A stretch of DNA of 64,000 bases from an uncultured Bacteroidota bacterium (GCA_937912115.1 CALDOI010000258.1:16906-80905), one strand, 5' to 3'; counted from the first letter of the stretch, positions 1 through 64,000 are shown. The notes: generated by a model from the letters alone, not told the origin. Numbers and translations are program-made.

Positions 1-1
1 T

Positions 2-460
2 AAAGGTGCTGCAATGTTAAATAATTTGAGATGCATAATCGATAATGATACCCTGTTCTTTAACCTTATTAAAAAGTTTTATAATGCTAATAAATTCCAG
101 ACTATAAATTCTGACGATTTCATAAGCTTTGTAAATGAAGAAACTAATATGGAATTAACAGATTTCTTTAATAAATTTCTGTATGATAAGGAGCCACCAA
201 TATTGGAATATGAGTTTAGTAACAAATATGGAAGTTTCGAATTTACTTATAGCTGGATTAATGTTGGCAGAAATTTCTCCATGCCTTTTAGTTTAATGAT
301 TAATGGTAATGAATGCTTACGAGTTGTTGGCACATCAGAAAAACAAACATTAAAATTGATGGATATTAGCACCTTCGTTTTGCCAAATGAGTTCATGTAT
401 GATGAATCTTGTTTAGTTAAAAACTCGTTTACTTATTTTTGGACAAACTGGAAACAATAA
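2..460 (+). CDS. C-terminal part of an M1-family aminopeptidase-like protein (5' truncated by window edge)
   Basis: Open frame runs from base 2 (KGAAMLNNLRCIIDND...) through the listed ORF; KGA.ML..LR and the C-terminal helical region (DFISFVNEETNMELTDFFNKFLYDKEPPILEYEF) resemble M1 peptidases. Confidence 0.7.
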   Translation, partial: KGAAMLNNLRCIIDNDTLFFNLIKKFYNANKFQTINSDDFISFVNEETNMELTDFFNKFLYDKEPPILEYEFSNKYGSFEFTYSWINVGRNFSMPFSLMINGNECLRVVGTSEKQTLKLMDISTFVLPNEFMYDESCLVKNSFTYFWTNWKQ

Positions 461-1353
461 CAAATATAATTCATATGAAATATTTATTTTACATAGTTAT
501 AGTTGAACTATTTATTGGTCTATATTCTGTATTACAAGCTCAAATGGAAAGTGGTCAATTGGAAACTGCTGGCTACGAAAATGGCACACTCATCGTGATA
601 GGTGGTGGGAATCTAGATGCTTCCATCTTTTCAGAGTTTAAAAAATACGCTGGTGGTGATTCGGCTAAAATTGTTGTTATACCGACTGCATTGGATGACG
701 ATTTTTTACTTAAAGATTCAGCGGTTTACTTTATTACGAAAGAATTTGAAAGCCATGGATTTAAAGATATTGCAATAATGCACACTCGTGATACTGCCAT
801 TGCAAACACTGATGAATTTATTGAGCCATTGAAAACAGCAACTGGTTTATATTTCCTCGGAGGAAGGCAATGGAGGATAGCCGATGGATTTCTTGGTACT
901 AAGGCACACGATGAAATGTTTAAACTGCTCGACAGGGGAGGGGTAATAGCCGGTTCATCAGCAGGAGCTACAATTCAAGGATCGTATCTTGCCAGAGGTG
1001 ATACTGAAAACAATCAAACTATGATGGGTAATCATGAAGAAGGATTAGGTTTCATTACAAATATTGCCATTGATCAGCATGTGCTTGCCCGTAATCGCCA
1101 GTTTGATATGTTCGACATTCTTAAAAATCGCCCTGAATTATTTGGTATTGGCATTGATGAAAATACAGCGATAGTAGTTAAGGGAGATGAATTTGAAGTG
1201 ATAGGAGCTAGTTATGTGCTTGTTTATGATGGCAGCTTTTGGTCGCGTGAAGGTAGTGATATGAAAAACCTACCTAATGAGGATTCAATATTCTATATGC
1301 TTAAAGAAGGTGATAGATATAATTTGAAGTTAAGAAAAGTAATCCTGGAATAA
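439..1353 (+). CDS. Cyanophycinase / peptidase S51 family protein (likely start at 475)
   Basis: GGGNLDASIF, GLYFLGGRQWRIAD, GGVIAGSSAGATIQG (Ser nucleophile motif), DQHVLARNRQFDM, GIGIDENTA; signal-peptide-like N-terminus from the internal Met at 475. Confidence 0.85.
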   Translation: MDKLETITNIIHMKYLFYIVIVELFIGLYSVLQAQMESGQLETAGYENGTLIVIGGGNLDASIFSEFKKYAGGDSAKIVVIPTALDDDFLLKDSAVYFITKEFESHGFKDIAIMHTRDTAIANTDEFIEPLKTATGLYFLGGRQWRIADGFLGTKAHDEMFKLLDRGGVIAGSSAGATIQGSYLARGDTENNQTMMGNHEEGLGFITNIAIDQHVLARNRQFDMFDILKNRPELFGIGIDENTAIVVKGDEFEVIGASYVLVYDGSFWSREGSDMKNLPNEDSIFYMLKEGDRYNLKLRKVILE

Positions 1354-1397
1354 CTCCAAATCAATAATATTGTCAGCTAAGATTGGAAATACACTAT

Positions 1398-2723
1398 CTA
1401 CTTAAACAACTTCATAATGTCATTTCCATTAGCCAAAATCAACAAGCTAAACAATATTATCATACCAAATACCTGAGCATACTCTAAAAACCTGTCGCTT
1501 GGCTTACGTCGTGCAATTATCTCATAAAGCAAGAAAAGCACATGGCCACCGTCCAGTGCCGGAATTGGTAATACATTAAGTATTGCAAGCATAATTGATA
1601 AAAATGCTGTTAGTTTCCAAAAGCTTTCCCAATGCCATTGTTTCGGAAAAATACTACCAATGGTAATAAATCCGCCAACACCTTCATAAGCTTTTACTTC
1701 GGGTGAGAAAAGTAATTTCAACTGTTTCAAATAATTGTCAATTCCGCCAATAGTACGAGTAAATCCGGCTGGAATGGCTTCAACAATTGTGTATTCTTTT
1801 TTGCTTAATTCAAAAAAGTCATTTATATCACCCTTCGGAAATACGCCAATTAAACCTTCTTCACCTAATTGTAAAGGAATAAATAAAGTGTCAGATTTAC
1901 GTAGTACAGTTATGATAACAGCTTCATTTTTGTGCTTTTGAATCTCATCACGGAAGTCATTGTAATATATATGATTAACTCCATTTAATCCCAATATGGC
2001 ATCCCCAATTTGTATGCCTGATTTTTCAGCCAATGATTCTTTAGGAAATTTACCGGCAATAAATGGAATTCGTACGTTAAATAACTTCGATTTATGATTT
2101 ATCAATTTATTTAAACTTCCTTCGGGAAGAGTTAGTGTTGTGGGAACATTATCTCTTATAATCTCCACATTTTTAACCTCGTTCAGAACAAGGTTCATTG
2201 GGATTTTGCTAAAATCTTCAATATATTCACCATCAAGCAACATAATTTTGTCGCCATGCCTGAATCCCATTTCCATGGCCAGACTATCAGCCCTTATGCC
2301 ATATTTATTTACCTCTTTGGTGCTTAAATACTCATCTCCCCAAAAAGAAAGCATTGCTATATAGATTACGAATGCCAGAATTACATTCATAAAAACTCCG
2401 CCTAACATTATAATTAATCGTTGGTATGCCGGCTTCGATCTAAATTCCCATGGCTGTGGTGGTAGTTTCATGGCTTCCTTATCCATCGACTCATCAATCA
2501 TCCCCGAAATCTTAACATAACCACCAAGGGGTAGCCATCCCATTCCGTATTCGGTTCCTTTAAATGTGAATTTGAAAATTGAAAACCATGGATTAAAGAA
2601 CAAATAGAACTTTTCTACTCTGGTTTTAAAAATCTTTGCAGCAGCAAAATGTCCGAATTCGTGAACTACCACTAATATAGAGAGGCTCAATAAGAGCTGA
2701 AGTACCTGGATTACTATTTCCAT
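1398..2723 (-). CDS. rseP: RIP metalloprotease RseP (site-2 protease)
   Basis: HEFGHF zinc motif, PDZ-like regions, C-terminal NVLPIPALDGGHVLF motif; next to dxr. Confidence 0.93.
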   Translation of the reverse strand: MEIVIQVLQLLLSLSILVVVHEFGHFAAAKIFKTRVEKFYLFFNPWFSIFKFTFKGTEYGMGWLPLGGYVKISGMIDESMDKEAMKLPPQPWEFRSKPAYQRLIIMLGGVFMNVILAFVIYIAMLSFWGDEYLSTKEVNKYGIRADSLAMEMGFRHGDKIMLLDGEYIEDFSKIPMNLVLNEVKNVEIIRDNVPTTLTLPEGSLNKLINHKSKLFNVRIPFIAGKFPKESLAEKSGIQIGDAILGLNGVNHIYYNDFRDEIQKHKNEAVIITVLRKSDTLFIPLQLGEEGLIGVFPKGDINDFFELSKKEYTIVEAIPAGFTRTIGGIDNYLKQLKLLFSPEVKAYEGVGGFITIGSIFPKQWHWESFWKLTAFLSIMLAILNVLPIPALDGGHVLFLLYEIIARRKPSDRFLEYAQVFGMIILFSLLILANGNDIMKLFK

Positions 2724-2741
2724 TTATATCTTGTTATAATT

Positions 2742-3893
2742 TTACTTAATTAATTCAATCGCTTTTTTTCTTGTTTGAATATCTGTTTCAAAATAATCTG
2801 ACAGAGTTGGTAATTCAATTCTGGGAATCAAATTCATACTTTCTTCAACAATATCTGATATTTGCAATAAACCGATTTTTTCATCCAAAAAGGCTTGAAC
2901 AGCAACATCATTTGCAGCATTTAGAATACACGGCATATTACCACCCATTTCCAAGGCTTTAAAAGCGAGTGCAAGATTACGAAATTTTTTCACATCAGGA
3001 GGAAGGAAGTTTAATGTACCTGTTTGTAGTAAGTCCAGAGACTGAAAAGAGCTTTTTACCCTGTGAGGATAAGTAAGCGCAAACTGGATGGGAATTCGCA
3101 TATCGGGAAAGCTAAGCTGTGTTTTCACCGATCTGTCGGTAAAATATACTAACGAATGTATAATGCTTTGAGGATGTATAATAACTTCAATTTGGTTTGG
3201 ATTAATATCAAATAGCCAGTGCGCTTCAATGGCTTCCAGCCCTTTATTCATCAATGTTGCTGAATCAACACTAACTTTATTGCCCATATTCCATGTGGGG
3301 TGATTCAGTGCCTGATTAGGTGTTACATTCTTAATGTAATCGATACTTTTATCTAAAAATGGGCCACCTGAAGCAGTAAGAACTATTTTATCAATTGGAT
3401 TATCGAGTTCACCCATCAAGCATTGAAAAATGGCCGAATGCTCAGAGTCAACCGGTATTATTTGTCCACCATATTTAACGGCAGTTTTTGATATTAATTC
3501 GCCAGCAACCACAAGGCTTTCCTTATTGGCCAGAGCTATTTTTTTCTTATTCTTTAGCGCCGATAATATTGGATTTAGGGCGTGTATACCAACTATTCCA
3601 ATAAGTGCAATATCGATGTTATCCATTTCCATTACCTGACTAATGGCATCTTCACCGGCATATACTTTTATATCATAACTCTCAAGCGCATCGCGAACAA
3701 CGGGGTAGAAATCCTTATTTCCTATTACTACCACGTTGGGCAAATACTTAATTGCCTGATTAATCAGAAGTTTTGAGTTGCTATTTGCTGAAAGTACTTC
3801 TACAGTAAATAATTCATATTGTTCATCAATTACACTTAATGCCTGAGTGCCAATCGAACCGGTCGATCCTAATATCGCTACTCTTTTCTTCAT
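2742..3893 (-). CDS. dxr: 1-deoxy-D-xylulose-5-phosphate reductoisomerase
   Basis: ILGSTGSIGTQALSVI, ALANKESLVVAGELI, PVDSEHSAIFQCL, TASGGPF, MGNKVSVDSATLMNKGLE motifs. Confidence 0.96.
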   Translation of the reverse strand: MKKRVAILGSTGSIGTQALSVIDEQYELFTVEVLSANSNSKLLINQAIKYLPNVVVIGNKDFYPVVRDALESYDIKVYAGEDAISQVMEMDNIDIALIGIVGIHALNPILSALKNKKKIALANKESLVVAGELISKTAVKYGGQIIPVDSEHSAIFQCLMGELDNPIDKIVLTASGGPFLDKSIDYIKNVTPNQALNHPTWNMGNKVSVDSATLMNKGLEAIEAHWLFDINPNQIEVIIHPQSIIHSLVYFTDRSVKTQLSFPDMRIPIQFALTYPHRVKSSFQSLDLLQTGTLNFLPPDVKKFRNLALAFKALEMGGNMPCILNAANDVAVQAFLDEKIGLLQISDIVEESMNLIPRIELPTLSDYFETDIQTRKKAIELIK

Positions 3894-3917
3894 ATTACTC
3901 TTGGGATTCTTGGTTAT

Positions 3918-4838
3918 CTAGTTAAAAAGGATGTATTCTTCCGGGTTTACAGGACTTCCATTTTCCCATAATTCAAAATGTAGATGAGGGCCGGTTGTTA
4001 ATTCTCCGGATTCTCCGGATATGGCAATTGGTTCACCAGCAAGTACGTGATCACCTTCCTTTTTTAATAAAACAGAATTATGCTTATATACTGAAATAAA
4101 GTTCCTTTCATGCTGCAGACCAATTATATACCCAGTTTCTAAAGTCCAGCCCGAGAATATAACTGTACCTTCCAGAGTAGCTACAACAGCTTCATTACGT
4201 GAAGTAACAATATCAATTCCATAATGACTTGCCATTAAATTAAAGCGCGAAGTAATAATTCCTCGCATGGGAGTGAAAAAGTTAAAACTCTTTATGGATG
4301 CCTCATTGGATTCGGCAAGCTGCCCCGATTCGTTAAAATACAAATTGTGCATACTCTGATTCTCGAATTCAGCCCTCAAAGTGCTATCGACAATCGATTT
4401 TCTGTTTTGGATAGTGTCGTAATGGAGATTTGTAATATCCGGTTGGCTGTAATCACCTTCTACTGGATTATCTTCAAAAATATTTTTAAAACTAGCTATA
4501 TATCTATTTTTCTTCTCAATATCTATTAGTAACGAGTCGGCAAGAATATTCAAATTATATAGCTGCCTTTTTTCATCAATATCCGGATAACCTGGAATGT
4601 ATTTTTTAACCGATGTATTTGCAATCAGTATAAAAGTAAGTGTCATAAAAATAATGCCAACGCTAATTATAAAAATTAAAACGTTTAATCTCGTTAACCG
4701 TAACGAGAGCCTATCCTCAAAAGTTTGGTCATTAAATATTACTAACCTATACTTGCTTCGGAGATTTTTATACCACTTCTTATTTTTTTTTGATTTCGCC
4801 ATAATAAAAGTGCAAAGGTAAAAAAGCAAAACTAACAA
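3918..4838 (-). CDS. M23 family metallopeptidase (likely start near 4802, MAKSKKNKKW)
   Basis: One N-terminal TM segment; HYGIDIVT...GPHLHFELW peptidase M23 signature. Confidence 0.88.
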   Translation of the reverse strand: MLVLLFYLCTFIMAKSKKNKKWYKNLRSKYRLVIFNDQTFEDRLSLRLTRLNVLIFIISVGIIFMTLTFILIANTSVKKYIPGYPDIDEKRQLYNLNILADSLLIDIEKKNRYIASFKNIFEDNPVEGDYSQPDITNLHYDTIQNRKSIVDSTLRAEFENQSMHNLYFNESGQLAESNEASIKSFNFFTPMRGIITSRFNLMASHYGIDIVTSRNEAVVATLEGTVIFSGWTLETGYIIGLQHERNFISVYKHNSVLLKKEGDHVLAGEPIAISGESGELTTGPHLHFELWENGSPVNPEEYILFN

Positions 4839-5054
4839 TCACCTGCTTTATTATATTTGGTTGCTAATCATGTTAAAACAAATATTCGGAAAACATAGAG
4901 AACAAAAAATGAACAACGTTATTTATTGGCACTTTGTATGCTTTTTAAACTAATTTTGAATAAATATGGTTTTTCATAAAACTCTAATTATTTTTGCCAC
5001 TCATTATTTGTAATAAAACGCTTTAAATTTAGTTATTAAGATTAAAAATATACT

Positions 5055-7694
5055 TTGATTAACCAACGATCAAATACATCTTCATTTTATTTAATGGCAA
5101 TTATCCTATTGCTAATTATAAGTTCCTGCTCCACAAAAAAAAATACGTGGACGCGCCGGGCATATCATAACGTAACTTGTCATTATAATGTTTATTGGAA
5201 TGGCATGGTTAGTTTAAATGAAGGCATTGTGATACTAAATGAAAAAGTGGTCGACAATTATAATAGTGTTATCAGGATAAATAATTATGGAACTCCGGCT
5301 GATGCTACCATCCTTAATCCAAAGATGGATCGCACCATAAAAAAAGCCTCCATTGGTATTCAGCGACATTCGATGTCGTTTGGTGGTAAAGAATATGTTA
5401 AGTGGGTTAAAGATAGTTATTTGATGATGGGAATGGCTCATTTTTACAAACAAGACTATACAAGTGCTCGCCGTGTATTTGATTATGTTGCCAAAGAGTA
5501 TGAATCCACACCAATATCCTATGAAGCAATACTTTGGCTTGCCCGCACTTTTATTCAAACAGAAAGATTTGAAAAAGCCGAAGCATCATTAAACCTTCTT
5601 CAAAGCAAACTTAAAGACGAAAATTTTCCAAGAAGTGTTGAAAAAGAAATTCCAATCGTTTATGCCGACTTTTATATTGCTCGTGGGGATTATAGTGCTG
5701 CTTATCCATATCTTGAACGAGGACTTGAGTTGGCCTCCGATAATTCCACGATAACCAGGATCTATTTTATTATGGGACAGATTAATCAATTGGACCATAA
5801 TTATACCCAGGCAATGTCGTATTTTTCTAAGGTTGTTAAAAAAAACCCTCCCTATAAGATGGCATTTGAGGCACAAATGAACATTGCTCAATGCTATGTA
5901 GAAGGTTCTGGTGATAGCAGGCATATAAATAAGGTATTGCTAAAAATGGCCAAAGAGGACAAAAATAAAGATTACCTCGACCAGATTTATTATGCACTTG
6001 CTCAAATTGCAACAACTGATAATAAGGACACTTTGGTGATCTATTATTTAAAAAAATCAGTTAGCACAAGTGTAAGCGATCCTGTTCAAAAAACAACATC
6101 GTCGTTAGAGTTGGCCGATATTTATTTTGATGATGGAGTTTATAAACAAGCACAAGCTTATTACGATACAGCGGCAATGTCGCTGCCCAAGGATTATCCC
6201 GATTATGAAAAAATAATGAGCAAGACTACAATTCTTTCGGCTTTGGTTGCACAGATACAAACAATTGAATTGCAGGATAGTCTTCAAACAATTGCATTGA
6301 TGGATACTGTTGATCTTTATGCAATGATTGATAATCTTATTGAAGAATACGAAAAGGAACAGCAAAAGATAGCCAAGGAAAAAGAAAACGGGACTGGAAC
6401 ACAGTTTGTTGATATGACCAGAAGTAAACCCGGTCAGCCACTTGGAGGAGGCTGGTATTTTGATAACCCTGCTGCACTGGGTAGAGGTCGTACTGAGTTT
6501 ATAAAAAAGTGGGGTGATAGAAAACTTGAGGATAACTGGCGGCTCACTGATAAGAGAATGGTTATGCAATCTTTTGAAGAAGATTTAACGGATGAAGAAG
6601 TCATTACGAAAAGTGATAGTGTTATAATGCTTGTTACAAATCCACGCGATCGAGCATATTATCTTCAGCATATACCGCGTACGCCGGAGCAACTTGCTGT
6701 TTCCGACAGCCTGATAGTTGACGCATATAATCGATTGGCATATCTTTATTATGAAGATTTAAAAGATACAACCCTTGCTTTGGAAACTTATCTTGCATTC
6801 CAAAAAAAATATCCTGATAATAAATACAGACTGGAATCATGGTACGCATTATATAAAATATATACAGGAGAAGGAAATAGTGATGAAGCTAATTTTTACA
6901 AGGGATTGATTGTTGTTAATTATCCTGAAAGTAATTATGCTAAAGTTCTTCTCGACCCTGATTATTTTATCAAACTTAGTCAGCAAAAAAATGAAGTGGC
7001 AACCCTTTACGAAAAAACTTTCAAGGCATTTAATCGTGAGCAATATTATAGAGTAATTACTTATTCTGATGAGGCCGTTGAATTATTTCCTGAAGATACA
7101 GCCCTAATTCCAAAATTCTTATACCTAAGGGCCATTTCATTGGGTGCAGTTGATGTTGCTGACACGTTATATTCATCACTTATCAGTCTTGTTCAAAAAT
7201 ACCCCACCAGCTCTGTAGCACCATTGGCTAAGTCGGTAATACAAACATTGCAACTTGAATATGGATTAGGTATTCCTGAAGGTTCAACGGTGAGTTCTCC
7301 TAAGGCTTCAGCAAAAGAAACAATATATAAGTTTAATGCCGATGAAATGCATCTGGTATTAATTATTGTTAAATCAGAAGATGTAAATGTAAGTGCACTA
7401 AAAGTTAGAATCTCAGATTTTGATAAAAAATATTTCAGGCTTAAAAGGTTGAGGGTAAAGAGCTTGATGCTTGACGATCAGCGCACTATAATAACAGTTG
7501 GTAATTTTGACAGTAAGGATGAGGCAGGTAATTATTTGTTAGCTCTAAGAAATGATGAATATGTTGTATCAGGGCTCCAGAATAAGGAGTTTGAAGTATA
7601 TTCAATTTCTGCGTCCAATTATCCAATTTTCTACAGAGATAAAGATATTGCTCTATACAAGGAATTTTTTGAGAAGAATTACAAAAGAGATTAA
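5055..7694 (+). CDS. TPR lipoprotein of the PorW/SprE type (T9SS/gliding-associated)
   Basis: Lipobox LLIISSCSTKK; NTWTRRAYHNVTCHYNVYWNG N-terminal motif typical of PorW/SprE; multiple TPR-like repeats. 5055 is a TTG start. Confidence 0.8.
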   Translation: MINQRSNTSSFYLMAIILLLIISSCSTKKNTWTRRAYHNVTCHYNVYWNGMVSLNEGIVILNEKVVDNYNSVIRINNYGTPADATILNPKMDRTIKKASIGIQRHSMSFGGKEYVKWVKDSYLMMGMAHFYKQDYTSARRVFDYVAKEYESTPISYEAILWLARTFIQTERFEKAEASLNLLQSKLKDENFPRSVEKEIPIVYADFYIARGDYSAAYPYLERGLELASDNSTITRIYFIMGQINQLDHNYTQAMSYFSKVVKKNPPYKMAFEAQMNIAQCYVEGSGDSRHINKVLLKMAKEDKNKDYLDQIYYALAQIATTDNKDTLVIYYLKKSVSTSVSDPVQKTTSSLELADIYFDDGVYKQAQAYYDTAAMSLPKDYPDYEKIMSKTTILSALVAQIQTIELQDSLQTIALMDTVDLYAMIDNLIEEYEKEQQKIAKEKENGTGTQFVDMTRSKPGQPLGGGWYFDNPAALGRGRTEFIKKWGDRKLEDNWRLTDKRMVMQSFEEDLTDEEVITKSDSVIMLVTNPRDRAYYLQHIPRTPEQLAVSDSLIVDAYNRLAYLYYEDLKDTTLALETYLAFQKKYPDNKYRLESWYALYKIYTGEGNSDEANFYKGLIVVNYPESNYAKVLLDPDYFIKLSQQKNEVATLYEKTFKAFNREQYYRVITYSDEAVELFPEDTALIPKFLYLRAISLGAVDVADTLYSSLISLVQKYPTSSVAPLAKSVIQTLQLEYGLGIPEGSTVSSPKASAKETIYKFNADEMHLVLIIVKSEDVNVSALKVRISDFDKKYFRLKRLRVKSLMLDDQRTIITVGNFDSKDEAGNYLLALRNDEYVVSGLQNKEFEVYSISASNYPIFYRDKDIALYKEFFEKNYKRD

Positions 7695-7706
7695 TAAGAT
7701 ATTATT

Positions 7707-8075
7707 GTGAAAAAGAATAGAAACGGAAACGGAGACAGTCAGATGCCAAATATAATAGCACAAGGAACCAATATTATTGGTGATATTAATTCGGAAGGCG
7801 ATTTTCGAATTGAAGGTAAAATCGAAGGTAAAATTAATGCTAAAGGCCGAATTGTTGTTGGCGAAAGTGGTAATGTGGATGGCGAAATAACATGTGGCGA
7901 TGCTGATATCTGTGGTAAAGTAGTTGGTAAGCTTGTGGTTGCCAACCTCACTGTTTTTAAAGCTACAGCAATTTTTTCGGGCGATGTTGAAACAAAAAAA
8001 CTATCGATTGAGCCTGGGGCAGCCTTTACCGGTACTTGTAAAATGGGGACTGATGATGATATCAAGAAAAAATAA
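7707..8075 (+). CDS. Bactofilin (polymer-forming cytoskeletal protein)
   Basis: NIIAQGTNIIGDINSEGDFRIEGKIEGKINAKGRIVVGESGNVDGEI: bactofilin beta-helix repeats. Confidence 0.92.
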   Translation: MKKNRNGNGDSQMPNIIAQGTNIIGDINSEGDFRIEGKIEGKINAKGRIVVGESGNVDGEITCGDADICGKVVGKLVVANLTVFKATAIFSGDVETKKLSIEPGAAFTGTCKMGTDDDIKKK

Positions 8076-8167
8076 TCAAAATTATTTATTACAAACCTAT
8101 AATAACCACTAACATTTTTCTCTTCGAAAGTAGTTTCATTTTTCAAAATATTGTAGTTTAGCATCCG

Positions 8168-8383
8168 ATGCAACGCGACGAAAAAGAAAGCCCACTCAAA
8201 TTTTATGCTAAGTACTCTACTCTTGGCTTACAAATGATTGTAATTATGGTTGCCGGGGCATTTGGCGGAAAGGCCATAGATGGATGGCTTGATTGGGATT
8301 TTCCTGTGTTCACCCTGGTGTTAACAATTCTATCAGTGGCAGGGGCCGTTTTTTATGGGATGAGAGGATTGTTTAAAAAGTAG
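8168..8383 (+). CDS. AtpZ/AtpI family protein
   Basis: 71-aa protein with two TM segments (YSTLGLQMIVIMVAGAFGGKAIDGWL...FTLVLTILSVAGAVFYGMRGLFKK). Confidence 0.8.
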   Translation: MQRDEKESPLKFYAKYSTLGLQMIVIMVAGAFGGKAIDGWLDWDFPVFTLVLTILSVAGAVFYGMRGLFKK

Positions 8384-8434
8384 TTTTATTACTATGTTAT
8401 GTACAAGGTTAGACTGTAGCGAATACAATAACTA

Positions 8435-9247
8435 ATGACCAACAAGGCTGACATATATTATCCATCCGGAGAAATCGAAAAATACTATATCAAGAGTATT
8501 TGGAGACTGTATGAATATAATATTCAGGAAAGGACAGAGACAATACTACCTAAAGGGACAGTAGAGATAATCTTTAATTTTTCTGATGAAATTGTTTATT
8601 GCAATCCTTCTTTAGGTATTAAAAATAAATTACCGCCATGCTTTGTTAATGGGATCAACCATAAACCCTTCAATCTTATTAAAAAAGGACAACAAATATT
8701 TTTGGGTATTCAATTAAATACCATTGGACTGAAAGTATTGTTTGATATATCTGTCAAAGAATTCAATAATAATATTTTTGAAGGTTTGCAAATTTGCAAA
8801 TCATTAGACACATTGTCTCATCAATTGTCTCATCAAAAATCGTTTAACAAGCAGGTTCAAACTATTATGAATTGGATGAACCAAAGAATTTCCGTTTCAA
8901 ATAATGTTAAAGCTATAACTCAAATTCATAATTTATTTTATTCTCAAAAATTAAACGACCTTACTGTCAGAAAACTTTGCCATGAAGTTTATTATTCTGA
9001 CAGACAATTGAGACGATTATCTTCTGAATGGTTAGGAATGAATACGGAAACATTTATATGCTACAATAAATATCTTTCAACTTTACACTTATTGCACAAT
9101 TCGGATTTATCACTAACTCAAATTGGATTGGAGGCAGGGTATTACGACCAATCTCATTTTATAAGGGAATTCAAATCCTACACTGACATGACCCCAAAAG
9201 AATATCAGGTATCAAATACCATTTTACCCGGTCATATTATCAGGTAA
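8435..9247 (+). CDS. AraC family transcriptional regulator
   Basis: C-terminal HTH: VYYSDRQLRRLSSEWLGMNTETFICYNKYLSTLHLL...LTQIGLEAGYYDQSHFIREFKSYTDMTPKEY. Confidence 0.9.
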   Translation: MTNKADIYYPSGEIEKYYIKSIWRLYEYNIQERTETILPKGTVEIIFNFSDEIVYCNPSLGIKNKLPPCFVNGINHKPFNLIKKGQQIFLGIQLNTIGLKVLFDISVKEFNNNIFEGLQICKSLDTLSHQLSHQKSFNKQVQTIMNWMNQRISVSNNVKAITQIHNLFYSQKLNDLTVRKLCHEVYYSDRQLRRLSSEWLGMNTETFICYNKYLSTLHLLHNSDLSLTQIGLEAGYYDQSHFIREFKSYTDMTPKEYQVSNTILPGHIIR

Positions 9248-9338
9248 TTCCAGAATGTCCGAATTATACTATTTAAATGGGCAATGCCTTGATAACTTTG
9301 TTGCGTTTTTTTAATTTCAATAAATATATCGCAAACAA

Positions 9339-10040
9339 ATGGAAAATAACAATATCTTCAGAAATACTGTTGGTTGGATTACAATTTTATCCGGCATAGT
9401 TGGTTTTATCAGCTACTTTTTAATAGCTGGGGCCGTGAATTTTAATTTTGATTTTTTTTCTAACCCTGTTTTGATTTTTTCGCTGCCCGAAGTGCATATC
9501 GGAATGCTCAGGTGGAGTATGATTGCAGACGTCTTCGGGTATTATCTATTGCTATTGCCTGCGCTGTTTTTCATTCACGATTGGCTTCACGGTAAAACAG
9601 CATGGAGAAACCTGATTACCTTTTGTGGAACATCTTATGTTTTAGCTGGAGCAATCGGTGCATCAATACTTGCGGCTACCTGGCCGTCCTTTCTCACAAA
9701 GTTTCCCCTCTCATCACCCGAACAACAAGACACCATCAAATTATTATTCGAATCCTTTTCTTTTATGGTTGGGAACGGAATATGGAATTTGTTTGATACC
9801 ATAGTTTGCAGTGTATGGATGATAGGCATCGGGATTTTTATCAAGCGAAAGAATTTCTTTTTGGGATGGTTTACAATTATTGTAGGTTTGATTTCCTTTT
9901 TGGATGGTTTCGGAAATATTCTTGAAATAAAAGCCTTAGCTGATACAGCAGTTAACCTATATCTTGTTCTTGCTCCTATTTGGCCCATTGCTATAGGTTT
10001 TGCCATTTTAAAAAATAGAATTTTTGTACTGAACAAATAA
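9339..10040 (+). CDS. Multi-pass membrane protein (DUF4386-like)
   Basis: Several hydrophobic segments; overall layout resembles small DUF4386-type membrane proteins; sits directly before the cytochrome c gene. Confidence 0.6.
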   Translation: MENNNIFRNTVGWITILSGIVGFISYFLIAGAVNFNFDFFSNPVLIFSLPEVHIGMLRWSMIADVFGYYLLLLPALFFIHDWLHGKTAWRNLITFCGTSYVLAGAIGASILAATWPSFLTKFPLSSPEQQDTIKLLFESFSFMVGNGIWNLFDTIVCSVWMIGIGIFIKRKNFFLGWFTIIVGLISFLDGFGNILEIKALADTAVNLYLVLAPIWPIAIGFAILKNRIFVLNK

Positions 10041-10053
10041 TTAGAAAATCACT

Positions 10054-11031
10054 ATGAAAAAAATCCTGAAAATAGTCGCCTATGCTTTTGGTGTTGTGAT
10101 ATTGCTAATAGTGCTACTTCTTACTTATGTAAAAACAATGCTACCCTCTGTTGGCGAAGCTCCAAACATGAAAATTGAAATAAACCATGACCGAATAGAA
10201 CACGGAAGGTATCTGGCAAATCATGTAATGGTATGTATCGACTGTCATTCAAAAAGAGACTGGAGTTTGTTTTCCGGACCTCCTCTTGCAGGCACAGAGG
10301 GAAAAGGTGGCGAAGTGTTTGACCAAAAACTTGGATTTCCGGGAAAATATGTTGCAAGCAATATCACTCCTTTTAATTTAGGTAAATGGACTGACGGAGA
10401 ATTTTTTAGAGCAATTACATCCGGAGTATCCAAAGACGGTAGGGCATTGTTTACAATTATGCCTCATCAAAACTATGGTCAGTTGGACAAGTCCGATATT
10501 GAAGCTGTTATTGCATACATCAGAAGTTTAGAACCAATAAAAAATGAAACAGAAAAATCACACTCTGATTTTCCAATGAATTTCATTATTAATACCATTC
10601 CAAAAAAGGCAAAGTTTATAGAAATTCCATCTAAATCAGATGCAATTAATTACGGAAAATATTTGGTTACAGCCTCAGGGTGCATGGATTGTCATACAAA
10701 ACAAGTCAAAGGAAAATTTGTAGGTGAACTTTTTGCAGGTGGATTTGAATTTAAATTTCAGGACGGCAGTGTAGTTAATTCATCAAATATCACGCCTGAC
10801 AAGGCAACAGGTATCGGAAGTTGGACCAAAGAACAATTTATTACTCGATTTAAAATGTATGCAGACAGTTCTTACAAGCATACCGATGTAAAAGCCGGGG
10901 AATTCCAAACGCCAATGCCATGGACAATGTATGCAGGAATGTCAACAGAAGACCTAACCGCAGTTTACGAATATCTCAACAATCTCAAACCTGTAGAGAA
11001 CTCCATTATAAAGTTTGTTCCTGTAAAATAG
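10054..11031 (+). CDS. Diheme c-type cytochrome, membrane anchored
   Basis: N-terminal TM; two CXXCH motifs (CIDCH, CMDCH). Confidence 0.9.
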   Translation: MKKILKIVAYAFGVVILLIVLLLTYVKTMLPSVGEAPNMKIEINHDRIEHGRYLANHVMVCIDCHSKRDWSLFSGPPLAGTEGKGGEVFDQKLGFPGKYVASNITPFNLGKWTDGEFFRAITSGVSKDGRALFTIMPHQNYGQLDKSDIEAVIAYIRSLEPIKNETEKSHSDFPMNFIINTIPKKAKFIEIPSKSDAINYGKYLVTASGCMDCHTKQVKGKFVGELFAGGFEFKFQDGSVVNSSNITPDKATGIGSWTKEQFITRFKMYADSSYKHTDVKAGEFQTPMPWTMYAGMSTEDLTAVYEYLNNLKPVENSIIKFVPVK

Positions 11032-11164
11032 CGCACAAGTTTCCAATAACATAAAAATATCATCAGCCCTGCGCGTGACAATGTGTAAAAATAATAGCCG
11101 AGATAGCAGTAAATTAAGTAGTTGTAGCTCGCTTTAACTTTTCTGTAACTTCCTGTTATGTGCG
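11031..11164. repeat. attC-like imperfect inverted-repeat region
   Basis: Starts GCGCACAAG right at the cytochrome c stop codon and ends GTTATGTGCG; CGCACA/TGTGCG arms pair. A second GTTATGTAC lies at 8396-8404, just after atpZ. Confidence 0.35.
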
Positions 11165-11491
11165 ATGCCTGACCCACTCTTCAGATCTTCATTTTCATCA
11201 GTAAAGATTGCGTTGGCGTTGTTTTTAAGAGTCAGGTATTTACCGTTTAGATTCAGATAAGGTATACTTAAGTTGTCAAAAAACCCAGACTACTCATAGC
11301 GGTAAACCGATACTAAAGAATATTTGAAACTCTTATTTCGTCATTAAGGCGTTAGCGGTTTCTAATCATACTTTGCAGTTATTTATGGCCAAATCAGTTA
11401 ACCGAACAACAATCAACATATAACAAATAACGTATAACACGCATCAAATAACAATTCAACCCCTATAACACGAAGTTTATTACTAATAGTA

Positions 11492-11499
11492 TATTTTTG
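11492..11499 (+). promoter_or_regulatory. Candidate Bacteroidota -7 element (TAnnTTTG)
   Basis: TATTTTTG 12 nt before the ATG at 11511; no convincing -33 box verified. Confidence 0.3.
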
Positions 11500-11510
11500 T
11501 AGTAAATTTA

Positions 11511-11906
11511 ATGCAGATTTTTATGAAACCTAATATCAGACTAATAATATCACCATTTACATACTTCACTCTTGCAATATTAATAATTAGTCTAATAATT
11601 CAGTTTTGGATTCCTGCCATAGTTATAAGTAATGTTTGGCCTTTCATATTATTGTTTTTATACTCTTTTACATTATTCGCAATTATAATGCTGTCTAAAT
11701 ATATCGGGAGCAGGATATCTTATTTCGCCAATGCATTTATGCTTGTAAATTTTGGTAAGCTGGTATTGTTTTCAATTATTATTGTAGTTTATGCCTGGTT
11801 AAATCGCGATAAGGCAATTTCATTTACCATTACTTTTTTTGTTTACTATTTACTATTAACCACTTATGAAGTGATTATCTTGCTAAGAATGCAAAAAAAA
11901 CCTTAG
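11511..11906 (+). CDS. Small membrane protein, AtpI-like position and topology
   Basis: 131 aa, four hydrophobic segments; resembles the small membrane protein that often follows atpZ in Bacteroidota F-ATPase clusters. Confidence 0.5.
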   Translation: MQIFMKPNIRLIISPFTYFTLAILIISLIIQFWIPAIVISNVWPFILLFLYSFTLFAIIMLSKYIGSRISYFANAFMLVNFGKLVLFSIIIVVYAWLNRDKAISFTITFFVYYLLLTTYEVIILLRMQKKP

Positions 11907-12283
11907 CTTTCATAATTTATATTCCGGGTTCAAGATCAAAGCATCAGTTGCTTAAAAATAAGTTATTTACAGCAAAACAGTTATAATGTAGCAGATATGC
12001 TGAATTTCTGAACCAGGTAAAATTAGTTTGCCTTAACATGGATTTGAATTGGTTGTATAGAATAAATTTACCAGATATTTGACATGAGCAGGCTATTATT
12101 GTTATTAATGCTTGTAATAAAGTATTTTTGGCTGTCGCCAGAGTATAAACACCACTGTTGTCGATAGCATTTCTTAATCAAATATCATTTTAAAACTACT
12201 TTAAGCATATTGTAAGGATTTAATTTATACTTTTATCAATTCAATCTATTTGATTATAAATTTTAGGTAATATAAAATAAATA

Positions 12284-12769
12284 ATGGTTTCATACGCATC
12301 CTTCGAGGACTTCCTTTACATAATATTAGGATTGGTTTGGATTGTATTTTCAATCTATAACGCAAACAGAAAGAAAAAGGCAAGAAGTAATCAATCATCT
12401 AAAGAGCAAAAAAGATCATTGCTTGATTCATTATTGGATGAAATGGGAGTAAAAACCGAAGAAGAGAATTATAGTCATAGTGATTCGGTTTTGGAAAATG
12501 AAGAATTAAATATTGTTTCGGAAAACAAACCCGAGAGGGTTTCAATTCTGAACAGTCAGCCAGAAGAATTGTTTTCTTATGATGATTATTATAAAGAAAG
12601 CAACTATAAACCCACAAGCAATGTCATTGTTAAAAAGCAGTCAAAGTTGCGCCAATCTTCTTCCACCGATACTGGAACGAATAATCCGTCAAAAAAGAAG
12701 AAAACTGGGAAAATAGATTTACGGAAAGCTGTTATATATTCAGAAATACTTAAGAAACAGTATTTTTAA
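12284..12769 (+). CDS. Hypothetical protein with one N-terminal TM and a polar low-complexity tail
   Basis: ORF of 161 aa, co-directional with the downstream TonB receptor. Confidence 0.65.
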   Translation: MVSYASFEDFLYIILGLVWIVFSIYNANRKKKARSNQSSKEQKRSLLDSLLDEMGVKTEEENYSHSDSVLENEELNIVSENKPERVSILNSQPEELFSYDDYYKESNYKPTSNVIVKKQSKLRQSSSTDTGTNNPSKKKKTGKIDLRKAVIYSEILKKQYF

Positions 12770-12878
12770 AATGTTAAAAAAAGTTAATGGTATTTTGTCT
12801 TGGATAATCAATTATTATTAAATTTACCAACTTTTTGAATGATTAATAAAGAACTTAGTTGAACATAAATTTGCAGGT

Positions 12879-15800
12879 ATGTTAAGAAATTTACTCCTTA
12901 CACTTGGTTTAATTTTTGCAACAAGCGTCGTGGTGTTTGCCCAGTCGGGTGCGCTGAAAGGGACAGTGCTTGACAAGGATACAAAAGAACCAATTCCTTT
13001 TGCCAATATTGTACTGGAAAACAAAGGATCGCAAGTTGGAGGTGCTACTTCTGATTTTGATGGAAATTACATGATTAAGCCAATTCCTCCCGGACAGTAC
13101 GATTTGAAGGCAACTTTTGTTGGCTACAAAACAATACTTATTCAGGGTATCATTATTGGTGGCGATCAAATCAGGTTTTATGATGTTGAATTAACATCAA
13201 CCGCCGAAACCCTTGATGTTGTTGAGGTAGTAGCCTATAAAGTGCCATTGATTGATAAAGATCAAACAGCATCAGGTCAAACCATTACAGCTGAAGAGAT
13301 TTCGAAAATGCCTAATCGTAATGCAAATGCTGTAGCAACTACAGTTGGTGGTGTATTTTCTGAGGATGGAGAACGTGGAAGTGTTCGTGGTGCTCGTTCA
13401 GACGCAACAGCCATGTATATTGATGGTATCCGTGTTATTGGTAATTCAAGCGTACCTCAATCTGCCATCGAGCAAGTTGATGTTATCTTGGGTGGTGTAC
13501 CGGCACGGTATGGTGACGTAACTTCAGGTATTATCAATGTAACAACAAAGGGACCCGCTCGTGAATTCGGTGCAGGTATTGAGTTGGAGTCATCACAATT
13601 TCTTGATGCTTTCGGACACAATAGGGTTGGATTTAATATGATGGGACCATTAATTAAGGGAAAGGACAAAAACACTTCACTCCTTGGTTTCTTTATTGCT
13701 GGTGATTTGAATGCGAATCAGGATGGTAATCCATCAGCAACAGGTTACTATACGCTTTCTGATGAAAACTTAAGAATGCTTGAACAAAACCCCATCCGAC
13801 CTTCAGGCTCAGGCTCAGGTACATTTATAAATGGAGAGTTTTTGCGAAACAGTGATTTACAGCATGTTAATACTGCGCCAAATACTGCACAACAAAGCTA
13901 TAATTTCATTGGCAATATTAATATTCGTACAACTGAAACCATTAATCTTACAATTGGCGGTAGCTATTATTATTATAGCGGTCGTGATTATAGTTATGGT
14001 GCAACTCTTGCGAATTCTGATAAAAACAGATTAAGAAAAAACACTAATTATAGAGGTTATATTAGGTTTACGCAGCGTTTTCCAACGGATGCCGAAAGCA
14101 CATCAATATTTAAGAACTTCTATTATTCATTACAGTTCGACTATACAAAAGATAAAGGAGAATATGGTGATGCAAATCACTGGGATAACTTATTTAAATA
14201 TGGTTATATAGGTAAATTCTCTACTTATAAAACACCAACATTTGAATTAGGTAGTGATACAGTTAACGGTAAGTATTATGAAAATGTATGGCTGCTTAAC
14301 TCTTGGGATTATGATACTCTTGTTGAGTGGAGTCCACGTGATATTAATCCATTAGTTGCAAAATATACAACAGATTATTATAACATCTATGACGGACAAC
14401 CTGTTGGTCACTACCAAAATATTGATGATATTTTACTTGGTAATGCAATGTTAAATGGTAGTACACCACAAACAATATATGGTTTGTATCAATCGCCAGG
14501 AACCAATCAAACAGGTTATGGTAAGTGGAATAATGATCAATATAACATGCGAATGGATGCATCTCTTGATATTGGTAATCATGGTGTTAAATTGGGTTTT
14601 CAATATGAGCAACGTGCAAACAGAAATATTAATTATGCCCCAACGGGTTTTTGGAATCTCGCACGTGATGGTAAGGGTTTAACAAATGCCCACCTTATTC
14701 AGCTTGATCTGGATAATCCTGAGCTTATTTCCTATGACGGCCATGTGGATACTATTATATACAGAAGAAAATACGATGCAAATTCGCAACGTACATTTGA
14801 TAAAAATCTTCGTGAAGCAATGGGTTTGCCAGTAGATGGGCTTGATTACATTGTTATGGATTCATATGATTTTGATAATGGTACAATTGAGTATTACGAC
14901 CGAAATGGAGTTACTCATACCGTTAATCTCGACCAAAGTGCTTTAAATGTTGGATTGTTTTCACCCGATGAGCTTTGGAATGATGGACTTTCTGCTATAA
15001 GCTATCAGGGATATGATTATGAAGGTAATGTATTATCTAACCAGCCAGCGTATGAGGACTTTTTTAATAAGACTGATGCGAATGGTGTATATTCACGTGA
15101 TATTGGAGCATACCAACCTATTTATATGGCTGGTTATATTCAGGATCAGTTTGCGTTTAAAGATCTTATTTTTAATGTTGGAGTTAGGGTAGATAGATTT
15201 GATGCAAACCAGAAAGTGCTAGAAGATCCATTTTTGCTTTATCCAGCTCGTAATGTAGGCGATATTAATGTTGTGCCGGGTTTTGAAAATGTTACTCATC
15301 CCTCAAACATGGGTGAAGATTATGTAGTTTATGTTGATAAAGTTAAAGATCCTACAAAAGTTGTTGGTTACCGAAATGAATATACCTGGTATAATGCCGA
15401 TGGTATTGAAATATTAGATCCAACTATTCTTGACGTAGGTAACGGTATAAGTCCGGCACTGGTTGATCAGGAACAAGCACAGGTTAATATAAAATCGTTT
15501 AAGGATTATGATCCACAAATTAATGTGATGCCTCGTATTTCTTTCTCGTTCCCAATTTCCGATGAAGCTTTATTCTTTGCCCACTACGACGTACTTACAC
15601 AACGCCCTACTAGTAATGTATTTTCCGATCCCTCACAGTATTATTTCTTTAATAATATAGGTGGTAGTTTAGATAACCCTTCATTGGAACCCACAAAGAC
15701 CATTGATTATGAATTAGGATTTACACAAAAAGTATCAAATACTTCATCTATCACTTTCACAACATTCTATCGTGAGATGAGAAGTATGATTCAGTTGTAT

Positions 15801-16598
15801 CGTTTTAATGGAGCTTATCCAAAAGATTATACCTCATATAATAACATTGACTTTGGAACAGTAAAAGGACTTACTGCAGAATTTGACTTGCGTCGTACAG
15901 GTAATGTTCGTGTTAGAGCAGCCTATACTTTGCAGTTTGCTGATGCAACTGGTGCTTCCACTACTACTGCTGCATCATTGTTAGCTGCCGGTTTACCTAA
16001 CTTACGCTCAACTTTCCCAATGCCTTGGGATAGAAGACACGCGTTTAACATAGTATTAGATTATCGTTGGGGAGCTGGGAAAGACTATAATGGTCCAAAA
16101 ATAAACCGCGAAAAATCAGGTAAAGCACCAATGGAGCCTTTAAGTAATTTTGGTTTCAGCTTAACAGTTAACGGAGGATCCGGAACACCCTATACAGCAT
16201 CCAGAAATGTAAATTCACCATTATCGCCTGTTACTAATTTATTAAAAGGTACATATAGTGGATCTAGACTCCCATGGCAATTCCGCCTCGACTTAAGAGT
16301 TGATAAAGATTTCTATTTCAAGTTGAATAAGAAGGAAGGTGATAAAGCATCAAAAGCATATTTGAATGTATATCTACAGGTATTAAACTTACTGGATACC
16401 AAAAACATTGTTAATGTTTATTCATATACCGGTAATCCAGAAGACGATGGATATCTTACTGCTCCTGAATGGCAGCGCCAAATCAATAATCAAATTGATC
16501 CAGCAGCGTTCAGAGATTTGTATGGTAATTTCGTTAATAACCCGGGAAATTACAGTACTCCTCGTCAAATACGTCTTGGACTAATGTTTAACTTCTAA
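12879..16598 (+). CDS. TonB-dependent receptor with N-terminal carboxypeptidase-like regulatory domain
   Basis: Signal peptide; GTVLDKDTKEPIPFANIVLENKGSQVGGATSDFDGNYMIKPIPPGQYDLKATFVGYKT domain; plug region (ARSDATAMYIDGIRVIGNSSVPQSAIEQVDVILGGVPARYGDVTSGIINVTTK); C-terminal barrel ending RLGLMFNF. Confidence 0.92.
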   Translation: MLRNLLLTLGLIFATSVVVFAQSGALKGTVLDKDTKEPIPFANIVLENKGSQVGGATSDFDGNYMIKPIPPGQYDLKATFVGYKTILIQGIIIGGDQIRFYDVELTSTAETLDVVEVVAYKVPLIDKDQTASGQTITAEEISKMPNRNANAVATTVGGVFSEDGERGSVRGARSDATAMYIDGIRVIGNSSVPQSAIEQVDVILGGVPARYGDVTSGIINVTTKGPAREFGAGIELESSQFLDAFGHNRVGFNMMGPLIKGKDKNTSLLGFFIAGDLNANQDGNPSATGYYTLSDENLRMLEQNPIRPSGSGSGTFINGEFLRNSDLQHVNTAPNTAQQSYNFIGNINIRTTETINLTIGGSYYYYSGRDYSYGATLANSDKNRLRKNTNYRGYIRFTQRFPTDAESTSIFKNFYYSLQFDYTKDKGEYGDANHWDNLFKYGYIGKFSTYKTPTFELGSDTVNGKYYENVWLLNSWDYDTLVEWSPRDINPLVAKYTTDYYNIYDGQPVGHYQNIDDILLGNAMLNGSTPQTIYGLYQSPGTNQTGYGKWNNDQYNMRMDASLDIGNHGVKLGFQYEQRANRNINYAPTGFWNLARDGKGLTNAHLIQLDLDNPELISYDGHVDTIIYRRKYDANSQRTFDKNLREAMGLPVDGLDYIVMDSYDFDNGTIEYYDRNGVTHTVNLDQSALNVGLFSPDELWNDGLSAISYQGYDYEGNVLSNQPAYEDFFNKTDANGVYSRDIGAYQPIYMAGYIQDQFAFKDLIFNVGVRVDRFDANQKVLEDPFLLYPARNVGDINVVPGFENVTHPSNMGEDYVVYVDKVKDPTKVVGYRNEYTWYNADGIEILDPTILDVGNGISPALVDQEQAQVNIKSFKDYDPQINVMPRISFSFPISDEALFFAHYDVLTQRPTSNVFSDPSQYYFFNNIGGSLDNPSLEPTKTIDYELGFTQKVSNTSSITFTTFYREMRSMIQLYRFNGAYPKDYTSYNNIDFGTVKGLTAEFDLRRTGNVRVRAAYTLQFADATGASTTTAASLLAAGLPNLRSTFPMPWDRRHAFNIVLDYRWGAGKDYNGPKINREKSGKAPMEPLSNFGFSLTVNGGSGTPYTASRNVNSPLSPVTNLLKGTYSGSRLPWQFRLDLRVDKDFYFKLNKKEGDKASKAYLNVYLQVLNLLDTKNIVNVYSYTGNPEDDGYLTAPEWQRQINNQIDPAAFRDLYGNFVNNPGNYSTPRQIRLGLMFNF

Positions 16599-16619
16599 GA
16601 TTAATAAAAAGCAATAAAA

Positions 16620-19600
16620 TTGAATAAGAAAGTAAAAAATATAATCATCATGAAGAATATTATACGAGCTTGGTTGATCGTTTTTGTTTCATTTGTGTTT
16701 TTGAATCAGCTTTCTGCCGAAGAATATCACAGAGAGAAGACAAAACAAGGTGCTAACCTGAAGCAAACTACAGCTGGTTGTTCACCAGCCTCAGCTTACG
16801 ATTGGCTTGATATTAATAACGTAAGGGCACGGATTAATACTGGTGGCGACATGTGGTGGGATTTGCCAGGTGGAGTTGGTGCCAAATATTTTATTCCAAA
16901 GGAAGGAGCAGCAACATCTATGTTTTCTGGTTCGCTTTGGATTGGAGGTTTGGATATTAATAACCAGTTAAAATTAGCTGCTCAGCGTTATCGCCAGGTT
17001 GGTATTGATTATTGGACAGGACCACTTACGGTTGATGGTACTGCGGCAATCGATGAAACCGTTTGTGCCGAATATGATGAGTTTTTTAAAATAACCAGAG
17101 CTGAAGTTGATGAGTTTTTATCTCATACCGATCCTATAACTGGTGCTTTTATTCCTAGCGAAGATTATGTAATTCCGCAGTCGATAACTAACTGGCCTGC
17201 ACATGGGGATGGATCTAAAGGTCAAAGTCATTATTTGGCGCCTTTTTATGATGTTCTTGGTGATGGTGAGTATGAGCCAACAGACGGTGATTATCCTTAT
17301 TATGATATTAGTAATGAGCTTTGCCATAGCGAAGTTATTTCCATGGAAGAAGAATATGATAGAACTGTTACAGGTAGTATTCTTGCTGATCAGGTTATAA
17401 AAGGTGACCAAACTTTATGGTGGGTATTTAATGATAAAGGTAATATTCACACCGAAACAACAGGTTCGGCCATTGGTTTGGAAATTAGAGCTCAGGCATT
17501 TGCATTTGCTACAAACGATGTTATCAATAATATGACTTTCTATAGTTATGAGATAATAAACCGTTCAACATTTGAACTTACTCAAACGTACTTCTCTCCC
17601 TGGGTTGATACTGATTTAGGATATGCAGGTGATGACTTTGTTGGCTGTGATGTAGGTCGTGGTTTAGGTTATTGCTATAACGGAAAAGCTGTTGATGGTA
17701 ATGGCGAAGTAAATGCATACGGAGAACAACCACCAGCAATTGGTGTAGACTTTTTCCAGGGACCTTATATGGATCCTGATAATTATGATAATCCTTCTTT
17801 TAGTGGTGATAGTATTGGTGGACCATCATTTGGTGGAACATGCGAAATTGTTACACAGGATGGAAGTCTTAGAAATATGCCTTTTTTCCGTGAAGGACAA
17901 TTGGTAACTGCACCAACTATTGTTAGATCAGCAGCTATTAACGGTGTGAACTTTGGAAATGGTATTGTTGATGATGAACGTTTTGGAATGCGTAGGTTTG
18001 TTTATCATAATAATGGTGGAAATGCTAACCAAAGTGATCCTACAAATGCTCCCGAATATTATAACTATTTAAGAGGTATCTGGAAAGATAATACAAAAAT
18101 GTATTATGGTGGCACAGCCTATATTGCAGGTGCCGGAACAGTTGGGCCTGAGTGCGACTTTATGTTTCCATTCGATAGTGATCCTTGTAACTGGGGTACT
18201 GCCGGATTACCACCAAACGGTGGATTTAACATTAATGGATTTTATTGGTCAGAGGAAACGGGAGATGGTGGATCACCAAACCCACCAGCAGATAGACGTT
18301 TTATGCAGTCAGCCGGACCTTTTACTCTTAAATCAGGTGCTGTAAACTATATTACAGTTGGTATTCCCTGGGCAAGAGCTCAGTCGGGTGGCGCGTGGGC
18401 TTCCGTAGAAAAACTTAGAGTAGTTGATGATAAATGTCAAGCGTTATTCGATAACTGTTTTAAAGTTATTGATGGACCAACTGCTCCAGATTTAGCAATG
18501 GTTGAGCTTGATAGACAATTAATTGTTTACATCAGCAATTCAGCCAATTCGAATAACTATCTTGAAAAATATTTTGAATTTGATCCAAATATTATTCAAC
18601 CATTACCCGGTAGCAATCCTCCGGTTGCCAGTGATGCTTATTATCGCTTCGAAGGTTATCAAATATTCCAATTAAAAGGACCAACAGTAAGTGTTGATAA
18701 TATACATGATCCTGACCTTGCTCGTTTAGTGGCACAATTTGATGTTAAAAATGGTGTAACGAAAATTGTAAATTACGACTTTAATGATTTAATTGGAGCA
18801 AACGTTCCTGTAATTGAAGTTACTGGCGGTGATAATGGGATACAGCACTCTTTTATTCTATCACAAGATGCTTTTGCTACTGATGATGTAAGACTGGTAA
18901 ATAATAAGCAATATTACTTCCTTGCTCTTGCTTATGCACATAATGATTATTTGCCCTTTGGACTTGATTTTCCCAATAGCAGCGGACAAACTCATCCATA
19001 TTTATCCGGGCGTAAAAATATTAAAGTCTATACAGCAATGCCTCATCTTACCATTAATGGTCTAGTACAAAATGGATCATATGGTGATAGCCCTAAAATA
19101 ACCAGAATTGCCGGTTTCGGTAATGGTGGTATGAATCTTGATTTTACAGAAGAAACTATCAATGAGATATTGTCGAAACCACCAGCTGGTCCTGATAATG
19201 TTTTCGGTGGTCCTGATTATCCAATAGCTTATAATCCAGAGTATAAAATAAATGCTGGTCCGTTGAATGTAAAAGTTGTTGATCCCCTAAGTGTTATTAA
19301 TGCTGATTTTACATGGTGGATGGATACTTTAATACGTGTTAAGCTAGAACATATAACAGGCGATCCAAGCGTGGAAGGAGATACTACAAGTAAACTCGTA
19401 GGAAACTGGAGTTTGAGAAACAATATCTCAGGCGAAGTTCATAAAAGTGACACTACAATATTAACTGAATATGAACAGCTATTTTTAGATTTGGGATTTT
19501 CAGTTAATATAGAACAACCATTTGTACCGGGTCCTATAGAAATAGGCGAAGTAATGGCCGGTAACCCTGCAGCGTTGAAATCATATTTTGAGGTATTTGC

Positions 19601-21062
19601 GCCAAATAATGGTATGATTGAATCTACCATTACATATGCGGATAGTTCGCAAATGTGGCTGAGTGGTGTTAGTGATGTTGACTTACCATTATATCCATTG
19701 GACTGGATTCGCTCGGGAACTTATCAAAGTGATGAAGCACCTGCCGGAAACGATTGGAATACATCGGCAGTTCCATATAATCCTTGGGATCCAGGTTCGG
19801 TATACGAAAAGATACTAGTTGGAACATGGACACCATATTGTATGGCAGCCTATGGTAATAGTAGAATCCCTGGTGAGGTTGTTGAAAATCAATCAGGCCC
19901 TGCATTTAGCAAAATATCAAAATTGTTATCTGAGTTTAAAAATGTTGCAAGTGTTGATATTGTATTGACTCCTGATAAAGATAAATGGACTAGATGTCCT
20001 GTTCTAGAAGCTGGTTATTACGCAGCTTTAGCCGAAGGTAATGCAAAACGCTTTTACAAACGTGCTTCAGCATCTGTTGATAAAGATGGTAACTATGCAA
20101 TATTAGGATCCGGGCCAAGTGAAAATCCAAATGATGCTAACTATATTAGCGACAATGGTATGGGATGGTTCCCAGGTTATGCTATAAACCTGGAAACAGG
20201 TGAAAGATTAAATATGATGTTTGCAGAAGATTCATATTTAGTTGAGCAAAATGGTCGCGACATGCTGTTTAATCCAACAAAACGTAATTTAGATCTGCCC
20301 GATCAGTTACTTGATGAAAATATTTGGAAAGGACAGGGTACAAACATGGTTCCTGTTATGGGTGGTAAGCATTATGTTTACATTCTAGATCATCGCAGCA
20401 CAAAATTCCAGGAACTACATAAATTTGATATGCCTGCCTACGATGCTGGTAGATTATCATCACAATATCTTGATTCGATTTCTACACTTGTGTCAGTGTT
20501 TGCTGAAAGTAGTTTTTACGGATTAATTATGTATACCGGTATTCCAATGGGTGTAGTTGGCCAGGAATGGTTATCAAACGAAGCTAAAATTAGGATTAGG
20601 GTAAGTAGACCATATCAACGTGGATACAATAGTATGCCTCTTGATTCTGTTTATCCGGGAATGGATGTAAATAATTATTATCCAATGTATAATTTTACAA
20701 TGGCTGGTTTAGAAACAGAGTACGAAGTAAAAGATAAATTGGAGTCTGATTTGGATGTTATTTCAGTAGTTCCTAATCCATACTATGCATATTCAGATTA
20801 TGAGCATAATGCTTTGGATAACAGAATAAAAATTACCAATCTTCCTGAAAAATGTACAATTACTATATATAACGTAAGTGGAAGTAAAATTAAGCAGTTT
20901 ACAAAAGATACGCCTGAAACTACCATTGAATGGGATCTTAAAAACTTTGCTTCTGTTCCAATTGCAGGTGGTGTATACTATTTTCATGTTAAATCGGATA
21001 ATGGTGATCGGGTTCTTAAATGGTTCTGTATAACTAGAATTCCTGATCTTAACACTTTCTAA
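16620..21062 (+). CDS. Very large exported protein with T9SS-type C-terminal domain-like tail (likely start at 16650)
   Basis: Signal peptide MKNIIRAWLIVFVSFVFLNQLSAEEY; C-terminal VVPNPYYAYSDYE...ITIYNVSGSKIKQFTKD...GGVYYFHVKSDNGDRVLKWFCI resembles T9SS type A-like sorting domains. Confidence 0.8.
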   Translation: MNKKVKNIIIMKNIIRAWLIVFVSFVFLNQLSAEEYHREKTKQGANLKQTTAGCSPASAYDWLDINNVRARINTGGDMWWDLPGGVGAKYFIPKEGAATSMFSGSLWIGGLDINNQLKLAAQRYRQVGIDYWTGPLTVDGTAAIDETVCAEYDEFFKITRAEVDEFLSHTDPITGAFIPSEDYVIPQSITNWPAHGDGSKGQSHYLAPFYDVLGDGEYEPTDGDYPYYDISNELCHSEVISMEEEYDRTVTGSILADQVIKGDQTLWWVFNDKGNIHTETTGSAIGLEIRAQAFAFATNDVINNMTFYSYEIINRSTFELTQTYFSPWVDTDLGYAGDDFVGCDVGRGLGYCYNGKAVDGNGEVNAYGEQPPAIGVDFFQGPYMDPDNYDNPSFSGDSIGGPSFGGTCEIVTQDGSLRNMPFFREGQLVTAPTIVRSAAINGVNFGNGIVDDERFGMRRFVYHNNGGNANQSDPTNAPEYYNYLRGIWKDNTKMYYGGTAYIAGAGTVGPECDFMFPFDSDPCNWGTAGLPPNGGFNINGFYWSEETGDGGSPNPPADRRFMQSAGPFTLKSGAVNYITVGIPWARAQSGGAWASVEKLRVVDDKCQALFDNCFKVIDGPTAPDLAMVELDRQLIVYISNSANSNNYLEKYFEFDPNIIQPLPGSNPPVASDAYYRFEGYQIFQLKGPTVSVDNIHDPDLARLVAQFDVKNGVTKIVNYDFNDLIGANVPVIEVTGGDNGIQHSFILSQDAFATDDVRLVNNKQYYFLALAYAHNDYLPFGLDFPNSSGQTHPYLSGRKNIKVYTAMPHLTINGLVQNGSYGDSPKITRIAGFGNGGMNLDFTEETINEILSKPPAGPDNVFGGPDYPIAYNPEYKINAGPLNVKVVDPLSVINADFTWWMDTLIRVKLEHITGDPSVEGDTTSKLVGNWSLRNNISGEVHKSDTTILTEYEQLFLDLGFSVNIEQPFVPGPIEIGEVMAGNPAALKSYFEVFAPNNGMIESTITYADSSQMWLSGVSDVDLPLYPLDWIRSGTYQSDEAPAGNDWNTSAVPYNPWDPGSVYEKILVGTWTPYCMAAYGNSRIPGEVVENQSGPAFSKISKLLSEFKNVASVDIVLTPDKDKWTRCPVLEAGYYAALAEGNAKRFYKRASASVDKDGNYAILGSGPSENPNDANYISDNGMGWFPGYAINLETGERLNMMFAEDSYLVEQNGRDMLFNPTKRNLDLPDQLLDENIWKGQGTNMVPVMGGKHYVYILDHRSTKFQELHKFDMPAYDAGRLSSQYLDSISTLVSVFAESSFYGLIMYTGIPMGVVGQEWLSNEAKIRIRVSRPYQRGYNSMPLDSVYPGMDVNNYYPMYNFTMAGLETEYEVKDKLESDLDVISVVPNPYYAYSDYEHNALDNRIKITNLPEKCTITIYNVSGSKIKQFTKDTPETTIEWDLKNFASVPIAGGVYYFHVKSDNGDRVLKWFCITRIPDLNTF

Positions 21063-21100
21063 AAAATATATAATCTGTCTTGAACTAGAATTTAATCAAG

Positions 21101-22174
21101 TTGAATATGAAAACTCTTTATAGAAATCTGATCGTAATTTTGATCTTATCGTTAATATTTCCCTTAGCAGAGTCAACTTTTGCTGGAAACAGAGACAGGT
21201 CGGGCCAGGCTGGTGCCACTGAGTTATTAATTAACCCATGGGCAAGAAGTAGTGGTTGGGCCAGTGCAAATATGTCTAGAGTTAGAGGACTGGAAGCAAT
21301 TTGGGGTAATATTGCCGGAACTGCTTTTACTCCTAAAACTCAATTGATATTTGCAAATACACAATGGCTAAAAGGTACAGGTACAAATATTATGTCCTTT
21401 GGCCTTTCACAACGTGTAGGCGAAGTTGGTGCGTTTAGTCTTTCGGTTATGTCAATGTCGTTTGGCGATATCGATATTCGTACCGTTGATAATCCTGATG
21501 AGTCTCAAGGAACCTACAACCCAAGCTTAATGAATATTGCCATTGGTTATTCAAAAGCTTTTTCAAATAGCATTTATGCAGGTGTACTTGTTAAGGTAAT
21601 ATCAGAATCAATTGCTGATGTAAGTGCTGTTGGAGTAGCCATTGATGCTGGTATCCAATATGTAACTGGTGCTGATGAGCAAATTTCATTTGGTATCGCA
21701 CTTAAAAATGTAGGACCAAAAATGATGTATTCGGGTGATGGACTTTCTTTACGGACTATAATATCTGGACAAGAAACTTCTTTTACTCTTGAACAACGAT
21801 CAATGTCGTTCGAAATGCCTGCTCAACTAAATATTGGCGCAGCCTATGATTTTTTGTTTCCTAAGGACTATCGACTAACCGCGGCAGGTAATTTTACCTC
21901 TAATTCGTTTAGTCAGGATCAATTTTCATTTGGACTTGAATTCAGCCTAAAGGAATATGTTCAACTTAGAAGTGGTTATACATATGAAAAAGGAATGTTC
22001 GACGAAATTACTTCATCAGAAAACATTAATATTAATAATGGACTAAGCGCTGGATTAAGTGTTCAGGTACCTTTAAGCAAAGAAAAAGGAAGCTTTATTG
22101 GTATAGATTATACCTATCGTGAATCGCAAAGTTTCAATGGAAGTCATACCATGGGAATTATTTTTAATTTCTAA
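21101..22174 (+). CDS. PorV/PorQ family outer-membrane protein
   Basis: Signal peptide, then AGATELLINPWARSSGWASANMSRVRGLEAIWGNIAG and barrel ending HTMGIIFNF; PorV-like layout. Confidence 0.78.
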   Translation: MNMKTLYRNLIVILILSLIFPLAESTFAGNRDRSGQAGATELLINPWARSSGWASANMSRVRGLEAIWGNIAGTAFTPKTQLIFANTQWLKGTGTNIMSFGLSQRVGEVGAFSLSVMSMSFGDIDIRTVDNPDESQGTYNPSLMNIAIGYSKAFSNSIYAGVLVKVISESIADVSAVGVAIDAGIQYVTGADEQISFGIALKNVGPKMMYSGDGLSLRTIISGQETSFTLEQRSMSFEMPAQLNIGAAYDFLFPKDYRLTAAGNFTSNSFSQDQFSFGLEFSLKEYVQLRSGYTYEKGMFDEITSSENININNGLSAGLSVQVPLSKEKGSFIGIDYTYRESQSFNGSHTMGIIFNF

Positions 22175-22218
22175 AAATTTAATACTGTAAAAAAACATAC
22201 TATTTTTGCAGATTCTAT

Positions 22219-22252
22219 TAAAGACCCTTAATTCACTTTAAGGGTCTTTTTA
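22219..22252 (+). terminator. Rho-independent terminator
   Basis: AAAGACCCTTAA-ttcac-TTTAAGGGTCTTTTT stem-loop with T tract. Confidence 0.85.
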
Positions 22253-22286
22253 TCTTATTATTATCAAACAAAAAAGACGTTTACAC

Positions 22287-22760
22287 ATGTCTGAAACTAA
22301 ATATTTCACAGAAGAAGGATTAAAAAAACTTCGTGAGCAAATTAAGTATCTCACAACAATTGAGAGGCCTAAAATATCACTGCAAATTAGTGAGGCCAGG
22401 GACAAAGGTGATTTGTCTGAAAATGCTGAATACGATGCAGCAAAAGATGCACAGGGTATGCTTGAGTTAAAGATCTCTAAATTACAATCGATCTTACGGA
22501 ATGGGCGAATAATAGATGAATCCAAAATGGATGATAGTAAAGCTTATATACTATCGACAGTTACTATTAAAAATACCCGGAATAATTCTACTATGAAATA
22601 TACACTTGTTCCCGAAGAAGAGGCGAATCTTAAGGAAGGTAGAATCTCAGTGGAATCTCCAATAGCAAAAGGATTGTTAGGAAAAAAAGTTGGCGATACC
22701 GCTGAGATAACTGTTCCCGCCGGCACAATTACTTTTGAGATAATTGATATATCACGATAA
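22287..22760 (+). CDS. greA: Transcription elongation factor GreA
   Basis: FTEEGLKKLREQIKYL...EARDKGDLSENAEYDAAKDAQ; C-terminal domain PIAKGLLGKKVGD. Confidence 0.96.
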   Translation: MSETKYFTEEGLKKLREQIKYLTTIERPKISLQISEARDKGDLSENAEYDAAKDAQGMLELKISKLQSILRNGRIIDESKMDDSKAYILSTVTIKNTRNNSTMKYTLVPEEEANLKEGRISVESPIAKGLLGKKVGDTAEITVPAGTITFEIIDISR

Positions 22761-22771
22761 ATATTTCAAAC

Positions 22772-23173
22772 ATGGCTACAATTTTTACAAAGATAATTAA
22801 TGGAGATATTCCATCGTATAAAATTGCTGAAAATGAAAGCTATTATGCATTCCTCGACATCAACCCTCTGGCTAAAGGGCATACTCTTGTTATTCCAAAA
22901 AACGAAACCGACTATATATTAGATATTGATGATGAAGAATTAGGAGGACTGATCATCTTCGCTAAAAAGGTTGGTCGTGCCATCGAAAAGGTTGTTGATT
23001 GTAAACGTATTGGGATAACGGTAATTGGACTTGAAGTTCCTCATACGCATATACATCTTATTCCCATTAACTCATTATATGATATGGATTTTAAGCAACC
23101 TAAGCTTAGTTTCTCTCATGAAGAAAATCAGGAATTGGCAAGTAAAATAGTTGCAGCGTACCATTCAATGTAG
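22772..23173 (+). CDS. HIT family protein
   Basis: IFTKIINGDIPSYKIAE...HTLVIPK...VPHTHIHLIPI histidine-triad motif. Confidence 0.95.
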   Translation: MATIFTKIINGDIPSYKIAENESYYAFLDINPLAKGHTLVIPKNETDYILDIDDEELGGLIIFAKKVGRAIEKVVDCKRIGITVIGLEVPHTHIHLIPINSLYDMDFKQPKLSFSHEENQELASKIVAAYHSM

Positions 23174-23224
23174 TTTCAAATTAATATACAATTGAAATCC
23201 ACTTTCATTGATGGTGGATATTCT

Positions 23225-25159
23225 TTAATACGCCCTTGTATTTATTCCCTCAATATAGTTTATAAACGATTGGTTAACAACTTTGTTACCTCCTGGTGTT
23301 GGGTAATTACCTGTAAAATACCAATCTCCAGTATGATTAGGGATAGCTTTGTGAAGATCTTCAATACTTTGATATATAACTTTAACTTCTGCTTTAATGC
23401 CTTTCGTTTTAACCAGTTCAGCAACTTTATTTGAGATCTGTGCAGCTTTAAAAGGTTCGTATATTTCTTTCACATAATTTATAATCTCTTCCTTTGGAAG
23501 ATTTTGCTGGGCTTTCGATTTATTATATAATTCGTTAATTATGTGATCTTGCTTAGTATCTTTAAGAAGTTCAATAGCAGCATTAAAAGCCACAAAATCA
23601 CTTAATCTTGCCATATCAATTCCATAGCAGTCAGGATATCTTATTTGAGGTGCCGATGATGCTATCACAATTTTTTTAGGATGAAGTCGATCCAGTATTT
23701 GAATAATGCTTTGTTTTAATGTTGTTCCACGAACAATGGAGTCGTCAAGAACAACAAGGGTGTCAACACCTTTTCGTACCACACCATAAGTCACGTCGTA
23801 AACGTGTCCAACCAGATCGTCTCTCTGATTGTCCTGTGTAATAAATGTACGTAATTTAACATCCTTTACAGCGATTGATTCAACCCGTGGCTTATTACTA
23901 AAGAAAACATCTAACATCTCTGCTGATATATTATCCTTGTTTTTAAGGATTTTCTCTTTAATCATATCAGAAGAAAATGAATGAACCTGATCCATCATCC
24001 CTTGAAATGCAACCGAAGCAGTGTTGGGTATATATGAGAAAACAGTATTTCTTATGTCGTAATCAATTTCTTTAAGTATGTTAGGTGTGAGCAACACACC
24101 AAGTTTTTTACGTTCTTGATATATGTCTTTATCCGTTCCTCTTGAAAAATATATTCTCTCAAAGGAACACGCTTTTTTTGGCTTTGGTTCAATAAATCTT
24201 TCTATTTCTACAGAAGCATCCTTTTTAATTATTAGTGAATGCCCTGGTTCGAGTTCTATTACATCCTTCTCGCTTAAATTAAATGCAGTTTGAATAACCG
24301 GGCGCTCTGAGGCAGCAACAACAACTTCATCATCAATATAATAGAATGCCGGGCGTATACCATTTGGATCGCGCATTATAAATGCATCGCCGTGTCCCAA
24401 TAATCCACCAATAACATATCCACCATCCCATTTTTTGGCCGACTCATTTAAGATACTCTGGATATTTATTGTTTTAATAATATGGTTTGTAATTTCCTTT
24501 TTGCTTAATCCAAGTTTCTTGCCTTGAGTATAAAGAAGTTGATTTTCTTCATCCAAAAAATGACCAATTTTTTCAAGAACTGTAACTGTGTCTGATGTTT
24601 CAACAGGGTATTGGCCTAAATCAACCAATTGCTCAAATAACTCACCTGTGTTGGTCATATTAAAGTTACCAGCTAGAACAAGATTACGCGTTTTCCAATT
24701 ATTTGATCTTACCAGTGGATGGAGATTACTAATATTATTTCCCCCAAAAGTACCGTAACGCAAGTGCCCTAAAAATAATTCACCGGTAAAGTCAGCATTT
24801 GCTTTTAACCAGTTTACATCAGCTAGTCTTTTCGGATTCCCCTTGGTAGCTTTTTGGATGTTGTCGTAAGCCTTATTAAACAAATCTTTTATTGGAGTCG
24901 ATTCGTTTGAACGAAGTCTGCTGATATAACGTTGTCCGGGTTTAAGGTCTATTTTTACTTCAGCAATTCCTGCACCGTCTTGTCCTCGGTTATGCTGCTT
25001 TTGTAGTAGGAGGTGTAGTTTCTGCAACCCATATACAGATGTACCATATTTTGAAAGGTAATATTCGAGAGGCTTCCGTAATCTAATTAAGGCGATGCCA
25101 CATTCGTGAGTTATACGATCGCTCATTGTTTGTGCAGAATATTTATAAATTTGTGGCAA
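23225..25159 (-). CDS. Amidophosphoribosyltransferase-like protein (PurF family, long form; start possibly at 25126)
   Basis: HECGIALIRL N-terminal Cys; QKQHNRGQDGAGIA; LFLGHLRYGTFGGN; PRTase motif TLVVLDDSIVRGTTLKQSI; about 640 aa. Confidence 0.85.
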   Translation of the reverse strand: MPQIYKYSAQTMSDRITHECGIALIRLRKPLEYYLSKYGTSVYGLQKLHLLLQKQHNRGQDGAGIAEVKIDLKPGQRYISRLRSNESTPIKDLFNKAYDNIQKATKGNPKRLADVNWLKANADFTGELFLGHLRYGTFGGNNISNLHPLVRSNNWKTRNLVLAGNFNMTNTGELFEQLVDLGQYPVETSDTVTVLEKIGHFLDEENQLLYTQGKKLGLSKKEITNHIIKTINIQSILNESAKKWDGGYVIGGLLGHGDAFIMRDPNGIRPAFYYIDDEVVVAASERPVIQTAFNLSEKDVIELEPGHSLIIKKDASVEIERFIEPKPKKACSFERIYFSRGTDKDIYQERKKLGVLLTPNILKEIDYDIRNTVFSYIPNTASVAFQGMMDQVHSFSSDMIKEKILKNKDNISAEMLDVFFSNKPRVESIAVKDVKLRTFITQDNQRDDLVGHVYDVTYGVVRKGVDTLVVLDDSIVRGTTLKQSIIQILDRLHPKKIVIASSAPQIRYPDCYGIDMARLSDFVAFNAAIELLKDTKQDHIINELYNKSKAQQNLPKEEIINYVKEIYEPFKAAQISNKVAELVKTKGIKAEVKVIYQSIEDLHKAIPNHTGDWYFTGNYPTPGGNKVVNQSFINYIEGINTRAY

Positions 25160-25172
25160 AAGTAAGAAAAAG

Positions 25173-25622
25173 ATGATTCAAATAAGATGTTCCAATGAAT
25201 ATGATGCAGAAGCAATTGTTGGCTTCCAGCTAAAAATGGCCAAAGAAACTGAGGGAGTTAGCCTTGACGAAATTGCTGTAAATAATGGGGTTAATGCAGT
25301 TTTTAATGATCCACACAAGGGTACCTACTACGTTGCTACAGATGATGATAAAATTATCGCATCATTATTATTAACTCCTGAATGGAGCGACTGGCGTAAT
25401 AGTTGGGTAATGTGGATTCAGTCGGTATATGTTGTCCCTGAAAGTAGGGGTAAAGGAGTTTTTAAGAGTATGTACAAGTATATAACTAATATGGCTAAGG
25501 AAAGTAGCAAAATTGCCGGTGTTAGATTATACGTTGATTTGAGTAACTCATCAGCACGTAATGTTTATGCAAAACTTGGTATGGTTGGCGATCATTATCA
25601 ATTATTTGAATGGATGAAATGA
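25173..25622 (+). CDS. GNAT family N-acetyltransferase
   Basis: VWMIQSVYVVPESRGKGVFKSMYKYI and C-terminal GNAT motifs (SARNVYAKLGM). Confidence 0.87.
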   Translation: MIQIRCSNEYDAEAIVGFQLKMAKETEGVSLDEIAVNNGVNAVFNDPHKGTYYVATDDDKIIASLLLTPEWSDWRNSWVMWIQSVYVVPESRGKGVFKSMYKYITNMAKESSKIAGVRLYVDLSNSSARNVYAKLGMVGDHYQLFEWMK

Positions 25623-25726
25623 TTTTAACTGAAACTACCTTATTTCATTGTTGACTTAATAGATTTATTTAGTTTTACATCCTATTAAAATGAACTATTT
25701 GATTATAAATAAAATACTTTACCATT

Positions 25727-27331
25727 ATGAAGAATATCATTATAACCATTTCCATTTTTGTATTTAGCGTTGCAATTACACTAAATCTTTCAGCTCAATC
25801 GGCTGATAAAAGTGATTGGGCAGGCGGATACCCCGAAGGATGTACCTCAATTACCGTTGGCAAAAATGCTAGTTTTGATGGTTCAGTTATAACATCACAT
25901 ACGGATGATAGCCATCGTACACGGTCGTGGATTGATATTATACCGGCAAGACATCATTCAAAAGGTGAAAAGGTTATAATGTATAAGCGTGTTAAAAATG
26001 ATTCGCTAGCAATGCCTGCATACGGTCATAAGGAAGTTGGAAGCATACCTCAGGTAAGTTATACTAATGGGTACATTAATACAGCATATCCAAGTCTTAA
26101 CGATAAACAACTGGGAATAGGAGAATCAACCTTTGGAGGACGCGAAGAGTTACAAAGCGATGCCGGGATTATTGATTGCCAGCGTCTCTGTCTGCTGATG
26201 CTGGAGCGTGAATCAACAGCGCGAGGAGCGATTAAAGTTGCCGGAGAATTACTAAAAGAATACGGGTGGAATGATTACGGTGAAGTACTAACCATAGCCG
26301 ACAAAAATGAAGTATGGCATCTGGAAATAGTTGGGCCAGGAAAAGGAAAGGTTGGAGCCGTATGGGTTGCCCAGCGTGTCCCTGATGGACATATATCGGT
26401 TAATGCTAATGCAAGTACAATCAAGCAGATTAACCTTAAGGATGAAGATCATTTTTTGGCCTCTGATAATGTTTATGATGTTGCCAAAGAAAATGGGTGG
26501 TGGAATCCAAAAGAAGAATTTTATTTTTGCTATGCATATGCACCACATAGTCGTACATCACCAGCTTCCCGACGACGCGAATGGAGAGTGTTTAACCTTC
26601 TTGCTCCATCTCTAGGCCTTGATCCAAATGATAAAGATTATCCTTTTTCTGTTAAACCAGATACTTTGGTTACACTCGAAAATCTAATGAATGTGTTTAA
26701 AGATTATTACGAAGGCACTCCATTTGATATGACAAAAAATCTAACAGTAACCGATAAGGAAGGCAAAACTGTTATTTCACCGTTAGCAAGTCCACATATG
26801 CCTTATGATGCGAATAATCTGCACAAAATAAATGGGGGATGGGGTCCACTAGGAGAAAGAACAATCGCCAGATGGTATACCATGTATGCAACAATTATAC
26901 AATTAAGAAATTGGTTACCCGATGAGATTGGTGGTGTAGAATGGTTGGCAATGGACAATGTTGCAACATCTATTTATGTGCCCATTTATGGCTGCGTAAC
27001 CGATTTGCCTGAGCCATATAAAACACCGGGAAGAATAAACGGTTATACAATGAATTCAGCATGGTGGATATTTAACCGACTTGGAACTCTTACTTCACAG
27101 CGATGGGGTGAAATGCGCCATGATGTTGATGCTGTTTGGGAGCCCATGCAGCTTAAACTTATTGAAAATCAAAAAAATATTGACAGTCAGGCTTTGGATC
27201 TTTACAAAGAAAATAAGAAAGATGCTATTGAATTTCTGAATTATTACTCAAATGAACAGGGAGAAAAAGTTATGAAAGAAGCCATCAAACTTGGTGATTT
27301 CCTCTGGACTAAATATGATGAGAAGTTTTAG
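25727..27331 (+). CDS. C69 family dipeptidase
   Basis: Signal peptide, GCTSITVGKNASFDGSVITSHTDD, GESTFGGREEL, VWHLEIVGPGKGKVGAVWVAQRVPDGHISVNAN. Confidence 0.9.
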   Translation: MKNIIITISIFVFSVAITLNLSAQSADKSDWAGGYPEGCTSITVGKNASFDGSVITSHTDDSHRTRSWIDIIPARHHSKGEKVIMYKRVKNDSLAMPAYGHKEVGSIPQVSYTNGYINTAYPSLNDKQLGIGESTFGGREELQSDAGIIDCQRLCLLMLERESTARGAIKVAGELLKEYGWNDYGEVLTIADKNEVWHLEIVGPGKGKVGAVWVAQRVPDGHISVNANASTIKQINLKDEDHFLASDNVYDVAKENGWWNPKEEFYFCYAYAPHSRTSPASRRREWRVFNLLAPSLGLDPNDKDYPFSVKPDTLVTLENLMNVFKDYYEGTPFDMTKNLTVTDKEGKTVISPLASPHMPYDANNLHKINGGWGPLGERTIARWYTMYATIIQLRNWLPDEIGGVEWLAMDNVATSIYVPIYGCVTDLPEPYKTPGRINGYTMNSAWWIFNRLGTLTSQRWGEMRHDVDAVWEPMQLKLIENQKNIDSQALDLYKENKKDAIEFLNYYSNEQGEKVMKEAIKLGDFLWTKYDEKF

Positions 27332-27350
27332 TTCAAAGTTTAGTGTTTTG

Positions 27351-27372
27351 CCTGCCTGACGGCGAGGCAGGG
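27351..27372. repeat. Short palindromic GC-rich repeat (REP-like)
   Basis: CCTGCC-tgacggcga-GGCAGG between convergent genes. Confidence 0.55.
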
Positions 27373-27402
27373 GTTCACAGTTTTGTTTTTTTTCAAAAGC
27401 CT

Positions 27403-28476
27403 TTAACTCTCATTTAGTTTTGATTTGGATTGGTCAATAATTTCACGTGCAGCATTATCTGTGCCTAGCATAATTGCAATCCAACGAGTTGATTCTTTTT
27501 GTTCCAATACAATTTTCACAACCATTGTTAAAGGTACCGAAAGGAACATGCCAACAGTACCAAGTATGTATCCCCAGAAAATCAATGAAATGAACACCAC
27601 TAATGTGCTGAGACCAAGACCTTTTCCCATCAATGGTGGTTGTATTACATTTCCCACAATCATATTTATTGCAACATAAGAAACGGCTGTCCATAATGCA
27701 CCGCCTGTACCCAACTGAATCGCTGCAAAAACAATGGCCGGAATGCTTGCTACAATTGATCCAATATTAGGAATAAAATTAAACATAAACGCCAATAGCG
27801 CCCACAATATGGCATAATCTATACCAATAATTATTAATGAAAAGTAAACTAAGACTCCCGTTAATAAACTAATTATTGTGGTTAACCCAAGGTATTGTCG
27901 TATACTTTGTTCAATTCTTTTAAAATATGTGATTGCTCCGCCTGTAGTGCTTGTTATGGCTTTAATTTTGAGGTTGAAACTGTTTAATTCCAAGAGCATG
28001 AAAATTAAAATAAATATTATCAGGAACATATTACTCATAAGGCTTCCAATAGCTCCTAAAAATGATGCACTCATATTCATGATACTGTTAGGGCTTATAT
28101 AACTCTCAAGTTTTTCAACAGACATGTCAAACCCCATTCCATGTAGGGTTGAGAAAAGTGATGACATTATTTCGTTTAACCTTTGTGCATAAATAGCACT
28201 ATTATTTGAAAACTTAACTATCGATCGTCCCATAACCTCCCCTAACCCAAATAGGATTCCAAGGATGGACATAAGCACTAATGCAACAGCCAAACCGTTT
28301 GGCACTTTTTTACTCTCAAGCCATCTTATGGGCTGAGCGCAAACTATTGTAATAAAAAGTGCAAGTAAAACCGGAGTAATAATTGATGATGCATACATCA
28401 CTACCCCGATAATAATTAAAAATGCTGCAAAGGTTACAGCTGCATTTGAAGATTGCCGTGTAATAGAGTTATCCAT
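27403..28476 (-). CDS. AI-2E family transporter
   Basis: Multi-TM; IIGIDYAILWALLAFMFNFIPNIGSIVASIPAI and GNVIQPPLMGKGLGLSTLVVFISLIFWGYILG motifs. Confidence 0.9.
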   Translation of the reverse strand: MDNSITRQSSNAAVTFAAFLIIIGVVMYASSIITPVLLALFITIVCAQPIRWLESKKVPNGLAVALVLMSILGILFGLGEVMGRSIVKFSNNSAIYAQRLNEIMSSLFSTLHGMGFDMSVEKLESYISPNSIMNMSASFLGAIGSLMSNMFLIIFILIFMLLELNSFNLKIKAITSTTGGAITYFKRIEQSIRQYLGLTTIISLLTGVLVYFSLIIIGIDYAILWALLAFMFNFIPNIGSIVASIPAIVFAAIQLGTGGALWTAVSYVAINMIVGNVIQPPLMGKGLGLSTLVVFISLIFWGYILGTVGMFLSVPLTMVVKIVLEQKESTRWIAIMLGTDNAAREIIDQSKSKLNES

Positions 28477-28570
28477 ACTGTCTTTTATTTCATATGAAAA
28501 ATCACAAAACGAATGAGTTATTAAAAGTATAAATAATTAAGATCTAAAAATATTAGCAGAATTAAAAAAA

Positions 28571-30616
28571 CTATTTTATTTCACTACCATTTGTAACATC
28601 ATCAACAGGAGAAACAAAGCAGAGTTTTCCATCTTTATCTTCAGCCATTAGTATCATTCCTTGTGATTCAATTCCCCGTAATTTTCTGGGAGCCAGATTA
28701 ACCAAAATGCTCACTTTCTTGCCAACAATATCTTCGGGTTTATAGTATTCGGCAATTCCTGATACAACAGTTCGCTTATCAATACCCGTATCAACCAGTA
28801 GTTTTAGTAGTTTCTTTGTTTTTGCAACTTTTTCAGCTTCCAATATGGTTCCTGTTCTAATGTCCATTTTCACAAAATCATCAAACTCAATGGTTGGTTT
28901 TGTGGGAGTTGCAGGCTCGGCTTCTTCATTTTCTTTTTTAGTTTCCAGTAGTTTCTGAACCTGATGTTCAATTGTGCTGTCCTCAATTCTCTCAAAAAGC
29001 AACTCCGGTTTGTTCAATTGGTGACCTGCTTTCAATAAATCAGACTTGCCGGCATCTTTCCATTTTAATCCACCTATGTTAACCATTTTTTGTAATTTAT
29101 CAGATGTAAATGGAAGGAATGGCTCACATAGTATTGATAGGTTGGCAACAATCTGTAACGAAACATTTAGTATTTGCTTTACCTTTTCAGGATCGGTTTT
29201 ATAGATTTTCCATGGCTCCATATCGGTTAGATATTTATTGCCAAGTCGTGCCAGATTCATCAACTCACTAAGAGCTTCTCTAAACCTGTATCTTTCGATA
29301 CTGCTCGAGACTATCTCAGGATATTTGGCTATCTCTTTTAAGGTATTTATAGATTCTCCATCAAGATTATCACAATCAGGAACAATACCATCAAAATACT
29401 TTTGGGTAAGCACTAACGTACGATTCACAAAATTGCCAAATATTGCCAATAACTCATTGTTGTTTCTCGCCTGAAAATCTTTCCATGTGAAGTCGTTATC
29501 CTTAGTTTCGGGAGCATTTGCTGTTAATACATAACGTAATACGTCCTGTTTGTCAGGAAACTCTTCGAGGTATTCATGAAGCCATACTGCCCAATTACGG
29601 GAAGTTGATATTTTATCATTTTCCAGATTTAGGAATTCGTTTGCTGGTACGTTTTCAGGCAAGATGTAACTGCCTTCTGCTTTAAGCATTGCAGGAAAAA
29701 TGATACAATGGAATACAATGTTATCCTTGCCAATAAAATGAAGCATCTTCGAATCTTTATCTTTCCAATATGGTTCCCAGTCTTTTCCTGTTTTTTCTGA
29801 CCATTCCTTGGCAGCAGATATGTATCCAATGGGTGCATCAAACCAAACATATAGCACTTTACCTTCTGCATCTTCAATTGGTACTTTTACGCCCCAGTCA
29901 AGATCACGTGTAACAGCTCTTGGTTTTAAACCCTGATCAACCCACGACTTTACCTGTCCGTAAACATTGGGCTTCCAATCATCTTTATGTCCTTTAATAA
30001 TCCATTCCTCAAGCCATGGTTCATATTCATCCAATGGTAAATACCAATGTTTTGTTTCCTTGAGGACAGGAATATTACCGCTTAATGCTGATTTAGGATT
30101 TATTAATTCAAGAGGGCTTAATGACGTGCCACAATTTTCGCATTGGTCGCCGTAGGCTTTTTCAAACCCGCAATGTGGACAAGTTCCTGTAATATATCTA
30201 TCAGCTAAAAACTGCTTATTATCTTCATCGTAATATTGCATATTCGTTTTTTCAATAAACTTTCCATCATCGTAAAGTTTTTTGAAAAATTCGGAAGCAG
30301 TTTCATGATGAATGGGGGCAGATGTACGTGAATACACATCGAAAGAAATTCCAAAATCTTCAAATGATTGTTTTATTATACCATGATATTTATCAACAAT
30401 ATTCTGTGGTGTAACGCCCAATTGTCTGGCTTTAATAGTTATAGGAACGCCATGCTCATCCGATCCGCCAATAAATAACACATCTTTGTTATTCATTCTG
30501 AGGTATCGTACATAAATATCAGCCGGAACATAAACTCCTGCAAGGTGACCTATATGAATTGGTCCATTGGCGTATGGAAGTGCCGATGTTATGGTGTATC
30601 TCTTAATGTCGATCAT
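28571..30616 (-). CDS. metG: Methionyl-tRNA synthetase
   Basis: [43 protein letters not shown] zinc knuckles; [12 protein letters not shown]-terminal tRNA-binding domain. Confidence 0.97.
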
Positions 30617-30663
30617 TTCTTTTGGTTTATTAATCAGTTTATTAGCGATTTTATTTTGAAAAT

Positions 30664-30830
30664 AATGATTGGTTTTGGTATAGAGGTATAAGGGGAATAA
30701 TGGTTAATTAGAATAGCATGCATCTATGATTTTAGTTGCACTAATCTATTTTTATAATTAGTTTTCATTACCCTATAACTTTATATCCCTACTACCCAAT
30801 TTCCAATTTCCTTTTTACCCTCAACACTTA
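30664..30830. repeat. Imperfect palindromic G-rich/C-rich intergenic element, copy 1
   Basis: GGTATAGAGGTATAAGGGGAATAATGGTTAATTAGAATAG on the left vs ...ACCCTATAACTTTATATCCCTACTACCC... on the right; similar to the element at 50862-51072. Confidence 0.45.
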
Positions 30831-30886
30831 TCCTACTTGAAACTATCATTTAAAAAAATTCAGTAATTTCGGCAAAGTTAACCAAT

Positions 30887-31795
30887 ATGTTCAAAATGAT
30901 AAGTCCTCCAATTCTAAAAAAGGGAGATAGGATCGGTATTGTTGCTCCAGCTCGTAAAATAGCAGAAAGAGATCTGTTAGTTTCATTTGATATTATTCGT
31001 CAAAACGGATATGAAGTTGTATTTACCGATAATCTTTTTGCAGAAGAAAATCAGTTTGCCGGCAGCGATGATCTGAGAGCCAATGAATTACAAATTATGC
31101 TTGATGATGATTCAGTCAAGGCAATTATGTTTGCTCGAGGTGGTTATGGAGGTGTCCGCATTATCGACAAGATTGATTTTTCGAAGTTTGTTGAAAATCC
31201 AAAATGGTTAATAGGATATAGCGATATTACTGTTTTTCACAGTCATATATCTCGTAACTTTAGTATCCAAACACTCCATGCAACTATGCCAATTAATTTC
31301 AATGAAAATGATGAAACTGCGTTGGAATCTTTATTTAATGTGCTTCAGGGATCGTTAATAAATGTTGAATTTGAAAGTAATTCATTAAATAGAATAGGAA
31401 ATACGGAAGGTTTATTAACAGGAGGTAATTTATCTGTATTATACAGTTTGTTAGGCAGTTGTTCATTCCCTGAGACTGATGGTAAAATTTTATTTTTGGA
31501 AGATTTGGATGAGTATTTATATCACATCGACAGAATGATGCTTGGATTAAAGCGTGCCGGAAAACTTGAAAATCTTTCCGGATTATTGATTGGTGGAATG
31601 ACCAAAATGAATGATAATGATATCCCTTTTGGAAAAACAGCAGAAGAAATAATTCGTGAAGCAGTTGATGAATATAATTATCCCGTTTATTTTGGATTTC
31701 CAGCCGGACATATTGAAAATAATATAGCTTTGGTAATGGGCCGTAAGGTAAGCATTATCTATGATCAACAAAAAAACGTGTATACTCTAAGATAG
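30887..31795 (+). CDS. LD-carboxypeptidase (S66 family)
   Basis: PPILKKGDRIGIVAPARKI; MFARGGYGGVRIID; WLIGYSDITVFHSHI; ILFLEDLDEYLYHIDRMM. Confidence 0.94.
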   Translation: MFKMISPPILKKGDRIGIVAPARKIAERDLLVSFDIIRQNGYEVVFTDNLFAEENQFAGSDDLRANELQIMLDDDSVKAIMFARGGYGGVRIIDKIDFSKFVENPKWLIGYSDITVFHSHISRNFSIQTLHATMPINFNENDETALESLFNVLQGSLINVEFESNSLNRIGNTEGLLTGGNLSVLYSLLGSCSFPETDGKILFLEDLDEYLYHIDRMMLGLKRAGKLENLSGLLIGGMTKMNDNDIPFGKTAEEIIREAVDEYNYPVYFGFPAGHIENNIALVMGRKVSIIYDQQKNVYTLR

Positions 31796-31828
31796 ATTAT
31801 TTTTGTCGATTCTTAAAGATTTTAAAGC

Positions 31829-32527
31829 ATGCAAGATCCATTTGAGTCAGCATTTTACGATTATTTGAACGGAAAAGAATCCGCCGAAATTACTGTCCAT
31901 TGCAACAAAGGTGAAGTCGAAATAATCCCCATTTCTTATTTTTTCAGGGAGTATAACGGAATGCCTGAACTAGAAAAAAAAGCATTGAGTTTAACCAATG
32001 GAAAGATACTGGATATTGGTGCAGGTTCTGGAATTCACTCCCTGTATCTTCAATCAGAAGGAAAGGATATTACATCTCTCGATATAAAGCCGGGGTTTGT
32101 TGAGGTAATGAAAAAACGGGGACTAAAAAATGTAATTCTCTCAGATATTTTTGACTACAAAGATGGTAGATACGATACATTGTTGATGCTAATGAATGGT
32201 ATTGGTTTTACTAAAAACTTTGAAGGACTGTCAGCATTTCTTAAACAAGCTAAAGAACTTCTGGTACCAGGGGGGCAAATATTATTGGATTCTTCAGATT
32301 TGCTTTATTTATATGAAGATGAAGACGGTTCTTATTCAATTAATCTTAATGATAACTATTACGGCGAAGTTGAATATATAATAGAATACGAAGGAGTTAA
32401 GGGAAAACCGTTTAATTGGCTTTACATTGATTTTGATAATTTGGCCATGCATGCTGAACAAGCCGGGTTTAAATGTGAGCTAATTTTTGAGGATGACCAC
32501 TTCAATTATTTGGCAAGATTGTATTGA
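31829..32527 (+). CDS. Class I SAM-dependent methyltransferase
   Basis: KILDIGAGSGIHSLYLQSEGKDITSLDIKPGFVEVMKKRG; YDTLLMLMNGIGF. Confidence 0.9.
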   Translation: MQDPFESAFYDYLNGKESAEITVHCNKGEVEIIPISYFFREYNGMPELEKKALSLTNGKILDIGAGSGIHSLYLQSEGKDITSLDIKPGFVEVMKKRGLKNVILSDIFDYKDGRYDTLLMLMNGIGFTKNFEGLSAFLKQAKELLVPGGQILLDSSDLLYLYEDEDGSYSINLNDNYYGEVEYIIEYEGVKGKPFNWLYIDFDNLAMHAEQAGFKCELIFEDDHFNYLARLY

Positions 32528-32546
32528 TTTTTGGATGAATTCAAGG

Positions 32547-32681
32547 TTACTCATCTAAAGTAAAAAAGTCCTCCACATTGTTGTATTTGGGAATAATAAC
32601 ATATTTACCTGTGCGATCAATATACCCCCATAATTTATCAACCCTTGCTCTACATAATCCATTGTGGAAATCATGTATCAT
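32547..32681 (-). pseudogene. WG-repeat protein fragment (44 aa)
   Basis: Below the ORF-track size cutoff; hand translation gives MIHDFHNGLCRARVDKLWGYIDRTGKYVIIPKYNNVEDFFTLDE*, a single WG-repeat-like unit. Confidence 0.6.
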
Positions 32682-32709
32682 TATAAAATATTGTTAATTA
32701 TTGAGTCAA

Positions 32710-35262
32710 TTATATTATTATCAGCTTTCTAATAATTCTATTGTTTTTTGTATTGATAAAAATCAAATAATAACCAGGTAAGAGAGATGAAACATCTATC
32801 ACATTATTTCCATTATTAATATATTGGTTAATAAATGTAGTTCCACTAATATTAGAAATCCTGATTTCTGATTCATCTGATGTATTCTTTGTAAGAACAG
32901 TGAGTTTATCGTTTGCCGGATTCGGATAAATTTGTGCTCCGGCAAAATCCAGTTTATTATCTACACCTGTATTGTTAACGTCAATAATAACAAAGCTTGT
33001 GTCAGAATGATTATAGCCATCAAAAATTTGATACTTGAAATAATCAATACCTGAAAATCCGGGATCTACGTAATATGAAAATGAACCATCTGCAGATAAT
33101 GATAGTTCACCATGAGATGGGTATTCGGTAACTTCTGCATTCATATATTTGCCATCAATATCAAAATCATTGCTTAGAATTCCATCTATTGTTTCAATAG
33201 CCAAACCATTGCTATGATCGATAACATAATTATCACAAACAGCAATAGCATTGGCATTGAATTGGGAAATATTACTTGTTATAAACTGAAGGCTTTGTTT
33301 TTCAACTTCTTCAACATTTTCCACAATACTCCAGACTTCCCACATATATCTTCCGGAAGTTTCAATAATACAGTTGTTATGCAAAATCGAGAAAGCAATA
33401 CCATCAGAAATAGTGTCTTCGGTTTCAGATGTACTTCGGTCATCATGAATAACAGACATTGTACTTGGGTCAATAACCTGTAACAGCGACCATGGCAATC
33501 TTATCTCAATGTCTTCATTACTAATAATTACAGCGTCATTACTAGACGAAGGCATTTCGGTACGCCGTAATTCCAGATCACCAATATATTGTATTTCATG
33601 ATTGGGTTGGTTATTTTTCCATCTAACAATATTCCAGGGTGCTCCATTAGTAGGGATTGAATGATAGAGTTGTTCAGGAGGTGATATTCCATGCCAAATA
33701 CCGAAAAGATCATAGGCTTGAGTAACAAATAGTTCGGCTGAAAAGTTGGTTATTTTAAGAAGAAATTCAGCTCTATTGTTAATGGCTTCCCCTCCCGGTA
33801 AAATGGCTTCACCTAATTCGAAAGAATATGTATCAATGGCAAGCCAAATAGTATCTATGTCAGTTAGTTCGTTTTTTATATTTAGTTTGAGGCTAAAAAA
33901 ACTAAAGTCTGTTTTTATGGAAACCTCACTGATTGGACATGTGTCGTTAAAAGTTTCAAATGTTTGGAAAGGGGTATTATTACTTTCAAATTTTTTAAGA
34001 CCAAAATTTTGTTCGGCTGCGGTAATGTTATGCCACAAAACTCTTCGCTCAGGATTAAAATCAATGGGGTCGGTAATCCAGGTGCGCTTAAACCATTCGT
34101 CAATCCAAGCAAAATACATTCCTCCTCCGCACCCTGACTCCACAATATTATTCATCATTCGGATTGTAAATATACCCTGTTCCAACTCACTCATTCCTCC
34201 ATGGTGCATGCCTGAAGATGAATAATGTGCACTTCCCCAACTGGAGGGAACCCCATATTCGGCAATAATAAGAGGGTAACGGTTATAATGGTTTTTTAAG
34301 TCAGATAGATAACCCAGATAACTATTTTGGCCAATGTAATCCTCAAAGCTTTGGTAAACAGGATCATTGCTAATGAAATCCGGGTAGTAAGGATAAGCGT
34401 GGTATGTGGCGAAGTAACCTGCCGGGGCCAATGAAAAATCGATTTCTGCAAGATCAATATGTACAGTATCCTCCCATCCAATTTCTGTGGGATGTTCAAT
34501 AGGGTCGAGGGTTGGCCAGTTTGAGTAGCTTACCGGACGTTCAGTTTGGTATTGTTGTCGTTCGTATTTTACCAAATGATCAAGCCGTGCAGTTATCCAA
34601 ATTTCTGATGGATTTCCAGCATCTAATGAAAAAACCTCACCGTTAAATGATGTTTGATTACTGTGTAATTCGTTTGTAATCATCACCTCATCAGGATGTG
34701 TTTCACGACCAATAATATAAGCAAAAATCCATTTTGATGCATCGGTGTTATAATTCCCAAAGGCTTTGCCAAACCTAGGTTCAATGATTTTATTTCCATG
34801 AATGCAATCAATTACTTCTTCTAACATCAAATTAAAAGTATCTGTGAGATAATACAAGTCTTTATTATAACCTTCAAGTTCTTCATCTAACCAAACCCCA
34901 TGAAATACATATAGAGGACTTTGTTGGTTTTGTAAATTAAATGAGTCAAGAACCTGATAAAATCGAGGATAGTGGAGAGTATAAATTCGAATATTGTTAA
35001 ACCCGGATTCCTTTATTTCTTCAAACCAATTCCAGTATTGTTGTCTTGATGCAGCAAGCTCACCCGGAAAAGTTCCCGGTATTGAAACTCCAAGATTTAC
35101 TCCGTTTAATAAAACAGGTGAGTAACTATGCCCATTCCATATGGTAAGCGATTTGTTATTCGTTGAAAAAGGAATATTGTTATCAGGATTACAATCGAGT
35201 TCCTGACCAGAAATATTAGTAAATATTAGTAATAGAATTGTAGCTATGTATAGTACTTTCAT
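32710..35262 (-). CDS. Secreted glycoside-hydrolase-like TIM-barrel protein with cadherin/Ig-like module and T9SS C-terminal domain
   Basis: Signal peptide; VLLNGVNLGVSIPGTFPGE...GFNNIRIYTLHYPRFYQVLD; PLIIAEYGVPSSWG (acidic residue in glycosidase-like context); ILSNDFDIDGKYMNAEVTEYPSHGELSLSADGSFSYYVDPGFSGIDYFKYQIFDG; C-terminal AQIYPNPANDKLTVLTKNTSDESEIRISNISG...NNRIIRKLIII. Confidence 0.75.
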   Translation of the reverse strand: MKVLYIATILLLIFTNISGQELDCNPDNNIPFSTNNKSLTIWNGHSYSPVLLNGVNLGVSIPGTFPGELAASRQQYWNWFEEIKESGFNNIRIYTLHYPRFYQVLDSFNLQNQQSPLYVFHGVWLDEELEGYNKDLYYLTDTFNLMLEEVIDCIHGNKIIEPRFGKAFGNYNTDASKWIFAYIIGRETHPDEVMITNELHSNQTSFNGEVFSLDAGNPSEIWITARLDHLVKYERQQYQTERPVSYSNWPTLDPIEHPTEIGWEDTVHIDLAEIDFSLAPAGYFATYHAYPYYPDFISNDPVYQSFEDYIGQNSYLGYLSDLKNHYNRYPLIIAEYGVPSSWGSAHYSSSGMHHGGMSELEQGIFTIRMMNNIVESGCGGGMYFAWIDEWFKRTWITDPIDFNPERRVLWHNITAAEQNFGLKKFESNNTPFQTFETFNDTCPISEVSIKTDFSFFSLKLNIKNELTDIDTIWLAIDTYSFELGEAILPGGEAINNRAEFLLKITNFSAELFVTQAYDLFGIWHGISPPEQLYHSIPTNGAPWNIVRWKNNQPNHEIQYIGDLELRRTEMPSSSNDAVIISNEDIEIRLPWSLLQVIDPSTMSVIHDDRSTSETEDTISDGIAFSILHNNCIIETSGRYMWEVWSIVENVEEVEKQSLQFITSNISQFNANAIAVCDNYVIDHSNGLAIETIDGILSNDFDIDGKYMNAEVTEYPSHGELSLSADGSFSYYVDPGFSGIDYFKYQIFDGYNHSDTSFVIIDVNNTGVDNKLDFAGAQIYPNPANDKLTVLTKNTSDESEIRISNISGTTFINQYINNGNNVIDVSSLLPGYYLIFINTKNNRIIRKLIII

Positions 35263-35344
35263 AATTGAAAAATTAGTATTTCGAATTTTATAAAATTAAT
35301 TATAATTTTGAATTGAATTTCAATAGAACAATTAACTTTACACC

Positions 35345-36529
35345 ATGGCTCAAAATAAACGAAGATTTGTTTTTAATCTAGTTATAATTTTAATTGTTTT
35401 AATCCCGGTAATAATGTTAGTAGGATGGCTATTAACACCTAAAAAAACGACTAATATACTCATAGTAGACAAAACTGTATTAACTAAGGATGCTTATGAA
35501 CATAAAGGATTGATCTGGACACTTAAACATCGTAAATATGTAAAACCTGACAACAATTTCTACAACTTAGATGAAGACTACTTAGGTTTTTTTCCTAAGT
35601 CGGATAAGCAATTTGAAATCAATGATCTCAAAAATCTTACCTTAAGTCAAATTGATAGTATTTCGGATACAATTAATATGGTTTACTATACCGACACTTA
35701 CGGTATATACCACAATGAATGGTATTCCGACTCACTACAAAGTGAACACTCAAAGAAGGTTTATGGCGGATTAGATATTAAAGATTATGAGTTATTAAGG
35801 AAGATGAAAGAGAAGAAAAAGCTTATTTTGAGCGAATTTAATTTAATAGCAAACCCAACTTCAATAGCCGTTAGAAGCAAGGTTGAAAATCTATTTGGTT
35901 TTCAGTGGACGGGATGGACTTTAAAATATTTTGAATCGTTGGACACAGCTACTAATCACGAATTGCCAAATTGGGTGATTAATAACTTTATGGAACAGCA
36001 TAATGGTCGTTGGCCATATACTAAATCAGGAATCGTATTTGTAAATGAAGATGAAACTATCTTTATCATGCAAAATGAAGATCATCTTAAACACGAAACA
36101 CCTATTATTACTTCAACAACTTATGCTCACGAGAAGTATAATATTCCTGCTACAATTAATTATCCCTATTGGATAGATATTAATTATGTATCCGACAGTG
36201 TTAATACTGTACTAGCAAATTATAATATTAATACCACTGATGATGGTGATTCATTATTGAGTTATTATAATATTCCATCGAGGTTTCCGGCAGTTTTTGC
36301 CCATACAAGCAATTATCAATTCTATTATTTTGCAGGTGATTTTTGCGATAATGAAATGCCAATGATTACAACATATTTTAAAGGAATTACATGGTTGAAG
36401 CGTTGGCTAATGGAAAGGAGTGACCTAAATAATAGAGAGTTATTTTTTTGGAATTACTATTACCCAATGATTAAAGTGATAATGAATGATAATTATGATC
36501 AATTAAAAAATAGCAAAAAGATTAATTAG
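35345..36529 (+). CDS. Membrane-anchored hypothetical protein, possibly exopolysaccharide-associated
   Basis: One N-terminal TM, then extracytoplasmic domain with SEFNLIANPTSIAVRSKVENLFGFQWTGWTLKYFESLD; divergent from the GH-like gene and convergent with the GT2 gene. Confidence 0.6.
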   Translation: MAQNKRRFVFNLVIILIVLIPVIMLVGWLLTPKKTTNILIVDKTVLTKDAYEHKGLIWTLKHRKYVKPDNNFYNLDEDYLGFFPKSDKQFEINDLKNLTLSQIDSISDTINMVYYTDTYGIYHNEWYSDSLQSEHSKKVYGGLDIKDYELLRKMKEKKKLILSEFNLIANPTSIAVRSKVENLFGFQWTGWTLKYFESLDTATNHELPNWVINNFMEQHNGRWPYTKSGIVFVNEDETIFIMQNEDHLKHETPIITSTTYAHEKYNIPATINYPYWIDINYVSDSVNTVLANYNINTTDDGDSLLSYYNIPSRFPAVFAHTSNYQFYYFAGDFCDNEMPMITTYFKGITWLKRWLMERSDLNNRELFFWNYYYPMIKVIMNDNYDQLKNSKKIN

Positions 36530-37994
36530 TTTTTTTTGCAAAACCCTGCCTTACCATTTTGCCCCATCCTGTTTTTTTCATTATAAAGAAATCGAAATTA
36601 CCTTTTATTCCCCACCAGAGTACTAAAGGATGATAGATTATAGGCTCAATCAGTACATTAATAAATAGTTTAAAAATGTCCCGTTTCTTTTCGTATCTGT
36701 GAAATGTTTTTTCCTCAAATAATATAGCAGCCGTTGACAGTGAAACAGCAAATGAATAAACAAAAACCAATAAGAAGATAAAGAAATCCCAATTTGGTGC
36801 TCCCAACAATGCAATAATTATGAAATATAATATACCAAACAACTCAAAAATGGGCGCTAACCATTCAAAGAAAAACCAATAAGGATAACCCAATAGGCCC
36901 ATGCTCCCATAAGTGGGGTTGAAAAAAACTTTCTTATGTAGAAATAGAGTTTCAATTGTACCACGTGTCCATCTGTTACGTTGACCGCCTAATACTTTTA
37001 AAGTTGTTGGTACTTCGGTCCAGCAAAGAGGATCGGGCACATATTTTATTTTATATTTGAGATTGTTTTCGGCCATGTAACGCCTCATTCTCACAACCAA
37101 CTCCATATCTTCGCCTACTGTTTGGGCAAAGTAGCCTCCGCATGCAATGGCAATTTCTTTGTCGAATAAACCAAGTGCGCCTGAAATCAGTAATAGTCCA
37201 TCAAGTTCGCTCCATCCAATTCGTCCCATTAAAAATGCACGTGTATATTCCAGTACCTGAAATCTGGCCCATAAATTTGTTGGAATGCGCACATCACGAA
37301 TTTGTCCATCTTCAATAATACATGAATTAGCTACCCTAACCGATCCGCCGGTGGCTATAACTCTTTTCGACTTCTCCTCAATAAATGGCTTTACAAGTTT
37401 AAGTAAGGCATCCGACTCAATTATTGAATCAACATCAATTGCAACAAAAAAATCGTTATTCGATATGTTTATGCCTGCATTTAAAGCATCTGCTTTTCCT
37501 CCATTTTCCTTATCAACAATCAGTAAGTTTGCAAACGAACTATTTCGAGATTTATATACTCCTCTAATTTTCTGACAATCGAGATAATAATAATGAGCAT
37601 AATCTACCTTTTCCAGATCGTATGCTTCGATGGCTTTGTTTAAGGTTTCGTCTTTACTCCCATCATTAACAACAATCACTTCAAAATCGTGATAAAAAAG
37701 AGACATTAAGGCTCTTATATTATCTACAATTGTAACCGATTCGTTATAGGCAGGTGCAATTAATGAAATAGAAGGAGCAAAAGGAGATGAGATAATCTCA
37801 TCATACTTCGCATAGCTGCTCTTCTTCATATATTTACGCAATGCTATTGCTGATATTAAAGAAAGAAATATGTATGATGCAATAATGGCTACAACATAAA
37901 CTAGTATTATATTTTCCAGAATTAATCGTATTATTTTAAAGAAATCATACATACTAAATTCTTTTATCAGTGATGTGTAATAGTATATCATCAA
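36522..37994 (-). CDS. Processive-type family 2 glycosyltransferase (likely start at 37952)
   Basis: SLIAPAYNESVTIVDNI, VVNDGSKDET, NGGKADALNAGINIS, AIDVDSIIE, GEDMELVVRMRRY, QRNRWTRGTIETL; C-terminal TM segments. Confidence 0.9.
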   Translation of the reverse strand: MMIYYYTSLIKEFSMYDFFKIIRLILENIILVYVVAIIASYIFLSLISAIALRKYMKKSSYAKYDEIISSPFAPSISLIAPAYNESVTIVDNIRALMSLFYHDFEVIVVNDGSKDETLNKAIEAYDLEKVDYAHYYYLDCQKIRGVYKSRNSSFANLLIVDKENGGKADALNAGINISNNDFFVAIDVDSIIESDALLKLVKPFIEEKSKRVIATGGSVRVANSCIIEDGQIRDVRIPTNLWARFQVLEYTRAFLMGRIGWSELDGLLLISGALGLFDKEIAIACGGYFAQTVGEDMELVVRMRRYMAENNLKYKIKYVPDPLCWTEVPTTLKVLGGQRNRWTRGTIETLFLHKKVFFNPTYGSMGLLGYPYWFFFEWLAPIFELFGILYFIIIALLGAPNWDFFIFLLVFVYSFAVSLSTAAILFEEKTFHRYEKKRDIFKLFINVLIEPIIYHPLVLWWGIKGNFDFFIMKKTGWGKMVRQGFAKKTN

Positions 37995-39657
37995 GCTCAG
38001 GCTTCAATTCCTTAACAATAATTTCGGCCTGTCGTTTTCCAGAAAAGCTAATGTTATAAAGGGTTTTAAGTGCTACTAATCTAATGCTAAAATCATTATT
38101 AAGTAATATGGATTCTTTAAGGAAATCTATTTGGTTTTCATGTGGTGTTTTGCCAATAGAATATAATATTTCCAATTTATTTTTGTGGTTTTCGTTTTGA
38201 AAAGCTTTTGTAAGGTAGGTTATAAGTTCAGATAACCCTAACTCACCAACAGCTGAATAGGCTAATTTCCTAACAAGTTCATTGGGGTGACTGATTAAGG
38301 TAACTATTTCGTTTTTAGCATCATATTGCTTATATATAATTACCATTTTAAGCGCAAATATTACAACGGCATCATTTTCCAACAACAACCATTTCTTAAA
38401 TGCAGGAATAGTAATATCATATTTTTTTACACTTGCATGAACATTTAATTGTTCCCAATCGGTAAAATACTTAACAATAAGATCAAGAAAGCCGAAGGGA
38501 TTTTCTTTATTCAGTCTTACAAAAGCAATTGTAGCTTCCGATCGTAATTCATCGTTACGACTTACTAAATATGGTTTTATATAATATTCGGCATTTTCAA
38601 TATCCATATTTGCTAATTCTTGAAAGCCCTTAATTTTTATATTCCATTTCCAACTCTTGGTTTTAGCGATTGATACCTTACCGAGCCGGAGGTTTATATA
38701 TAATGCTCTTAGTTTATTAGCTATATCCCCTTCTAAACTATCGTGCAAATCAATAATTAATTCCACAAGAATATTTTTTCGTAGCATCGATCGCTGCTTG
38801 AAAAGTACAGAAGGAACAATGTTTTCATTTTGTTCTTTAAACAAATAATCAGCAATAATCTCATGATATCTATCCTTGAGGATACTAGTCTTTTTCTTAC
38901 GATAATTCCCCCATATTCTACTTGTGAATATGACAACTAAAAGTACTACTGAGAGTAAAACAAAATAACCAATAAGCAGTACTACCATGAATAATACCAG
39001 ATTACTGTATGAAAGAAAAAGTAAATATTTTCCAATACCTAATAGTGATGCAGGTAGGTGTTTATCCATCCAGATTTCGATTATGGAAACAATACTCTTT
39101 CTTTTATTCTTTAGATGTTTCAATTTTTCTCCCGAAAGGCTATCAGATTTTATTAATAAAGGACGAGAATTGCCATTATTGATATTGGTAATTTTATCAA
39201 CACTATCATTAGAAGTTACAATACTTTCGGACGGGTTAATTGTTGAGGATTCGGAAATATCTGTTTTATTTTGTTTTTCTCTAAAGGTCAATAATTTATC
39301 ATAATCTGAATCAAAACTTACCCTGCTGGAATTAACAAATTTCACAATAAAAGCATCAGGTACTTTATGTTTATTTATTACTAAAAATAATGTGTCGATT
39401 GCATTAATGAGTTCATTAAACTCATATATGGTATATTTATAATAATTCTTTTGGCGATATACCTCAATAGGTGTATCTAATTTTTTCACCTTTCTCAGAG
39501 AGTCGATAGATAGCTGTATTTTATAGCTTGATACTATTTGTATTTTGTAAACTATCTGATCTGAACTATTTTCAATTCTGTTTTCTGAGGCAAAAGCAAT
39601 TATAGAGATAGCAAGAAATGCGATAGGAAATATAATATGTTTAATTACTTTGATCAT
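37954..39657 (-). CDS. Signal peptide / SPOR-like periplasmic domain / TM / cytoplasmic HEAT-repeat protein
   Basis: N-terminal signal; YKIQIVSSYKIQLSIDSLRKVKKLDTPIEVYRQKNYYKYTI SPOR-like stretch; long TM; C-terminal HEAT repeats (NELVRKLAYSAVGELGLSELITYLTKAF). Confidence 0.7.
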   Translation of the reverse strand: MIKVIKHIIFPIAFLAISIIAFASENRIENSSDQIVYKIQIVSSYKIQLSIDSLRKVKKLDTPIEVYRQKNYYKYTIYEFNELINAIDTLFLVINKHKVPDAFIVKFVNSSRVSFDSDYDKLLTFREKQNKTDISESSTINPSESIVTSNDSVDKITNINNGNSRPLLIKSDSLSGEKLKHLKNKRKSIVSIIEIWMDKHLPASLLGIGKYLLFLSYSNLVLFMVVLLIGYFVLLSVVLLVVIFTSRIWGNYRKKKTSILKDRYHEIIADYLFKEQNENIVPSVLFKQRSMLRKNILVELIIDLHDSLEGDIANKLRALYINLRLGKVSIAKTKSWKWNIKIKGFQELANMDIENAEYYIKPYLVSRNDELRSEATIAFVRLNKENPFGFLDLIVKYFTDWEQLNVHASVKKYDITIPAFKKWLLLENDAVVIFALKMVIIYKQYDAKNEIVTLISHPNELVRKLAYSAVGELGLSELITYLTKAFQNENHKNKLEILYSIGKTPHENQIDFLKESILLNNDFSIRLVALKTLYNISFSGKRQAEIIVKELKPELDDILLHITDKRI

Positions 39658-39663
39658 TGGCTA

Positions 39664-40956
39664 TTAAAAAAACAGATGTGTTTTTAATCCAAATGATAGT
39701 ACATCCCTGTTATTATCTTTTTTGAACTCTTCATTTTGATACGCAAAATTTCCTTCTATAATTATACGATCAAAAATAAGATGCTGGTAACTAAACCTAA
39801 TTCTATATTTATTTAATTTGTAAAGTTCGTAGTCACCAACATCATTGCCAGGGTCATCGGGCGTGCTACCGGTTCCTATATTTATGTTTAGAAAATTATC
39901 TTTTGAGTTGAAATAGCTTCTAAAATCAAGATAATATGATTGTTCAACATCTGAATTTTTAGGAGATAGATATGGTCTGAACGACACCCAGAAATTTCTA
40001 AAATAATATCCAATTGAGCCTGTATAAATCAATAGATCTTTTGTGCCACCAGTATCAAGTATAAATTGTAAATACCTTACTCCAAGCGAGGCCTCAAAGT
40101 TTTTCGGAAGTTTTTGGTAAAACTCAAATGCGGCTCTATATTTAGGAAATACCAAATTGGAAGAATATGCGAACGAAACATATGTATAATTGGTTTTGCT
40201 AATCTTAGGATATGCTTCAAGTTCATACTGAAATCCAGCTTCTTTTTCAAATATACTTTCATCCAGTTTAACAATATCACCAATATATGCCCTTGCAATA
40301 ATTGGTCCCAGTGTAGTTTGCCTGGTATAGCTTAATGCAAATAAATTCCATCTGCGTGTCCATGGTTCATCAAAATACTCATAAGTATATTCCACCGACA
40401 TCTTGTTTAGAATATTTGCATGCTTAAGCTTTCGCAATAGCTCAAGAGCATCTTTGTTTGACGGGTTAATAGCAAGTAATGCACGTATGTCGCGTTTTGC
40501 CTGTGAGGTTTGTCCCAGTTTAATTTCCAAGCTTACTTTTTTTGCGATAAAATTTTCATCATTTGGATAATAATTCAAAGCCTGATTGCATGTAAATAAA
40601 GCTAGGGCGTTATTTTCATCCCAAGTTTCAACATCTATTAGTCCATCCAATGCGTCATAATATTTTTTTCTAATTAAAATTATCTCATTAAATATTTTTC
40701 TTGAGGAGTCATAATTGTGTTCCCAGGCAAGGGTTCTTGCAATCAGTGTTTTAGCATCTAAATAATCAGGGTAATCGTCAAGAATATTTTGACTTATTTT
40801 TCGTGATAACTGTAATTCTTTATTATATGCTGCTTTCTGTGCGATGCTGAACAGTGAATCTGGATTACTAATTTTAATATCCTGAGCAAAAAGTGGATTC
40901 ACATAAATGCTAAGTATTGTCAGTATTAAAATCAATAATGGTAATTTAGTTTTCAT
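39664..40956 (-). CDS. TPR protein with YaiO-type outer-membrane beta-barrel
   Basis: Signal peptide, N-terminal TPRs, then YEYFDEPWTRRWNLFALSYTRQTTLGPIIARAY...FEASLGVRYLQF beta-rich barrel. Confidence 0.82.
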   Translation of the reverse strand: MKTKLPLLILILTILSIYVNPLFAQDIKISNPDSLFSIAQKAAYNKELQLSRKISQNILDDYPDYLDAKTLIARTLAWEHNYDSSRKIFNEIILIRKKYYDALDGLIDVETWDENNALALFTCNQALNYYPNDENFIAKKVSLEIKLGQTSQAKRDIRALLAINPSNKDALELLRKLKHANILNKMSVEYTYEYFDEPWTRRWNLFALSYTRQTTLGPIIARAYIGDIVKLDESIFEKEAGFQYELEAYPKISKTNYTYVSFAYSSNLVFPKYRAAFEFYQKLPKNFEASLGVRYLQFILDTGGTKDLLIYTGSIGYYFRNFWVSFRPYLSPKNSDVEQSYYLDFRSYFNSKDNFLNINIGTGSTPDDPGNDVGDYELYKLNKYRIRFSYQHLIFDRIIIEGNFAYQNEEFKKDNNRDVLSFGLKTHLFF

Positions 40957-41318
40957 TGCTGATTTCTTAATAGTTTTTTAACTCTAATGCCCAATTCAAG
41001 TGGACTGAAAGGTTTAACAACATAATCATCTGCACCAAGGTCGAATGCTTTAAGTACTGTTTCCTCAAGACCTATTTTGGAGAGTACGATTATTGGAGTA
41101 TCTAGTTTCAACTCACTGCGGATTAAAAAAATTAACTCTTGTCCATTCATAAATGGCATTAGCAAATCGGTAATAATTAAGTTGAACTTTTCGCTTCTCA
41201 ATAGCTCTGAAGCTTCTTTACCATCTTTAGCTGTAATAACAGTATAACCATCTCGGGTAAGTTTAAACTCAATGGTTTTTAATAGCATGTAATCATCTTC
41301 ACAAACCAGTATGCGCAT
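40953..41318 (-). CDS. Single-domain response regulator
   Basis: ILVCEDDYMLLKTIEFKLTRDGYTVITAKDGKEA...LIITDLLMPFMNG...GADDYVVKPFSPLEL; ATGA overlap with the downstream YaiO-type gene. Confidence 0.93.
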   Translation of the reverse strand: MRILVCEDDYMLLKTIEFKLTRDGYTVITAKDGKEASELLRSEKFNLIITDLLMPFMNGQELIFLIRSELKLDTPIIVLSKIGLEETVLKAFDLGADDYVVKPFSPLELGIRVKKLLRNQQ

Positions 41319-41329
41319 TATTTGATATA

Positions 41330-42103
41330 TTATAAGTTGTAATCAATTTTTATTTTATCAGTAACTTGATGGCATTCATCGCTTACATTTTTAAATAAAT
41401 CTTTAATTTCTGCGATGTTTATATTTTCAAAACTATAGTTTTCAATATCATCCAGGTTTTTTGCAATACTTTGAACACCCACAAATGAAATTTCTGACGA
41501 ATACTTATGTGCCAGAAATTTTAATTCCTCCCAATTTGATTGATTAATTGCATTTTCCATGTTTTGCAATACCATTGGAGTATTAACTACAAAATAACTT
41601 AACATTTCTTTGATAAATGTTTTATCACCACCAGTAAACTCTTCAAGATATGATAAGTTATACTCAATAATTTTATTTTCGTTAAAAGTATTGTTTTTTT
41701 GGGATGTTTTGGATTGTTTTCGTGTTAAATATTTATCGCAAACCACCTTAATACTTTCACGATTAAATGGTTTAGAAATAATATCTTCCATTCCAAGTTC
41801 CAGAAATTCTTTTTGTTTTGCCGGGCTTATATGACTTGTAAAACCGATAACCGGAGTTGAATGATTCATATTGTTTACATCGGATTTAATTAGTTTTGTT
41901 GCATCTGAACCATTAAGTACAGGCATTTCAATATCCATCAAAATTAAATCATATTTATTTATGATGGATTTATCGATAGCTAATTGCCCATTTTCAACAA
42001 TTGTGTAATTATTATTCAATTCCTGCATTATTCGTTCAATAACTAGTTGATTGAATGTTGAATCTTCGGCAATAAGTATATTAAGAGGCTCTGTATTTTC
42101 CAT
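41330..42103 (-). CDS. Response regulator with C-terminal Hpt domain
   Basis: ILIAEDSTFNQLVIERIM...LILMDIEMPVLNG...DIISKPFNRES receiver; C-terminal WEELKFLAHKYSSEISFVGV Hpt motif. Confidence 0.88.
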   Translation of the reverse strand: MENTEPLNILIAEDSTFNQLVIERIMQELNNNYTIVENGQLAIDKSIINKYDLILMDIEMPVLNGSDATKLIKSDVNNMNHSTPVIGFTSHISPAKQKEFLELGMEDIISKPFNRESIKVVCDKYLTRKQSKTSQKNNTFNENKIIEYNLSYLEEFTGGDKTFIKEMLSYFVVNTPMVLQNMENAINQSNWEELKFLAHKYSSEISFVGVQSIAKNLDDIENYSFENINIAEIKDLFKNVSDECHQVTDKIKIDYNL

Positions 42104-42302
42104 AAATTAGATTTTAGGTTTATCAAATGCTGTACCACGTTCAGTAAAAAGTTGTAATGCGCATAAATACAGCTGAATATAAAATCAACCCTTTTTAGTA
42201 AAGTGTAAAAATGAGAAAAATAGATTAATAATTACACACATTAATAATAATTCTATTTAATTAACTAAAGAATTTTTATAAATTTATCAAAAATAGATTA
42301 CT

Positions 42303-45026
42303 ATGGAACTGCAAAATGAACTTAGAAGACAACTTGAATCTGAAATAAAAAAGAACCAATCAATACTTGAGGGATGTGTTGATGCTGTTATTACAATAAA
42401 TCAGGTTGGAATTATTGAGTTTTTCAATAAGGCTGCAGAAGCACTCTTTGGTTATAAACGTGATGAAGTAATTGGAAAAAATGTATTGATACTCACACCA
42501 CCTGAATATCACTCAAGGCATGATGGATTTTTGAAAAGCTATTTGGATACAAAGGTTGCAAAAGTTATAGGATTAGGAAGAGAGGTAAATGCATTAAGGA
42601 AGGATGGAGTTGAAACTCCCATTTTGTTAACCTTAAGTGAGGCAATTGTTGATGGGAACTATATATTTACCGCATTTATAAAGGATTATAGAGAAAAGAA
42701 AAAAAACGAGGAAGAGTTAAGGAAGTTGTCGTTGGTAGCCAGTAAAACTGACAATACTGTAATTATTACTGATAAGCATCGTCAGATAGAATGGGTTAAC
42801 GATGGTTTTACTCGAATGACAGGTTATTCGCTTGACGAGGTTAAAGGTTTAAATCCGGGGACTTTTCTGCAAGGGGAGGGGACTGATAAAATGGCTCTTG
42901 AGAGAATGAACGAAAAACTTAAACTCTCAACACCATTTACTGAGGAATTACTAAATTATAAAAAGAACAAAGAGCCTTTTTGGGTTTCAATAAACATTAC
43001 ACCCATCCTAAATGACCAGGGGGAGATAACCAGTTACATAGCAATTGAAAATGATATTACTGCAAAACGCCAGTTGCAGGATAACCTCGAAGAAAATCAA
43101 AACAGATTAATTGAAACACAAAAAATTGCCGGATTAGGCACCTGGGAATATCTTATATCAAATAAGAAAATTACCTGGAGCCCTGAAACTTTTAGAATAT
43201 TTGGTGTAGAAATTAGTGAGAATGCCCCCGATTTTGATCACTATATTAGTTTAATCCATAAAGACGACAGAAGCAAGTTTATTAACTTCATCAGGGAAAC
43301 TATTGTTGATATTAAAGAAAATGAAGTCGAAATCAGAAATGTACTATCCGATGGAAGTATCAGGTATACATATGGTCGCGCCAGACCAATATTGGAAAAT
43401 GAAAAAGTGGTTAAACTTCTTGGTGTAGTTCTTGATATTACCGAAAGGAAACGGATTGAGAATGAGCTGACAAAAGAAAAAGAAAAAGCCGAAGAATCAA
43501 CAAGGGCTAAGGAGATGTTTTTAGCCAATACAAGCCATGAAATCAGGACACCGATGAACGCCATAATTGGAATTTCAGAGCTTCTTAAAAAAACTAACCT
43601 TGATGAACAGCAACACGATTACCTGGATATAATTGAGAATTCAGCTGATAACTTACTTTATTTATTAAATGATATTCTTGATGTTTCTAAAATCGAATCT
43701 GGTAAACTTGAATTTGAGCAAACAGGATTCAAAATGATTGAGGTGATAAAAAGTGTTTTAAAATCATCAATGTATAAAGCTAAAACAAAGAACCTTGAGC
43801 TATTATGCAATTGTGAAAATGAGAATGATGGACTGATATTAATTGGGGATCCTGTGCGCTTAAATCAGGTGCTATTAAACCTTGTAAATAATGCCATTAA
43901 ATTTACCGAGAAAGGAAGCATTTACATTAATTTATACATACTTAGTGAATCTGAAAACAAAGTAAAACTTAGTTTCAATGTTATTGATACCGGAATAGGT
44001 ATACCTGAGGAAAAACAAAGACTAATTTTTGAAGACTTTCAACAGGTTGATACCAGTACTACCAGAAAATATGGAGGAACGGGATTAGGATTATCAATTA
44101 GTCGCAAACTTGTTAATTTAATGGGAGGAATGCTTAAAGTTGAAAGTGAAGAAGGTAAGGGGGCTCATTTTAGTTTTGAGTTGGATTTTGAACGTGGAAC
44201 TCAAACGGATTTGGCTGATTCAAGCATTAATCACGATTCAAATTTTGAACAATTTGATCTCGAGAACAAGAGAATATTAATAGTCGAAGATCAGGAGTTT
44301 AACCTTCTGGTTGCTCAGCAAATTATCCGGCCCTATGGATGTATTGTAGATAATGCGTTTAACGGCAAAGAGGCCATAAATAAAATTACAGATAACAATT
44401 ATGATTTGATTTTAATGGATATCCAAATGCCAATTATGGATGGAATTGAAACTACTCAGTTTATTCGTAACCATATGCCATTGCCAAAATCCAATATTCC
44501 AATTGTTGCTTTAACAGCAAATGCTATTAAAGGCGATAAGGAAAAGTATTTGAATCTGGGAATGAATAATTATTTGTCAAAACCATTTAAAGCCAATGAT
44601 CTAATGTCTGCGATTGTTAAGGAGTTAAAGCTTGATTTATTGATTACTGAAAAGTTTGTTGAGGATAAAACAGATTTTGAAGTTGATAAATTATACGACT
44701 TATCACAAATAAAAGAAATGGCAGGAGGCGACTCAAGTTTTGTTGTATCAATGATTAAATCGTTTATCGAGCAAAGTAAAATGGCATTCGATGAGATCGA
44801 TGTCACAATAAAAGCTCAAAATTATGAAGAACTTGCAAAGGTCTTTCATAAATATAAAACCATTTATTCTTTCATGGGTATAGGTTCAATATTTAATGAG
44901 TTTGTTAAACTTGAAGATATGGCGAAGTCAAGTCAGCCATGGGATGATATACTTAAGATTATTGAACGAATATCAAATAAATTGAATCAGGTTTATCTTG
45001 ACTTGGATGATGAAACCGAATCTTAA
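42303..45026 (+). CDS. PAS-containing hybrid sensor histidine kinase with REC and Hpt domains
   Basis: PAS domains; NTSHEIRTPMNAIIGISELL H-box; GTGLGLSISRKLVNLMGG; REC ILIVEDQEFNLLVAQQII...LILMDIQMPIMDG; C-terminal VFHKYKTIYSFMGI. Confidence 0.95.
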   Translation: MELQNELRRQLESEIKKNQSILEGCVDAVITINQVGIIEFFNKAAEALFGYKRDEVIGKNVLILTPPEYHSRHDGFLKSYLDTKVAKVIGLGREVNALRKDGVETPILLTLSEAIVDGNYIFTAFIKDYREKKKNEEELRKLSLVASKTDNTVIITDKHRQIEWVNDGFTRMTGYSLDEVKGLNPGTFLQGEGTDKMALERMNEKLKLSTPFTEELLNYKKNKEPFWVSINITPILNDQGEITSYIAIENDITAKRQLQDNLEENQNRLIETQKIAGLGTWEYLISNKKITWSPETFRIFGVEISENAPDFDHYISLIHKDDRSKFINFIRETIVDIKENEVEIRNVLSDGSIRYTYGRARPILENEKVVKLLGVVLDITERKRIENELTKEKEKAEESTRAKEMFLANTSHEIRTPMNAIIGISELLKKTNLDEQQHDYLDIIENSADNLLYLLNDILDVSKIESGKLEFEQTGFKMIEVIKSVLKSSMYKAKTKNLELLCNCENENDGLILIGDPVRLNQVLLNLVNNAIKFTEKGSIYINLYILSESENKVKLSFNVIDTGIGIPEEKQRLIFEDFQQVDTSTTRKYGGTGLGLSISRKLVNLMGGMLKVESEEGKGAHFSFELDFERGTQTDLADSSINHDSNFEQFDLENKRILIVEDQEFNLLVAQQIIRPYGCIVDNAFNGKEAINKITDNNYDLILMDIQMPIMDGIETTQFIRNHMPLPKSNIPIVALTANAIKGDKEKYLNLGMNNYLSKPFKANDLMSAIVKELKLDLLITEKFVEDKTDFEVDKLYDLSQIKEMAGGDSSFVVSMIKSFIEQSKMAFDEIDVTIKAQNYEELAKVFHKYKTIYSFMGIGSIFNEFVKLEDMAKSSQPWDDILKIIERISNKLNQVYLDLDDETES

Positions 45027-45035
45027 AATTTATTA

Positions 45036-45350
45036 TACACCAATTAAATTATTGAGGTGTATAAATAACTACTTACTTATTTGCTCTTAATTATAAGCCA
45101 CAGATTAACAAATTTTTGATTGAAATCGCCAGAAATAATTTTCTCGAACTATACCTGTCTTCGATAGATATAACAATCTGTGCATTTTTGATTAAAAGAA
45201 GAGTTATACATTTTTAACTAAAATTAATTTTTTAATCTGTGAATCTGTGGCAAAATATTTTTCACATATTAATTGGCAGACTGATTGTATCTAAACGGTA
45301 TAGTTATCTAGATGTTAAAATAAGTAACTAAATGTACACCTCAATTATAT
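45036..45350. repeat. Nested imperfect inverted repeat (MITE-like) between convergent genes
   Basis: Outer arms ATTGAGGTGT (45051-45060) and ACACCTCAAT (45336-45345); inner arms GCCACAGATTAACA (45097-) and TCTGTGAATCTGTGGC (45236-45251). Confidence 0.55.
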
Positions 45351-46253
45351 TAATCGATTAAAACTTTGCCATCTTCTTTCCTCGCTTTCAATAAAAGAAT
45401 CAAATTTAGAAGGCTGCTCTATTTTAATAGAAATAGGCTTTTCAGTCTTTGGGTGGCTAAACCTCAGCTCCACAGCAGCTAAAAATAATCCCTTTCCCTT
45501 AAGTATGGGTCCTGTACCGTATTGTTTATCACCTACGATTGGGAAACCGTAATCAGCCATTTGAATACGTAATTGGTGAGTTCGGCCTGTATGAGGGTAT
45601 AGTTCGACAAGTGAAACCCACTCGGTTTTTAGTGATCTGCCACGACTAATACACTTATAACTTGATAATGCCTCTTGTCCGTTAATGGAGGTATTTATTT
45701 CACCACTATCATTAATATTACCGGCAACAATAGCCCGGTATTTTTTATGGATTTTCCGTTTTTCAAGTTGCTGGCCAAGTAGCATAAGTGTTGAAGCCGT
45801 TTTTGCAACTAATAATAATCCAGATGTTGGTCTGTCCAATCTGTGAACAGGACGGGCCCACTTTAAAGCATCTGGTTCAGTTGAAATACTGATTTTTGAT
45901 ACTAAAGCATTTTGTATTGTTTTAAATTTGTTGCCACTAACTTCAATGCCGGCTGGTTTGTTTATTACCGCTAAATGTTCGTCTTCATAAACTACTTCAA
46001 GTTCTAGATCGTATGGTTTTGGTGGATTATGTTCAAGATCAATTAGAACTATTTCCTGACCTTCAACAATCCAACTTCCCGATGGAATCTTATTTCCATT
46101 AACTAACAACGCTCCTCTACTAATAATTTTCTTCATGCTGCTTCGTGAAGGGATTATTGTAAACACTTCTAATGCGTATTCCAATAAGCGAATTTTTGAA
46201 ACTCCGGATGGAACAGTATGTTTTTGGATGATAAACATTTTTAAATTTTTCAC
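45345..46253 (-). CDS. RluA family pseudouridine synthase
   Basis: S4-like N-terminus; VINKPAGIEVSGNK; PVHRLDRPTSGLLLVAKT; HTGRTHQLRIQMADYGFPIVGDKQYG. Confidence 0.93.
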   Translation of the reverse strand: MKNLKMFIIQKHTVPSGVSKIRLLEYALEVFTIIPSRSSMKKIISRGALLVNGNKIPSGSWIVEGQEIVLIDLEHNPPKPYDLELEVVYEDEHLAVINKPAGIEVSGNKFKTIQNALVSKISISTEPDALKWARPVHRLDRPTSGLLLVAKTASTLMLLGQQLEKRKIHKKYRAIVAGNINDSGEINTSINGQEALSSYKCISRGRSLKTEWVSLVELYPHTGRTHQLRIQMADYGFPIVGDKQYGTGPILKGKGLFLAAVELRFSHPKTEKPISIKIEQPSKFDSFIESEERRWQSFNRLI

Positions 46254-46287
46254 TTGAAAAGCAACTATTGTATAGTTGATGTGATTT

Positions 46288-46746
46288 TTATTTTTTTAGT
46301 TTTCTTTTTTCAGAAAAGAAATTACTGAGAAGCTCGCTACACTCTTTTTCCATTACTCCACCAATGATTTCTGTCTCAGGATGAATAACAGGATCAGTCA
46401 TTTTCGAATATCCTCTTTTTGCATCATGAGCACCATAAACAATTTTCCCTATTTGTGTCCAATATGATGCTCCTGCACACATTAAGCATGGTTCAAGAGT
46501 AACATAAAGAGTACATTCACGCAAGTACTTACCACCAATATAATCAGCTGCTGATGTGAAAGCCTGCATCTCTGCATGTGCTGTAACATCGTTTAATGTC
46601 TCGGTAAGATTATGTGCTCGTGCAATTATTTGATTAGCATAAACAATAACTGCCCCCACAGGCACTTCGTCTTTTTCTAACGCCAGTTGGGCTTCCTGTA
46701 GAGCTATCTTCATAAAGTGCTCGTCCGACATAATTCCCAGGCTCAT
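46288..46746 (-). CDS. Nucleoside deaminase, tRNA-adenosine deaminase TadA-like (start possibly 46731)
   Basis: VPVGAVIVY, HAEMQAF, TLEPCLMCAGA zinc motifs. Confidence 0.9.
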   Translation of the reverse strand: MSLGIMSDEHFMKIALQEAQLALEKDEVPVGAVIVYANQIIARAHNLTETLNDVTAHAEMQAFTSAADYIGGKYLRECTLYVTLEPCLMCAGASYWTQIGKIVYGAHDAKRGYSKMTDPVIHPETEIIGGVMEKECSELLSNFFSEKRKLKK

Positions 46747-48194
46747 AACTCAAATGCTTTTTCGATTCCTGGTTTTGGAATCTTGGTTAGTTTCACACCG
46801 ATCAATAGTATTATTGTTTCAATAATTATTGATGGAACAAAGGATGATTTTGGGTTAAAGCTTTCGGGTGAATAAACTCCCAGGATAAATAAAAAGAGGT
46901 TAACAAAGAAAGCCACAAGGATGCTAATTATCACAGCTTTTCGATATGCAAAGGCATTTTTCTTAATCAAGGCAAATAGAGTGATAGGGGCAAAAATTGT
47001 AATTGTTGAAATACCAACCACCATCAAATCCACAATGTTAGGGAATACCAGAGCAATGAACAATGCGGTTATGCCAAAAATAAAAGTGGCAATCCTTATC
47101 ATTTGATGTGCTTTTGCTGATGATGCCGGTTTTTTCTTTCTCCAGCCAACAAAGTCTTTAACTGCTGAAATGGAGATAATATTTAGAAAGCTGTCTCCTG
47201 ATGACATCAGCGCTGATAACAAACCAACAACTGCAAACGACATGATGAATCCACTACTATGTCGATCAATAAATATATATGCTACACCTGCGGTTTCATC
47301 AGGTGAAATTTCATAGTCAATTACTAATCTAACTGCCATCCCCACCAAGGGAAATATAATGTAAAATGGGAGCATTCCCAAACCAGACCAAAGGCTTACT
47401 TTGCGTGCAGTTTTTTCATCTTTTGCGGCCAGTACTCTTTGCCAAATATCCATACGTGCCAACACCGACCACGACAAAAATATGGGCGTACCAACCAAGA
47501 ATACTATACCCAACTGAGTTCCATTAAGCATTTCGCGAGGTAGCTCACCCAATCTACTGAACATCTCGGTATCGGTTAATATGCCTGGAATAAATATCAG
47601 AACAATCATTATAACAATAGCAATAAATTGTATTGTGTCTGTTATAATTACTCCCGATAATCCTGCAATAGCAGTATATGCAATAATGATAATTGCCGAA
47701 ATAATTGCCGCTGTTTGATATCCAATTTCAAAGGAAAACTTTAATAAGCTTGCCATTGCAACAAATTGTGCTGCCAGAATGAAAAAGAAAATGAATATAT
47801 TAACACCACTAACTGTAGCCGAGAATATTTTAGCAAAGTTTTTTTCTTCAGGTGTTGTATATGTGTGATTTAGAAAATGAGGAAAACTATAGATATTCTT
47901 TTTTGCTCCAAAGTCGCGGATTTTACCTGCATATTTCCATAATATTCCAAACCCAATTACATATGCTACCCCAATTGCAACTGCTGCAAAACCCGACTCA
48001 TACCCCAAAGCCATAAGGCCGATTGAAGTACCTCCACCAACAAATGTTGCCAACACAGTGAATACGAGAGGTAGTGTTTTTGTGTTACGATTGTTAACCA
48101 TATACTGGTCAATATCTGAGGTTTTAAGATGTCGTAACGATAGTATAATTATAACAATTAAATAAAGTGCGATCCAAAATATTAGCCAGCCCAT
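46743..48194 (-). CDS. Sodium:solute symporter family protein
   Basis: Multi-TM SSSF protein; TFVGGGTSIGLMALGYESGFAAVAIGVAYVIGFG; SALMSSGDSFLNIISI. Confidence 0.9.
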   Translation of the reverse strand: MGWLIFWIALYLIVIIILSLRHLKTSDIDQYMVNNRNTKTLPLVFTVLATFVGGGTSIGLMALGYESGFAAVAIGVAYVIGFGILWKYAGKIRDFGAKKNIYSFPHFLNHTYTTPEEKNFAKIFSATVSGVNIFIFFFILAAQFVAMASLLKFSFEIGYQTAAIISAIIIIAYTAIAGLSGVIITDTIQFIAIVIMIVLIFIPGILTDTEMFSRLGELPREMLNGTQLGIVFLVGTPIFLSWSVLARMDIWQRVLAAKDEKTARKVSLWSGLGMLPFYIIFPLVGMAVRLVIDYEISPDETAGVAYIFIDRHSSGFIMSFAVVGLLSALMSSGDSFLNIISISAVKDFVGWRKKKPASSAKAHQMIRIATFIFGITALFIALVFPNIVDLMVVGISTITIFAPITLFALIKKNAFAYRKAVIISILVAFFVNLFLFILGVYSPESFNPKSSFVPSIIIETIILLIGVKLTKIPKPGIEKAFEL

Positions 48195-48265
48195 AGTTAT
48201 TATTGTTAGTTAGAATTATGCAGTTTATAGTTTTATTGATTTATATTTACCTTATCTACTGTAAT

Positions 48266-49864
48266 TTAGTTGTCAAATCTTATTTTTATATATTCGTTTA
48301 TTTCAGTAAGGGATGATATTTCCTGAGAAGCATTACCTGAGCGTACATAGAATTTTTCAATTTCATTACCCTGATTATTTTTTATTTTGAGAAATATTGG
48401 GTTTTCTGAAGAACTAACTTGAATTACACAAATGGTCTTTTCATCGAAAATTGGAAAAGCCATGCTTAAGCTTTCATTTGAAAAGGCAATACCGTACTGA
48501 TTGTTTATGAGCTTCCTTAAGTGAAGTTCAAAATAGTCAACATCTCTTTTCTTAAGTGTGTTAAAGTCATTTTCAAGTCCTAATATTTCTATATCATCGC
48601 TTACTCCAATAAATAATGTGCCTCCTTTTGCATTTGCGAAGGCAGCAATACTTTTTAAGATAACGTTTTCCAGAATTTTATTTACTTTGCCCTCTCTATA
48701 ATCCCATCTTAGCGATGACTTAAATTCAACAAATTCCGTTTCCCCTTTTTTGATAAGATCTAATACTTCGTCATGAGGTAGAGTTATTATTTCCTTTTTT
48801 GGAGATGATGGTTTGACTTCTTTCTTTTTTCTGAAGAGTATCAAAGTAGAAATTATTGTTATAAGTAATAGCCCAAATGACAAGTACAAATATAGAATTT
48901 CTTGTTTTCGCTCTGTCTCAGCAAGGTCGGCTGCCGATAATGTAACTGCAAATCCATTAATACCGATCGTAGGTTCGATATTTACTATTCGGGTCCAGTA
49001 TATTTGGTTAAATTTCTCAAAAGAATAAGAATGGGATTCACTATTTTGATTGACCTTCCACTTAGCAATTTGATTAGCGATATCTCCTTCCATACTATTG
49101 TATGCAGAAATATTAATTGTATCATTAGTAAGAATAGGAGTTACAATATTATTGTTTGTTGTTAGTATTGTAACGAGAGGTTTATTGAATTTTAAAACTG
49201 AAGCGAAATTTTTACTAATGTCGTGAGCACTATAAATTAATCCGGCTACTATAGTATCTCCAATGCTATTATATGTTTCAAATAATAAGGTTAACAGGTC
49301 TCTTAATTCTGGTATTTGATCTTTTGAAGATTTCCATACCCATCTTGTAGTGCTTAATTCCTCTTTAAATTCTTTTATATTTTGGTCATCAGGAAATACT
49401 CTATAAATATCAGTCCACTCACTAATTGTTTCAAGTTTATTATTCATCCTTATCCAGGAGGAAACACTATCTGTTAAATCAACATCGTATGTGGCAGCCC
49501 ACGAAGATTTATCACGATAAATAATATAGGTGAAATTATTGTTCGATAAGGCAACACCCTTTAGGTAATTGCTGGAGAGTATCATTTTAGTGGAGAATGT
49601 AACTAAGTCATCAATTTTTATGACCTTTTGATTAGTTGTACTAATATTTTGATTTAGATCTTTAATGGTCAATTCACTGGTGGTTAGAAAATCCACCAAA
49701 TTTACAGTAAATGAAGACGATGCATTAGTTATTATCTCATCAGCAAATGAATTCTCCAAACTCTTAATCCAGTAAGTGAAAAAACTACATATGGTAGTTA
49801 TTAAAAAAAACCCTACGATAAGGATTTTATTTTTACGCGCCATAGTTGATAATTTATTATTCAA
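48266..49864 (-). CDS. Membrane-bound extracytoplasmic sensor fused to AlbA_2/Schlafen-type domain
   Basis: Two TMs bracket a ~300-aa extracytoplasmic domain; C-terminal EFVEFKSSLRWDYREGKVNKILENVILKSIAAFANAKGGTLFIGVSDDIEILGLENDF is the AlbA_2 signature. Confidence 0.82.
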   Translation of the reverse strand: MNNKLSTMARKNKILIVGFFLITTICSFFTYWIKSLENSFADEIITNASSSFTVNLVDFLTTSELTIKDLNQNISTTNQKVIKIDDLVTFSTKMILSSNYLKGVALSNNNFTYIIYRDKSSWAATYDVDLTDSVSSWIRMNNKLETISEWTDIYRVFPDDQNIKEFKEELSTTRWVWKSSKDQIPELRDLLTLLFETYNSIGDTIVAGLIYSAHDISKNFASVLKFNKPLVTILTTNNNIVTPILTNDTINISAYNSMEGDIANQIAKWKVNQNSESHSYSFEKFNQIYWTRIVNIEPTIGINGFAVTLSAADLAETERKQEILYLYLSFGLLLITIISTLILFRKKKEVKPSSPKKEIITLPHDEVLDLIKKGETEFVEFKSSLRWDYREGKVNKILENVILKSIAAFANAKGGTLFIGVSDDIEILGLENDFNTLKKRDVDYFELHLRKLINNQYGIAFSNESLSMAFPIFDEKTICVIQVSSSENPIFLKIKNNQGNEIEKFYVRSGNASQEISSLTEINEYIKIRFDN

Positions 49865-49907
49865 AAATAGGATTTTTACTGGAATGCTGGTTTTAAGGCA
49901 CCACTTA

Positions 49908-50843
49908 TTAGAGAAAGTCGATATTTCTTCTTAGTCCTTTGTACCTGGTTCGTTGAACTGCTGATCCTTTAAATAATTTGTTGAATAGGGTTTTATCCAT
50001 TTCCTTCCAACTGGCTTTATTCATTTTTAAAAGATCTTCCTGTGGCTGGAATAATGGTTCATTATGTGGCGATGCAAATCTATTCCATGGGCATACATCC
50101 TGGCAAATATCACAACCAAAAATCCAATCGTGAAAATTTTCTTTTTGATCCTGAGGGAGAGGGCCATTATATTCAATGGTTAAATACGACAAGCAACTGC
50201 GTGCATCCACATATTTGTCCTTAATTGCATCGGTTGGGCAGGCATCAACACAACTGGTGCAACTTCCACAATAACTTTTTGGATCAGGTTGATCTTTATA
50301 ATGCAATTCAAGGTCAATAATAATATGACCGATAAAGAAAAACGACCCCCCTTTTTTATTGATAAGCAGAGTGTTTTTACCAATAAAACCCAAACCACTT
50401 TTCTTGGCCCACGCTCTATCTAGAACAGGAGCCGAATCAACAAATATTCGTGCATTTTGACTTCCTGTTTTTGTTTGAATAAGGTTAAGTAATTGGCCAA
50501 GTTTTTCTTTTATCACATAATGGTAATCTTTTCCATATGCATATTTTGAAATCTTGTAATTATCCTTTTGCTCAAGCCTATTTTTAGGATAATAATTATA
50601 TAGAACAGTTATAACAGATTTTGCATTTTCGACAAGTAATTGTGGATTGTATCTTTTTTCCTTGTTTCGTTCGAGGTATGACATTTCTCCATTATTTCTA
50701 CCACTTAGCCAAAGTTCCATTTTTTCTTTATCTTCATTAAGGTGTTCAGCTTTGGAAATGCCACAATCGAAAAATCCCATTTCTTTAGCCTGAGTAATAA
50801 TGAACTTACTTATTTGTTGCTTTTGTAGTGATTGAATGGGCAT
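49908..50843 (-). CDS. queG: Epoxyqueuosine reductase
   Basis: FVDSAPVLDRAWAKKSGLGFIGKNTLLI; CGSCTSCVDACPTDAI; CDICQDVCPWNRFA. Confidence 0.95.
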   Translation of the reverse strand: MPIQSLQKQQISKFIITQAKEMGFFDCGISKAEHLNEDKEKMELWLSGRNNGEMSYLERNKEKRYNPQLLVENAKSVITVLYNYYPKNRLEQKDNYKISKYAYGKDYHYVIKEKLGQLLNLIQTKTGSQNARIFVDSAPVLDRAWAKKSGLGFIGKNTLLINKKGGSFFFIGHIIIDLELHYKDQPDPKSYCGSCTSCVDACPTDAIKDKYVDARSCLSYLTIEYNGPLPQDQKENFHDWIFGCDICQDVCPWNRFASPHNEPLFQPQEDLLKMNKASWKEMDKTLFNKLFKGSAVQRTRYKGLRRNIDFL

Positions 50844-50861
50844 AATGAGTTAGTCAGTTTT

Positions 50862-51072
50862 GGGGTACGGGGGATGGGTTGGTGGGGAATATGGATATAT
50901 GGGGAAGGGTACTGGGTATATGGGTGTATAACGGTATATTTCAATTATAAACTTTATAAAATTTTTAGTCATATTAGCCTATAATTGTTTATGTTATTGA
51001 TTACAATTTTTCTTTATACCCTATATCCGTTATACCCTATATCCCCAATCCCTATTACCCTTGCCCTCAATC
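50862..51072. repeat. Imperfect palindromic G-rich/C-rich intergenic element, copy 2, with G-quadruplex-type motif
   Basis: GGGTATATGGGTGTATAACGGTATA on the left mirrors TATACCCTATATCCGTTATACCCTATATCCC on the right; GGGGTACGGGGGATGGGTTGGTGGGG at 50862-50887. Confidence 0.55.
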
Positions 51073-51098
51073 TCTTAAGAGAAAAGCTAGTTACAACA

Positions 51099-52121
51099 TT
51101 AAAAAAGTTTCCCTTGATCAATTTGTTTTATTCTTCCTAAATGTTCATAAGCTCTCTGAGTTACTTCTCGGCCGCGGGGTGTACGCATTATATAACCTTC
51201 CTGAATTAAAAAAGGTTCGTATACCTCTTCAATTGTGTCACGTTCTTCACCACATGCAGTAGCTATTGTAGTAATGCCAACAGGGCCACCTTTGAATTTA
51301 TCAATTATTGTTGTAAGGATTCTATTATCCATTTCGTCAAGCCCATTCTTATCAACATTAAGAGCCTTAAGTGAATACCTGGATATTTCAATATCAATAT
51401 TACCTGTGCCAACAATTTGGGCGAAATCGCGTACTCTACGCAAAAGCAAATTTGCTATACGAGGTGTTCCTCTACTTCTACCGGCTATTTCGTTTGCAGC
51501 ACTATCGTCAATATTAACTTTTAGAATGGATGCACTACGTTTAACTATCGAAGCTAAAGTTTTTGAGTTATAATACTCAAGCCGTGAATTTATACCAAAT
51601 CGTGAACGAAGGGGTGCAGTAAGCAATCCCGATCTGGTTGTGGCACCAATTAAAGTAAATGGATTTAGTGTTATTTGAACCGATCTGGCATTTGGACCGG
51701 TTTCTATCATAATATCTATTTTATAATCTTCCATTGCTGAGTAAAGGTATTCTTCAACAACTGCACTTAACCTGTGAATTTCATCAATAAATAGAACATC
51801 ATTCTCTTCCAGATTTGTTAGTAAACCAGCGAGGTCGCCAGGTTTATCAAGAACCGGCCCTGACGTTGTTATGATATTAACACCAAGCTCGTTGGAGATT
51901 ATATACGATAAAGTTGTTTTCCCAAGTCCTGGAGGCCCATGTAGTAGAACATGATCGAGCGCATCGCCTCTTTGTTTTGCAGCTTCAACAAAAATTTTAA
52001 GATTTTCAACAATACTGGGTTGCCCTACAAAATGTGTAAAATGTGCAGGCCGCAATGTGTTTTCAATCTCTTTTTCGTCGGTGCTTAAATTTAATCCGGA
52101 TGCGTCAAGGTTTTCATTCAT
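51099..52121 (-). CDS. ruvB: Holliday junction branch migration helicase RuvB
   Basis: [71 protein letters not shown]. Confidence 0.97.
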
Positions 52122-52294
52122 TAATCACATAATTTTTAAACAAAAGTAGATGAAAATCACTTAACAAAGCGAGGAATTTTAAATGTTGTTAATTGTTGGT
52201 TTTAGATCAAATAAACTATTTTACCAATTTTGATGATTAAAAGATAATAGAATTAATAATTATTTGTTATATTAGCACCATTGCTTTACTAACG

Positions 52295-52323
52295 TGATAG
52301 CAATAATATTTATGCTGCTATCA
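52295..52323 (+). promoter_or_regulatory. 5'-leader stem-loop upstream of the universal stress protein gene
   Basis: TGATAGCA-ataatatttatgc-TGCTATCA perfect 8-bp arms, ending 17 nt before the ATG. Confidence 0.4.
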
Positions 52324-52340
52324 TCTAATTTCTCAAAGAA

Positions 52341-53165
52341 ATGAAGACCATCTTAGTTGCCATCGATTTTTCAAAAAATGCAGAACATGCATTGCAATAT
52401 GCGTTGATGTTTGCCAAAAAGTTGGATGCTTCAATCTACTTGGTATGGGTTGATAATTCCTTTTCGGATGAGACAGTATTAGATACCATTACAGGTGAGC
52501 TTCGCATAGAGAAAAAAGCATATCTTAAAAACCTTGTTAATAACTATTCTGAATATCTTTCGAAGGGTAAAATTGAAGTTATACTACGTAAAGGGAAGGT
52601 TTATCAAGAAATTGCAAAGACTGCTACACGAATTGATGCAGATATGATATTTGCAGGAACTCACGGGGTATCAGGGTATGAGCAGCATTGGATAGGGAGT
52701 AATACATATCGTATAGTTACACAAGCACCATGTCCGGTTACAACAATAAGAAATAAATATGTGTTCAAACCAACGATAAAGAAAATATTGGTCCCTCTTG
52801 ATAGTTCGCTTGAAACAAAGCAAAAACTACCGTTTATATGTGATCTTGCTCTTAAATTTGAAGCTACTGTATATTTGCTGGAAGTTTATAATACGACCAT
52901 AAGTGTAATTAGAAAGCGAATTGATAAGTTTGGAGTAGAGGCTGTTAATTGTATGATTAGTAAAAGTGTTGATTATAAACTTGAAAAACTTGAAGTTAAA
53001 AATGTTGTCGCCTCGATAATTGATTATAGCATTACTAATGATATGGATCTGATTGCAATAATGACTGATCAGGGAACAACAACTGCAAATAAATTTTTAG
53101 GCCCCTATGCCCAACAATTAATCAATAACTCAACAATACCAGTTGTAAGCGTTAGGGCAAAATAA
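52341..53165 (+). CDS. Universal stress protein, tandem-domain
   Basis: TILVAIDFSKNAEHALQYA; ADMIFAGTHGVSGYEQHWIGSNTYRIVTQAPCPVTTIR; second domain KKILVPLDSS. Confidence 0.9.
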   Translation: MKTILVAIDFSKNAEHALQYALMFAKKLDASIYLVWVDNSFSDETVLDTITGELRIEKKAYLKNLVNNYSEYLSKGKIEVILRKGKVYQEIAKTATRIDADMIFAGTHGVSGYEQHWIGSNTYRIVTQAPCPVTTIRNKYVFKPTIKKILVPLDSSLETKQKLPFICDLALKFEATVYLLEVYNTTISVIRKRIDKFGVEAVNCMISKSVDYKLEKLEVKNVVASIIDYSITNDMDLIAIMTDQGTTTANKFLGPYAQQLINNSTIPVVSVRAK

Positions 53166-53189
53166 CATTAAGGATTATTATACTGAAAT

Positions 53190-53630
53190 ATGAAAAAAAC
53201 AATTGGCTTAATTTTTAGTATCATTTTTCTGATTGGGGGTATGATAGCTCAAAATCCTGATGAAGGAAGGGTTATTATTATAAGTGAAGGTCGTGTTGAT
53301 TCTTTGATTCAACTGCACATCGATCATAATGTTAAATTCCCAACTTTTCAGGGTTATCGAATACAAATACTTATGGCATCTGGTAATGATGCTCTTGATA
53401 TAACAGAAGAAGCAAAAGCTAAATTCTTAGAAATATATCCTGATATACCTGTTTATCTAACATTTGGAGAACCCAATTACAGGGTTAGAGTTGGAGATTT
53501 TAGAACACGACTGGAAGCTGAAAAGTTTCTTGAGCAGATTGACCGAAAATATCCCGGAGCATGGGTAACACAGGATAATATAAATTTCCCAAGTTTGTCG
53601 AAATATAACAAAAACAACAGCTATGAGTAA
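53190..53630 (+). CDS. Exported SPOR-domain protein
   Basis: Signal peptide; GYRIQILMASGNDALDITEEAKAKFLEIYPDIPVYLTFGEPNYRVRVGDFRTRLEAEKFLEQI. Confidence 0.83.
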   Translation: MKKTIGLIFSIIFLIGGMIAQNPDEGRVIIISEGRVDSLIQLHIDHNVKFPTFQGYRIQILMASGNDALDITEEAKAKFLEIYPDIPVYLTFGEPNYRVRVGDFRTRLEAEKFLEQIDRKYPGAWVTQDNINFPSLSKYNKNNSYE

Positions 53631-54456
53631 AGTAATTTTAGTGGGCATGGATTTTTCCGATTGTTCGATCAATGCACTCGAACATGCAATCACAATTGCC
53701 CGTAAAGCAAAAGCCGGTATTGCAATGGTATGGATCAATCATCTTGATTATTCTAAAGAGATATTTTCTGTAGAGCCGCAGAATATTGAAAAAGAAGTTA
53801 CCAATAGGTTTGAAGAACTAGTGAAAAAGTACAAGTACCATTTGCATGGTGAAAAAATTGAATACTTTATAAAGAAAGGTAAAGTTTATAAAGAAATGTG
53901 CTTAATGGCCGATGAAGTAGATGCATTTCTTGTTATTATTGGAACCCATGGTTCATCTGGCTTTGAAGAATTCTGGATTGGAAGCAATGCTAACAGGATG
54001 GCAACAGCTTGTACCCGACCAATAATAACCATTCGTGCTGGTATTGATGTGGGTACAGACTTGAAAAAAATTGTACTACCCTTGGATAGTACAAAAATTA
54101 CACGTCAAAAATTACCGCTTACAGCTTTGTTAGCCAAATATTTTAATTCGGAAATACATATTCTTGGGCTGTTCACAACAACTTCCGACGATATTCGATA
54201 TAGAGTTCGAAATTACGTTGCACAGGCCGAGGAGTATCTTGACGAGAATAAAATTAAGTATCAATCAGTATTCTTAGAAACGGATAATATTACTGAAGTT
54301 ACTTTAAACTATGCTTCAAAAATTGGCGCTAACCTTATTGCAATAATGACAGAACAGGAAACAAGTACAGCTAATTTAATTCTTGGACCTTATGCATCAC
54401 AAATGGTAAACCATTCGCAAGTGCCGGTATTAAGTATCCACGCAAGTAAGTATTAA
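53623..54456 (+). CDS. Universal stress protein, tandem-domain
   Basis: VILVGMDFSDCSINALEHAITIA; FLVIIGTHGSSGFEEFWIGSNANRMATACTRPIITIR; overlaps upstream SPOR gene by 8 bp. Confidence 0.9.
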   Translation: MSKVILVGMDFSDCSINALEHAITIARKAKAGIAMVWINHLDYSKEIFSVEPQNIEKEVTNRFEELVKKYKYHLHGEKIEYFIKKGKVYKEMCLMADEVDAFLVIIGTHGSSGFEEFWIGSNANRMATACTRPIITIRAGIDVGTDLKKIVLPLDSTKITRQKLPLTALLAKYFNSEIHILGLFTTTSDDIRYRVRNYVAQAEEYLDENKIKYQSVFLETDNITEVTLNYASKIGANLIAIMTEQETSTANLILGPYASQMVNHSQVPVLSIHASKY

Positions 54457-54512
54457 ACCGATGCTATGTGCATAGCTTTCGCTGAGCTCAGGTGCTTGTT
54501 TCGAGGGAAAAA

Positions 54513-54555
54513 GAATGGGTTATGAGAGCATTAAATTCTCATAACCCATTTTTTA
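54513..54555. terminator. Bidirectional rho-independent terminator
   Basis: AATGGGTTATGAGA-gcattaaat-TCTCATAACCCATT followed by TTTT, preceded by A-run. Confidence 0.85.
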
Positions 54556-56103
54556 TCTCTTAATAATATCACCATTCTTGTTAAAGAAATGGAATTCCAT
54601 TAATTGGTAATCTTTTATGGATTCTACTTTAATCCAACTACGATATTTAAAAAACCAACCCATTTGAATTGATTTTATACCCTTTGTAAGGAAAGCACTA
54701 ATGTATGGATGTACTACAAGAGTAAGTTTTTTCTCATTCTGATCATGAATAAGATAATTTAGATTATTCTCTATATCATCAATCAGAATCATGCTGGTTT
54801 TAATTTCTCCTGTACCATTGCACGTTGGGCATTTTTCGAGTACAGGAACAATCATTTCTGGTCTTACTCGTTGACGAGTTATCTGAACCAAACCAAATTT
54901 ACTGGGAGGGAGTATTGTGTGTTTTGCTCTGTCTTTCGACATTTCCTCAATAAGTCGTTGGTGGAGTGCTCTTCTGTTTTTAGCATCATGTAAATCAATA
55001 AAATCGATTACAATAATGCCACCCATATCTCTTAGCCTTAGTTGGCGTGCAACTTCAGTAGCAGCCTCCATGTTCACTAACAGGGCATTTTCTTCCTGAG
55101 TGTTTTCTTTATTAACACGATGCCCGCTATTTATATCAATAACATGTAGAGCCTCAGTGTGTTCAATAACCAGGTATACTCCACTTTTTATTGTTACTGT
55201 TTTTCCAAAGGAGCTTCTCATTTGTTTATCAATACCATATTGATCGAAAATTGAGAGTTTGCCTTTGTATCGTTTTACAATGTCTTTTTTATCGGGGGCA
55301 ATTGTGCTAATATATGCTTTTGTTTCTTCGAAGAGAGTAGGATCGTTTACATGTATAGTGTTAAACGACTCATTTAAGATATCTCTTAATATCTGGGAAG
55401 TTCGGTCAAGTTCACTTAGTACTTTTTGAGGGGGGTTGAGGTGGGATAATTTTTTAATAATTCCTTCCCATTTTCCAGTAAGATCACGTAGGTCAGCATC
55501 AAGTTCAGCCACCTTTTTGTTTTCGGCAACTGTACGAATGATAATACCATAATTATTTGGAAGAATACTGGTAATAAGACGCTTAAGTCTATTACGTTCA
55601 TCTTTACTTTTTATCTTTTGTGATATTGATATCTTATTGGAGAATGGTAGAAGTACTAAAAATCTTCCCGGAAAGGATATTTCTGTAGATATGCGTGGTC
55701 CCTTTGTTGATATTGGTTCCTTTGCAATCTGTACGAGTATCTGTTGTCCAGAAACCAATACCTGGTTAATTTTGCCTGATTTTTCTATATCCTTTTCACG
55801 TTTAATTGTTTCGTGAGAAGTAAGATCAGCTTTTCCTAGTACACCAAGTTTAACATATTTGTTAAATGTTCTGATTTGTGGACCCAGATCAAGATAATGC
55901 AAAAACGCATCTTTCTCGTATCCTACGTCAACAAACGCGGCATTTAGGCCAGGCATTATTTTTTTAACCTTCGCTAGAAATACATCGCCAACAGTAAATT
56001 TGTTGTTGATTTGTTCCTTATGTAATTCAACTAGATTTTTGTCCTCAAGTAGTGCAATGTTAACTTCCGATAAACTTGAATCAATGATTAATTCTCTGTT
56101 CAC
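54553..56103 (-). CDS. rng: Ribonuclease E/G family protein
   Basis: VGDVFLAKVKKIMPGLNAAFVDVGYEKDAFLHY S1 domain; GGIIVIDFIDLHDAKNRRAL; CPTCNGTG zinc-link motif. Confidence 0.93.
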   Translation of the reverse strand: MNRELIIDSSLSEVNIALLEDKNLVELHKEQINNKFTVGDVFLAKVKKIMPGLNAAFVDVGYEKDAFLHYLDLGPQIRTFNKYVKLGVLGKADLTSHETIKREKDIEKSGKINQVLVSGQQILVQIAKEPISTKGPRISTEISFPGRFLVLLPFSNKISISQKIKSKDERNRLKRLITSILPNNYGIIIRTVAENKKVAELDADLRDLTGKWEGIIKKLSHLNPPQKVLSELDRTSQILRDILNESFNTIHVNDPTLFEETKAYISTIAPDKKDIVKRYKGKLSIFDQYGIDKQMRSSFGKTVTIKSGVYLVIEHTEALHVIDINSGHRVNKENTQEENALLVNMEAATEVARQLRLRDMGGIIVIDFIDLHDAKNRRALHQRLIEEMSKDRAKHTILPPSKFGLVQITRQRVRPEMIVPVLEKCPTCNGTGEIKTSMILIDDIENNLNYLIHDQNEKKLTLVVHPYISAFLTKGIKSIQMGWFFKYRSWIKVESIKDYQLMEFHFFNKNGDIIKR

Positions 56104-56215
56104 ATCGTTTATTTTTAATTAATTAAATACCAATAGTCCTATTGGCAATTTAATATTTGAATTTGAAAGTTGACAGGACAAACAGTGTGGGTGTTTTTGG
56201 GAGGAATTGGAAAAC

Positions 56216-56249
56216 AATAACACAAGACCATATAAAGTCTTGTGTTATT
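56216..56249 (-). terminator. Stem-loop terminator downstream of the small basic protein gene
   Basis: AATAACACAAGAC-catataaa-GTCTTGTGTTATT, 13-bp perfect stem. Confidence 0.7.
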
Positions 56250-56265
56250 GTGTAAAAAGAAATTA

Positions 56266-56355
56266 TTATTTCTTCTTATGCCTGTTCTTCCTTAAACGCT
56301 TTTTACGCTTATGGGTTGCCATCTTGTGCCTTTTCCTCTTTTTTCCGTTTGGCAT
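56266..56355 (-). CDS. Small Arg/Lys-rich protein (29 aa), probable ribosome-associated or RNA-binding
   Basis: Hand translation: MPNGKKRKRHKMATHKRKKRLRKNRHKKK*; own downstream stem-loop; omitted from ORF track because of size. Confidence 0.75.
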   Translation of the reverse strand: MPNGKKRKRHKMATHKRKKRLRKNRHKKK

Positions 56356-56386
56356 AATAATATATTGTTAAAAGTTAATTTAAAAA

Positions 56387-56665
56387 CTATTTAGCTTTTA
56401 CTTCGTTTACAAAAGTTTTAGCTGGTTTAAAAGCAGGTATATTATGAGCAGGAATTATGATAGTAGTATTTTTTGAAATATTACGTCCTGTTTTTTCAGC
56501 TCTTTTCTTAATGATAAAACTACCAAAGCCTCTTAAATATACATTTTCGCCATTAACCATTGTGTCTTTTACGGTTTCCATGAAAGACTCTACTACTGCC
56601 TGTACAGCTACTTTCTCAACGCCAGTTTTATTGGCAATTTCAGTTACAATTTCTGCTTTTGTCAT
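56387..56665 (-). CDS. HU family DNA-binding protein
   Basis: MTKAEIVTEIANKTGVEKVAVQAVVESFMETVKDTMVNGENVYLRGFGSFIIKKRAEKTGRNISKNTTIIIPAHNIPAFKPAKTF. Confidence 0.96.
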   Translation of the reverse strand: MTKAEIVTEIANKTGVEKVAVQAVVESFMETVKDTMVNGENVYLRGFGSFIIKKRAEKTGRNISKNTTIIIPAHNIPAFKPAKTFVNEVKAK

Positions 56666-56919
56666 CTCAATGATATTTTAAATGATTAAAAATTAGTTTC
56701 TTAGTTCGGGCAGCAAAAATAATATAATTTTATTATTACAAGTATAAAAATTGTTTTTTTTTCTCTATAAAATGTTCTTTCTTAGTATTTTCACTATTCC
56801 ACATCGTTATTTGGAGTTAAAATAAGTGATTTGTTTTCCATAAGTTTGATTTCACATGAATCTTTCGCTAAAAAATATCTAATTTTGAATGCGGAAATTT
56901 AAAAGTTAAATAATAAAAA

Positions 56920-57378
56920 ATGGCAGGAATTAACAAAGTAGTTTTAATAGGACATATTGGGAAAGACCCGGATATTTTTACATTTGATGATGGTACGAAA
57001 CGAATGAGTTTCTCATTAGCAACAACTGAAAGTTATAAGGATAGAACCACTAATGAGTGGAGAGATCAAACGGAATGGCATAATATTGTTGGATATAGAT
57101 ACCTTGCCGAAAAGAATATTGCAAAAGGAGACCTTATTTATGTTGAGGGGAAAATTAAAAACCGAAAATATAACGATAGGGATGGTAACGAAAGGTATAT
57201 TACTGAGATACTAGCGGAAAAAATAAATATGTTAGCTCACCCACGAGGAGGTGATAATGCAAGCGGAGGAGAATATGCTGGAAATAGGCAGGGAGCCTCT
57301 GCAAATACTAATGCCAAAACAGATGCTTCCAACTCTTCGGAAGTAACAGATAGTATTGAGGATGATCTTCCTTTCTAA
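56920..57378 (+). CDS. ssb: Single-stranded DNA-binding protein
   Basis: GINKVVLIGHIGKDPDI...SFSLATTESYKD...TEWHNIVGYRYLAE; acidic tail DDLPF. Confidence 0.97.
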   Translation: MAGINKVVLIGHIGKDPDIFTFDDGTKRMSFSLATTESYKDRTTNEWRDQTEWHNIVGYRYLAEKNIAKGDLIYVEGKIKNRKYNDRDGNERYITEILAEKINMLAHPRGGDNASGGEYAGNRQGASANTNAKTDASNSSEVTDSIEDDLPF

Positions 57379-57454
57379 ATTTCAGAAGGTTGGCTTAAGT
57401 ATTACTATTCTTAGTAATTTTGGCGGGTAATATTTTTTAACTTAAAAATTAGTT

Positions 57455-58825
57455 TTGGAAGAAATAGAAACAGATTCATTTTTAACGATGTTAAATATTG
57501 TTTCTGAACAATTTTTTTTAGGTTTTACACCTGATAGTATTATTGCATCGGTGATTTTAATTATTCTACTTTTTTTCTCGGGTCTCATTTCGGGATCTGA
57601 AACTGCGTTTTTTTCACTATCTCCGTCAGATATTGAAACCTTAAAAAACAGAGGAGGTAAAAAAGATAAAGCAATTCTTCTATTGCTAAAAAGACCAAAA
57701 CGATTGCTGGCAACCATATTAATATCCAATAACCTTATCAATGTTAGTATAGTAATTCTATCAACTTATATCACAGCTAATATATTTGATTTGCAGGCAA
57801 ATGCACTTCTGGTATTTTTAATTCAGGTTATTGTTGTTACATCTGTTTTGTTAATTTTTGGCGAGATCATGCCTAAGATTCTTGCGAATAAAGAGCCGGT
57901 ATCGGTGGCAATCTTAATGGTGCTGAACCTAAAAATCTTAATATGGCTATTTAAACCATTAAGCAATATTCTTGTTAAATCAACATCATTTATCGATAGT
58001 AGGGTTGGGAAGAAGGGGCACAATATGAGCATGAGTGATTTTTCGGACGCAATCGAAATTACATCCGATCACACTGTAACAGAGGAGGAAAAATTCATAC
58101 TTAAGGGAATTGCCACGTTTGGCGAAAAAGAGGCAAGTGAGATAATGGTATCGCGTGTTAATGTAACCGGAGTTGAAGAAAAACTAAGCTTGGTTGAGGT
58201 CAAAGAAATTGTATTGAAGTCGGGGTTTTCACGAATTCCGGTATATAATGAAACGATTGATAATATTCAGGGGATATTATACATAAAGGATTTGTTACCA
58301 TTGCCCATGGATGAGCATACTCCTCATTGGCAAAGCTTTATCAGGAAACCTGTATTTTTTGTTCCCGAGAACAAAAGAATTAACGATTTGTTGCAAGAAT
58401 TCAGACAGAAGAAGATACATATGGCAATTGTAGCTGATGAGTATGGAGGCACATCAGGTATTATAACTCTTGAAGATATAATTGAAGAAATTGTTGGCGA
58501 TATAAGTGATGAATTTGACATGGAGCCTCTCCAGTTTAAATTTGATAAGCTTGCTTATAATACCTATTTATTTGAAGCAAGAACTCCCATTGTTGACTTT
58601 TGTAAAATTCTAGGTCTAAATGATGATATTTTTGATGAAAACAGAGGGGAAGCCGACTCATTGGGAGGGTTGTTACTAGAAATAGAAAATAAAATTCCTG
58701 AGCCGGGATCTATCATAATTTTTAAACAACTTCAATTTGAGGTTATGGATTCCGACCAAAGAAAAATAAATAGCATAAAGGTAATTATTGATGATAATAA
58801 GCTTGAAAAAGATTTGGAAGTATAG
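57455..58825 (+). CDS. gldE: Gliding motility-associated protein GldE (CNNM/CBS-type)
   Basis: SGLISGSETAFFSLSPSDIETLKNRGGKKDKAILLLLKRPKRLLATILISNNLIN; CBS and transporter-associated domains; followed by gldD. TTG start. Confidence 0.9.
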   Translation: MEEIETDSFLTMLNIVSEQFFLGFTPDSIIASVILIILLFFSGLISGSETAFFSLSPSDIETLKNRGGKKDKAILLLLKRPKRLLATILISNNLINVSIVILSTYITANIFDLQANALLVFLIQVIVVTSVLLIFGEIMPKILANKEPVSVAILMVLNLKILIWLFKPLSNILVKSTSFIDSRVGKKGHNMSMSDFSDAIEITSDHTVTEEEKFILKGIATFGEKEASEIMVSRVNVTGVEEKLSLVEVKEIVLKSGFSRIPVYNETIDNIQGILYIKDLLPLPMDEHTPHWQSFIRKPVFFVPENKRINDLLQEFRQKKIHMAIVADEYGGTSGIITLEDIIEEIVGDISDEFDMEPLQFKFDKLAYNTYLFEARTPIVDFCKILGLNDDIFDENRGEADSLGGLLLEIENKIPEPGSIIIFKQLQFEVMDSDQRKINSIKVIIDDNKLEKDLEV

Positions 58826-59381
58826 CATAATAATAAGTATAATTATGATTATGACTTCTTGCGATCAAAACTATACTCCACTACCACGGGGTTATTTTAG
58901 GATTGATCTTCCTGAACACACTTACAAATTGTCGGATACTACACTTCCCTATTATTTTGAATACCCTGTTTATACATATTTACAGAGTTCACCGCAAAAT
59001 CCTGATCAGAAATACTGGCTAAATGTAGAGTATCCGCAATTTAAAGCAACAGTATTTTTGAGCTACAAAGAAATTGACAACAATCTTATTACTTATCTTG
59101 AGGATTCATATACATTAGTTTCGAAGCACATCCCCAGGGCTGAAGATATTCAAGATAGTTTAATAGTTGACAGGGTAAGAAATGTTTATGGCTTAACATA
59201 CAAAATTAAAGGTAGCGGAGCAGCATCTCCTTATCAGTTTTTTGTAACTGATAGTGCATCACACTTTGTAAGGGGTGCTTTGTATTTTAATATCGTTCCA
59301 AATAACGACTCACTTGAGCCAGTTATTGATTTTATAAGAACAGATATTGAGCATTTGGTTAATACTATTAAGTGGAATTGA
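58788..59381 (+). CDS. gldD: Gliding motility lipoprotein GldD
   Basis: MTSCDQNYTPLPRGYFRIDLPEHTYKLSDTTLPYYFEYPVYTYLQ; lipobox; overlaps gldE. Confidence 0.92.
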   Translation: MMIISLKKIWKYSIIISIIMIMTSCDQNYTPLPRGYFRIDLPEHTYKLSDTTLPYYFEYPVYTYLQSSPQNPDQKYWLNVEYPQFKATVFLSYKEIDNNLITYLEDSYTLVSKHIPRAEDIQDSLIVDRVRNVYGLTYKIKGSGAASPYQFFVTDSASHFVRGALYFNIVPNNDSLEPVIDFIRTDIEHLVNTIKWN

Positions 59382-59427
59382 TCAGAAATGTCAGTGATGC
59401 ATATTATAAGGTGTTGAAAATCACAAT

Positions 59428-60798
59428 CTAATAAGCCTCTTTTTGACCTATTAACAATAACCAGTTGGTTAAGAAAAAAATCTTTATATCAAGTGCAATC
59501 GACCATGTTTCGATATATTGAACGTCAAGTTCTACTCTTCGTTCAATATCAGAAACTTGTTTAACCTCTCCTCGGTATCCGTTTACCTGTGCAAGTCCTG
59601 TCATTCCAGGCTTAACAGTATGTCTCAGCATAAAACGCTTAACAATCTTGCTGTATTCACCGGTGTGTTTAAGCATATGAGGACGAGGTCCAATAAACGA
59701 CATTTGGCCTAGAAAAACATTTATAAACTGGGGTAATTCATCCAAACTTGTTGTCCGTAAAAATTTCCCAATTCGTGTAACCCTATCATCATTAATACTC
59801 GCTTTTTTATTATCCGCATCACTATTAATAGACATAGAACGATACTTGAAGATATTAAAAATTCGTCCTCTTATCGAAGTTCTTTTCTGTCGAAAAAAAA
59901 CTCCTTTTCTATCCCCCAACGCATTAATAAGCATTAAAATTGGTGTTAACCAACTTAGTATAGTAATAATAACAAATGAAGATATAGCGATATCAAAAAC
60001 TCTCTTTATTAGTTGATTATACCAGTAACTTAAAGGTCCGGGATGTATTTCAATTACAGAAATATTTCCATAAGGAGTAAGTTCGGCCGTTTTATACTGA
60101 AAGTTGCTTAAATCGGGAACTATACATATTTTTACTGCAAAATTTGATAATGTCTCAGCAATAACGGACATTTTTGGTTTAGGTATCCCTTCATACGCAA
60201 TATATACTTCGTCTATATTATTAGTATTTATGATACTTGCTAAGTCATCCCAACTGCCTATTATGTCTTCCTTCTCATTGAATCGTTCACTTATAATACC
60301 AAAACATCTATATCCATCACAAATACTGGTTGAGAAATGTTGAAACAATTGATTCGATTTGTCAGATTGTCCGATAATTATAACATTTCGATAATTAAAT
60401 CCTTTTCTACGATAGAAAAGAAATGAAAAGTATAATATTAATTTCCATAACATCAATAATATGAATAACGATGGAAAAAGATACTTAATCGTTGAGCGTG
60501 GATAATATGATAATGATAATACTTGAAAAAACATTAGAAAGAAAAAGAAGAAAAATACTATGATTTGCAAATATGTAAGTAGTATTGCTTTTTTATGGGT
60601 ATTGTATTTTATCCTATAGGCTCTAAATACAATGTAAAGTATTAGCCATACAACGTTTAAATACAAGTAAAATAATATATGTGTGGGGGTTATTATTGCA
60701 TTATTAACTGAAACCCAAAACCCAAATACAAAAAGTATGTTTAGTATGATATAATCTCCGGCAGCAGAAATTAATGTTATATACTTTGAATACCTCAT
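59428..60798 (-). CDS. Undecaprenyl-phosphate sugar phosphotransferase / polyprenyl glycosylphosphotransferase
   Basis: KRVFDIAISSFVIITILSWLTPILMLINALGDRKGVFFRQKRTSIRGRIFNIFKYRSM; TSLDELPQFINVFLGQMSFIGPRPHM; N-terminal multi-TM. Confidence 0.93.
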   Translation of the reverse strand: MRYSKYITLISAAGDYIILNILFVFGFWVSVNNAIITPTHILFYLYLNVVWLILYIVFRAYRIKYNTHKKAILLTYLQIIVFFFFFFLMFFQVLSLSYYPRSTIKYLFPSLFILLMLWKLILYFSFLFYRRKGFNYRNVIIIGQSDKSNQLFQHFSTSICDGYRCFGIISERFNEKEDIIGSWDDLASIINTNNIDEVYIAYEGIPKPKMSVIAETLSNFAVKICIVPDLSNFQYKTAELTPYGNISVIEIHPGPLSYWYNQLIKRVFDIAISSFVIITILSWLTPILMLINALGDRKGVFFRQKRTSIRGRIFNIFKYRSMSINSDADNKKASINDDRVTRIGKFLRTTSLDELPQFINVFLGQMSFIGPRPHMLKHTGEYSKIVKRFMLRHTVKPGMTGLAQVNGYRGEVKQVSDIERRVELDVQYIETWSIALDIKIFFLTNWLLLIGQKEAY

Positions 60799-60811
60799 TG
60801 TTAATCCCTGT

Positions 60812-61156
60812 TTAATTTTGAATAATATATTTTACACATTGGTATTTCCAACACATAATGACATTTCTTAAAAGGTATTTGAAAAATGATCTCAACGTAT
60901 AATTGGTCAACAAATTACAAAAAAATATTCCTACTACATCAAAATGTTTAGTTTCTACGATATTATTTCCTTGATAAATTCTATAAGCCGCTTTATAATT
61001 ACCAGAAGGTATCATAGTTGAGTTTTTATCAAGTGCAAATATACTATCACTAATTATGTGTTTTTCCATTAAGGTCGTTTTAAATTCATTTTGATAATAG
61101 TTATCAGTTGAGAATATATAAATTATCGATGTCCTTTCTGGAAAACTTCTGATTTT
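60812..61156 (-). pseudogene. Probable gene remnant of unknown family
   Basis: Reading frame extends upstream of the listed Met: KIRSFPERTSIIYIFSTDNYYQNEFKTTLMEKHIISDSIFALDKNSTMIPSGNYKAAYRIYQGNNIVETKHFDVVG, cut off by an in-frame TAG at 61157-61159. Confidence 0.45.
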
Positions 61157-61289
61157 CTATGTGGGAAATCTTACACCGAACTTAAGTTATAATGAATAAA
61201 ATATAGAATTATACATATTATCAATACGACAATCCAAATGAGAATTTTAAAAATTAAGGAGTAATTACTAAGGAATGTGCTTTTGTAAC

Positions 61290-62744
61290 TTACTCCGAGT
61301 AAAAATCAATCATATCTTGAATTCCCTTTGAGCAGACAGGGCAAAAAACATCACCACTGAAGCTTTTCATAAGACAATCGTGTACAGGTCTGTATACTCC
61401 CTTGGCCACATAACCACCTCCCTCAAAAACCCCGACCTTATTTATGTATTTTTCTGTATCGGGAGTTGGAATAGGCGTTTTTTTCTTCACCATCTCTTTC
61501 CATTTATTCTCAAAATCAACTATTGTAGTGATATTAGGCTCCCATGGTTCAACTTCAAGATTATAAAAATCATTGTACGATGTTGAGGATGTGTAGTATT
61601 CATCAGCAAGTCCGGCAAAACCATGCCCCAATTCGTGTATAAAAATTTGAGCGGCCTTTTCATTACTGTTTACGCTTACATTGTAATAATTGTAAATTGC
61701 TCCACCACCGTATTTTTCATTGTTAACTAATATATAAATCTGATCGTAAGGGGCATTTGCTGCAAGATCACGAACACTCTTGTTATCCATCGTCATGCAA
61801 TACCTTTCGCTGTCGAAGGTGTAGAAATTAGTATTTAGCAGTGTTTGTTTCCAAATATTATTAGCAGGAATGTCGTTTCCCGAATCATTTGAAGGAGCTA
61901 ATACACCTACGATATTAAACTTATCCTTGTTTTTGTTGTAAGGTGCGTAAGTAAAAAGCCCATCAGCAAAAGCTCGGCAATCATCAATAAAGAGGCCCAT
62001 TTCTTCACTCGAATATCCTTCTGGTAGAATAACAATATCCACATTTTTTGATGGATCACCTGAAATATGAACATTGAATGTAGGATAAACTAAGCGCCGA
62101 TCTTCTTTTATAAAGTAGTCATCAGGGTTCACTTTATGCCTGAACTTTTCTTCAAATATGCCATCCCAGCTTCTGGAATACAAAACAACATCAACTTCTT
62201 GTTTTGGGTATGGAAAAACAACAGCCTCCGAAAATGATCGTTGGATTTCTTTTGCTTCATTGGTTGTTTGCCATTCTCCAAAAAGTGATGAATATCCACG
62301 TGAGTATAATAAGGAATCGTTGGAACTACTAAATACTTTTAAATAATAATTTCCATATTCGAAAGTGTCAATTAGATTAATTTTCGAGCCTCCGCACAAC
62401 GGTTCTTCAATTAGCTCATCAAAATAATATGCTTCCTGGTTATTATCACCACTATGATAATAATCCATTCTTAGAGTTTTGTCATGAAAATATTTTTCAT
62501 ATTGAGCAAAACCGCATACATTAATGCCGAATAACAATATCAATATTATGTATTTCATAAGAGTAAGTAATTTATTTGCCGGCATTAGCGTTAGTTTCTT
62601 CTTGTGGAGATAACCATCCTCCTCCCAGAGCTTTGTATAATTCGATATAGGTTGAAAGCAAGTTTGTCCGGGTTTGAGTATAATCCAATTGTGCTTCAAA
62701 TGACTGACGCTGTGAATCAAGTACTTCGAGGTAACTGGTCTCAC
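61290..62744 (-). CDS. M64 family metallopeptidase (likely start at 62558, MKYIIL)
   Basis: FIHELGHGFAGLADEYY zinc motif; NVDIVILPEGYSSEEM; signal peptide at internal Met. Confidence 0.9.
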   Translation of the reverse strand: MRPVTSKYLIHSVSHLKHNWIILKPGQTCFQPISNYTKLWEEDGYLHKKKLTLMPANKLLTLMKYIILILLFGINVCGFAQYEKYFHDKTLRMDYYHSGDNNQEAYYFDELIEEPLCGGSKINLIDTFEYGNYYLKVFSSSNDSLLYSRGYSSLFGEWQTTNEAKEIQRSFSEAVVFPYPKQEVDVVLYSRSWDGIFEEKFRHKVNPDDYFIKEDRRLVYPTFNVHISGDPSKNVDIVILPEGYSSEEMGLFIDDCRAFADGLFTYAPYNKNKDKFNIVGVLAPSNDSGNDIPANNIWKQTLLNTNFYTFDSERYCMTMDNKSVRDLAANAPYDQIYILVNNEKYGGGAIYNYYNVSVNSNEKAAQIFIHELGHGFAGLADEYYTSSTSYNDFYNLEVEPWEPNITTIVDFENKWKEMVKKKTPIPTPDTEKYINKVGVFEGGGYVAKGVYRPVHDCLMKSFSGDVFCPVCSKGIQDMIDFYSE

Positions 62745-63975
62745 CTAAAGAATATCTGTTTTCGCTTAGCATTTCAGCATTTGTTGCTGCTTTATAACGC
62801 ATTTCTTGTGCTACCAACTCTTCTTTCAAGGTTTGTATACTTATTAATGCATCTTCAACATCTTTAAAGGCTTGTAATACTGTGCTTTCATATTCGTACA
62901 GTTTAGCCTCAGTTTCAAATCGAGCCATTTCAGCCCGTTTTTTATTCTTCCCAAACTGGAATAAGGGACCGAGCAAACTTCCTCCCGCAGACCAGGCTAA
63001 TCCCCCAGTTGTTAGGGAGGATAAATCGGTACTCGCAACACCAAGCAACCCTGTTAAGTTAAGGGATGGCCACCGCATGGCCTCAGCTGCACCAATTTGT
63101 GCATTTTGCGACATAAGCTCAGCCTCGGCTTGTTTAATGTCGGGTCGCCTTTCCAGTAACTGAGAGGGTAATCCTGTTGGAATATCTGGAGGGAAATTCA
63201 TTTCCAACAAGCTTGATGCCGTTTCAATAACGCATGGATTATTACCAAGTAGTATGCTAAGTGAACTCTCCGTTAATGCTACAGCTCTTTTGTATTGAGG
63301 TACTGCTGCTGCAGAAATTGCTCTTTGCACCTGTGATTGATTTAGATCAATTTCGGCAACAATTCCCCACTTATATCTTGCTTCAATAATTAATAATCCG
63401 CTGTCGCGGGATGCAAGTGTTCTTTCAGAAACTAATAATTTCTCCTTGTTACTTAAGAGGTCAAAATATGTGCTTGCAACACTTGATATTAAGCTCATTT
63501 GAATTGTCCGTTTACCATATTCACTGGCAAGTAAGTCGGCTTGGGCAACTTCGTTTAATCTTCTGTATTTACCCCAAAACCCAATTTCCCAGTTTAACTC
63601 AGGATAAGCATAAAAGTTATTGGAACTATTAGGTTGTTTGATGCCTGCATAGTTGCCAGTACCAGCACCAACAGAATAACTAAATGTTGGATACTGATCG
63701 GCATTAGTATATCCAATATTTGCTCGTGCAGACTCAATTCTGGCAGCTGCAACAAGCACATCTTTGTTTTCACGAAGAGCAGTTACAATTAATGTATCAA
63801 GTACGGGGTCGTTGAATAGTTTCCACCAGTATAAATTAATTGTAGTATCGGTTTGAACGGAGTCAAATCTAAAGGATTCAGGATTATTATAATCGGGTTT
63901 CTGAAAATCAGGACCTAGTTTACAACCAGATAGGTAAATGGTTATGATTAATGTTAGTAGTAGTATTTTCTTCAT
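62572..63975 (-). CDS. Efflux transporter outer-membrane lipoprotein, NodT/TolC-like
   Basis: Lipobox YLSGCKLGPDFQKPDY; LPSQLLERRPDIKQAEAELMSQNAQIGAAEAMRWPSLNLTG; LEVLDSQRQSFEAQLDYTQTR. Confidence 0.95.
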   Translation of the reverse strand: MKKILLLTLIITIYLSGCKLGPDFQKPDYNNPESFRFDSVQTDTTINLYWWKLFNDPVLDTLIVTALRENKDVLVAAARIESARANIGYTNADQYPTFSYSVGAGTGNYAGIKQPNSSNNFYAYPELNWEIGFWGKYRRLNEVAQADLLASEYGKRTIQMSLISSVASTYFDLLSNKEKLLVSERTLASRDSGLLIIEARYKWGIVAEIDLNQSQVQRAISAAAVPQYKRAVALTESSLSILLGNNPCVIETASSLLEMNFPPDIPTGLPSQLLERRPDIKQAEAELMSQNAQIGAAEAMRWPSLNLTGLLGVASTDLSSLTTGGLAWSAGGSLLGPLFQFGKNKKRAEMARFETEAKLYEYESTVLQAFKDVEDALISIQTLKEELVAQEMRYKAATNAEMLSENRYSLGETSYLEVLDSQRQSFEAQLDYTQTRTNLLSTYIELYKALGGGWLSPQEETNANAGK

Positions 63976-64000
63976 TGGTTTTTTAATTTCGAATTGACCT

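Follow-up and report, generated by a model that had tools for sequence, protein, structure and literature searches.

A Bacteroidota gene block that probably makes and exports a surface polysaccharide, with a phosphorelay and a HEAT-repeat protein encoded beside its synthase

A block of eight genes in an uncultured Bacteroidota bacterium probably makes, exports and trims a surface sugar polymer. It lies in a 64,000-nt stretch of DNA (GCA_937912115.1 CALDOI010000258.1:16906-80905), the whole of which is called the window here. The context of the genes gives good support to its reading as a system that synthesises and exports a polymer. We consider evenly poised the more specific proposal that this is a synthase-dependent exopolysaccharide (EPS) system gated post-translationally by a phosphorylated receiver (REC) domain via a HEAT-repeat protein. 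As far as our searches reach, the locus is real, conserved and uncharacterised. The features are as follows.

32675-45376, no strand assigned: accessory block of eight genes, missing as a single unit from the closest congener
32710-35262, minus strand: clan GH-A glycoside hydrolase-like protein (by fold), 850 aa, with an Ig/cadherin-like domain and a C-terminal T9SS sorting tail (PF18962, TIGR04183, PF17963)
35345-36529, plus strand: 394-aa protein consisting of an extracytoplasmic domain and a single membrane anchor at the N-terminus (alignment, AlphaFold, Foldseek)
36522-37952, minus strand: processive-type GT2 polysaccharide synthase, 476 aa (PF13641, PF00535; motifs; hydropathy)
37954-39657, minus strand: membrane protein, 567 aa, with a signal/TM segment, a SPOR-like periplasmic part (residues ~25-140), a TM segment (225-243) and cytoplasmic HEAT repeats (HEAT_2, PF13646)
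39664-40956, minus strand: TPR plus YaiO outer-membrane beta-barrel protein, 430 aa, presumed export channel (PF19413, TIGR04390, TPR_19)
40953-41318, minus strand: single-domain response regulator (receiver only), RR1, 121 aa (PF00072, 86 bits; no output domain)
41330-42103, minus strand: REC-Hpt phosphotransfer protein, 257 aa (PF00072; PF01627, 29.4 bits, cut-off 24.6)
42303-45026, plus strand, divergent from the operon: cytoplasmic hybrid histidine kinase, 907 aa, with three PAS domains, HisKA, HATPase, REC and an Hpt-like C-terminus (Pfam)

Gene calling confirmed all the genes listed in the initial annotation, with the same coordinates. They include a minus-strand run from 42103 to 36522, in the order REC-Hpt, REC, TPR-YaiO, HEAT and GT2, with spacings of 11, -4, 6 and 1 nt, which agrees with the earlier description of these genes as co-directional and nearly gapless. 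Two details of that description were also correct: RR1 and the YaiO gene overlap by 4 nt and share ATGA, and the ATG of the GT2 gene (37952) lies one base after the HEAT stop (37954). The remaining gaps are those between REC-Hpt and RR1 (11 nt) and between YaiO and HEAT (6 nt). The 394-aa gene is convergent with the GT2 gene, which it overlaps by 8 nt, and divergent from the glycosidase gene.

The limits first proposed for the locus, 32710-42103, proved too narrow. The flanking metG and rluA-like genes were kept in 7/7 congeners compared, about 2-4 kb apart in the six that have both on one contig. In the closest congener (G002, locus L170), whose left flank is 88.6% identical at the nucleotide level, the stretches aligning with window positions 30855-32674 and 45377-46250 are about 160 bp apart, and the segment spanning all eight genes (32710-45026) is absent as a whole. 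No homologue of the block was found between the same flanks in L168, L169, L171, L172 and L173. Because the 12.7-kb block is missing whole between flanks that the congeners have kept, it is a gained-or-lost module, and its edges are a better guide to the gene set than strand or spacing are. The hybrid kinase gene, which lies inside the block, thus belongs to the unit. A distant relative, L042, holds the same set, namely glycosidase, kinase, REC-Hpt fused to REC, YaiO, HEAT, GT2 and 394-aa protein. A mobile element was dropped as the origin of the island, since no tRNA turned up in the window and the block ends lack long repeats.

The GT2 has one hydrophobic segment at its N-terminal end and about three at its C-terminal end, and its DG, DxD, ED and QRxRW motifs were invariant in all 85 GT2 sequences aligned. 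From motifs and hydropathy, it is predicted to be an inner-membrane processive GT2, as expected of a synthase-dependent EPS system. Its score with the PgaC model (TIGR03937) was 122.9 bits, for a cut-off of 422.3, although PgaC is also its nearest relative, at 26% over 331 aa, of the E. coli proteins with which it was compared. In a tree with E. coli references, which had very long reference branches and misplaced ArnC and was therefore unused for naming the polymer, the family stood apart from PgaC, YaiP, BcsA and the other GT2s of the genome. The enzyme represents a separate processive-type group, and a Pga, Nfr or cellulose identity was rejected because of family scores and missing parts. 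We find it very improbable that this GT2 works non-processively in making a glycolipid or a protein glycan, with neighbours only loosely related to it. The closest solved structures by sequence do include non-processive GT2 domains, which match the N-terminal part only, but cellulose synthase structures match the C-terminal half with QxxRW and the TM segments. The invariant processive motifs, the relationship with PgaC and a gene order that is fixed across the phylum (among the best 80 loci, see below) also argue against it. Grouping with non-processive enzymes had been named at the outset as a result that would count against the proposed system, and it was not observed.

The presumed export channel had been described as a YaiO-type barrel with TPR. 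This was borne out by scores of 175.6 bits with PF19413 (cut-off 23.9) and 125 bits with TIGR04390 (cut-off 32), and by the presence of TPR_19 and YaiO domains in one protein, the TPR-plus-barrel arrangement of synthase-dependent EPS systems. The barrel part has about 250 residues, which is short for a polymer pore.

The neighbouring membrane protein had been read as SPOR-like/TM/HEAT. The HEAT assignment stood (HEAT_2), while the SPOR-like N-terminal region had no Pfam match and gave 20-39 bits with SPOR-like regions of other Bacteroidota proteins; its relatives include an amidase, in its C-terminal part, and a protein in which the SPOR-like repeat occurs twice. This periplasmic region is lineage-specific, being confined to a minority of loci, and only residues ~225-470 (TM and HEAT repeats) are universal. 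Positive residues follow the TM segment in most of the homologues sampled, which fits with a cytoplasmic HEAT domain. No variation was seen at G310 and W401, and almost none at Q403 and N428. A search of viral contigs with the HEAT protein found no relative.

Conservation of the neighbourhood was assessed with the GT2 alone as bait (alignment, then scan), keeping the best 80 loci among the matches listed. By record title, all 80 were from Bacteroidota, including Bacteroidales, Flavobacteriaceae, Weeksellaceae, Sphingobacteriaceae, Chitinophagaceae and others; cultured Flavobacterium, Pedobacter, Sphingobacterium and Chryseobacterium possess a relative of the synthase. Neighbours were counted in the 73 of these best 80 loci with at least three genes upstream and at least four downstream of the GT2. 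The HEAT membrane protein was immediately upstream of the GT2 in 73/73. A lone receiver was found upstream in 65/73 by gene calling and in 71/73 after tblastn, which recovered six receivers overlooked by the simple gene caller. The YaiO barrel was near the GT2 in 64/73 and missing nearby in 9/73. The same receiver test applied downstream of the GT2, as a control, was positive in only 1/73, indicating that the co-conservation is far above chance. This comparison had been set beforehand, a lack of co-conservation in related genomes being the other result that would have weighed against the system, and the genes turned out to be strongly co-conserved. In a phylum-wide draw, 94 of 396 Bacteroidota genomes (about a quarter) had a GT2 match at E<=1e-80. 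The window's own family was patchy, only one other drawn genome having a strong HEAT match.

Two response regulators had been noted inside the operon. Both are there and contain PF00072, but the 257-aa one is a REC-Hpt rather than a simple response regulator, and the pair is better read as the Hpt and the terminal receiver of a phosphorelay whose kinase lies outside the interval first proposed. The phospho-acceptor Asp51 of the receiver was kept in 68/69 homologues. The Hpt-like tail of the kinase, which is below the Pfam listing, was assigned by motif and by similarity to L042; kinases of the same type occur in L042 and in other loci. REC-Hpt is a separate protein at the window locus and in L037 and L043, and is fused to the lone receiver in L042. 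Other loci have stand-alone Hpt-like genes (L044, L046, L055, L067) or an Hpt domain within the kinase (L036, L042, L061, L077, L100). By domain content, a hybrid kinase, an Hpt and a terminal receiver with phospho-acceptor residues are thus co-encoded, as in a His-Asp phosphorelay. The kinase, REC-Hpt and lone REC could plausibly form such a relay without DNA-binding output, the phosphate passing from the hybrid kinase to the Hpt and then to the lone receiver.

No DNA-binding domain was detected in the window unit with Pfam. Nor were PilZ, MshEN or GGDEF domains, and the unit thus lacks the c-di-GMP/co-polymerase component typical of synthase-dependent systems (PMC7112194). A search of the genome, which is ~90% complete, found no GGDEF domain, while the same search was positive in 8/14 control genomes. 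From the lack of a DNA-binding domain in the unit and of a GGDEF domain in the genome, we infer that control is post-translational. Because the unit has no DNA-binding output, the phospho-receiver likely acts on the synthase through the HEAT protein, and would most likely switch it by binding the cytoplasmic HEAT domain. The HEAT/receiver input would then play the role that c-di-GMP receptors have in Pga, Bcs and Nfr. The direct precedent for such gating is found in Myxococcus, where EpsW~P, a phosphorylated single-domain response regulator, activates the EPS enzyme EpsZ (PMC12802240).

It is also conceivable, if rather unlikely, that the block is an exopolysaccharide system whose synthase is not touched by the phosphorelay. 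The relay would in that case control expression or some other target, and the lone receiver would either serve as a phosphate sink or pair with a distant regulator. It is common for single-domain receivers to act on other proteins, many two-component genes are found near EPS genes, and in L067 a separate AraC-type REC protein, a DNA-binding regulator, lies beside the operon. Since some related loci have separate DNA-binding regulators, transcriptional control may exist as well. However, in the 71 loci mentioned above the receiver gene sits within the operon as a neighbour of HEAT or YaiO, the window unit is devoid of a DNA-binding domain, and the GT2 has an obligate partner in HEAT, a kind of scaffold that typically binds proteins.

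In the receiver-gated exopolysaccharide system that we propose, the membrane GT2 would polymerise a glycan and carry it through the inner membrane; the TPR/YaiO protein would then guide it past the periplasm and the outer membrane. The clan GH-A-like enzyme, predicted to be exported by T9SS, and the membrane-anchored 394-aa protein may trim, modify or anchor the polymer.

The initial annotation had the hydrolase delivered by T9SS. At this locus, the prediction stands: the glycosidase carries a sorting tail (PF18962, 51.5 bits, cut-off 27; TIGR04183, 45.7 bits) and SprA is encoded elsewhere in the genome (SprA_N, 551.9 bits, at C80), which makes the enzyme a predicted T9SS cargo. It did not hold as a general feature, since GH-A homologues occur in 8 distinct related loci and a C-terminal T9SS tail in 2/8 (L042 and L035). 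The fold of the glycosidase matched GH157, GH2, GH113 and GH5, with a model of moderate quality (pLDDT 65), in which the invariant E187 and E335 lie after strand 4 and on strand 7, respectively. The residue preceding E187 is Arg and not the common Asn. The catalytic region matched no sequence family, and in a sequence comparison with solved structures only FlgD-like pieces of homologues gave a match.

The 394-aa protein was found in 13 distinct related loci. Its AlphaFold model (pLDDT 88.6) gave weak Foldseek matches to glutamine-amidotransferase/ThuA-like folds, and its sequence matched no solved structure. D42, K43, H53, D117, Y119, E164 and N166 were invariant in a 14-row alignment. In view of the weak fold matches and of the lack of an invariant Cys in this alignment, we do not claim an enzyme activity for it.

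Other enzymes are found at related loci. An LtaS/OpgB-like domain of the alkaline phosphatase superfamily (PF00884) was fused to the GT2 in 13 loci, giving proteins of 1118-1178 aa, and in 20 loci it lay near the GT2 as a separate protein. It had the expected Glu, Thr, Asp and His in 32/33 cases, was joined to a TPR-like extension in Flavobacterium, and never shared a locus with GH-A. A GT2-LtaS coupling was rejected for the present genome, whose locus has no such domain, the homologues elsewhere being only 27% identical. DUF4838 hydrolase-like proteins were found in L039, L064, L076, L115 and L121, a GH16-like protein (just under the Pfam cut-off) directly after the GT2 in L036, and GH53 beside the GT2 in L037. 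About 45% of distinct loci had none of the accessory enzymes scored. The T9SS-tailed hydrolase thus appears to be one of several exchangeable accessory enzymes, and such a swap of enzymes on a constant core would fit a polymer family with different finishing steps.

These transferases raise the alternative of an OPG-type glucan system, periplasmic or cell-bound, in which the GT2 makes short glucans, the LtaS/OpgB-like enzymes of the relatives decorate them, and YaiO exports no polymer. The best named models for the LtaS-type domain indeed include OpgB/phosphoglycerol transferase I, and the short barrel domain and the 9 loci with no YaiO nearby would also agree with it. Yet similarity to E. coli OpgH was almost nil (E=0.04 over 64 aa, below inclusion), most loci have the TPR/barrel gene with the GT2, and the hydrolase of the block, if exported by T9SS as predicted, would act outside the cell. 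We therefore hold an OPG-type system to be improbable.

Extending the receiver-gated synthase reading to the phylum, we tentatively suggest a Bacteroidota-wide synthase class in which a phosphorelay would replace c-di-GMP and the phospho-receiver would bind a HEAT adaptor, the obligate GT2 partner. Its decorating and trimming enzymes would be interchangeable and would include LtaS-fused synthases for a phosphoglycerol- or phosphoethanolamine-decorated exopolysaccharide. A survey of 2020 (PMC7112194) put the number of synthase-dependent exopolysaccharides at five, presented them as having a c-di-GMP regulatory subunit, and never mentioned Bacteroidota in its text. In the open-access literature, we found no description of the operon; a paper in a subscription journal is possible. 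The locus would be wired to a relay in place of c-di-GMP, the usual control signal of such machines. If correct, our proposal would give a major phylum a polysaccharide machine that is amenable to genetics, and would allow direct control of a synthase by a phospho-receiver to be clearly tested. It would also assign a role to the YaiO barrels as a family and point to enzymes that fuse synthase and phosphotransferase and have a solvable product.

In the E. coli yaiO-yaiX-yaiP-yaiS cluster, for which we found no characterisation in the open-access literature, a YaiO-family barrel also adjoins a GT2. However, E. coli YaiO (257 aa) has no TPR part, YaiP and the window GT2 share only 24% identity over 226 aa, and the E. 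coli cluster has an acyltransferase and a deacetylase where the window locus has HEAT and a phosphorelay. PgaABCD, which makes PNAG, resembles the window locus by its TPR-barrel exporter, its co-encoded glycosidase and the proximity of PgaC to the GT2. The logic of synthase, TPR/barrel and hydrolase, which the initial annotation had taken from Pga, applies to the window locus; by family models the GT2 and the barrel are not of the Pga type, the GT2 falling below the PgaC cut-off. No PgaA-, PgaB- or PgaD-type protein was found among the Pfam/NCBIfam matches of the neighbours, and the window hydrolase is a predicted secreted T9SS cargo whereas PgaB is periplasmic. BcsA-BcsG, which makes phosphoethanolamine cellulose, and OpgH-OpgB combine a membrane GT2 with an alkaline-phosphatase-superfamily transferase, a likeness that concerns relatives of the window locus and not the locus itself; BcsG belongs to PF11658, unlike the PF00884 transferase of these relatives. 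The EpsW-EpsZ pair of Myxococcus xanthus shares with our proposal the post-translational stimulation of an EPS enzyme by a phosphorylated single-domain regulator. EpsZ, however, is an initiating phosphoglycosyl transferase of a Wzx/Wzy pathway, whereas the proposed target here is a synthase-dependent GT2, reached via a HEAT adaptor.

Among synthase-dependent systems, the one that matches the locus most closely by its logic is NfrB-NfrA-YbcH, an E. coli exopolysaccharide system in which c-di-GMP activates NfrB by way of an MshEN domain (PMC8669469). The components differ: NfrA ends in NfrA_C (PF13283), which was matched by NfrA as a control and not at the window locus, where the barrel is YaiO; the similarity between the GT2 and NfrB is negligible (14.5 bits); and the regulatory place of MshEN is occupied by the HEAT protein and the phosphorelay. 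Both nevertheless have, in one operon, an inner-membrane GT2 with processive signatures, a TPR outer-membrane barrel and an inner-membrane-anchored periplasmic protein, and at both the synthase would receive a small-molecule or signal input, as we propose for the window locus.

In 13 loci of related genomes (L067, L072, L084, L091, L098, L099, L100, L102, L106, L107, L109, L112 and L119), the polysaccharide synthase GT2 and an LtaS/OpgB-like PF00884 domain were found in a single protein of 1118-1178 aa. The hosts of these fusions were Weeksellaceae, Sphingobacteriaceae and Chitinophagaceae. The catalytic Glu/Thr/Asp/His of the PF00884 domain were conserved family-wide. An LtaS-type protein of about 800 aa (L076:11404-13773) had a C-terminal extension akin to the TPR region of YaiO, the presumed exporter. 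Similar genes with this TPR-related extension were present in Flavobacterium/Polaribacter loci and, as in L076, were followed by a separate YaiO gene.

In Gillisia, a PF03009 glycerophosphodiester phosphodiesterase-family protein (L103:11577-13430), encoded immediately 3' of GT2, is possibly connected with phosphoglycerol decoration. The GH53 gene adjoining GT2 in L037 (6629-8056) was broken into two open frames lying end to end, which suggests either a frameshift or a pseudogene.

The following homologues of the clan GH-A-like glycoside hydrolase lacked the C-terminal T9SS tail; at their N-terminus, ahead of the catalytic domain, they carried instead a module of carboxypeptidase-regulatory-like and FlgD-Ig-like type, whose (Y/F)PNP motif resembled a sorting domain:

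L049:11374-14085, tail-less GH-A homologue
L050:11427-14210, tail-less GH-A homologue
L052:11469-14216, tail-less GH-A homologue
L060:11582-14467, tail-less GH-A homologue
L063:11560-14373, tail-less GH-A homologue

A sister arrangement (L039:7655-15375 and L040:9402-17081) had an unchanged gene order. A HEAT-like protein came first, followed by a GT2 of about 40% identity, a long TPR-YaiO protein of roughly 940 aa, whose domains were checked in L039, and finally a protein of 735 aa, bearing DUF4838 in L039.
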